Origin: Campylobacteraceae bacterium
GTDB taxonomy: Bacteria > Campylobacterota > Campylobacteria > Campylobacterales > Sulfurovaceae
Direction: 5' to 3'
Assembly: GCA_027038295.1 (NCBI GenBank)
Contig: JALVXD010000166.1
Location: 1 to 37,658 of the forward strand
Length of the DNA: 37,658 nucleotides
In this document: positions 1 through 37,658 of the stretch, one piece after another
Position numbering within the stretch: the stretch's first letter is position 1
Layout of the letters: the number at the start of each line of letters is the position of its first letter
Made by a program: the position numbers and the translations under genes
The notes under the pieces: model-generated
Told to the model about the DNA's origin: nothing
Database searches by the model: none
Seen by the model: only the letters and a program-made list of their open reading frames with translations

Positions 1-103
1 AAAAGACCAAGTGACCATTAGTAATCTAAAGTCAAACTACTATCATAAACATTTTAAGTGGGGAAGAAGAGTAACCAATATGCAGCATTATGCAAGAAAA
101 TAA

Positions 104-124
104 GAGTAGACAAATTCTCTACCC
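104..124 (-). terminator. Possible terminator after the beta-barrel gene
   Basis: Read on the minus strand just past the stop of the barrel gene, GGGTAGA and TCTACTC can pair (one G-U) around a 7-base loop, followed by a T-rich run. The stem is short, so this is only a plausible intrinsic terminator. The rest of bases 1-131 shows no gene. Confidence 0.35.
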
Positions 125-131
125 TTTATAA

Positions 132-845
132 TTAAAAGTCGTAAGTAACACCTGCACTTACAGCATCTAAATCTGGTGAACCACTTTTGTAGTAAAGTCT
201 TTCATAATCTACAAAAACTCCAAGACCTTTCTCTTGGTCTCCCTTTCCATCAAACTCTCTATCATACTTAGCATCTTTTTTCTTATCATCCGATAAGTCA
301 TACTCAACACCTGCACCAAAAGCTAAACCTGTAGCATCTGTACGACGCAATTTTCCTTGAGTTGTAGTTTTAGCTACACCTACCAAGCCATAAACATTCG
401 TAGCATCACCTACTGGTAACATTGGCTTAACAAACACACCTGCATGTTTAACCTCTCCACCATCACCTTTTTGGTTACTTAGCATACCTCTTGCTTCAAG
501 ACCTACATACTTGTTAAAGTCATATCCAACTCTTGCCATAACCCCAGCTGTTTTATCTACTCCACTTTTAGAACCTTGACATCCACAGTTGCTATCGTAA
601 CGTGTAGCTGAAATACCAAGACCAGCATAAATACCAGAAACATTTGCAACAGGAACAACTGGTACAGGTATTGGAGTTGGAGCAACTTCTTCAACTACAG
701 CAGCTACCTCTTCCACTGGCTCAACAGGTACTGCATCAGCCTCTATAACTTCTTCTTCATATGCTACAGGGATAATGTCTCCACCAGCCATAACAAAATG
801 TGAACTTGCAATCAATGCGATTAAAGATAAGTGTATTCTTTTCAT
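132..845 (-). CDS. Outer-membrane beta-barrel protein (opacity/OmpA-like fold)
   Basis: This 237-residue protein has a signal peptide (about residues 1-20) followed by AGGDIIPV. A linker rich in Pro, Val and Glu (about residues 28-66) leads into a C-terminal region of alternating amphipathic strands that begins near VSGIYAGLGISATRYDS. The protein ends in VSAGVTYDF; a terminal Phe is typical of barrels inserted by the BAM machinery. A charged segment rich in Asp and Lys (about residues 185-207) is probably an extracellular loop. The length suits a small 8-strand barrel of the opacity-porin type. The ATG has an AGGAT-type ribosome-binding site. The AGGDI(I/M)PV stretch recurs in the small secreted protein at 16416. 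Ligand and role are unknown; it could be structural or a surface antigen. Confidence 0.75.
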   Translation of the reverse strand: MKRIHLSLIALIASSHFVMAGGDIIPVAYEEEVIEADAVPVEPVEEVAAVVEEVAPTPIPVPVVPVANVSGIYAGLGISATRYDSNCGCQGSKSGVDKTAGVMARVGYDFNKYVGLEARGMLSNQKGDGGEVKHAGVFVKPMLPVGDATNVYGLVGVAKTTTQGKLRRTDATGLAFGAGVEYDLSDDKKKDAKYDREFDGKGDQEKGLGVFVDYERLYYKSGSPDLDAVSAGVTYDF

Positions 846-1033
846 TATATATCCTATATATTAATTTTTTATATCTATATAATATTAGCATAAACAGTAT
901 ATAACTTAAATTAAACTTTAAATAATTATTTAAATTAATATAATAATTAATTTATAAATAACATATACTATTATTTACTAATAAAACTGTATTTTTCTCC
1001 ATAAAGCCCCTCTTTTGAAGGACTCTAAAAAAT
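846..1033. other. AT-rich gap without a recognised gene
   Basis: These 188 bases are very AT-rich and contain many TATAAT-like strings. They must carry the promoter of the barrel gene (minus strand) and the end of the giant repeat protein gene. I see no convincing reading frame or strong hairpin. Confidence 0.5.
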
Positions 1034-4000
1034 CTATTTCAACTCTTGAAGTTCTTTTCTATATAAAATCGCTCCAAATATAGAACTTAAAACAAGTAGA
1101 AGAGCTATACTCACTTTAGTAAAGACAGGAACAGAATCACTCATGCTCTCTTCATAGGTATCACAAACACAGTTTGAAACTATTGCTACCTTACCCACAT
1201 TAGAAACACTTCCTTGTTTACAGTTAATTACGTAGTAAATGGGTGTTGGTAGACCTGTAAATCCATCTTCTGCTTTAAAGCTAATGGTTCCATCATTTAA
1301 GACAGTCCAAACTCCTTCACCCTCTACTACAAGTTTATCACTGGTCTCAAGGCTTACTCCACCTACAGCTGTTCCATTTTCATGAAGTATTTTTGCCTCT
1401 TCTGACGTTACAAATCGAATACTCTCTACATCCAAATTACCATGGTCATTAGCTAAAATATTAACTGTTGTTATAGAACCCGTTGTACTGGCTACAACAT
1501 TATCATCATATACATGCAACACTCTATCTTGCTCATCTCTACACTTAGGAATAATTCCCATATCCCATGTCATATCATCTGTTGCATAAGGCAGTGTAAT
1601 AACAGGTGTTTTACCTGTTCCTGGGTCAACATTACAGTCCAACTCTGAACCTGCTCCTGTATTGTCATAACTTGGTGTAAACTGGTAGCCTGTTGGCAAC
1701 TCATCAAACCCAACACAGTAATCATCTGACTCTAAATTTTCAAATAAATATTTACCCTCTGCATCACTTCGCATCTCAGCTATCTTTGTAGTACAGTCTG
1801 ACTCATATAGTGTTACTTTTACATCTTTTACAGCTGGTTCATCAGCATCTTGAATACCATTATGGTTTTCGTCATACCAGACATAATCACCTAAACTTGA
1901 GAGCTGGTAAATACCTGCATCCCAGCTAATATCATGCTCACCAGATGCTAAACTTATTATCTCTGTTCTTGCTGTTTTTGGGTCTACATCTGAATCATTA
2001 TTGTCATTACTCTTATTGCTATCTGAGAGTGCATATCCATTTGGAACATCAAATCCTAACATATAATCATTTGGTACCAACTCATCAAATAAGAAATTTC
2101 CATCTTCATCTGTTTTCGTAGTAGAAACAACATCTCCATTAGAGTTATAGAGTATTATGGTTGCGTTAGGTACGCCCAACTCTCCACTATTTTGTACTCC
2201 ATCTCTGTTTGTGTCATACCAAACTCTGTCTCCAATACTTGCTGGAATATACATTCCCATATCCCAAGTTGTATCATTTTTATCAGAAACTAATGTTGTA
2301 CACTCTGTCTTATTTGTATCTCGGTTAACATCTGAATCTTTATTATCATCCCCTATACTGTTTTGAGGAGAGACCACATATCCATCTAATGGAGTAAACC
2401 CTACACAGTATTTATTTGGTCTTAAGTCTGTAAAGCTGTAAATACCATTTGCATCTGTTAGAGTATTTGGAATCTCATTACCAGCTCTATCTGTTGCTCT
2501 AGTTGTACAGTCACAGTTAAAGAGTGTTACAGTCACATTTTCAACACCCATCTCGCCATCTTCTTGCTCACCATTACCGTTAATGTCATTCCATACTCTA
2601 TTACCTATAGTTGCTGGTTTATAGATTCCCATGTCCCAAGTTGGGTCATTTTCACCTGAACTTAGTATTGTTGCTACTGTTTTAACTGTAGCTGGGTTCA
2701 CATCTGAATCTTTAACATCATCACCTTGGTCTTGAAGAGTTACACTATATCCCAATGGAACATTAAACCCTACACAATACTCACTTGGTGTTAGATTCGT
2801 AAAATTATAAATTCCATTTTTATCTGTTCTTACTGGTACAATATCTGCATCTGAATCATCTTTGCTAACTACGGTTGAACAATCAGATTCATAGAGTGTT
2901 ACGGCTACATCTTTAACACCTGTCTCATTGTTATCTTGAATACCGTTACCATTCTCATCTAACCATACATAATTCCCAATACTTGCTGGTTTATAGATTC
3001 CCATATCCCAAGATGGGTCATTTTCTCCTGACTTTAATGTCGCAACATCTGTTTTCATGGTTACTGGATTTACATCTGAATCTTCATCATCACCTCTTGT
3101 TACATCTTTAGGGCTAACTACATAATTAGCAGGTAAATCTGTAAATCCTATACAGTACTCTGCTGGAGCTAAATTTCTAAAGTTATAATTACCATTTGTA
3201 TCTGTTGTTAAAGGAACGATTGCTCCTCCATCATTATTTACACTTACTTCTGTTGTACAGTCACCTTTATAAAGTGTTACTGTTATACCCTCTACACCTG
3301 TCTCATTTTCATCTTGAACACCGTTAGCATTACTATCTAACCATACTCTATCTCCAAGACTTGCTGGACTATAGATTCCCATATCCCATGTAGTATCATT
3401 CTTTCCACCAACTAAGTTAGTAGACTCTGTTTTTCCTGTTGTCTCATCTGCGTCTGAATCTTTATCTTCTGTTGTTACACTACTGTTCTTTGGACTTACT
3501 TTGTATCCTACTGGTAAACTATCTAAGTCAAACCCTACACAGTAATCATTTGGTACTAAGTTAGAGAATATGTAGTTTCCACTTGCATCTGTCTGTATTG
3601 CGGGAATGGCTACACCCATACCATCTACTGCTACTGTTGTACAATCTGCTTTGTATAAGTTTACTCTTACATTCTCTACACCTCTCTCATCTGCATCTTG
3701 GATTCCATTAGCATCTCTATCATACCAAACTCTGTCTCCCATAGATGCTGATTGAAATATTCCCATATCCCAACTCATGTCAGCTTCACCTGCATCTAAA
3801 AGAATTGAAATGGTTTTTAGTGTACTTCTATCTGTATCAGAGTCAATATCATCAACTACTGCATCTTTAAATGTTGCCCCATATCCATCAGGAAGTGTTG
3901 AGAACCCTAAACAGTACTCACTTGGCATTAGATGCTCAAATTTATAAAGTCCATCTGCATCGGTTACTTTTACAGGAATATCTCTACCTAAACTATCTTT

Positions 4001-7000
4001 TGCTACTGTTCTACAGTCAGCATCATAAAGAGTTACCGTTACTCCATTTACTGGCTCTTCTCTTGAATCTTGTTCACCATTAGCATTGGCATCATTCCAT
4101 ACATAGTTACCTATACTTGCCTCTTCATAGATTCCCATATCTACCGTTCTGTCATCATCACCTGCATTTAGAGTTACAACTGTTGTAATTCCTGTTGTTA
4201 CATTTACATCTGAATCTTTTGTATCATCACCTTGGTTTTGTGGAGAGATAGCATAACCTACTGGAATATTTGTAAATCTTACACAGTAATCACCTGCCAC
4301 CAAATCTTCAAATAGGTAAAGACCATTTTCATCTGTTGTTTGTGGGTCTATACCATCTACAGCAGTAGCACAATCACTTCCTAGAAGTGTCACATCTACA
4401 CCTTGAACGGGAAGTTCATCAGCATCTTGAATACCATTGGCATTTTTATCATTCCAAACTTTATCACCTAAGGTTGCAGGAGCATAAATACCCATATCCC
4501 AAGTTAAATCTCTTGCTCCCTCTTCTAGTGTTACTGGAACTGTTTTTTTAGTTGTTGCATTAACATCTGAATCTATTGCATCATCTCCACTATCTTGAGA
4601 GGATATAACAAAACCATCTGGTAATGCTCCAAACTCTAAACAGTAAGTACCAGCAGATAATGCTTCAAAAATATAGTTACCACTTGCATCTGTTGTTGTA
4701 CTGTTCACTTCAGTTGTACAATCTTTAAGTAGTTTTACCTCAATATTAGGAACACCTGCTTCACCATTATCTTGTTCTCCATTTTTATTGCTGTCATACC
4801 AAACTCTGTCACCAATAGCTACTTTAGAACTATAGATTCCCATGTCCCAAGTTAAATCTTCTTCACCAGTATCAAGTGTTGTTGTTTCTGTTATAAATGG
4901 AGCTGTTGTTGAAGCATCTGAATCTGTCTCATCACCTGCTCCTTTAGTTGTTACCATATAATCATCTGGTAAGTTTGAGAACTCTACACAGTAATCACCT
5001 GCATCTAAATTAGTAAACTTATATTTACCATCAACATCTGTAGTTGTTGTCTGAGATGAACCTCTACGACTACAATTAGTTAACAACTCAACAGTTACAC
5101 CCTCTACACCTTTTTCACTAGCATCTTGAATTCCATCTCTGTTATCATCATACCAAACATAATCTCCTAGAGATGCTGGTCTATAAAAACAAAAATCTAC
5201 GGTCATATTTCCATTCTCATCACTTGAATCATCAGCAGAGTCTGTTCCTGTTTTACCATTACTCTCTGTTGGCTCAGTTCCTGATTGTAGTGTAAACTTA
5301 CCTGAAGTATATTCATTTCCATTTGAACTTTTTATATTTGAATCATTCTCTGTATCATCATTATCTACTGTAGTTTGTTGAGTACAAGGAACATAGCCCT
5401 TTCCTAATGGAGGAGAGACTAAAATAGAGTATGTACCCTCATCTAAGCCCGAAAAATAGTATTGTCCATCTGCCCCTGTTTTCTGAACAGAATTTGGCAT
5501 TACTGTACCATTTTCATCAAGTAGTGTTACATTTACATCTGCTATTCCACTTTCATCATCATCTTGTAAACCATTTTTATTTAGGTCTTCCCAAATTAGA
5601 GAACCTATACTTACTGTTGGTTTTGGAGAAAAACCAAAATCAAATGAGTGATTATTTACTCCTAAAGTAGATATATCTGTTGCTAAAATAGAAGCATCTG
5701 CATTATCTCCAACAGCTATACCATTACTATCATTACTATTTGTACTTGAACCCTCACCAACATTAGCTACAGTTAAATTCGCAATACCTAAAGCAGATTG
5801 TTTTGATGTGCCTATTACATTTGGTACTCTAACAAGACAATCATTACTACCTGCTTTTAAAGCAGATATATTGTATTTATGACTAGAAGTTGATGCTTCA
5901 CTTGGGTCATTTGAGAAAATATAATAACCATCAGTATCTGTTGTTGCTGTTGCTACTACAGTACCTCCACAAACCAACTCTACAGAAACATTTTCAATTC
6001 CTACTTCATCAGCATCTTGAACACCATTACTATTCGTATCTTCCCATACTCTATCACCAACCTCAATAGGTGCTGGAGCTGTTAAAAGCTCAATGTCTCC
6101 TATACCTGATGCTTTCCCTGTATATTTAATAGAACCTGAATTAACATGTGAATACCAATTTTCATTTGCTCCTGTAGTAGTATTAAATGTTTGAACTCCA
6201 TTAGTTGTCCAGTACTCTCGTCCTGTATCTCCAGAGGGATGAGGATCATTAACTGCTAAAATCATTTGGTTACTACCTTTTAAAATTGCCATAGCACCAC
6301 CTGAAGGATTGGCATTATTGTCTCCACCTTTATCATCAAAAAAATCACCATCAGGAGAATTTCCAGCAGGACAAGAACCTGTACCTTCTAACTCATAAGT
6401 ACCATTACTATTACAAACTTTAACTATCTCACCCTGTCCAAAAGCATCTTCTGTTGTTGCTGTACTACCTGATTCTGCTGTATAATTATCTTTACCTATC
6501 TGCATTCCCCATCTATCTAAAAAACCTAAATAGAGATTACCTTTTTCATCAAAATCTATATCAGCTAAAATAGGTTGATTGTATCCATCCCAATTAGTTG
6601 TTGTATCATGAATACTATCTGACCATGGGAAAAAATTAGCATTTTCTGCATAACCATCATCATTACTTCTATCATAACCCATATCCATTGAAAATACCGT
6701 ACTTAATCCAGCTGATGGATTTGCTAAATCAAAGCTAGAAACATATGCCTTTAAATCACTTTTATTTTGTGATGTAGAAGCGTCACATATGGAACCTAGA
6801 TATCCTTTACCATTATGAATACCTAACCCCCAAGGTCTAAGCTCCCCACCTGTACAAGTTGGAGTACCATTTAAGTCTGCAATAAGATACTGATTTACCG
6901 TTGCAGAGGAGAGAGAAGAAAAATCTCCTGAAGCATCCATAGAAATAAGTGCTTTTTGATTTAAATTGACTGTCCAAAGAGTTTCTGTATTATTATCAAA

Positions 7001-7873
7001 ATCTAAATCACCATAAGAAACTTTTCCAATCTTAGCATATGCATCCAAATCAACAGAAGGAGTTGTTGGATCATTAGGTAAAGTATAATCACTTCCATTT
7101 AACCTATCTATAGAACCTAAATCAATGCCACTCTTACCTTGTAAATCTATATTTCCTAATAGTATTGCAGGAGAAGAAGTATAATCAAAAGCATAAATTT
7201 TACCAAGACTTCCATTAGCAAAACCTATATGTCTCCAAAGAACGCTTGAGACAAACATTCTCTGTTTAGAGGTCTGAAATCCTTTTCCCCATACAGATCC
7301 TATATCTTTTGCTTCAGCATCAGTTATAGGTACAGGACCTGCTCCTTGATTTCCATCATATGTTTTATGATCAGCATTAAGACCACTGTCTGTATAGTTA
7401 TTAGTTACCAAAGAAGGAATCGTACTCTCTATATTACTTCCACCTGAAAGAATATTCGTAACATATGGAGGTTGTGCTATATTTGAGTAGTCATTTACAT
7501 CATGAAGAGCAAAATTAGCTGTTCCACCATTAGGGACAAACTGAACTGATGAATTTTTCACTCCACCATTACTACTCTCTTTTAAATAAGGAGGAATATT
7601 AGTAAACTCAACCCTAACATCTGTTGATGTAGATAAAGACCATACACCATTTGCATTTGTAGTTGTTGATGATCCTCCAGGGTAAGCTGTAACTTTTACT
7701 CCTGAAACACCAAATTCGTTGCTATCTTGAATACCATACCTATTTAAAGATGTAGCATTCACAGGGATATCTTGAAAAACCACTCCACTTACATCAGCAT
7801 AAAGAATACTAGATGTAAGTACAGAGAGACTAAAAGCAGAAAAAAGATATTTATTTTTATTTTTTAAAACCAA
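1034..7873 (-). CDS. Giant secreted SdrD B-like repeat protein with C-terminal anchor
   Basis: This 2279-residue protein starts at TTG, supported by an AGGAG ribosome-binding site 7 bases upstream. It has a signal peptide ending near LYA, a degenerate SdrD-like unit (GIQDSNEFGVSGVKV), and a region of about 400 residues with the look of a beta-propeller or lectin. Twelve tandem SdrD B-like units of about 115-125 residues follow, each opening like ASLGDRVWLDSNANGVQDEN, a calcium-loop pattern, and most closing with WDMGIY. Most units carry a DC/YC cysteine pair, which suggests an intradomain disulfide. After the repeats comes a cadherin/Ig-like module (VNILANDHG). The tail has SVPVFTKV, a hydrophobic stretch and YRKELQELK, resembling an IPTL-CTERM-type sorting signal. 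It is probably a long calcium-stiffened surface stalk or adhesin; the binding partner is unknown. Confidence 0.85.
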   Translation of the reverse strand: MVLKNKNKYLFSAFSLSVLTSSILYADVSGVVFQDIPVNATSLNRYGIQDSNEFGVSGVKVTAYPGGSSTTTNANGVWSLSTSTDVRVEFTNIPPYLKESSNGGVKNSSVQFVPNGGTANFALHDVNDYSNIAQPPYVTNILSGGSNIESTIPSLVTNNYTDSGLNADHKTYDGNQGAGPVPITDAEAKDIGSVWGKGFQTSKQRMFVSSVLWRHIGFANGSLGKIYAFDYTSSPAILLGNIDLQGKSGIDLGSIDRLNGSDYTLPNDPTTPSVDLDAYAKIGKVSYGDLDFDNNTETLWTVNLNQKALISMDASGDFSSLSSATVNQYLIADLNGTPTCTGGELRPWGLGIHNGKGYLGSICDASTSQNKSDLKAYVSSFDLANPSAGLSTVFSMDMGYDRSNDDGYAENANFFPWSDSIHDTTTNWDGYNQPILADIDFDEKGNLYLGFLDRWGMQIGKDNYTAESGSTATTEDAFGQGEIVKVCNSNGTYELEGTGSCPAGNSPDGDFFDDKGGDNNANPSGGAMAILKGSNQMILAVNDPHPSGDTGREYWTTNGVQTFNTTTGANENWYSHVNSGSIKYTGKASGIGDIELLTAPAPIEVGDRVWEDTNSNGVQDADEVGIENVSVELVCGGTVVATATTDTDGYYIFSNDPSEASTSSHKYNISALKAGSNDCLVRVPNVIGTSKQSALGIANLTVANVGEGSSTNSNDSNGIAVGDNADASILATDISTLGVNNHSFDFGFSPKPTVSIGSLIWEDLNKNGLQDDDESGIADVNVTLLDENGTVMPNSVQKTGADGQYYFSGLDEGTYSILVSPPLGKGYVPCTQQTTVDNDDTENDSNIKSSNGNEYTSGKFTLQSGTEPTESNGKTGTDSADDSSDENGNMTVDFCFYRPASLGDYVWYDDNRDGIQDASEKGVEGVTVELLTNCSRRGSSQTTTTDVDGKYKFTNLDAGDYCVEFSNLPDDYMVTTKGAGDETDSDASTTAPFITETTTLDTGEEDLTWDMGIYSSKVAIGDRVWYDSNKNGEQDNGEAGVPNIEVKLLKDCTTEVNSTTTDASGNYIFEALSAGTYCLEFGALPDGFVISSQDSGDDAIDSDVNATTKKTVPVTLEEGARDLTWDMGIYAPATLGDKVWNDKNANGIQDADELPVQGVDVTLLGSDCATAVDGIDPQTTDENGLYLFEDLVAGDYCVRFTNIPVGYAISPQNQGDDTKDSDVNVTTGITTVVTLNAGDDDRTVDMGIYEEASIGNYVWNDANANGEQDSREEPVNGVTVTLYDADCRTVAKDSLGRDIPVKVTDADGLYKFEHLMPSEYCLGFSTLPDGYGATFKDAVVDDIDSDTDRSTLKTISILLDAGEADMSWDMGIFQSASMGDRVWYDRDANGIQDADERGVENVRVNLYKADCTTVAVDGMGVAIPAIQTDASGNYIFSNLVPNDYCVGFDLDSLPVGYKVSPKNSSVTTEDKDSDADETTGKTESTNLVGGKNDTTWDMGIYSPASLGDRVWLDSNANGVQDENETGVEGITVTLYKGDCTTEVSVNNDGGAIVPLTTDTNGNYNFRNLAPAEYCIGFTDLPANYVVSPKDVTRGDDEDSDVNPVTMKTDVATLKSGENDPSWDMGIYKPASIGNYVWLDENGNGIQDNNETGVKDVAVTLYESDCSTVVSKDDSDADIVPVRTDKNGIYNFTNLTPSEYCVGFNVPLGYSVTLQDQGDDVKDSDVNPATVKTVATILSSGENDPTWDMGIYKPATIGNRVWNDINGNGEQEDGEMGVENVTVTLFNCDCTTRATDRAGNEIPNTLTDANGIYSFTDLRPNKYCVGFTPLDGYVVSPQNSIGDDNKDSDVNRDTNKTECTTLVSDKNDTTWDMGMYIPASIGDRVWYDTNRDGVQNSGELGVPNATIILYNSNGDVVSTTKTDEDGNFLFDELVPNDYMLGFDVPNGYALSDSNKSNDNNDSDVDPKTARTEIISLASGEHDISWDAGIYQLSSLGDYVWYDENHNGIQDADEPAVKDVKVTLYESDCTTKIAEMRSDAEGKYLFENLESDDYCVGFDELPTGYQFTPSYDNTGAGSELDCNVDPGTGKTPVITLPYATDDMTWDMGIIPKCRDEQDRVLHVYDDNVVASTTGSITTVNILANDHGNLDVESIRFVTSEEAKILHENGTAVGGVSLETSDKLVVEGEGVWTVLNDGTISFKAEDGFTGLPTPIYYVINCKQGSVSNVGKVAIVSNCVCDTYEESMSDSVPVFTKVSIALLLVLSSIFGAILYRKELQELK
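1550..6070 (-). repeat. Twelve tandem coding repeats (SdrD B-like units)
   Basis: Unit starts fall near 6065, 5615, 5180, 4830, 4485, 4125, 3750, 3365, 2990, 2620, 2245 and 1900, a period of roughly 345-450 bases. The first two units are the most divergent. Units 5-10 and 12 share the DC cysteine and WDMGIY-type ending most closely, which suggests recent amplification. Unit 11 lacks the DC...YC pair. Recombination between units could change stalk length. Confidence 0.8.
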
Positions 7874-7880
7874 ACTTAAA

Positions 7881-7885
7881 CTCCT
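7881..7885 (-). promoter_or_regulatory. Ribosome-binding site that decides a TTG start
   Basis: On the minus strand AGGAG lies 7 bases before TTG at 7873, the first codon of the giant repeat protein. A signal peptide begins directly at this codon, so TTG rather than a later ATG is the likely start. Confidence 0.65.
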
Positions 7886-8016
7886 GTATTAATTTTTATT
7901 TAATATAGTAGCATTTGTGAAATTTTTAATAGTTTAATTTTATAATATTTTAAGAAAATATAAATGCTTTAAAAGTATTGAAAAACAGAAAAAAATAAAA
8001 GGAATTAGAATAAAGA

Positions 8017-8042
8017 TTTCTAAGCTCTTTAGAACTTAGAAA
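8017..8042 (-). terminator. Probable terminator after the propeller-like gene
   Basis: An 8-base perfect stem (TTTCTAAG / CTTAGAAA) with a 10-base loop sits 5 bases past the stop of the gene ending at 8047, followed on the minus strand by a T-rich run. It separates that gene from the giant repeat protein gene. Confidence 0.5.
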
Positions 8043-8046
8043 GATG

Positions 8047-8982
8047 TTATTTTTTAACCAAACTCCAAGTCAAAGAGCTGCTGTCCCACTTAGCACTGTA
8101 GTGATTTCTCTCACTCCCCTCGGAGGTTTGGGCTATAAGTGTATATGAGAAAGGAATGGTCTGTAGCTCAAGCAAGTTTTGACCACGTACGTTAATTTTA
8201 CGAATATGCTCTTGTGCAGATGGAAGTTCTAAAATTCTCTCTGCATTTTTAGACAATGTTTTATTCTCTATGGCATAAGCATACAGAGCATTCTCTCTAG
8301 CTGACCCAGCCAATAAAAACTTACCCTTTTCACTTTTGAGTAGCGTAATGGTTAAAGCATCAAACCCCTCTACACGTTGAAGCACTCTTTTACTTTTCAC
8401 ATCCACATGGTAAATGACACCCTTTTGGCTTTTATAGTCACTCTCATCTATAGCAGAAACCCATAAAGTTTGGTCATCACAATCATAAACCAAAGAGATA
8501 ATCCCATAAGGGTTAGAAGCACTTGGGTGAACATCATCAAAGTTCATCCAAATATCTAACTTACCTGTTTTACTGTCAAGTTTGTAGATATTTTTTTGCA
8601 GATTAAAAGTAGTAGATTTTATGGAGATAAATGGCATAGGAGCCAAGTAGACATTTCCTACCTCATCTAAGGCATAGGTAGAAAAATGCTCATACGTCTC
8701 CCAAGCCTTTGGGTGAATAACTTTTGAGAAGTTCTTCCCCCATAAAAATGCCAAGCCTTTAAACTGCTGTTGAGAGAGGTCTATGGTAATGGGTTGTGTT
8801 ACCTTTAACTGCTTTAAAAACTCTGGGTGTCTTGCACAGCTTTTTTGTTTGTTGAAATTTCCTATGGTGAATTTTTCTTCTGTTTTATGTTTTGTTTTTT
8901 GGTTGTTTTTTTTGTTTATTACAACAAATGCTATACCTGCTACTACTAGAAGCGATATTATAATTGGTAGATATTTTCTCAT
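8047..8982 (-). CDS. Membrane-anchored, predicted beta-propeller protein of unknown function
   Basis: This 311-residue protein has one N-terminal membrane segment or uncleaved signal (about residues 4-23), followed by a Lys-rich stretch. The remainder has repeated strand-turn patterns such as YALDEVGNVYLAP, IYKLDSKTGKLDIWM, LWVSAIDESD and VIYHVDVKSKRVL. These resemble blades of an NHL/SMP-30-like propeller, which I infer from pattern only. No catalytic motif is visible. The ATG is preceded by an AAGGAA ribosome-binding site. It lies downstream of the amine-oxidase-like gene, separated by a paired-hairpin repeat, so cotranscription is possible but not shown. The propeller-like region of the giant repeat protein next door may be related. 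Confidence 0.5.
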   Translation of the reverse strand: MRKYLPIIISLLVVAGIAFVVINKKNNQKTKHKTEEKFTIGNFNKQKSCARHPEFLKQLKVTQPITIDLSQQQFKGLAFLWGKNFSKVIHPKAWETYEHFSTYALDEVGNVYLAPMPFISIKSTTFNLQKNIYKLDSKTGKLDIWMNFDDVHPSASNPYGIISLVYDCDDQTLWVSAIDESDYKSQKGVIYHVDVKSKRVLQRVEGFDALTITLLKSEKGKFLLAGSARENALYAYAIENKTLSKNAERILELPSAQEHIRKINVRGQNLLELQTIPFSYTLIAQTSEGSERNHYSAKWDSSSLTWSLVKK

Positions 8983-9010
8983 TTTTTTCCTTAATTTTTA
9001 TATAAAATCC

Positions 9011-9116
9011 GTAGGTGTGACCATGTCACACGTCTAATCTCGATTTATACTTTATGGTTATTTCAAATACAAAATTATGCCATTTTTATTTTGACGTTTG
9101 ACATGGTCAAACCTAC
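9011..9116. repeat. Paired-hairpin REP doublet (copy A)
   Basis: This 106-base element begins GTAGG and ends CCTAC. The left arm folds as GTGTGAC-cat-GTCACAC and the right arm as GTTTGAC-atg-GTCAAAC. The arms differ at one position and its pairing partner, so each stem stays perfect. The inner sequence shares the linker TTTGACG with copy E. The arrangement fits REP-type hairpins with a GTAG foot in inverted orientation. It fills the gap between the genes at 9148 and 8982. Confidence 0.8.
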
Positions 9117-9147
9117 GCTATTTTTAACATAAATTCAATCCAAATTT

Positions 9148-11013
9148 TTATTTTATCGGTACAAATTTTGGACCAACTATACATGGGAATGTTCTTACTT
9201 CAATATTACCATTACTATCAATCACCGTATCAGCCCAACAATACTCATGCCCTGCTCGTGCATCGTTTTTAATGCGTGGTACATACCAAAGCACAATATT
9301 TTCACCATCAATAGACTCATTTTTAGAGACATAACGTTCTACTCCATCTTCTTCTAGGTTACAACAAGAACCAAGAGTAAGTAGGTCTTTGTCTCCTTCA
9401 CCCTCTTTGAACTTTGTTACAAAAAGTGTAGCATTGTCACCTCTGCTGTCATCATGAAACTGTCCACGATTTGGCTCGATGTAGTAACCTTTTTTCTCAT
9501 TTTTATCAGTAACCTTGTAGAGGTATCTGTTTTGGTCATACACCTTTGCATCTTTTTGAAAGTCACTCTGCTCTGTAAGCCACTTTTTCCAAGAGCCATC
9601 ATACTTATAAAAGTTCTCTTTATCAGAAAACGCCATATCCATACGCATCACAGGTCTATAGATAGCATTCTCTCCACAACCTCTACCCTTGTTTACACCC
9701 ACTACCCTAAATGAGCCATCATCAAAAAACTCAAAACGGTTCTCATAACGGTAGTTACACGCCATCGGCCATTTTGGGTTACGGAAATCTTGTGTTAGGT
9801 AAAAACCTACTTTTTGCTTCTGCTCATCATAAAGCTCTTTTACCAAAGGACCATTAAAAGGAAGTACCACAGAGGTTGAGAACATAGGGCAACCCATGGC
9901 ATCGTTGTAACCAAAGAAGAACTTACCCTCATCTCCTTTTACAAACTCAACTTGACGACCTGCCATCACCACATCACCAGACGCATCAGCTTCACCTTTA
10001 CCCTCATAAGCTACATGCCAGTCTACTATTTTTGCCGTACTTAAAACCTTTTGACCTTTAAACTCTACGTTTATAATTTCTAAACCATCTGAACCTGTGA
10101 GCCTATAGTCTAACGTCCAACCGTTCTTCTCTAAGTGCGTATCTTTCTCGCAAAAGTTTTTCATAATGTAACGATTTTGAAGTGAACGCTCTGAGATACA
10201 AGCAGGAGTTGTAGTCTTACCCAGCCCAGCCCATTTGGCTGCTGCTAAAGTCATCTCGGTTAGGTCAACTATTGCCCAAAGAGCTTGTTCATTTTTATGG
10301 TCAGAAAAGGTAGGAGCCACACAGAGGTGTTCAGAGTTTTGACAAGGTGAGCCTTGTAATGCACCACGTACATTTGCCATGCTCATATCTTGTCTTCTTG
10401 GTGTTCTCTTTAATTCTTTAGCCACTTCAGGGGCATTAAGTGCAATGGCTTGGGCGATATGCGTTAAACGTAACGAGATATCTGGTTGCATTCCTGCATG
10501 GTTTGTAACCTCTAGCACCTTTTTATTATCTATATCGACTACAGCTCTTGTTGTTGTATTGGTTACATAGTTGTACTTTTCAGCTTGGTAGCACTTATGC
10601 GTTTCACAAATGGTTTTAGATGAATCTGACAACACAGAGACGATAGCAGGACGAATACGCATCATGTCGTTATGCAGAGGTTTTCCATTTCGTATGGTAT
10701 CTTTTAAAAATGCTTTATTTTTAAGTAGAATTTTTTGTGCCAATACTCCACTACTATCAAGCTCTGAATCATCTAAAGGTAAAACAGCTTGACCACTTTG
10801 TATAACTTTTTTTAAATCTTTTAAATACTCTTTAACTTCAGGAATATCACCATATGTCTTTGTAGAATACTGTGGCAATATAATTCTTTCTTCAACTCTT
10901 TTATGAGGAGATAGACTCTTAGAATCATTCCCTTCCACCATAAACCAATAGGTCACTAACACTACTAAACCAACCGATAAAATACCCATACTAATCTTTA
11001 TTTCATTACTCAA
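9148..11013 (-). CDS. Membrane-anchored copper-amine-oxidase-fold-like protein, probably without the copper site
   Basis: This 621-residue protein has an N-terminal membrane segment (about residues 7-26). Residues 141-206 (CYQAEKYNYV...QPDI...APEVAKEL) resemble the small N3 domain of copper amine oxidases. Residues 305-470 resemble the start of the catalytic domain: VEFKGQKVL, then FFFGYNDAMGCP, then CNYRYENRFEFFDDGSF. In that family the Tyr of N-Y-x-Y becomes the TPQ cofactor; here it would be Tyr421. The family's HxH copper ligands before R-x-D are replaced: Ala450 and Tyr452 precede R457-M-D459. So either the enzyme is inactive or it uses other chemistry. It starts 3 bases after the RnfD-like gene stop, indicating cotranscription. 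The fold call comes from motif reading and needs a profile search. Confidence 0.5.
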   Translation of the reverse strand: MSNEIKISMGILSVGLVVLVTYWFMVEGNDSKSLSPHKRVEERIILPQYSTKTYGDIPEVKEYLKDLKKVIQSGQAVLPLDDSELDSSGVLAQKILLKNKAFLKDTIRNGKPLHNDMMRIRPAIVSVLSDSSKTICETHKCYQAEKYNYVTNTTTRAVVDIDNKKVLEVTNHAGMQPDISLRLTHIAQAIALNAPEVAKELKRTPRRQDMSMANVRGALQGSPCQNSEHLCVAPTFSDHKNEQALWAIVDLTEMTLAAAKWAGLGKTTTPACISERSLQNRYIMKNFCEKDTHLEKNGWTLDYRLTGSDGLEIINVEFKGQKVLSTAKIVDWHVAYEGKGEADASGDVVMAGRQVEFVKGDEGKFFFGYNDAMGCPMFSTSVVLPFNGPLVKELYDEQKQKVGFYLTQDFRNPKWPMACNYRYENRFEFFDDGSFRVVGVNKGRGCGENAIYRPVMRMDMAFSDKENFYKYDGSWKKWLTEQSDFQKDAKVYDQNRYLYKVTDKNEKKGYYIEPNRGQFHDDSRGDNATLFVTKFKEGEGDKDLLTLGSCCNLEEDGVERYVSKNESIDGENIVLWYVPRIKNDARAGHEYCWADTVIDSNGNIEVRTFPCIVGPKFVPIK

Positions 11014-11016
11014 AAG

Positions 11017-11883
11017 CTAACCTTCCATCTCAAAATAATAAGGAGTCTGCATCTCTATAACGGTTAGAGTTGCTATTGCAAAAAAGAGTATAATCACTGT
11101 GAGCTTTAAAAGAGGCACTCTGTCGCTATTGAACTTTAACAGATTCACAAATATAGAGAAGAAAAATACCGACATAAACAGATGCTGGACTCTAAAACCA
11201 TAAAATCTATCAAGCAGAGTTGACATTAACGCAACCACCAAAGCAAAACCTATCTGCTCGTACCATTTTGTTGGTGTCACAGGTGGGTCGGTAAGCATAA
11301 AATATATAAACAAAATAAATGTAACAGAGTAGAGACGGTGATAAATATCTTCAAAAAGCGTTACAGGGTCATAGCCAACGATTAAGTAATATTGGAAAAA
11401 AAGATAAAAGAGTATAAATGCCAAAGGGATAATCCAACGATTGACACGAATAAGTATAATGATGGCTACCACAGAGACAACAAGAGACAACCATAACTCA
11501 TCACCAAATTGACCAGTAATTATATGTGCATCTTTATAAAAAAAGAGCAGAGCCATAATCAGTGCAAAATTAGAGGGGTTAAAAAACTGCTTACCTTTAA
11601 ACGTAAGAAAATGTTTTTGAGCCAAACCCAAGGTTATCACTAAAAAATATATCCAAAGATGAGGTGAGTACATAAGGACAATCACCCCTATGGCTGTAGA
11701 AAAACTAGAATAAGAAAAATAAAACTCTCTACGCTTATTAAAATAGAGAAAAAGATGCTCTATAAAAACTGTAAAAGTTAAAATGGCAACAATCTCTACC
11801 CAACCCAAGTAGATATGTGCCATAAAACTTCCAACAACTAGAAGAAGAAAAAGATTAATATTCTGATGTAGCTGTATAGGCAA
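11017..11883 (-). CDS. RnfD/NqrB/UnbU-like integral membrane protein
   Basis: This 288-residue protein has about eight or nine membrane segments. KQFFNPSNFAL (about residues 98-108) and FMLTDPPVTP (about residues 196-205) match conserved loops of the NQR2/RnfD family, whose members carry flavin in ion-translocating electron transfer; the UnbU branch is similar. I do not see the S-x-G-A-T flavinylation motif of NqrB and RnfD, so covalent FMN is doubtful. No other rnf or nqr gene is nearby. The TTG start is supported by GGGGAG 8 bases upstream. It lies 5 bases past the M23 peptidase stop and 3 bases before the amine-oxidase-like gene, so the three may form one transcript. Confidence 0.65.
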   Translation of the reverse strand: MPIQLHQNINLFLLLVVGSFMAHIYLGWVEIVAILTFTVFIEHLFLYFNKRREFYFSYSSFSTAIGVIVLMYSPHLWIYFLVITLGLAQKHFLTFKGKQFFNPSNFALIMALLFFYKDAHIITGQFGDELWLSLVVSVVAIIILIRVNRWIIPLAFILFYLFFQYYLIVGYDPVTLFEDIYHRLYSVTFILFIYFMLTDPPVTPTKWYEQIGFALVVALMSTLLDRFYGFRVQHLFMSVFFFSIFVNLLKFNSDRVPLLKLTVIILFFAIATLTVIEMQTPYYFEMEG

Positions 11884-11888
11884 GGGGA

Positions 11889-13295
11889 CTACTCCCCTTT
11901 TATAATTTTATCAGCAGCTTTAAATACCTTATTAATATTATCTTTTATCCATTTACTGTCCATCCACTCTTCAGGACGAACTTCATTACCTTGAACCAAC
12001 ACACCAAAGTGTAAATGGTCACCAAGTGCTAAACCAGACTTACCAGTTTGTGCTATGACAAAATCAGCACCTATCTCTTCACCCTCACTTACTATGATAT
12101 TTGAGCAGTGACCATAAAGAGTATAGAGTCCCATACCATGGTCAATCATAGGCATATTTCCATAAATTCCATTGTACTCTGCAAAAACAACTTTACCAGG
12201 GTTAGAGCTAACAATCTTTGCCATTTTAGTACTTGCCATATCTAATCCAACATGGTAAGAGTGGGAGACCTCATTCTCTTTTTCTCCATAATAGTAGTGA
12301 CGTTCATCTCCAAAAGAGGCAACCTTAGCTGCATTTTTTAAAGGGTAAAACTTTTTAATTTTCCAAGAGTCTAACATCTCATCTGAAACATTTTTAGAAA
12401 GTTTATGAATAACCTCTTCATTTTCAAGTCTCATGGTCTCATTGACTGCTTTTAACTTCTCTAAACGATCAGTAATGGTTGAATACTTTGGTTCAGTATC
12501 AATCAAATCAGAAATTTTTCCATCTATAAATTTATCTTTGGCTTCTATCCATGATACTTTATACTTTTTTGCCATAACATAAAGAGGGATATGTGCTATT
12601 CGTTTATTCCCAGCCTTGTCTATGGCTACAATATCGGCTGTAAAATTCTCTTTATTAAATGGCCAAGCGATGAGTGTTGCATAGTATCCCTCTTCTTTAT
12701 AAGGTTGTGCCTTAAACTCTTGACCACCAGCCTTCACATAGAATCCTTTTAAAGATTCATCTTTAACTTGAAAAATAACCAATGCCGACCCACCACGAGT
12801 AATGGAGTAGGAGTTCGACAGAATATTTACATCTGGACGTTTATAATCAACTTTAACATTAATAGATTTTACAACACTGTTGCCTTGAAAAAAGTTCCAT
12901 TTACTTTTATCTGTAGCCAAAATTGTAACCTTTAAATTGGTAGCACGAGGGTCTAACATAACACCTTTAACAGCCTTTTTTGGGTAAGAAATTTCAACTA
13001 TTTTTTTATTAACGTTTTCTAAAAGACGTTCTGTTGCTACAGTCACTTCGTTTGAGCCATCACTAACACGTACTTCGTATGATTGCAAAGCACTCTCATC
13101 TACAATAGGTATCTTTAATGGCACCTTACGATTCCAATAAATAGATGTTTCACTTTGAATAACAGGCTTGTTTCTTTCAAAATCTTTTGAAGTAAAAACA
13201 TACGCACCTGCACCTAAAAGTCCTGCTAAAACCATTAACCATAAAGTTCCACCAGAACTCTTTTTCTTTTTATAACTAAAACCACTTCTTCTCAT
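11889..13295 (-). CDS. M23-family peptidoglycan metallopeptidase, membrane anchored
   Basis: This 468-residue protein has a basic N-terminus and one membrane segment (about residues 17-35). A long beta-rich and then coiled middle part (about residues 40-310) precedes a C-terminal M23/LytM domain. The zinc motif is present: HVGLDMAS (H-x3-D), then GHC and GDHLHFG (H-x-H). Members of the family cut peptide cross-links of murein in the periplasm, and in Campylobacterota related proteins shape the cell. It overlaps the 3' end of the DHH phosphoesterase gene by 20 bases, so the two are translationally linked. With all zinc ligands kept it should be active, not a degenerate activator. Confidence 0.88.
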   Translation of the reverse strand: MRRSGFSYKKKKSSGGTLWLMVLAGLLGAGAYVFTSKDFERNKPVIQSETSIYWNRKVPLKIPIVDESALQSYEVRVSDGSNEVTVATERLLENVNKKIVEISYPKKAVKGVMLDPRATNLKVTILATDKSKWNFFQGNSVVKSINVKVDYKRPDVNILSNSYSITRGGSALVIFQVKDESLKGFYVKAGGQEFKAQPYKEEGYYATLIAWPFNKENFTADIVAIDKAGNKRIAHIPLYVMAKKYKVSWIEAKDKFIDGKISDLIDTEPKYSTITDRLEKLKAVNETMRLENEEVIHKLSKNVSDEMLDSWKIKKFYPLKNAAKVASFGDERHYYYGEKENEVSHSYHVGLDMASTKMAKIVSSNPGKVVFAEYNGIYGNMPMIDHGMGLYTLYGHCSNIIVSEGEEIGADFVIAQTGKSGLALGDHLHFGVLVQGNEVRPEEWMDSKWIKDNINKVFKAADKIIKGE

Positions 13296-14232
13296 CTAAT
13301 AATCCCTTTGTTTTTATCTCTTTTTTAATCATCTCTATTAATACTTTCCTCTTTATATTATCTATCTCAAAACCTACTGCATGTTTATGTCCACCACCAC
13401 CAAAACTAATTGCTAGAGCTGATATATCAACATGTTTACTTCTTATAGAAACACGTATCTTATCTTCTAGCTCTATCAACAGTATTGACAGTTCGGTCGT
13501 AACCAATGAAACCCCATAGTCTACTATACCAACGACATCCAGTATAGTAGCTCCTGCTTCTAAAAGCTTCTCTTGACTAACATGCATAAATACCACTTCA
13601 CCATCTTTATACAAATCTAAAGTATCCAATGTGCTACCTAAAATACGTAAAGATGCCAAAGAGCGTCTCTGCTTTAGATTGAATACTACTTTTGATATAT
13701 CAACACCACAAGCCATTAAATCTGAGGCTATATTAAATGTATCATTTTTCACACTTCTTGTTGTAAAATACTGTGTATCTGAAAGCAGTGCTGTATAGAA
13801 GCATGTTGCAATCTCTTTTGTAATAGTAAATTCATCTCGAAACAACTTATAGGCAACTTCTGAAGCAGAAACTGCCATAGGTTCTACAACATTAACGGTT
13901 CCATACCTAGTGTTGCTTTTATGATGGTCAATATTAATAATGGTTCTAGAATTCAAATCAAATCCTAGTCGGTCAATACTCCCAGTATCACATGCGATAA
14001 TTAAACTGTTATCAAAATCCATTTGACTTTTTATTTTAACAAAATATGGTAAAAAATCTAAGTTTATGGGCAAATTTGTACCATTATTGACAACTTCGAC
14101 CCGTTTTCCACTATTTTTTAAAATTCCATAGATACCTAAAGCTGTACCAATTGTATCTGCATCTGGATTTAAATGTGTTACTATCGTAATTTTTTCATAT
14201 CTTAAAATTAGCTCTTTAACTTCTTCAATCAC
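13276..14232 (-). CDS. DHH/DHHA1 phosphoesterase (NrnA-like oligoribonuclease/pAp phosphatase)
   Basis: This 318-residue protein has the expected DHH-family motifs in order: VTHLNPDADTIG (motif I), ACDTGSIDRLG (motif II), NIDHHKSN (the DHH motif), and a C-terminal DHHA1 region with FGGGGHKHAVGF. Members of the NrnA type degrade short RNA oligonucleotides and dephosphorylate 3'-phosphoadenosine 5'-phosphate using manganese; cyclic-dinucleotide phosphodiesterases are close relatives. The start is GTG, 3 bases after the nadC stop, giving a tight nadC-DHH-M23 run. Substrate is inferred from family and size. Confidence 0.85.
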   Translation of the reverse strand: MIEEVKELILRYEKITIVTHLNPDADTIGTALGIYGILKNSGKRVEVVNNGTNLPINLDFLPYFVKIKSQMDFDNSLIIACDTGSIDRLGFDLNSRTIINIDHHKSNTRYGTVNVVEPMAVSASEVAYKLFRDEFTITKEIATCFYTALLSDTQYFTTRSVKNDTFNIASDLMACGVDISKVVFNLKQRRSLASLRILGSTLDTLDLYKDGEVVFMHVSQEKLLEAGATILDVVGIVDYGVSLVTTELSILLIELEDKIRVSIRSKHVDISALAISFGGGGHKHAVGFEIDNIKRKVLIEMIKKEIKTKGLLDEKKWF

Positions 14233-14235
14233 GTT

Positions 14236-15057
14236 CTAAGCTTCCATTTTCATAGACAAATCAATCCAATTTGCTTGATGAATGAGTGCACCAGAAGATA
14301 TGGCATCAACTCCTGTTTTTGCAATATCTTCTATGGTGTCAAGTGTTACATTTCCACTCGCTTCAAGTAGTATATGTGGATAGTTTTTATCTCTAAAAAG
14401 TACCACTTCTTCTATATTTATATTACTCATATTATCACACATAACTATGTCAGCCCCTGCTTCCATTGCCTCTTTAACACCTTTAAAATCTTCACACTCT
14501 ATCTCTACTTTGGAAGTAAAAGGAATCTTTTGACGAACTTCTTTCATAAATTCAGATAAATTATCAATAGTCTTTAAATGGGTATCTTTCAACATTAAAC
14601 AATCATCAAGCCCCATACGGTGGTTAATCCCCCCACCACAACGAACAGCATACTTCTCAAACTCTCGAAGAAGAGGTCTCGTTTTTCGAGTATCTAAAAG
14701 TTTTACTCCATAAGCTTCTACCTTTTTAACAAATTTTGCTGTCAGCGTAGCAATAGATGAGGCATGAAGTGCAATATCTAAAATAGAACGCTCTAACGAT
14801 AAAATAGCTTTAGAATCACCAGAGACATAAAGCAGTTTATCTCCTACCTTAAAAGGCGTACCATCTTCAACTTCCCAAACTAAGTTTAAATCATACATCT
14901 TTGCTAAAACCTCTATATATGCTCTCCCTGCAAAAACACCTTCACTCTTAGCAACAATAAAAGCACGAACTTTTTTAGCGTCACTTATTCGAGAAAACAG
15001 GTCTCCACGACCAACATCTTCGGCGACCATGTCTTCTATAAATTTATGTTTTAACAC
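14236..15057 (-). CDS. nadC: Nicotinate-nucleotide pyrophosphorylase (carboxylating)
   Basis: This 273-residue protein, the usual family length, converts quinolinate and PRPP to nicotinate mononucleotide, CO2 and pyrophosphate in de novo NAD synthesis. Diagnostic motifs are EDVGRGDLF at the N-terminus, LDTRKTRPLLREFEKYAV, RCGGGINHRMGLDDCLMLKD, VEIECED, MCDNM and LEASGNV...AISSGAL. The family usually reads TRKTTPGLR and HR-x-GL-x-D; here TRKTRPLLR is a mild variation. The start is GTG. nadA and nadB are not adjacent in this window. It is divergent from smpB. Confidence 0.9.
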   Translation of the reverse strand: MLKHKFIEDMVAEDVGRGDLFSRISDAKKVRAFIVAKSEGVFAGRAYIEVLAKMYDLNLVWEVEDGTPFKVGDKLLYVSGDSKAILSLERSILDIALHASSIATLTAKFVKKVEAYGVKLLDTRKTRPLLREFEKYAVRCGGGINHRMGLDDCLMLKDTHLKTIDNLSEFMKEVRQKIPFTSKVEIECEDFKGVKEAMEAGADIVMCDNMSNINIEEVVLFRDKNYPHILLEASGNVTLDTIEDIAKTGVDAISSGALIHQANWIDLSMKMEA

Positions 15058-15114
15058 ACTATCCCCAATATTTTTGGGAGATTATAACATAAATCTTATT
15101 TTATGGATTTTAGA

Positions 15115-15120
15115 TATAAT
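15115..15120 (+). promoter_or_regulatory. Likely -10 element for smpB
   Basis: TATAAT lies 34 bases before the smpB ATG in the nadC-smpB divergent gap. No good -35 is seen, as is common for Campylobacterota promoters. Confidence 0.45.
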
Positions 15121-15153
15121 AAGTAAAAAATTAAAGTAAAAAAAGAATAAATT

Positions 15154-15612
15154 ATGTCCATAAATATAATAGCAAAAAATAAAAAAGCCTATCATGACTA
15201 TGAAATACTAGAAAAACATGAAGCAGGTATTGTTCTACAAGGTTATGAAGTAAAAGCCTTACGTGCCAAACGTGCCAATCTCAATGATGCTTTTTGTCGT
15301 TTTATTAAAGGTGAACTTCACCTTATGAACACACATATAGCCCACCTAGATACAACAAACAAAAACTTTGCAAGAGATACAAGAAGCCCAAGAAAACTCC
15401 TACTTCATAAAAAAGAGTTGGACAAACTCTATGAAAAAGTACAAAAAGATGGGCTCACCATCGTCCCTCTTATGCTCTATTTTAATGAAAGAAACTATAT
15501 GAAGGTCAGCATCGCTGTTGCAAAGGGTAAACAACTTCATGATAAGCGTGAGACTTTAAAAAGAAGAACACAACTACGTGAAGCACAACAAGCCATGAAA
15601 AATTATAAATAA
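15154..15612 (+). CDS. smpB: SsrA-binding protein SmpB
   Basis: This 152-residue protein binds tmRNA and delivers it to stalled ribosomes for trans-translation. It shows the conserved start KNKKAYHDYEILEKHEAGIV, LQGYEVKALRAKRANL, the MNTHIAHLD region, LLLHKKEL and GLTIVPLMLYFNE, and a basic C-terminal tail (KRETLKRRTQLREAQQAM) that enters the decoding channel. Length is typical. It stands alone on the plus strand and meets the methyltransferase gene tail to tail with 1 base between stops. Confidence 0.95.
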   Translation: MSINIIAKNKKAYHDYEILEKHEAGIVLQGYEVKALRAKRANLNDAFCRFIKGELHLMNTHIAHLDTTNKNFARDTRSPRKLLLHKKELDKLYEKVQKDGLTIVPLMLYFNERNYMKVSIAVAKGKQLHDKRETLKRRTQLREAQQAMKNYK

Positions 15613-15613
15613 A

Positions 15614-16258
15614 TTATTTTTTTTGAAAAACCACTATATTTTTATCTATAATTTTAAGTACTTTTAGTCCCACCATCTTAGCCATAATTTCAAAACTTTT
15701 AGGTGTAAAAAAGCTTATATGTGTGGGGTCTCGCCTGTACCACCACGCTAAAAATGATTCATCCTCTTTTGGAGGAAACTTTGTCATGAGAACAATATAT
15801 CCACTCTCATTCGTATGTTCAACCAATAACTTTAAAATTTTAAGAGGCTCTTTTAGATGCTCAAATACTTCCGTAGAGGTAATTAAATCATACATCTTTC
15901 CCTCATATACTTTTTTAGGATAAAAATACAAATCATATATATCGACAACTAAGCCTTTTCGTTCTAAAAGCTCTGCCAAAACAGGACCAGAACCACAACC
16001 AAACTCTAACACACTCTTTATATTTTCTTCATAAGGAACTATAGATTTTTCTATAAACTCTTCAAACATTTTCACATAACCTAAAGAGTCAAAACCATTT
16101 TGATGCATATCATACTTGCTCTTTTCACTCTCTTTATCTAGGATGAACTTATCATTTAAATAGACAAAGCCACAAAAACTACAACGATAATAGCTTAACT
16201 CTTTTTTATTATCAAAGATAACAGTTGTATCTGCTTCACAAATTTTACACTGATGTAT
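15614..16258 (-). CDS. Zinc-ribbon class I SAM methyltransferase with a non-ATG start
   Basis: From the first ATG (16108) the product has 164 residues. The frame stays open upstream and encodes a C-x2-C / C-x2-C zinc ribbon (HQCKICEAD ... YRCSFCGFVYLND) that commonly precedes this kind of methyltransferase, so the real protein is about 214 residues. The SAM site is VLEFGCGSGPVLAELL, followed by DLITSTEVFEHLKEP and FWWYRRDPTHISFF-like text (AWWYRRDPTHISFFTP). No ATG, GTG or TTG exists in the extension; a perfect AGGAGG (16265-16270) sits 6 bases before ATA (16256-16258), with ATT just before it. I take ATA as the start. The substrate is unknown; such proteins often act on sugars or small molecules. 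Confidence 0.75.
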   Translation of the reverse strand: MHQCKICEADTTVIFDNKKELSYYRCSFCGFVYLNDKFILDKESEKSKYDMHQNGFDSLGYVKMFEEFIEKSIVPYEENIKSVLEFGCGSGPVLAELLERKGLVVDIYDLYFYPKKVYEGKMYDLITSTEVFEHLKEPLKILKLLVEHTNESGYIVLMTKFPPKEDESFLAWWYRRDPTHISFFTPKSFEIMAKMVGLKVLKIIDKNIVVFQKK

Positions 16259-16264
16259 AATACA

Positions 16265-16270
16265 CCTCCT
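16265..16270 (-). promoter_or_regulatory. Perfect Shine-Dalgarno before a non-canonical start
   Basis: AGGAGG on the minus strand, 6 bases before ATA (3 before ATT). TATAAT-like boxes lie at about 16271-16276 and 16284-16289. This site decides the start of the methyltransferase upstream of its first ATG. Confidence 0.6.
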
Positions 16271-16346
16271 AATTATAAAATCGAATTATACCATGAACTT
16301 TTTTTTCACATAGATTAAAATAAATATTAATAAAAATATATATATC

Positions 16347-16352
16347 TATAAT
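16347..16352 (+). promoter_or_regulatory. Likely -10 element for the small secreted protein
   Basis: TATAAT in a very AT-rich stretch, 63 bases before the ATG at 16416. A second candidate, TACAAT, lies at 16384-16389. The ribosome-binding site AAGGA is at 16404-16408. Confidence 0.4.
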
Positions 16353-16415
16353 AAATATACTCTTTAAGGAAAAAAGTGTTAAAGTACAATACATTAAAAT
16401 TTAAAGGATGTATAA

Positions 16416-16688
16416 ATGAAACTATTACTAAGTCTAATGATTGCAGGTTCAGCACTATTAATTGCAGGTGGAGATATTATGCCTGTTGAAGTTGTAACAA
16501 AATTTGAAAAAATGGAACCAGCTCCAGCACCGTCAAGATGTTATAAACCAAATATTAAAAAATGTCCAGATTGTGTTGATGTAGCAGAAATCTGTCCAGA
16601 TGATCCAAACTTACCAATGGCTCAAACAGTACCATGTGAAGGTCTTTTAAGACAACAAGCAGCAGAGAGAGCAGCGCAAGGTCACTAA
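16416..16688 (+). CDS. Small secreted Cys-containing protein with AGGDIMPV motif
   Basis: This 90-residue protein has a signal peptide (about residues 1-17) and then AGGDIMPVE, nearly the same as the AGGDIIPV after the signal of the barrel protein at 132. The mature part has a Pro/Ala linker and five cysteines (SRCYKPNIKKCPDCVDVAEIC, PCEG). The Cys spacing suggests disulfides or metal binding, but no known family is recognised. It ends in an Ala/Gln-rich helix. It is a single gene with its own promoter and RBS, ending at a shared terminator. Function unknown. Confidence 0.7.
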   Translation: MKLLLSLMIAGSALLIAGGDIMPVEVVTKFEKMEPAPAPSRCYKPNIKKCPDCVDVAEICPDDPNLPMAQTVPCEGLLRQQAAERAAQGH

Positions 16689-16695
16689 AAACCTC

Positions 16696-16719
16696 TTTTA
16701 CCACCTTTTGGTGGTAAAA
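16696..16719. terminator. Bidirectional terminator overlapping a coding end
   Basis: A perfect 10-base stem TTTTACCACC / GGTGGTAAAA with loop TTTT, with A-run and T-run on either side, works in both directions. It serves the secreted protein (plus strand) and the lipoprotein (minus strand), and its arms encode the last codons of the lipoprotein (TTKRW). Confidence 0.8.
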
Positions 16720-17243
16720 ACTTTATATAAACCTTTTCTCTCTTTCCATTTATACTTTTTATCTTCTCTAATTCTTTTAAAATACAAATCACCTGAATCT
16801 CTCCAAGCATCTAATAAAATACTATTGTTTATCCCCTTATCTTTTAAGGAGACACAGAGTGCATTGTGTTCATTTAAGTATCCTATATTGGCTCCAACTA
16901 CATGAAGAGAGAAACTTCGATAGTGTTTTTTTATCAAAAAATGTAACAAATCCTCTGCCCACTCATAACAAAGACCTCGTTTTTTTAAGCCTATATTCAC
17001 TAAAGTATTTTGTAGCCAAGGTACATCAATAGATTTATACTTTTGAGCTAAAAAATAACTATGTTCAACACTTCTTTTTGCTAAATCTTTTGCTTCATAA
17101 ACATCTACCTTTGAGCCAAGATGAAGAAGCATATTTTGTAAGTTAAGGACTTTAGCTTGACGTTGTTCCAAGGGTGGAGTCTTTACAGCACACCCCATAA
17201 AAAATAGAAGAAAAAAAAGACTAAATAAATAGGTAGTTCGCAT
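16698..17243 (-). CDS. Lipoprotein with a putative transglutaminase-like Cys-His-Asp triad
   Basis: This 181-residue protein has a lipobox FFMGC, so Cys18 should carry lipid. The mature region has RGLCYEWAEDLLHFL (Cys92), NEHNALCVSL (His126) and ILLDAWRDSGDLYF (Asp145). The order and spacing resemble papain/transglutaminase-like cysteine peptidases of bacteria; that is inference from motif order. The start overlaps the 3' end of the rhomboid gene by 23 bases, so the two are cotranscribed, and it is the last gene of the dnaB-comEC-rhomboid run. Substrate unknown; it may act on an envelope protein. Confidence 0.6.
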   Translation of the reverse strand: MRTTYLFSLFFLLFFMGCAVKTPPLEQRQAKVLNLQNMLLHLGSKVDVYEAKDLAKRSVEHSYFLAQKYKSIDVPWLQNTLVNIGLKKRGLCYEWAEDLLHFLIKKHYRSFSLHVVGANIGYLNEHNALCVSLKDKGINNSILLDAWRDSGDLYFKRIREDKKYKWKERKGLYKVFTTKRW

Positions 17244-17895
17244 AAAGAGAAGTTAAGTAGTTATAAAAAAGTACTAATAAAAGTAAAGAAACACTAACAT
17301 AAGCCCAAACAAACTTAGGATTTTTTGCAATCACATATCCTCCCACAATACCAGCGATTAACCCACCTACATGAGCTGAAACATCAATACTAGGAAAAGC
17401 AAAACCTATACCTAAGTTAATAAGTAAAATAATTCCAAAATCTTTCATGAAAGCTTTAAATTGAGTTGCCATTCTATTTTTATGGACAAATACAAACCCA
17501 GCCAATGCTCCAAAAAGTCCAAAAATAGCCCCACTCGCTCCAACACCAGCACTATCTACATGTATATACATAGAAGCAAAAGAACCAAAAAATGCCGAGA
17601 TAAAGTAGAGACTCAAATAAGCAGTTTTAGAAAATAGTTTCTCAACCATTTTCCCAACGATGTATAAAGAGAGCATATTCATAACAATATGCATTCCTCC
17701 AGAGTGAAGGAATATAGAGGTAAGCAATCTATAGAGTTCCCCTTTTATCACCACAGAGTATCCATGTAATGCACCTGCTACATAAATTGTCTCAGCCAGA
17801 GTATCATTTATGCTTGAGATTAAGAACAGTAAAATGCTCACAGCCATTAAACTATAAGTTAAAGGTATCTCTTTAAATTTTTCAATATTATTCAT
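17221..17895 (-). CDS. Rhomboid-family intramembrane serine protease
   Basis: A protein of about 224 residues with six membrane segments. The catalytic serine lies in GVGASGAIFGLFGA and the histidine in SAHVGGLIAGIVGGY; HSGGMHIVMNMLSLYIVG is the conserved early His/Asn helix. The family cleaves membrane proteins within the bilayer. I place the start at ATG 17895 (MNNIEKFKEIP), 4 bases after the comEC stop. An upstream in-frame TTG at 17931 would overlap comEC and adds a segment unlike the family. No strong ribosome-binding site precedes the ATG, so translation is probably coupled to comEC. Confidence 0.88.
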   Translation of the reverse strand: MNNIEKFKEIPLTYSLMAVSILLFLISSINDTLAETIYVAGALHGYSVVIKGELYRLLTSIFLHSGGMHIVMNMLSLYIVGKMVEKLFSKTAYLSLYFISAFFGSFASMYIHVDSAGVGASGAIFGLFGALAGFVFVHKNRMATQFKAFMKDFGIILLINLGIGFAFPSIDVSAHVGGLIAGIVGGYVIAKNPKFVWAYVSVSLLLLVLFYNYLTSLYANYLFI

Positions 17896-17899
17896 AAGC

Positions 17900-19168
17900 T
17901 TATAATACCAAAATAAACAACCAAAGAGCAAATATTAATGCAATAAACAAGAGCAAATAAAATAACCATCGCGAATAGATAGATAACAAAGAGAGAATTA
18001 AATAGACAAAGAGGTAACTTTTTTCTAAGTGAAAGGCAACCGTTTGAGCAGATAAAGCAAAAAGTTCTTGAAGATAACTGTCAAAAATACCACCCACACC
18101 CAAGAGATGACAAAGAATGCTTAAAGGGTAAAAAAAGGTAAAACCCAACGATAGCAGAGGTGAATAGAGTTGTAAAGAGCTGGTTAGAGAAAAAACAGCA
18201 TGGACAATAGGCAACATCAAAACAAAAAGTCCAAAACTTATGAGTAGTGTCATCAGATATTTGTTAATATGAGAGAAGTAGTGTAAGAGTAAAAAGATAT
18301 AAAAGACACCTGCTACAGAGAACCAAAAAGCTAAAGAGAGCAAAAGTTTAGGGAAAATCACTAACAACAGTAAAATAACGGTTAGCAAAAAAGAGAAGGA
18401 AAGCAGTTCTAAGCCCAAAACTAAAAGAATCCAACCCACAACCATCATCATATAAGAGCGAACAAGTGAAGGGGGAGCATCAACAAACCAGACATACCAA
18501 GCCAAAATAAGTAAGACCATAAAACCAACATCAAGCAAATCAAAACGATAAGGAAAAAACTTCTGTTGTAGGGGTCTATAAAAAAGACGAAGCAAAAAAA
18601 AGAGAAGTGCTGAAAGTATTGCCAAATGAAAACCACTCAATGCAATAAGATGGCTCACCCCCAAGGTGGCTACCTGCATTCGTAAATCTTTCTCTAAAGG
18701 TGTGGCAAAAAATATTGCCTTATAAAAATTGGCTATCATCACATTATCATGCTGCTTATCAACTGCCTTAAACAACTCATTTTTCATATCTTCTTTAGGC
18801 TCATATATCTCATTTATTTTAGAAAATATAAATGAGGTACCCAAATAATCAGAAAATTTCATATCATCATGAGGAAACAGTTTAACACGCATCTGTGAGC
18901 TTATATCTTCTGCCCTAACCTTTGTTCGAGAAAAGAAGTTTATATCTAAAGTAGCACTGTAGAGTTTAAGTATGGTGTAGTATTCATCATCTTTCCACTT
19001 CTCATAAGCTTGTATAACTTGAACATCGGTATAAAAAAAGGTCTTCTCTTTTAACTCTTTATACTCACCATATAAAATAAAAAGTCGTGTTAAAAGTAAT
19101 AGAGACAAAACCAATATAGTGAGCCAAAACTCTTTTAAATTTAAAAAAAGTTTTGGTTTTTCCAGCAC
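17900..19168 (-). CDS. comEC: ComEC/Rec2-type DNA-uptake channel protein (short form)
   Basis: This 422-residue protein has two N-terminal membrane segments, a soluble OB-like part, then LGVSHLIALSGFHLAILSALLFFLLR, the hallmark of the ComEC competence domain, and several further membrane helices. Its family carries single-stranded DNA across the inner membrane during transformation. The metallo-beta-lactamase-like C-terminal domain seen in longer ComEC proteins is absent, as is usual in Campylobacterota. The start is GTG, 10 bases after the dnaB stop, so it follows dnaB in one transcript. The exact start is uncertain. Confidence 0.85.
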   Translation of the reverse strand: MLEKPKLFLNLKEFWLTILVLSLLLLTRLFILYGEYKELKEKTFFYTDVQVIQAYEKWKDDEYYTILKLYSATLDINFFSRTKVRAEDISSQMRVKLFPHDDMKFSDYLGTSFIFSKINEIYEPKEDMKNELFKAVDKQHDNVMIANFYKAIFFATPLEKDLRMQVATLGVSHLIALSGFHLAILSALLFFLLRLFYRPLQQKFFPYRFDLLDVGFMVLLILAWYVWFVDAPPSLVRSYMMMVVGWILLVLGLELLSFSFLLTVILLLLVIFPKLLLSLAFWFSVAGVFYIFLLLHYFSHINKYLMTLLISFGLFVLMLPIVHAVFSLTSSLQLYSPLLSLGFTFFYPLSILCHLLGVGGIFDSYLQELFALSAQTVAFHLEKSYLFVYLILSLLSIYSRWLFYLLLFIALIFALWLFILVL

Positions 19169-19178
19169 CTTTAGCCCT

Positions 19179-20624
19179 TTAAATCATAGGTAAATCTATA
19201 TTTCCCATATCCCTAGTATCCATGTTACCATCTTCTTCATAAATCACCTCAAAAGGAGCATCTCCTCCTTTATGAGCATCAACAAAACGGGTAAATCGTT
19301 TTTGGAAAACAAGTTTTACCGTACCCGTAGGTCCATTTCTATGTTTACCTATAATTAGTTCAGTATCTTCTTCTGGTTTATTCTGAAACTTGTTTTCATA
19401 CTCTTTACCCTCAGATTTTGCTTTCATTTCACGCTCTTTCTCAGCAGCTTCACGATAAACATCATCTCTATAAACAAACATTACAATATCGGCATCTTGC
19501 TCAATTGACCCAGACTCTCTAAGGTCGGAGAGCATCGGTCGTTTATTGTCCCTACTCTCAACCCCACGGTTCAGCTGTGAAAGTGCCAAAATTGGAATCT
19601 GTAGCTCCCTAGCCAACTGCTTAAGCCCCCTAGAAATTTCTGAAATAACTTGCTGTCTTCCTTCTTTATTGTCACCTGACATTAACTGTAAATAGTCAAT
19701 AATCGCCATGGATATCTCTGGATGTTTCGCCTTTAACTTTCTAAGTTTAGAACGTACATGATGAATGGTTGCCAAACCACCATCATCTACAAAAAGTTTA
19801 CGCCCTGCCATTTTATCAGCAGATTTTGAGAGATTAGACCACTCATCATCCGTCAAATCCCCAATTCTAAGCTTTTGAAGAGGAATAGAAGTTTCAGTAG
19901 AAAGCAGACGCAACATCAGCTGTTCAGCTGGCATTTCCAGAGAGAAAAAGGCTACACCCTCACCACGCTCTATGGCTTTTTGGGTCATGTTTAGAACCAG
20001 AGAAGTTTTCCCCATCGCAGGTCTCGCAGCGATAATAACCAAATCCCCTTTACCAAAACCTTGTGTATGGTCATTTAAATTATGAAAACCTGTATCAACC
20101 CCAAGTAGTTTTGCATTTCCTAAAGCCTTTAGACGATTAATCTCTTCTATCATAGAAAGAGTAATCTCTTTAGACTCTCTAAAATCTTCACTGGTACTAT
20201 TTTGAGTTATTTCATAAAGTTTTTTCTCTACCAAATCCATAACTTCTTCGGTGGGTAAGTCATCTTCTATGGTTACTTTTTTAATCGTCGTTGCCAAAGT
20301 AGCCAAAGCACGTTTGGTCGAGCGAGACTTTATTTCATCTATATAGGCATCGGTATTGGAGATAGGATTCGCAGCCAAAATATCAAGTAAAGCTACCTCA
20401 TCGTAGTGACCTGTAGAGTTTAACTTTGATTTTAAAAACTCTTCATCTATGGGTTTATCTTCTCGTGACAAATTTTCCATGGCTGTAAAAATATGCTGAT
20501 GAAAAGGCAAATAAAAATCATGAGCTTTTAGCTTAGCAGCCAACTCTTCAAATATTTGAGGGTCAAAGATAATGGCTGAAAGAACAGCTCTTTCGATGTT
20601 TAAGTTGTACATATTTTCACTCAT
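19179..20624 (-). CDS. dnaB: Replicative DNA helicase
   Basis: This 481-residue hexameric helicase unwinds DNA at the replication fork. The N-terminal domain (about residues 1-100) begins with NLNIERAVLSAIIFDPQIF. The RecA-like domain has Walker A (ARPAMGKTSL), FFSLEMPAEQL, Walker B (MAIIDYLQLMSG), LSQLNRGVESR and SDLRESGSIEQDAD with the arginine finger region, and the terminal GKHRNGPTGTV. No intein is present. It heads the run comEC-rhomboid-lipoprotein, with a small hypothetical gene 29 bases upstream. Confidence 0.96.
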   Translation of the reverse strand: MSENMYNLNIERAVLSAIIFDPQIFEELAAKLKAHDFYLPFHQHIFTAMENLSREDKPIDEEFLKSKLNSTGHYDEVALLDILAANPISNTDAYIDEIKSRSTKRALATLATTIKKVTIEDDLPTEEVMDLVEKKLYEITQNSTSEDFRESKEITLSMIEEINRLKALGNAKLLGVDTGFHNLNDHTQGFGKGDLVIIAARPAMGKTSLVLNMTQKAIERGEGVAFFSLEMPAEQLMLRLLSTETSIPLQKLRIGDLTDDEWSNLSKSADKMAGRKLFVDDGGLATIHHVRSKLRKLKAKHPEISMAIIDYLQLMSGDNKEGRQQVISEISRGLKQLARELQIPILALSQLNRGVESRDNKRPMLSDLRESGSIEQDADIVMFVYRDDVYREAAEKEREMKAKSEGKEYENKFQNKPEEDTELIIGKHRNGPTGTVKLVFQKRFTRFVDAHKGGDAPFEVIYEEDGNMDTRDMGNIDLPMI

Positions 20625-20653
20625 TATCTATTTTCCTATTTTAAATATTTTTG

Positions 20654-20902
20654 TTATTTTTCTAATTTAAATTTATACTTAGTGAAAATCTTACTATTTA
20701 TTTTCTTAATGGCTTGGATTTCAGAAGCTAAAGCATCCCAATAATTAGGCATAGATTTCTCTTTAGACTTTGCTTCTTCTTCACTCTTTTTTTCTAAACT
20801 ATACTGAAGAAGAAACTTCTGAAACTCCTCTTCAATATTTATTTCAAGCTTTGTAAACTTTGCATAAACATCGTCCTCAACTTCAAGTTTTATACTTTGC
20901 AT
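20654..20902 (-). CDS. Small hypothetical protein, antitoxin-like N-terminus
   Basis: This 82-residue protein begins MQSIKLEVEDDVYAKFTKL, a beta-strand then helix pattern seen in small ribbon-type antitoxins, and continues as a charged Glu/Lys helix (SLEKKSEEEAKSKEKS). No toxin gene lies beside it; dnaB is next. A TATAAT-like box and AAAGGAT precede the ATG. It may be an orphan regulator or an unrelated small protein; function unknown. Confidence 0.5.
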   Translation of the reverse strand: MQSIKLEVEDDVYAKFTKLEINIEEEFQKFLLQYSLEKKSEEEAKSKEKSMPNYWDALASEIQAIKKINSKIFTKYKFKLEK

Positions 20903-20945
20903 GCTATAATCCTTTTTTGTTCAATATTATTATATCCAATTACAA

Positions 20946-22007
20946 TTAATTCTGCTTAGCAGCAAAATCTTCAACCTCTTGTACAAACCTATCAACCAAC
21001 TCATTTTCAGGGAGCCTTGCAACCACTTCACCCTTTATCATAACAAGTCCTGCCTCTTTACCATAGGCTATAGCAACATCAGCATGTTTGGCTTCACCAA
21101 TGGCATTGACCACACAACCCATCACTGATACGTCCATGGGTGTCTTAATATGAGCTGTTCGCTTCTCTACTTCTGCTACTGCACTAACCAGGTCTGCCTC
21201 TATTCGTCCACATGTTGGACAAGAGATAATGTTTAGTCCCTCTTTCACTCTTCCAGAATCTTTTAAGATGGCTTTTCCAACTTTTATCTCCTCTTCAAGT
21301 TCACCTGTAATCGAGATTCGCATGGTATCACCAATACCATCAAGAAGCAATGCCCCAAGCCCTATTGAAGACTTTACAGTTGCATGAAAAATAGTCCCTG
21401 CTTCGGTTACTCCCAAGTGAAAAGGGTAATGGTTTTTAGGTCGCAACATTCGGTAAGCATCAACTGTTCGCTCCACATCAGAAGCTTTTAGAGAGACTTT
21501 AATATCTGTAAATCCTAAATCTTCTAAGAACTTAATGTTATACTCTGCACTTGCGACCATCCCCTCGGCTGTAGCTCCATATTTATCATCAAACTCTTTT
21601 TCAAGACTTCCAGCATTTACACCAATTCGTATGGGTAAATTACGCTCTTGACATGCTTTAACTATCTCTTTTATTCGCCCTTTTTCACCAATATTCCCTG
21701 GGTTCAAACGAATACAATCAACCCACTTTGCAGCCTCTAAAGCCAACTTGTAGTTAAAGTGTATGTCTGCAATTAGAGGCAATGAAATCTGCTCTTTAAT
21801 TGCTTTAAGAGCCAAAGCGTCTTCCATCTTAGGTACTGCCACACGTACCATGTCTGCTCCTGCAAAATGTAGACGGTTTATCTGCTCTACTGTCGCTTCT
21901 ACATTATGGGTGTCTGAGTAAGTCATAGACTGTACAGATATAGGTGCATCACCACCTACGGCTACATCGCCTACATAGATTTTTTTTGTTGGGATTCTTT
22001 CTTTCAT
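20946..22007 (-). CDS. ispG: 4-hydroxy-3-methylbut-2-enyl diphosphate synthase
   Basis: This 353-residue enzyme makes HMBPP in the MEP pathway of isoprenoid synthesis, using a [4Fe-4S] cluster. The TIM-barrel part is recognised by [41 protein letters not shown] and [11 protein letters not shown]. The cluster ligands are in CPTCGR and [14 protein letters not shown], with a conserved Glu after them. Length matches the bacterial two-domain form. It is preceded by REP doublet copy B and appears to be a single gene. Confidence 0.95.
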
Positions 22008-22028
22008 GTTTTCTTCTTTGTTTTAAAT

Positions 22029-22125
22029 GTAGGGTGTAGTCCCCGACTACACCGTCAAAATTAAATTAAATTTTTGAACAACATTACTATATTATTACAT
22101 GGTGTAGTCGGGGACTACACCCTAC
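22029..22125. repeat. Paired-hairpin REP doublet (copy B)
   Basis: A 97-base element from GTAGG to CCTAC. Both arms carry the same palindrome, GTGTAGTC-CCC-GACTACAC on the left and GTGTAGTC-GGG-GACTACAC on the right, so the arms can also pair with each other. The linker after the left arm starts CGTCAAAATTAAAT, shared with copy E. It lies between priA and ispG. Confidence 0.85.
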
Positions 22126-22157
22126 ATTAAACTTATAACAAATTTTACCTAAAAGTA

Positions 22158-24062
22158 TTAAGAAAATTCAACAGGATCCATGTCTATTTCTATCAAAGGA
22201 TTATTAATTTGATGTAAAGCTTTCAAAAGAGTAGAACGTTTATCACAACGCAACAAAATATTAAACCGAAACTTATTAGCAATACGTTCAATAGGAGCCT
22301 TCCCCTGCCCCACTATCTCAACACCCTCAAACTCCTTCAACTTAGTAACCGTATCAAGCGTTATCTTCCCAGCTTTCTCTTCTTTAACATGTGAAATCAA
22401 AATCCGAGCCAAGCTTACAAAAGGTGGGTACATATCTTCCACAAAAAACATCTCATCTTTTAAAAATGCTTCATAGTCATTTATATACATGTTAAAAAAA
22501 TCTGCATTTGCAGACTGAACTATAACATCTGCCGATTTAGCCCGACCAGAACGCCCTGCAATCTGAATAAGCAGACTCATCGCCCTCTCTCTAGCTCTAT
22601 AATCTCCTAAACCTAACATATAGTCCATACCTAAAATCACAGATAGCGTAATATTCGCATAGTCATGCCCTTTAGAGAGCATCTGTGTACCTAAAAGTAA
22701 GTGACTCTCTTTGTTTTCAAAACGACTCAAAGCCTTTTTCAGTTTAGTAGCAGTAGTGATACTATCACGGTCAAACTGCTCTACTACCATATCAGGTATG
22801 CCATGTTCAACCATCTCTTTAACCTCTTGTGTTCCCATACGTTCACTTGTTAAAGGCTCATGCCCACAGTGTGTACAAGCTGTCCTTATGGCTTCGGTAT
22901 AGTTACAGTAGTGACACTTCAAATGCCGAACCTTACGGTGTAACGCCATACCCACCGAACAGTAAGGACAAAGGTGAGTTACCCCACATTTTTTACAATA
23001 GAGGTACTTGAAGTTCCCACGCGTAGGGACAAACAGAAGCGACTGCTCTCCTACTTTAAAGTTCTCATCTATCTTTTTTATCATAGCATTGGTAAGACTT
23101 GTACCCTCTACAAACTGATAGTTCTTTTTTGTCTCTATAAAAGGCTTTTTGAGTCGCACTACCTCATACTTATAGTAAGAACCAAGACTAGGAGTTGCAG
23201 AAGCCAAAACTACTTTAGCGTTAAGCTTTGCACCCATATAAACAGCCATATCACGAGCATGGTAGCGTGGTTTCATCATTGATTTATAGCTATCATCATG
23301 CTCTTCATCAACAATAATCAGCCCAACATCTTCTAAAGGAGTAAACAGAGCCGACCTTGCCCCTGCTATGACATCTATCTCATGTGCATAGATTTTTTCT
23401 AAAATTTCCTCTTTTTTCTTTTTAGTGAGTTTAGAGTGCCACATGGCTAAACGGTCACCAAAATATTTTTTGAGACGTGTCTCCATCTGTGGAGTTAAAG
23501 AGATTTCAGGCATAAGAAAGATACACTGTTTACCCTCTTCTATGGTTTTTGCCATTAAACTAATAAATATTTCGGTTTTTCCTGAGCCTGTTACACCAAA
23601 GAGTAAGGCTTTATCTTTTTCTAAAAGAGATTCGTAGGCTTTTTGTTGGTCATCAGATAAGGTTGGTAACTCTAACTCATTCCCACCGTCTCGGTGGGAA
23701 TGCATATCTTTATGCGATATTTTATTGTTCAACCTCTCATCTGCATTCCCACGCAGAGCGTGGGAACGAGAGTTTTGGTGGGGCATAAACAGAGCCAACG
23801 CTTCCCCCAAAGAAGAAAAATAATAAGTAGCAATAAACTTTGCTATCTCCATCTGTTCTTCACTATAATAGGTATTTAAAACCTCTGATATTTCAGAGGT
23901 TTTAAATGTTTCAGGTTTCGCTACCTCTTTTAGGACAATAGCTTGTTTAGTTTTTGAATGTACAGGAACATAGACGCATTGAGCTATTTTTATGGATTCT
24001 TTAGAATGATAAGTGAGAATAGGAGCTGAAGATTTAAGAAGAGTGACTTGATAGTAAAAGAT
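22158..24062 (-). CDS. priA: Primosomal replication-restart helicase PriA with an apparent ATC start
   Basis: PriA reloads the replisome at stalled forks. Helicase motifs are [32 protein letters not shown] and IQIAGRSGRA; the zinc site is YCKKCGVTHLCPYCSVG with CHYCNY and ACTHCGHEP. The first ATG is at 23852, but 70 more codons upstream are in frame and encode the N-terminal domain (FYYQVTLLKSSAPILTYHSKE, then VPVHSKTKQAIVL), giving about 634 residues. This extension has no ATG, GTG or TTG. GAGGAG (24069-24074) sits 6 bases before ATC at 24060-24062. Residues about 97-130 (NSRSHALRGN...MHSHRDGGNE) come from a paired palindrome inserted in frame in the linker before the helicase domain. A 6-base hairpin covers most of the ribosome-binding site. 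Confidence 0.85.
   Translation of the reverse strand: MFYYQVTLLKSSAPILTYHSKESIKIAQCVYVPVHSKTKQAIVLKEVAKPETFKTSEISEVLNTYYSEEQMEIAKFIATYYFSSLGEALALFMPHQNSRSHALRGNADERLNNKISHKDMHSHRDGGNELELPTLSDDQQKAYESLLEKDKALLFGVTGSGKTEIFISLMAKTIEEGKQCIFLMPEISLTPQMETRLKKYFGDRLAMWHSKLTKKKKEEILEKIYAHEIDVIAGARSALFTPLEDVGLIIVDEEHDDSYKSMMKPRYHARDMAVYMGAKLNAKVVLASATPSLGSYYKYEVVRLKKPFIETKKNYQFVEGTSLTNAMIKKIDENFKVGEQSLLFVPTRGNFKYLYCKKCGVTHLCPYCSVGMALHRKVRHLKCHYCNYTEAIRTACTHCGHEPLTSERMGTQEVKEMVEHGIPDMVVEQFDRDSITTATKLKKALSRFENKESHLLLGTQMLSKGHDYANITLSVILGMDYMLGLGDYRARERAMSLLIQIAGRSGRAKSADVIVQSANADFFNMYINDYEAFLKDEMFFVEDMYPPFVSLARILISHVKEEKAGKITLDTVTKLKEFEGVEIVGQGKAPIERIANKFRFNILLRCDKRSTLLKALHQINNPLIEIDMDPVEFS
23678..23770. 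repeat. Paired palindromic element inside the priA coding sequence
   Basis: Two hairpins about 45 bases apart: CATTCCCACC-gtctc-GGTGGGAATG (23678-23702) and TTCCCACGC-aga-GCGTGGGAA (23746-23766). They lie in inverted arrangement, as in REP pairs, but belong to a TTCCCAC family distinct from the intergenic copies. The frame of priA stays open through the whole element, adding about 35 residues. Confidence 0.75.
23874..23907. repeat. Perfect 15-bp palindrome inside priA
   Basis: ATTTAAAACCTCTGA and its exact complement TCAGAGGTTTTAAAT are separated by TATT. It encodes FKTSEISEVLN, which lies where related PriA proteins have a similar Phe/Glu/Ile pattern, so it is not clearly an insertion. Confidence 0.6.
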
Positions 24063-24068
24063 GGTAAT

Positions 24069-24096
24069 CTCCTCAAAAATTATTGAGGAAATTATA
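24069..24096 (-). promoter_or_regulatory. priA leader: -10 box, hairpin and ribosome-binding site
   Basis: On the minus strand TATAAT (24091-24096) is followed by CCTCAA / TTGAGG, a 6-base stem with 6-base loop (24071-24088), which buries part of the GAGGAG site (24069-24074). If the transcript starts upstream, the hairpin would hide the ribosome-binding site and limit PriA synthesis. A start close to the -10 box would remove the left arm. Confidence 0.4.
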
Positions 24097-24104
24097 CCAC
24101 AAAT

Positions 24105-24593
24105 CTAATTGGTTAACTGTTTACATCCATTTGCATTGGTATTATTTGTTTTACTTGTCTCACATTCAAATTTACCTGAAACTACTTCAAAGGCTACATC
24201 ATCTAGTGTTGATTTAAAAATATATTGGTCCCGTCCACTTTTACCTGTTCCTGCACTAAAATGCCATCTATCTTTTTTATCTTCTGATGTCATAGCATAT
24301 TCTAAAACAGAAGTATTTGTATCAACATTACCTACATAAAAATCACCAAAAACATTAGTTCCATCTCCAACAGCTGTAATTTGAGTAAATTTTCCACGCA
24401 ATATTCGTTTCTGTCTCTCCATCGCAAGTGCATTACGAACTGAAGCCACTAAAACTCTATTTTTAGTTATAACTGCATCATCTCGTGTGGCTGCTAGTCT
24501 TGGTATTGCAACTGCTGCTAAGATTCCGATGATAACGATGACAAATACTAATTCTATCATAGTAAAGGCTGATTTAGATTTTAAATTCTTCAT
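24105..24593 (-). CDS. Type IV pilin / pseudopilin-like protein
   Basis: This 162-residue protein begins with a short basic leader and FTMIELVFVIVIIGILAAVAI, the class III signal and hydrophobic helix of type IV pilins and type II secretion pseudopilins. Residue -1 is Ala (KSA before FTMIEL) rather than the usual Gly. A soluble C-terminal domain with a Cys pair (FECETSK, GCKQLTN) follows. It is the third gene of a three-gene pilin run with about 9 bases between it and the preceding one. The prepilin peptidase and assembly ATPase must be elsewhere. Confidence 0.85.
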   Translation of the reverse strand: MKNLKSKSAFTMIELVFVIVIIGILAAVAIPRLAATRDDAVITKNRVLVASVRNALAMERQKRILRGKFTQITAVGDGTNVFGDFYVGNVDTNTSVLEYAMTSEDKKDRWHFSAGTGKSGRDQYIFKSTLDDVAFEVVSGKFECETSKTNNTNANGCKQLTN

Positions 24594-24602
24594 ATTTATA
24601 TC

Positions 24603-25052
24603 CTAATATTTTATTAATCTTCCTCGTAAAACAAGAGGATAATCTTTTTCTTTAATAAATGCTTGAACCTGATGACAAATTCTATCTGTTGTAGGGGTAA
24701 AAGAGGTTCCTAGAAGTTCTGTTGTTCCACTACTGTTAATATCGACAACAATACATCCAACCTGTTTACCTATTTTAACTTTTGCACTCTTTCCAACATT
24801 GTCTACAACCAGTCGTCCCTGTCCATCTAAAGTTTGAAGGAGAGAAGACATCTCTCGTAAATCATTTTTAGATTCACCTTTCGCTACAATATAAGAGGAA
24901 ATCTCCATCATTATTCCCATAATATATTGACTGTTTTTAGCAATCAAAGCATCATCTCTAGTGGCTGCCAATCGAGGAACAGCAATAGCTGCTAAAATTC
25001 CAATAATCACTATAACAAAAATCAGTTCTACCATTGTAAATGCATTTTTCAT
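24603..25052 (-). CDS. Type IV pilin / pseudopilin-like protein
   Basis: This 149-residue protein has leader MKNA followed by FTMVELIFVIVIIGILAAIAV and PRLAATRDDALIAKN, shared with both neighbours. Ala is again at -1. The soluble part has a Cys pair (QVGCIVVDIN, DRICHQVQAF). It looks like a minor pilin rather than a major subunit. It lies after a terminator-like hairpin that separates it from the first pilin gene, so its expression may be lower. Confidence 0.83.
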   Translation of the reverse strand: MKNAFTMVELIFVIVIIGILAAIAVPRLAATRDDALIAKNSQYIMGIMMEISSYIVAKGESKNDLREMSSLLQTLDGQGRLVVDNVGKSAKVKIGKQVGCIVVDINSSGTTELLGTSFTPTTDRICHQVQAFIKEKDYPLVLRGRLIKY

Positions 25053-25112
25053 AATATATTCTTTTATTTTTTATTTTTAAAACCAATAAACTGAACTTAA
25101 AAATAGAAAATA

Positions 25113-25137
25113 ACTTACTCCATGAAAATCATGGAGT
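25113..25137 (-). terminator. Terminator or attenuating hairpin after the first pilin gene
   Basis: TTACTCCATGA and TCATGGAGTAA form an 11-base stem around TTT on the minus strand, followed by GTTATTTTCTATTTTT. It sits between the first pilin stop and the second pilin start and could let the first pilin be made in excess. Confidence 0.65.
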
Positions 25138-25153
25138 AATATTTTAATAAAGA

Positions 25154-25660
25154 TTAAAACTGAACTGATTGTCCACCAAGTTCGTAAGTTTTGTTATACT
25201 GTTTTGCAACAAGTGCAGTTGCTGCATTTTCTGCAACTTTATGAGCAACATCGTTATCTGTCGCATCTGCTGTAGTAATAGAGAAACCTGTAGCATTTGA
25301 TTCAATAGTATAAGACATAACTGGTCCACCATCACACATATAAGTTGCAACTGCTCCATCTGTACCCAAATCTACTTCTGCTGCAAATCCATTAAGTTTA
25401 TTAGTTCCATCTGCATCAATTGGAAAGTTTGTCATATCAGCAATTTTTCCAAGGTTACCTTGTGATGTATAGTAAGCTGTTGCTTGTGTCATAAATGATG
25501 AAGCACCATCCATACAAGTTGCCACTTTCGCATCATCTCTAGTAGCTGCCAATCTTGGAATAGCAACTGCTGCTAAAATACCGATAATTACGATTACAAA
25601 GATTAACTCAATCATTGTAAAACCTTTTTTCATTGAAACATTGTTTGTTGTATTTGTCAT
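25154..25660 (-). CDS. Type IV pilin-like protein, likely the major one of the three
   Basis: This 168-residue protein has a longer leader (MTNTTNNVSMKKG) and a standard Gly/Phe cleavage site before FTMIELIFVIVIIGILAAVAI. The soluble domain has two Cys (ATCMDGAS, TYMCDGGP), many small residues and acidic loops. A strong AAGGAG ribosome-binding site and its own promoter point to high expression, consistent with a major pilin. All three pilins share PRLAATRDDA, so they arose by duplication. Confidence 0.88.
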   Translation of the reverse strand: MTNTTNNVSMKKGFTMIELIFVIVIIGILAAVAIPRLAATRDDAKVATCMDGASSFMTQATAYYTSQGNLGKIADMTNFPIDADGTNKLNGFAAEVDLGTDGAVATYMCDGGPVMSYTIESNATGFSITTADATDNDVAHKVAENAATALVAKQYNKTYELGGQSVQF

Positions 25661-25712
25661 AAATACTCCTTGAATAATTTTTTGTTCATTCTTTGTTTTC
25701 TGAACTAGGAGT

Positions 25713-25718
25713 ATTATA
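25713..25718 (-). promoter_or_regulatory. Likely -10 element of the pilin genes
   Basis: TATAAT on the minus strand, 52 bases before the ATG at 25660, with AAGGAG near the start codon. No clear -35 or sigma-54 site was seen. Confidence 0.45.
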
Positions 25719-25802
25719 AACTAAAAACAAATATAATTTACTTAATTATAAATTTATTTTTATATTTTTTTAAGTTTTTCACATTTACTGCTTATTTGAC
25801 AT

Positions 25803-26015
25803 TTACATTTTATTTAATAATATTTTTATCTGTTCTCCTGCTTCATGATTCTCTTTGAGTATACTAAGGTAAGCTTTTATAAATTTAGAAGCTTCGTTGT
25901 TTCTATCTTGGGCTATGTCATGCTCTTTTAGGTTCTCTTTGACAAAATCTGCAAAATCATTCTCTAACTCTATCTCAAAACGTCTACCTTCAATGGTAAA
26001 AATAACTTTTTTCAT
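25803..26015 (-). CDS. Small hypothetical protein
   Basis: This 70-residue protein starts MKKVIFTIEGRRFEIELEND, a beta-hairpin pattern, followed by charged helices (FADFVKENLKEHDIAQDRNN, ASKFIKAYLSILKENHEAGE). No signal peptide, Cys or catalytic motif. The ATG is preceded by AAAGGAG. It lies upstream of the pilin genes on the same strand but about 140 bases away. Function unknown. Confidence 0.6.
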   Translation of the reverse strand: MKKVIFTIEGRRFEIELENDFADFVKENLKEHDIAQDRNNEASKFIKAYLSILKENHEAGEQIKILLNKM

Positions 26016-26073
26016 AAAAACTCCTTTAAAGTTCTTCTGTTATTATTATAGCTTTAATATATAAAAAACTTAT

Positions 26074-26170
26074 GTAGGGTGTTGTCCCTGACAACACCGT
26101 CAAAACCCAAATTGGCATAATATAAAAATCAAACATCATAACATGGTGTTTTCATGGGAAAACACCCTAC
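26074..26170. repeat. Paired-hairpin REP doublet (copy C)
   Basis: A 97-base element from GTAGG to CCTAC. Left stem GTGTTGTC / GACAACAC, right stem GGTGTTTTC / GAAAACACC. The two arms differ from each other but each keeps its own pairing. It lies directly before uvrB and creates an upstream ATG (26143) in the uvrB frame. Confidence 0.8.
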
Positions 26171-26196
26171 CAAACGAAGAGGAATCGAAACAATAT

Positions 26197-28173
26197 ATGA
26201 AAACCTTCACCGTATCTAGCCCCTACCAACCAGCAGGTGACCAACCCAATGCCATAAAACAACTAAGCAAATCTATAAAAGATGGAAACCAATACCAAAC
26301 CCTACTGGGTGTTACAGGCTCAGGTAAAACTTACACCATGGCTAAAGTAATAGAAGAGACCCAAAAGCCAACGCTTATTATGACCCATAACAAAACCTTG
26401 GCTGCTCAACTCTACTCAGAATTTAGAACCTTTTTCCCTGACAACCATGTAGAATACTTCATATCTTATTACGACTATTACCAGCCTGAAGCCTATATTC
26501 CTCGTCAAGACCTATTTATAGAAAAAGACTCTTCTATAAATGAAGAGTTGGAACGACTTAGACTTTCAACTACAGCTTCACTTCTTTCTCATAAAGATGT
26601 CATCGTTATCGCTTCTGTTTCGGCGAACTATGGTTTGGGTTCACCTGAAGACTACAAAAGCATTGTCCAAAAGTTAGTAGTGGGTGAAGAGCATTCACAA
26701 AAGCCACTACTTTTAAAACTTGTAGAGATGGGCTATAAAAGAAATGATGAGTTTTTTGACCGTGGAGACTTTAGGGTTAATGGAGAGGTCATAGACATCT
26801 ACCCTGCTTACAATGAAGAGTATGCTTACCGTATAGAGTTTTTTGGAGATGAGATAGAAGATGTTTATACCTTTAATACCCTAACAGGTGAAAAGATAGA
26901 ACACTATAAAGAGGCGACCATTTACGCAGCAAATCAGTTTATAGTTTCACAAGAGAAACTGGCTTTGGCTGTTAAAAGCATAGAGACCGAACTAGGAGAA
27001 CGACTTAACTACTACAAAGAGCATGACCGAATGTTGGAGTACAATAGGTTAAAACAAAGAGTAGAGTTTGACTTAGAGATGATAGAAGCCACTGGTATGT
27101 GTAAAGGAATCGAAAACTACTCTCGCCACTTAACGGGAAAAGCCGTGGGAGAGACTCCTTTTTCTATGATGGACTACTTTGAAGCAATGCATGGTCATGA
27201 CTTTTTATGTATCGTTGATGAGTCTCATGTTTCTCTTTCACAGTTTAGAGGCATGTACGCAGGTGACCGAAGTCGTAAAGAAGTCTTGGTAGAGCATGGG
27301 TTTAGGCTACCCTCTGCTTTGGACAACCGACCGTTGATGTTTGACGAGTACATTGTAAAAGCACCCTACTTTCTCTTTGTCTCTGCCACACCAAAAGAGC
27401 TAGAGATAGACCTATCTTCTGTAGTAGCCGAACAAGTGGTACGACCAACAGGTCTACTTGACCCACCTATAGAGGTAATACCAAGTACCTACCAAGTAGA
27501 AGACCTGCATGACAAAATGAAACCTGTTATAGAAAAAGGAGAACGAGTTTTAGTAACCGTACTTACTAAAAAAATGGCAGAAGAGTTAACTACTTACTAT
27601 AATGACTTAGGCTTACGTGTTCGCTACATGCACTCTGACCTAGATGCTATAGAACGCAACCAAGTTATTCGCTCTTTACGTTTGGGTGAATTTGACATTT
27701 TGGTAGGTATTAACCTACTTAGAGAGGGTCTTGATTTGCCCGAAGTCTCACTGGTGGCGATTTTAGATGCTGACAAAGAGGGGTTTTTACGCTCTACTAC
27801 TTCACTCATTCAGACCTCTGGACGAGCTGCTAGAAACTCAAACGGTAAAGTACTGATGTATGCAAATAGAATCACCAATTCTATGAAAGAGACCATTGAG
27901 ACCACAGCAAAACGACGTGAGAAGCAGATGGAGTACAACAAAAAGCATGGTATTACGCCTAAAACCACACTAAGAGAACTTGACACAGACCTAAAAGTAG
28001 ATGATGCAGGAGAGCTTTACAACAAACAAGACAAATATGACCGAATGGCAAAAGGCGACAGACAAAAGATGGTCAAAGAGTTAAAGGCAAAAATGTTGGT
28101 GGCTGCTAAGAATTTGGAGTTTGAAGAGGCTGCAAGGTTGAGAGATGAGATTGCTAAGGTTAAAAAACTGTAG
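26197..28173 (+). CDS. uvrB: Excinuclease ABC subunit B
   Basis: UvrB verifies damage in nucleotide excision repair. From the ATG at 26197 ([17 protein letters not shown]) it has 658 residues, typical for the family. Motifs: [10 protein letters not shown], the beta-hairpin region [60 protein letters not shown], and a C-terminal UVR domain ([19 protein letters not shown]). An in-frame ATG at 26143 lies inside REP copy C and adds residues foreign to UvrB, so I reject it. The stop TAG is the first TAG of REP copy D. Confidence 0.95.
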
Positions 28174-28306
28174 GGTGCGTTTTCCAACGCACCACAAAAC
28201 CAAATACGCAAACCATGATACCTCGCCGAAAGGCTTTTGAACCCTTTCGGGAAATCTTCTTTATATTCCAATTTTAATTAACGGTGCGTTAGAAAACGCA
28301 CCCTAC
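28170..28306. repeat. Paired-hairpin REP doublet (copy D)
   Basis: A 137-base element, the longest of the set. Both arms carry GGTGCGTT / AACGCACC stems, with loops TTCC and AGAA. A third hairpin (CCGAAAGG / CCTTTCGG, 28226-28250) sits in the middle. The initial GTAG provides the uvrB stop codon. It fills most of the uvrB-ppk1 gap. Confidence 0.85.
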
Positions 28307-28363
28307 AAGGTCAACATGCTATAATACGAAAAATTAAATCCCTATACTTATGTAAGGCAAAAA

Positions 28364-30451
28364 ATGAGCATAAACCTAACCTCCCCTGACCTCTATTTTA
28401 ACCGTGAACTCTCATGGTTAAAGTTTAACAGCAGAGTTCTTGCACAAGCTAAAAATGCTTCACTTCCACCTCTTGAACGTATGAAGTTCCTTGCTATTTA
28501 TGGAACCAACCTTGATGAGTTTTATATGATACGTGTGGCAGGACTTAAAGCACTCTATAAAGCCCGTGTCCAAGAGACAGCCATAGACAAAATGACACCT
28601 GCTGAACAACTTAAAGAGATTCATAAAGTTATTCATAAAGAGCAAAAAACAGTAGAATCCTCTTATCATGACATTCTAAATGTGTTAAAAAAAGAGTCTG
28701 TTTATATTGAAACTTTTGATGAACTAACACCTAAAAATAAAGAGATTATTGAAAATATTTTTTTTGAACAGATTTACCCCGTTATTATGCCCATTGCCAT
28801 TGATGCTACACACCCTTTTCCTCACCTAAACAACTTAAGCTTTGCCTTGGCACTAAAACTTAAAAATGCAAAGGGAAAGACCAAACATGGTCTTATACGG
28901 ATTCCTAGAATTTTACCACGATTTTTACAAGTGGGACACTGCTATGTTCCTATAGAGTCCGTAGTAGACCATTTTTCAGGAGAACTTTTTCATGGGCTAG
29001 AGAAAGTAGCATCTACTGCATTTAGAGTTACACGAAATGCTGACCTTGAGATAGAAGAGGAGGAGGCTGATGACTTTATTGAGATAATGGAAGAAGGACT
29101 TCAAGCAAGAAACAGAGGAATGTTGGTAAGGCTAGAACTCAAAGAGAATACAGATAAATCTTTAGTGAAATTTTTAACCACCCATCTTAAACTTAACCCT
29201 CTTGACATCTATGACTATGGTATTCCACTGAACCTTGGTACACTTTGGCAAATAGTAGGTGAAGCATCATTGGCTCATTTAAGCCTACCCTCATACCCAC
29301 CCAAAACACTACCACCCTTTGATGAAAATTCAGATATATTTGAAGCCATAGAGAAGCAAGATGTGCTACTCTACCACCCTTATGAGAGTTTTGACCCTGT
29401 TGTACGATTTATTCAAGAGGCATCCGAAGACCCAAATACCCTCTCTATGAGAATGACGCTCTACCGTGTAGGAAAAAACTCACCCATTGTTAAAGCCCTT
29501 ATAAAAGCAGCACAATCAGGGAAACAGGTAACTGTTCTTTTGGAGCTTAAAGCACGTTTTGATGAAGAGAACAACCTACACTGGGCAAAAGCACTAGAAG
29601 AGGCTGGTGCTCATGTAATTTATGGGATTAAAGGTTTAAAAGTTCATGCAAAAATTACACAGATAACCAAGCGAAAAGGGAAAAAACTTCAAGCCTATCT
29701 ACACTTGGGTACAGGAAACTATAACCCTGCTACTTCTCGCATCTATACCGACATGAGTTACTTTACTACTAAACAAGCCTACAATACAGATGCTACTAAA
29801 TTTTTTCACTTTATTACAGGCTTTTCAGACAATACCTCTTTAAAGACACTAACCCTAGCACCCAAAAACATTAAACCTAAACTTCTTAAGATGATAGAGC
29901 ATGAGGCATCTTTTAAAGAGAAAGGGCATATTATCTTAAAAGCCAACTCTCTGGTAGATGCAACCATTACACAAGCTCTTTACAAAGCATCTATAGCAGG
30001 ATGTAAAATAGATTTAATTATCCGTGGTATTTGTACGTTAAAACCAGGGGTTGAAGGAATCAGTGAGAACATCTCTGTCTATTCTATTATAGGAAAATAC
30101 CTTGAGCATCCAAGAATTTACTACTTTAAACATGATGAGAATGAGTGTTATATCTCTTCTGCTGACTTAATGCCTAGAAACCTTATCCGTCGTATTGAGA
30201 TACTTACCCCTATAACGGAACCAACTCTTGTACAAAAAATCAAACAGATTCTATCACTACAACTTCAAGACAACCAACTGCGTTGGAAGCTAAAAAGTTC
30301 AGGCGAATACAAAAGAGTTAAACCAAAGGACAAGCAAATAATTAATAACCATATGATTTTAGAAAGATACATTACCAAAATGCATGAAAAGAGTAAAAAA
30401 GAGACACCTGAATATGTAGAAAAATTAGCAAAAAAAGTACTAAAGGATTAA
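28364..30451 (+). CDS. ppk1: Polyphosphate kinase 1
   Basis: This 695-residue enzyme reversibly polymerises the gamma phosphate of ATP into polyphosphate. It has the N domain opening YFNRELSWLKFNSRVLAQA, FLAIYGTNLDEFYMIRVAGL, the mid region LYHPYESFDPVVRFIQEA and MRMTLYRVG. The catalytic His is in GLKVHAKI, followed by LGTGNYNPATSRIYTDMSYF, and the second His region is RIYYFKHDENECYISSADLM with RNLIRRIEILTPI. Length is standard. It is followed 1 base later by the carbonic-anhydrase-like gene, so the two form an operon. Confidence 0.95.
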   Translation: MSINLTSPDLYFNRELSWLKFNSRVLAQAKNASLPPLERMKFLAIYGTNLDEFYMIRVAGLKALYKARVQETAIDKMTPAEQLKEIHKVIHKEQKTVESSYHDILNVLKKESVYIETFDELTPKNKEIIENIFFEQIYPVIMPIAIDATHPFPHLNNLSFALALKLKNAKGKTKHGLIRIPRILPRFLQVGHCYVPIESVVDHFSGELFHGLEKVASTAFRVTRNADLEIEEEEADDFIEIMEEGLQARNRGMLVRLELKENTDKSLVKFLTTHLKLNPLDIYDYGIPLNLGTLWQIVGEASLAHLSLPSYPPKTLPPFDENSDIFEAIEKQDVLLYHPYESFDPVVRFIQEASEDPNTLSMRMTLYRVGKNSPIVKALIKAAQSGKQVTVLLELKARFDEENNLHWAKALEEAGAHVIYGIKGLKVHAKITQITKRKGKKLQAYLHLGTGNYNPATSRIYTDMSYFTTKQAYNTDATKFFHFITGFSDNTSLKTLTLAPKNIKPKLLKMIEHEASFKEKGHIILKANSLVDATITQALYKASIAGCKIDLIIRGICTLKPGVEGISENISVYSIIGKYLEHPRIYYFKHDENECYISSADLMPRNLIRRIEILTPITEPTLVQKIKQILSLQLQDNQLRWKLKSSGEYKRVKPKDKQIINNHMILERYITKMHEKSKKETPEYVEKLAKKVLKD

Positions 30452-30452
30452 A

Positions 30453-30977
30453 ATGATACTAAAATACAAAGAGTGGACACCAATACTAAAAAAAGGTGCA
30501 TGGGTAGCAGAAGGCTCAACGGTTATAGGACGAACAGAGATGGGTGAAGACTCTGCTGTATGGTTTGGCTGTGTGGTTCGAGGTGATGTACATCACATTA
30601 AAATAGGTGATAGAGCTAACATTCAAGACCTCTCCATGGTTCATGTAACTCATCATAAAAAAGAAGATATGTCCGATGGAAACCCAACCATTATAGGTAA
30701 TGATGTAACCGTAGGTCATAGAGTTATGTTGCACGGTTGTACCATAGAAGATGCCTGTCTTATAGGGATGTCAGCTACTATTTTAGATGGTGCTGTTATA
30801 GGGAAAGAGTCTATCGTGGGTGCTAGTTCTTTGGTGACTAAGAATAAAGTCTTTCCACCACGAAGCCTTATTATGGGAAGTCCTGCAAAGAGAGTAAGAG
30901 AATTAACTGATGATGAAGTTAAAGAGTTATATGCTTCTGCTGCTCGTTATGTGGAGTTTAAAAATACCTATCTGTAG
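30453..30977 (+). CDS. Gamma-class carbonic anhydrase-like hexapeptide protein
   Basis: This 174-residue left-handed beta-helix protein has hexapeptide repeats (e.g. STVIGRTEMGEDSAVWFGCV, IGDRANIQDLSMVHVTHH). The metal-binding His residues are in HVTHH and GHRVMLHGC. The family (YrdA/CaiE-like) includes true gamma carbonic anhydrases and inactive relatives. It begins 1 base after ppk1. Its stop TAG is the initial TAG of REP copy E. Whether it hydrates CO2 cannot be told from sequence. Confidence 0.85.
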   Translation: MILKYKEWTPILKKGAWVAEGSTVIGRTEMGEDSAVWFGCVVRGDVHHIKIGDRANIQDLSMVHVTHHKKEDMSDGNPTIIGNDVTVGHRVMLHGCTIEDACLIGMSATILDGAVIGKESIVGASSLVTKNKVFPPRSLIMGSPAKRVRELTDDEVKELYASAARYVEFKNTYL

Positions 30978-31080
30978 GTTTGACCATGTCAAACGTCAAA
31001 ATTAAATAAGCATAAATAATTGCTTGGAACAATCATAAAATATGAACCGAAATTTGACGTTTGGCACGGCACAAACCTAC
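30974..31080. repeat. Paired-hairpin REP doublet (copy E)
   Basis: A 107-base element from GTAGG to CCTAC. The left arm GTTTGAC-cat-GTCAAAC is perfect; the right arm, read on the minus strand, is GTTTGTGCCGTGCCAAAC and only its outer 5 pairs match. The linkers CGTCAAAATTAAAT and TTTGACG recur in copies A and B. It gives the stop codon of the preceding gene. Confidence 0.8.
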
Positions 31081-31103
31081 GAAAAAATAAATAAAGGAAT
31101 CCA

Positions 31104-31754
31104 ATGCCAACAACCATAAAAAGAAGTCTACAGGATATTTTTAGTCCAACTGTTCTAAAATTTATTTTAAAAATAGGTTTAGGAAGCATCGCTATTTGGG
31201 TGGCTATTTTATGGTATTTTTGGAACTCATTTGAAGGTTTTGTGACATCATACCTAACATGGATACCATGGGAATGGGCTCAAAACACCATAGCCTATGT
31301 TGCTGCTCCACTTGTCGGTTATACACTTATTATTGTCACCATTGCCATACTCACTTCTCTCTATAGTGAAGGGTTACTTATAGAGTTGGCAAAAAAACAC
31401 TACCCAGAAAAGAAAGCGATTGCCTCTCCAAGTATAGCAGGTTCAATCAGTTCAACACTACAATCAACACTGGTTTTTGCTGTTTTATTTATTGTTCTCT
31501 CTCCTACCTTTCTTATTCCTGTGGTAGGACAGGTAATTATGCTCTATGTTTGGTCTATTTTACTTAAAGCTCCTACAGTACATGATGTCGGTGGACTCTT
31601 TATTACCGATAAAAAAGTCCTCAAAGAGAAAAAGAAAAAGTCAAATATTATTGCCATGACAGCCTCACTATTTAACTATATTCCTTTTTTAAATATTTTT
31701 GCACCTATTTTTGCTCAAATAATGTTTTTGCATCATATTTTGGGTAAAAAATAA
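31104..31754 (+). CDS. EI24/CysZ-like membrane protein
   Basis: This 216-residue protein has about four membrane segments (near residues 21-45, 63-88, 120-150 and 190-212) and FSPTVLKFILKIGLGSIAIW near the start, like the EI24 domain family that includes the sulfate transporter CysZ. Sulfate transport itself cannot be claimed: no cys gene is nearby. An AAAGGA ribosome-binding site precedes the ATG. It meets the metallopeptidase gene tail to tail with 2 bases between stops and no obvious terminator. Confidence 0.7.
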   Translation: MPTTIKRSLQDIFSPTVLKFILKIGLGSIAIWVAILWYFWNSFEGFVTSYLTWIPWEWAQNTIAYVAAPLVGYTLIIVTIAILTSLYSEGLLIELAKKHYPEKKAIASPSIAGSISSTLQSTLVFAVLFIVLSPTFLIPVVGQVIMLYVWSILLKAPTVHDVGGLFITDKKVLKEKKKKSNIIAMTASLFNYIPFLNIFAPIFAQIMFLHHILGKK

Positions 31755-31756
31755 TT

Positions 31757-33475
31757 TTACTTTACAACCACTACAGAGACATTGAGTCCTGCTGTATCTA
31801 AAATATCGACATTAATATTACCCTTAATATTTTCTCCCACCTTATAATAGTAGTTTGACTTAGGTGAAACTTGACCCATAGTAGTATGAATAATAGGAGC
31901 AGGATTATAATTAAAAAAGTTAATAGACCCTAAATCGTACTGAATATTATTAAAACTACTAGAGATATAATCACCAGCATTATATAACTCTCCACTATCT
32001 ACAGAGATATCATCTCTTTTACTGAGTAAAACTGCCACACCCCAGTCATGAATAAGGTCATCAAATGTTTTAGATTTACCATTAGCATCTTTATGAATAG
32101 CATCCATAAGTGCTTCTTCATTTATAAATTCACTATGAACAATATCATGTAAAAGTTTGGCTCCACCATAATTACGCATTAAGTAAGCTCCAAAAGAAGA
32201 CACTGTTGAATAGTTTTCTAAAGTATTGTCCCAAGATTTAGGACTTAATGTATTGTTTTTATTAAAAAGAGGATACCTACCATTATGATTGTTTTTATTA
32301 CCAGTATCACCTCTAGTTGATACTACATTTCTAGGTCCATCTACACCCATCTTTACAGCAACTAAATCTTCAGTTGACTCAGACAACATCTCATTTATCC
32401 AAGTATCTGTTCCCTGAATACCTTGTTTTACATTTTTTTGATAAAAATAGATCATATGTTGAAACTCATGTGCCAATGTTGAGAAAACCTGTTGAGGCCA
32501 AAAATCATTTTCATCCCAGCTACTTGTTGTTGAATTGGCATACATAACAGAGTCTATATAAAACATAATACGTTCATTTGAACCACTATAGAGATTGTTG
32601 TTAAAGTTATCTTTGGAGTAAAAATAACCTATAACTCCTCCACTGGCTTTGTTGTCTTGTGAAATATCTGTTAAAAGTATACTTATATGGTTTGATTCAT
32701 CAATTAATGATGAAGAAGTTGGTACACCCCACTCTTCGCCAAAAACATTTGTTACCCAGTCGTAAATATCATTATCATAGCCACTTTTTAAAAACTTATT
32801 TGCTAAAGTAGCAATCATGTTATCGTTAACACATTTAACTTTTTTACAATTTTCTCCATAAGCATCATCTTCTACCCAAATGGTTAAACTTTTAGCTCCA
32901 AATTGTGTTTGAACATTTGAAATAACTTTTCTAGCTGTTGCATTTACTTCTCTGTTTTTGGAAGTAGCATCCATATAAAATACTTTTTTCTCACCTTGAG
33001 TATCAGAAACAGTTTTATATGTTTTTCTTAGGTTTACATCTTCTTTTTTATCATTTTTAAAATCAAATAATTGGTTATTGAAATCTTGTATAAAACTTAA
33101 TTCTTGTTTATCTTGATGGTTGAGAGTCTTTAGTTTAAACTCTTTTTTATTGGTATTAACAGTTTCTACTCTTTTATTGTTATGTGTAACTGTTGCAGCG
33201 TGAGCAACTGAATTTGGATTTGAAAAAAGAACATAAACATCTTTCGCTTCATCGCCTAAGTTAAGTTGTAAATTTTTGTCTCCATCTAACTTTAAAACTT
33301 TATAATTATCTGATGATGCATCCATTACTGCATCAATGGAGACACCAGCAACAGCTGTTTGGGTAGCGTCTAAATTTGATTTACTAGTTGATGAATCTGA
33401 TGCAACACTTCCACAACCTATAAACATCCATAAAGAAATTGATAACGTTACCATTATTCTACTATTTAATTTCAT
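31757..33475 (-). CDS. Secreted lipoprotein zinc metallopeptidase, M30 (hyicolysin)-like
   Basis: This 572-residue protein has a lipobox (WMFIGC) giving a lipidated Cys near residue 21 and a Ser/Thr-rich linker. A beta-rich N-terminal part (DKNLQLNLGDEAKDVYVLFS) resembles a bacterial prepeptidase Ig-like module. The peptidase part has STLAHEFQHMIYFYQ, an HExxH zinc motif, followed by WINEMLSESTEDLVA supplying the third ligand Glu. This arrangement fits the M30/hyicolysin group. It probably works at the cell surface or in the periplasm. It is divergent from the lytic transglycosylase gene. Confidence 0.8.
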   Translation of the reverse strand: MKLNSRIMVTLSISLWMFIGCGSVASDSSTSKSNLDATQTAVAGVSIDAVMDASSDNYKVLKLDGDKNLQLNLGDEAKDVYVLFSNPNSVAHAATVTHNNKRVETVNTNKKEFKLKTLNHQDKQELSFIQDFNNQLFDFKNDKKEDVNLRKTYKTVSDTQGEKKVFYMDATSKNREVNATARKVISNVQTQFGAKSLTIWVEDDAYGENCKKVKCVNDNMIATLANKFLKSGYDNDIYDWVTNVFGEEWGVPTSSSLIDESNHISILLTDISQDNKASGGVIGYFYSKDNFNNNLYSGSNERIMFYIDSVMYANSTTSSWDENDFWPQQVFSTLAHEFQHMIYFYQKNVKQGIQGTDTWINEMLSESTEDLVAVKMGVDGPRNVVSTRGDTGNKNNHNGRYPLFNKNNTLSPKSWDNTLENYSTVSSFGAYLMRNYGGAKLLHDIVHSEFINEEALMDAIHKDANGKSKTFDDLIHDWGVAVLLSKRDDISVDSGELYNAGDYISSSFNNIQYDLGSINFFNYNPAPIIHTTMGQVSPKSNYYYKVGENIKGNINVDILDTAGLNVSVVVVK

Positions 33476-33684
33476 ACTATACCTTATATTTGTAATTAAT
33501 AATATAATATAATATTTTTTATTAAGTTTAATTTAATAATTATACTTTATTTAAAAAGTATTAATAATTTAGTTTAAATTGTCTCATTACTATTCAATTT
33601 TTCCTAAAAAAATCTCACATAAAGAATAACTAACAACTTTTCATCACAAATTTATGTTAAAATTAAAACAAATAAAGGATATCT

Positions 33685-34851
33685 ATGAAAACTATTAAGA
33701 CATTAACACTCATCCCTCTGATGATATTAACTACAGCATGTGTGCAAAGGACACCTAAACAAGAACAGACTGTTACCTGGACTCCCCCTCCTATAACCAA
33801 CCCTAGTCCAGTTATAACTTATCCTGATACAGGTACACCAAGTATTCCTACTACCATCGAGGTACCCTATGAACAACCAAGAAGTAGATACCTTCAAGGC
33901 TCTTACAGTAACAACTATAAACTCAAAAACTTTATTACCATGATGGCGAGAAAGCACCATTATGATAAATATAAATTGAATGCTATTTTTTCAACTGTTC
34001 AACGAGACCCTCAAGCATTAGAAAAGATTGGTGCATTTAGAACTTCTAAACCAACACAATCAAAAGCTGTTTTACCTGGCTCATGGGACAAATACCGTAG
34101 TAACTTTTTAACAGAGAGTCGTATAAATAAAGGGGTTCAATTTTGGAAAGAGAATCTAAATTACCTCAATGAGGCTTCTCGTAGATATGGAGTAGCACCA
34201 GAATATATTATTGGAATTATCGGAGTTGAAACCAACTTTGGAGGATACACAGGGAAACACTCTATTCTTGATGCTCTAACTTCTATAGCATTAGAGTTTC
34301 CAAAACGTGAGAAGTTTTTTACTTCAGAATTGGAAAATTATCTACTAATGATAAGAGATGAAAAAATTCCTCCACAAAAAATTAAAGGTTCTTACGCAGG
34401 TGCCTTTGGACTCTCTCAGTTTATGCCAAGTTCCTTTAGAGAGTATGCTGTAGATTTAGATGGTGATGGTCATATTAACCTATTTACTAAAGCAGATGCC
34501 ATAGGAAGTGTTGCCAACTATTTTAAAGGAAGAGGAAAATGGAATAGTAGCATTCCAGTTGCCATGAAAACATACTACAATAAAAGAAGATTTTATGGAC
34601 TACCAACAGGCTTTAAAACAAGATATACTCAAAGTCACCTTCGCTCTTTAGGTATGAGACCCAGTTCTAACTTTTATGGCTATAAAGGCAAAGTTTCCCT
34701 TATTAAACTTAGTAGATATAGTAAAGATGAACTCTGGTGGGGAACAGAGAATTTTCATGCTATTGCAAGGTACAACCCAAAAGACCACTATGCAATGGCT
34801 GTTCATCAGTTAGCACAAGCTGTTAGAAAAGCTTATTATAGACGACGATAA
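33685..34851 (+). CDS. MltB-type lytic murein transglycosylase lipoprotein
   Basis: This 388-residue protein has lipobox LTTAC (lipid on about Cys19), a Pro/Thr-rich linker, then an SLT-like fold. The catalytic Glu is in IIGIIGVETNFGGYTG; further signatures are ALEFPKREKFFTSELE, GSYAGAFGLSQFMPSSFREY, VDLDGDGHINLF and SVANYFKGRGKW. These enzymes cut the glycan strand to leave 1,6-anhydroMurNAc. AAAGGA is 5 bases before the ATG. REP copy F starts 6 bases after the stop. Confidence 0.9.
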   Translation: MKTIKTLTLIPLMILTTACVQRTPKQEQTVTWTPPPITNPSPVITYPDTGTPSIPTTIEVPYEQPRSRYLQGSYSNNYKLKNFITMMARKHHYDKYKLNAIFSTVQRDPQALEKIGAFRTSKPTQSKAVLPGSWDKYRSNFLTESRINKGVQFWKENLNYLNEASRRYGVAPEYIIGIIGVETNFGGYTGKHSILDALTSIALEFPKREKFFTSELENYLLMIRDEKIPPQKIKGSYAGAFGLSQFMPSSFREYAVDLDGDGHINLFTKADAIGSVANYFKGRGKWNSSIPVAMKTYYNKRRFYGLPTGFKTRYTQSHLRSLGMRPSSNFYGYKGKVSLIKLSRYSKDELWWGTENFHAIARYNPKDHYAMAVHQLAQAVRKAYYRRR

Positions 34852-34856
34852 TTTTC

Positions 34857-34967
34857 GTAGGGTGTAGTCCCCGACTACACCATCAAATAACATTAGGCAT
34901 AAATGTTTTAGACGTTGAATTTATGCCATTTCCCATAACACGGTGTAGTCAGGGGACTACACCCTAC
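34857..34967. repeat. Paired-hairpin REP doublet (copy F)
   Basis: A 111-base element from GTAGG to CCTAC with the same stem as copy B (GTGTAGTC / GACTACAC); the right arm has one extra base in the loop. Its inner sequence differs from copy B but has GGCATAAA...TTTATGCC, a third inverted repeat. On the minus strand its terminal TAG (34964-34966) is the stop codon of the exonuclease gene. Confidence 0.85.
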
Positions 34968-35707
34968 ACATTCTCCAAAACACATTCAAGTGTATACTTT
35001 AAATCTTCATCTAAGTCCAAAGATTTCATCATCCATTTTATGTAACCAGCATCTGAACGAGCTATGTCTTCTATGGCTTCACCTTTGTACTTTCCAAATT
35101 TAAAGTTTTTCATCATAACGGGTGTACGGGTTAACTCTTCTAGTTTTACCATAGGGTTAACGTTAGCATACTGTTCTTTAACTTTAGCCACCAATTTAGA
35201 TAAAAGTAACTTCATCACCAAAACATCACCAATCGCATCATGTGCTTTAATGGTAATATTATGTTTTGATGCTTCTGCTTGTTCATCTTTGTACAACTCA
35301 AGAGCGTATCTAAAGTATTGTAAACGATGATAATCAGAGTCAGGATAAAGATGTTTAGAACAACGAAGCGTATCTATAAGTTTCATAGAGTTTTCAAAAC
35401 CCTCTTTTTTTAACATACCCAAATCAAATTGAATATTATGAGCGATTAAGTAATTGTCCTCATTATTTAATTCAATTAAGTCATTCCAAAACTTGGTAGA
35501 TTTAAAAGGTGCTTTACCCTCTATCACATCAGGTGTAATGTTATGTACTTCCATCGCCTCAACTTTGATAGGTACATCAGAAGAACAAAGCTCATCATAA
35601 ACTTCTACTGCTCCCTTGGCATCCACTATCATTGCACCTACTTGAATGATTCTATCATCCTCTTGGTTTCCTGTGGTCTCAGTATCAAATAAAACATATT
35701 TAGTCAT
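34964..35707 (-). CDS. DEDDh 3'-5' exonuclease with an extra C-terminal domain
   Basis: This 247-residue protein has the exonuclease fold of the DNA polymerase III epsilon type: VLFDTETTGNQEDDRIIQVG (ExoI: D, E), YLIAHNIQFDLGMLKKEGF (ExoII), and ITIKAHDAIGDVLVM (ExoIII: H and D). About residues 195-247 (MKNFKFGKYKGEAIEDIA, YIKWMMKSLDLDEDLKYTL) look like the small domain found at the end of ExoX-like nucleases. It is too short to be a full epsilon subunit and more likely acts in repair or DNA degradation. Its ATG overlaps the stop of the small membrane ORF in an ATGA, so coupling is likely. The stop codon comes from REP copy F. Confidence 0.85.
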   Translation of the reverse strand: MTKYVLFDTETTGNQEDDRIIQVGAMIVDAKGAVEVYDELCSSDVPIKVEAMEVHNITPDVIEGKAPFKSTKFWNDLIELNNEDNYLIAHNIQFDLGMLKKEGFENSMKLIDTLRCSKHLYPDSDYHRLQYFRYALELYKDEQAEASKHNITIKAHDAIGDVLVMKLLLSKLVAKVKEQYANVNPMVKLEELTRTPVMMKNFKFGKYKGEAIEDIARSDAGYIKWMMKSLDLDEDLKYTLECVLENV

Positions 35708-35967
35708 TTTCTATATCCTCTTCTTTTTTCATCTACTTCAACAAGTAAAATAAAAATAATTAAAGAAATTATAGCGAATAAAATAAAAAGAAGTAATATT
35801 TGGGGGATTAAAATTGTAAAATCAAGAGGGAAGAACTCCCCCTTTAAAGGAGTACGAGAAATAGACTCGAAATAAGAAAGATTATTTTCTTCTAAGCTCT
35901 TTAATTCTTGCTTTTTTACCTTTAAGTGCTCTAAGGTAAAATAGTTTAGCACGTCTAACTCTACCAC
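35704..35967 (-). CDS. Small single-pass membrane protein, start uncertain
   Basis: The downstream part encodes [20 protein letters not shown] and further hydrophobic residues, then [11 protein letters not shown], a credible membrane segment with a basic tail. The stop overlaps the exonuclease start as ATGA, typical of real operon genes. The only ATG/GTG/TTG in frame is at 35967, inside rplS in another frame, so the true start is unclear; a start after the rplS stop (35882) would have to be non-canonical. Role unknown. Confidence 0.4.
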
Positions 35968-36241
35968 GTCTTAGTACTTCAATTTGTTCAATACTATCAG
36001 AATAGATAGGGAAAATTCTTTCAACACCAACTGAGTTAGCACCAATACGTCTAACCATCATTGTTCTACCAGTTCCTTGACCTCTAAGTGCTATACAAAC
36101 ACCTTCAAAAGCCTGAACTCTTGTTTTTTCACCCTCTTTAATAGTAACGTGAACTCTTAATGTATCACCAGCTCTAAAATCTGGAACCGATTTGTTCTCT
36201 AGTTGTGCTTGTTCAAAACTCTCAATATACTTATTTCTCAT
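35882..36241 (-). CDS. rplS: 50S ribosomal protein L19
   Basis: This 119-residue protein sits at the 30S-50S interface. Diagnostic text: [59 protein letters not shown] and [20 protein letters not shown]. It follows trmD by 30 bases in the conserved order khpA-rimM-trmD-rplS. Confidence 0.97.
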
Positions 36242-36271
36242 AGTTTACCTTTAATAAAATTCATTGCCCTC

Positions 36272-36952
36272 TTAGAGCTGTTTATGCATATCTGGTCTAA
36301 AGTACTTTGTTTTGCACCTCGCCATAGCATTTTTTAAGTCCGAGATTTTACCGTGATTTCCCTTTAATAACTCTGAGGGAACAGTAATTTCATTATAAAT
36401 TTTAGGTTTTGAAAAGGATGGTGCTTCCAAAACTGATGATTCAAAGCTTTCTACGGTTAAAGAATCAGAATTTCCAAGTACTCCATCTACATTTCTAGCT
36501 ATGGCATCAGACATCACCATAGAAGGTAATTCACCCCCTGTTAAGATAAAATCACCTATAGAAAAAAGCTCATCTGCCATCTCTTCTATAAAACGTTCAT
36601 CTAAGCCCTCATAACGCCCCGATACAAAAACCAAATGCTCTTTCTTTGCCAAACGTTTTGCATCATTTTGTCTAAAAGGTTTAGCAACAGGTGTAGCAAC
36701 AATAACATAAGCATTAGGAGAAACATTTTTAATAGCCTTAATACTATCAAAAAGGGGTTGAGGAGTCATTAACATACCTGCCCCACCACCTATCATCGGT
36801 TGGTCTACTTTATTATGTTTGTTGGTTGTGTAGTCACGTGGGTTTGTAAAGTCTATAGAGATAAAACCATCTTCAATAGCACGTTTTAAAATAGAGTCAG
36901 AGAAGTAACCTTTTATGATGTTTGGGAAAAGGGTTAAGAATGTAAATTTCAT
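36272..36952 (-). CDS. trmD: tRNA (guanine-N1)-methyltransferase
   Basis: This 226-residue enzyme methylates G37 of tRNAs to prevent frameshifting. It is a SPOUT enzyme with FTLFPNIIKGYFSDSILKRA, PMIGGGAGMLM, VFVSGRYEGLDERFIE, and the knot region FSIGDFILTGGELPSMVMSD, followed by LLKGNHGKI. It starts 6 bases after the rimM stop. Length matches the family. Confidence 0.96.
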   Translation of the reverse strand: MKFTFLTLFPNIIKGYFSDSILKRAIEDGFISIDFTNPRDYTTNKHNKVDQPMIGGGAGMLMTPQPLFDSIKAIKNVSPNAYVIVATPVAKPFRQNDAKRLAKKEHLVFVSGRYEGLDERFIEEMADELFSIGDFILTGGELPSMVMSDAIARNVDGVLGNSDSLTVESFESSVLEAPSFSKPKIYNEITVPSELLKGNHGKISDLKNAMARCKTKYFRPDMHKQL

Positions 36953-36958
36953 AAAGAG

Positions 36959-37516
36959 TTAGGAAGCTTCCAATATTTCTTTAGCATCTTTTGTAAAAAC
37001 AGTTTTTGCTTCCACATCTGTATTAATCAAATATCTATCTATATAAGGAACTAAAAAAGTAGCAGAAAACCCTTCTTCTATCAATGCTTTATCTGTCTCA
37101 ATAAACATATAATTCACCTCAGCCAAACGTTGCATTTCAGAAATTCTACCTAAAACAACATCATTTTCACTTACAACACAACCCTCAATCTCAAACCAAA
37201 AATGTTCACCATCTTTAAGTTCACATCGCTCTTTGGTCTCTTCCATAGTAGCATATATTTTAGTATTCGTTAACTTCTTTGCAAAGTCAATACCCTCATA
37301 ACCTCTAAAAGATATAATACCACGAGTCAAATTGACCTCTTTAACCTCCAACACGCCTGAGCTTGTTTGAAAAGAGTAACCTGCTTTGAATTGTTCGGGA
37401 AAGTCTGTATGAAGATGGAGTTTAAGGTCTCCATAAAGTCCATGGGTTTTACCCACTTGTGCTATGAAGAAACGACTATTTTTTTGTTCCTGCATAGACT
37501 TGTTATTGTTTGACAT
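36959..37516 (-). CDS. rimM: 16S rRNA processing protein RimM
   Basis: A protein of about 185 residues that assists 30S head assembly, binding S19. It has FFIAQVGKTHGLYGDLKLHLHT, a beta-barrel N domain, and a PRC-barrel C domain (GEHFWFEIEGCVV, LVPYIDRYLINTDVE). The ATG at 37516 lies in the loop of a solitary REP arm and is 2 bases after the khpA stop. A TTG at 37522 and an ATG at about 37495 are alternatives; the latter would give the more usual length. Confidence 0.9.
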   Translation of the reverse strand: MSNNNKSMQEQKNSRFFIAQVGKTHGLYGDLKLHLHTDFPEQFKAGYSFQTSSGVLEVKEVNLTRGIISFRGYEGIDFAKKLTNTKIYATMEETKERCELKDGEHFWFEIEGCVVSENDVVLGRISEMQRLAEVNYMFIETDKALIEEGFSATFLVPYIDRYLINTDVEAKTVFTKDAKEILEAS

Positions 37517-37524
37517 GGTCAAAC
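37508..37524. repeat. Solitary REP arm at the khpA/rimM junction
   Basis: GTTTGAC-atg-GTCAAAC, the same stem as the right arm of copy A and the left arm of copy E, without a partner and with GTCGG in place of GTAGG. On the minus strand it carries the khpA stop (TGA) and the rimM ATG. Confidence 0.7.
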
Positions 37525-37658
37525 CGACTTTTTTGATTCTACATTAACACGGTAATTGGTTCCACCTTTGGCTTTACAACCAGAAATTACCGTCTTAATA
37601 GAGTTAATCATTCGTCCCTCTTTACCAATAAGCTTACCAACATCTTCAGAATTGGCTA
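37519..37658 (-). CDS. khpA: KH-domain RNA-binding protein KhpA (partial, 5' end cut)
   Basis: The last 45 codons are present: ...SEDVGKLIGKEGRMINSIKT, then VISGCKAKGG and TNYRVNVESKKSV. The GKLIGKEGR loop is the KH GxxG RNA-binding motif. Position before rimM matches the usual rpsP-khpA-rimM-trmD-rplS order. The N-terminus lies beyond the window. Confidence 0.9.
   Translation of the reverse strand, partial: ANSEDVGKLIGKEGRMINSIKTVISGCKAKGGTNYRVNVESKKSV

Follow-up and report, generated by a model that had tools for sequence, protein, structure and literature searches.

Amine-oxidase-fold proteins without copper ligands, encoded with RnfD-like and probable propeller proteins: a candidate redox module of the cell envelope

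Results

Genes at the locus

The window, by which we mean the whole 37,658-nucleotide stretch of DNA analysed here, is from contig C166 of a Sulfurovum-like assembly (G000; 2.8 Mb, 96.6% complete). Three intact open reading frames, all on the minus strand, form the module under study. In order of transcription they encode a 288-aa membrane protein resembling RnfD (11883-11017), a 621-aa protein with an N-terminal membrane anchor that resembles copper amine oxidases (CAOs; 11013-9148), and a 311-aa, N-terminally anchored protein that is probably a beta-propeller (8982-8047). The first two genes lie 3 bp apart, as an earlier sequence-only reading of the region had stated, and the second and third 165 bp apart; this gene order is kept across dozens of species. 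That reading also named the three parts correctly, although the evidence for the propeller is weaker than for the other two. Downstream of the propeller gene, likewise on the minus strand, follow a giant SdrD_B repeat surface protein of 2279 aa with a C-terminal membrane anchor (7873-1034), which often but not always stands beside the module, and an OmpA-like beta-barrel of 237 aa (845-132), which goes with the giant protein. The upstream genes (an M23 peptidase, a DHH-family phosphoesterase and a nadC-like gene) adjoin the module only in closer relatives and were not counted as part of it.

The window also holds two copies (9008-9125 and 30970-31088) of a MITE- or REP-like element of about 115 bp with inverted terminal arms (GTAGGTTTGACCATGTCAAACGTCAAAAT; two exact copies versus none expected), one of which occupies the gap between the CAO-like and propeller genes. 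This element was not found in 216 of 218 loci, the remaining two being loci that contain this very place. A 572-aa relative of Peptidase M30 is encoded at 31757-33475 (Pfam 3e-22).

An RnfD-like membrane protein

By itself, the RnfD-like protein of the window has no Pfam match. Among its orthologues 23 of 28 match PF03116 (NQR2_RnfD_RnfE; best 4.5e-12), the family profile finds RnfD in the PDB (1e-3), and the AF2 model (pLDDT 87) resembles RnfD (TM 0.69, E = 3e-5) and also NqrB. Thus the protein, as modelled, has the RnfD/NqrB fold, and the three lines of comparison bear out its initial assignment.

The loop that bears the FMN-linked threonine, Thr187 in E. coli RsxD, is absent from all 30 RnfD-like proteins aligned with RsxD. 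A search for the flavin transferase gene ApbE found it in two relatives (G011 and G021), but not in G000, G025, G034 or G051, the last of which is a complete, single-contig genome. The cluster gene is the sole PF03116 match in G025, G011, G021 and G051; in G034 the single match is likewise an RnfD-like gene of this family, though not linked to the CAO-like gene. Because the loop is missing, ApbE was not found in G000, and the complete G051 has neither ApbE nor a second RnfD, ApbE-type flavinylation is unlikely in the window lineage; so is membership of an Rnf or Nqr complex, no partner subunits being encoded in the cluster. The sequence-only reading had remarked on this lack of rnf and nqr partners, which holds, and had raised flavinylation, against which these results speak.

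A copper amine oxidase fold without copper ligands

The CAO-like protein of the window matches PF01179 at 5.6e-6, slightly short of the curated threshold; of 40 orthologues, 38 match it at E <= 0.01. When its AF2 model (pLDDT 82, pTM 0.63) was compared with the PDB by Foldseek, the amine oxidases of Arthrobacter (AGAO), E. coli (TynA) and Hansenula (HPAO) were returned along the whole chain (best E = 1e-20); the global TM to CAOs is only 0.4, because the domains are placed differently. On this model the 621-aa protein carries the copper amine oxidase fold, and its first description as amine-oxidase-like is upheld by the Pfam and structural matches.

Alignment with TynA alone by hhalign covered only the C-terminal part, and intermediates were therefore aligned jointly with six canonical CAOs. 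In this alignment all three copper-binding histidines are gone from every copper-free member: the HxH pair, whose absence had already been noted, and the third histidine as well. In the window protein the region A450-I451-Y452 replaces HxH, and N583 replaces the third ligand. The CAO consensus around the tyrosine precursor of topaquinone (TPQ) is T-x-x-N-Y-[DE] (PMC3382800); the copper-free branch departs from it, having lost the threonine and the acidic residue, the latter being replaced mostly by arginine. The corresponding stretch of the window protein reads C419-N420-Y421-R422-Y423, and the position of the catalytic base is D371, assigned via the Y-x-D motif, as MAFFT sets this residue a few columns off. 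Among 70 copper-free sequences, Tyr421 is kept in all, Asp371 in 69 and the asparagine before the tyrosine in 58; Trp415, Trp576 and Tyr452 are likewise kept in 70 of 70. Twelve cysteines are invariant in the inner family of 40 sequences, and covariation resolved no pairs between them, as losses of cysteine are too few.

In a maximum-likelihood tree the copper-free branch is split from canonical CAOs by a long branch (3.17 changes per column, 100/100), and the Sulfurovaceae clade stands beside two Anaerolineae loci, L068 and L070 (96/92). A very divergent copy in G044 (L155:7952-9712) has lost several of the invariant cysteines and Asp371, and its genome has no RnfD-like or propeller matches; this copy is perhaps decaying after the loss of its partners.

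Propeller and surface-protein neighbours

The third protein matches the NCBIfam YncE family (1.1e-5), and its profile matches the YncE structure 3vgz (1.7e-3), in both cases over part of the chain only; from these profiles it is probably a propeller.

A giant SdrD_B gene lies within the fetched stretch of 19 loci, with examples from Campylobacterota, Betaproteobacteria (L077, L078) and Anaerolineae (L068, L071, L074, L122), and is absent from 15 others that extend at least 2.5 kb past the propeller gene. In the closest relatives (L025, L026, L029) there is no giant and the barrel gene follows straight after the propeller. Conversely, G000 encodes further giant SdrD_B proteins away from any CAO-like gene, one of them followed by a barrel of similar kind. 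The link between the module and the giant protein is real, then, but not obligatory. The window giant contains about 13 B-like repeats, and its C-terminal tail is of the form C-x-C...TM-RKE. Similar sequences stand at the end or the start of paralogues on contigs C172, C186 and C48, suggesting that these proteins share a sorting signal.

Distribution and co-inheritance

We recovered 59 loci from genome collections. The copper-free branch is seen in Campylobacterota, Chloroflexota and Betaproteobacteria, and the most constant core is the pair of CAO-like and propeller genes. An RnfD-like gene joins this pair in Campylobacterota and in some metagenome-assembled genomes labelled as Gammaproteobacteria or other groups, which may be binning errors; in Chloroflexota and Betaproteobacteria the pair occurs without it, and four genomes of the Anaerolineae class and the Betaproteobacterial family that have the copper-free family yielded no RnfD-like relative. 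That family is present in 26 of 199 sampled genomes from the class of the Anaerolineae locus and in four of 64 from the Betaproteobacterial family. No relatives of the locus were found on plasmids.

Across 100 relatives of the window genome, CAO-like genes (23 genomes) and RnfD-like genes (24) share 21 genomes (P = 2e-16, Fisher's exact test), as do CAO-like and propeller genes (23 each; P = 3e-17), and the coupling within the genus alone gives 1e-7, all of these values being inflated by the relatedness of the genomes. In two of the exceptions (G002, G038) the RnfD-like gene stands at the end of a contig. G034 and G053 retain an RnfD-like gene although it lies apart from the CAO-like gene, amid unrelated genes. 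These results show that the three genes are conserved and inherited together as an envelope module, the RnfD-like and amine-oxidase-like pair being neighbours in many genomes.

Haem proteins in relatives

One Anaerolineae clade (L068, L069, L070, L074, L125) has a di-haem CCP/MauG gene after the propeller gene; a second Chloroflexota clade, distant from the first, has such a gene beside the module in a different arrangement (L129, L130, L133, L138). MauG and CCP types are taken together here, and di-haem relatives of MauG may equally be plain peroxidases. As the adjacent gene is the only PF03150 gene found in each of four genomes (G361, G481, G504, G553), chance adjacency is very unlikely; it is one of two in G572 and one of three in G509. 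In G362 the CCP/MauG gene lies about 10 kb off, past a giant SdrD_B gene. The CAO-like protein itself is also linked to haem: three Betaproteobacterial members have an inserted CxxCH motif, and those Chloroflexota members that are most distant end in a cytochrome c domain. The cytochrome c-tailed proteins of L142-L147, L149 and L150 carry C-C-Y-R-Y instead of C-N-Y-R-Y.

In the window lineage no haem or MauG gene was found in the cluster, and the two CCP/MauG-family genes of G000 are located elsewhere. On contig C186 of G000 (L214:4159-7791) a di-haem CCP/MauG-family gene is divergent from another SdrD_B gene and lies close to a radical-SAM gene and c-type cytochrome genes.

Discussion

Proposed function

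Taken together, the three genes appear to encode a so far undescribed redox unit in the cell envelope. We tentatively favour, at close to an even chance, a periplasmic redox module linked to haem or quinone that uses a copper-independent cofactor or residue. The reasons are the CAO fold, with Tyr421 and Asp371 retained almost without exception in the absence of the copper histidines; the RnfD/NqrB fold of the membrane protein, and the co-occurrence of the three genes even where they are unlinked; and the adjacent MauG/CCP genes of two Chloroflexota clades, together with the CxxCH insertions and cytochrome c fusions. An electron-transfer role, which the sequence-only reading had suggested alongside a sensor and a cofactor carrier, is thus supported by the relatives, whereas the window cluster itself is devoid of haem and MauG genes.

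As for mechanism, we infer redox activity of the site, a protein-derived cofactor, acceptance of electrons by the RnfD-like protein and, as substrate, either an amine or a surface protein. The CAO-fold protein would oxidise a periplasmic substrate, either a small amine-like molecule or side chains on the neighbouring giant SdrD_B protein, at its copper-independent site, possibly by means of a protein-derived quinone that a MauG-type di-haem enzyme would build in place of copper-dependent self-processing. Electrons would pass to a membrane or haem partner and not to O2: in Chloroflexota and Betaproteobacteria to a fused, inserted or neighbouring c-type haem, and in Sulfurovaceae through the RnfD-fold protein to the quinone pool. 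The propeller may serve as a docking or substrate-presenting partner. A bolder proposal, which we regard as improbable, is that this branch makes a tyrosine- or otherwise protein-derived cofactor without copper (in Chloroflexota with a MauG-type di-haem enzyme) and has haem or a stand-alone RnfD-fold protein, instead of O2, as its electron acceptor; its members would then be quinoprotein dehydrogenases of a new class, whose substrates may be giant surface proteins.

A redox function is weakened by the absence of haem and MauG genes from the window cluster, by the lack of a covalent FMN site in the RnfD-like protein, by the replacement of the NY[DE] acidic residue, mostly by arginine, and by the low global similarity to CAOs (TM 0.4). 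Moreover, Tyr421 may be structural, given that Trp415, Trp576 and Tyr452 are equally invariant.

The main rival is that of a pseudoenzyme: with catalysis lost, the CAO-fold and propeller proteins would be a cysteine-rich periplasmic scaffold or chaperone that helps to assemble, anchor or sort giant SdrD_B proteins, and the RnfD-fold protein a membrane platform. We consider this rather unlikely, though it is favoured by the loss of every copper ligand, the 12 invariant cysteines of the inner family, the giant genes that adjoin the module in three phyla, and the fusion of distant CAO-like members to Big, CarboxypepD_reg and dockerin-type domains. It does not lead one to expect haem fusions, MauG neighbours, an RnfD fold or the retention of Asp371 and Tyr421; nor does it fit readily with the 15 loci that have sufficient downstream sequence and no giant, or with giants that exist without the module.

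It is very doubtful that the module is a periplasmic sensor, in which a ligand bound by the CAO-like and propeller proteins would trigger signalling through the RnfD-like protein. The proteins are membrane-anchored with binding-type domains, and response-regulator-like genes (cluster C9) lie near a few loci (L030, L043, L048, L075, L078); however, kinase, chemotaxis and regulator genes are not conserved with the module, and some relatives have no RnfD-like protein at all. Least probable is that the RnfD-like protein is a channel for ammonia or amines which the CAO-like protein produces or binds: although the fold resembles Rh/Amt and urea channels, and Foldseek places RhAG, UT-B and RhCG (probability 0.90-0.98) behind RnfD/NqrB, these matches are weaker than that to RnfD (E = 0.1-0.6, TM 0.46-0.52), sequence profiles return only RnfD, and the RnfD-like alignment has a single invariant histidine, H234, in place of a channel-like pair.

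CAOs provide the textbook example of enzymes that make their own cofactor in a copper-driven reaction. A branch that has dropped copper and kept the position of the precursor tyrosine offers a natural experiment on how a cofactor site may be used or built without the metal. The branch is widespread and recurs with haem proteins or with an RnfD-fold membrane protein, and a stand-alone RnfD-fold protein thereby gains a defined periplasmic partner.

Comparison with known systems

The sequence-only reading knew of no described system with these three parts, and we found none in the open-licence papers searched, among which no paper combines an amine oxidase, RnfD and a propeller and nothing relevant turned up on such a system or on UnbU; two flavinylation surveys that cover RnfD/NqrB-like units make no mention of amine oxidases. 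What appears to be new is a copper-free branch of the CAO fold with new partners.

The probable propeller has weak profile similarity to seven-bladed propellers of the YncE type and differs from them in its membrane anchor and in the linkage of its gene to a CAO-like gene. The RnfD-like protein shares the membrane fold and the FNP and TDP motifs of RnfD/NqrB (PF03116), but is devoid of the FMN-threonine loop and of Rnf/Nqr partners, with no ApbE in G000 or G051.

MauG builds the tryptophan tryptophylquinone cofactor of methylamine dehydrogenase, as cited in PMC4831470 and PMC6405878. The Chloroflexota loci resemble such MauG-dependent quinoproteins (compare also quinohaemoprotein amine dehydrogenase) in having a MauG/CCP gene beside a candidate quinoprotein and a propeller; the CAO fold, however, replaces the methylamine dehydrogenase light chain, the cofactor is a candidate only, and the window cluster is without a MauG gene.

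Compared with CAOs themselves (PF01179; AGAO, TynA), the CAO-like protein has the overall fold, the position of the precursor tyrosine, usually the preceding asparagine, and the aspartate of the catalytic base, at about 16% identity to TynA; it differs in having neither copper ligands nor NY[DE], and in its many extra cysteines, membrane anchor and new gene partners. Flavinylated NQR/RNF-like systems likewise combine a small NqrB/RnfD-like membrane unit, also without a covalent FMN site, with an extracytosolic partner (PMC8238504, PMC11334425), but the window module has no NAD-binding domain or FMN-bind subunit, and its partner has the CAO fold.
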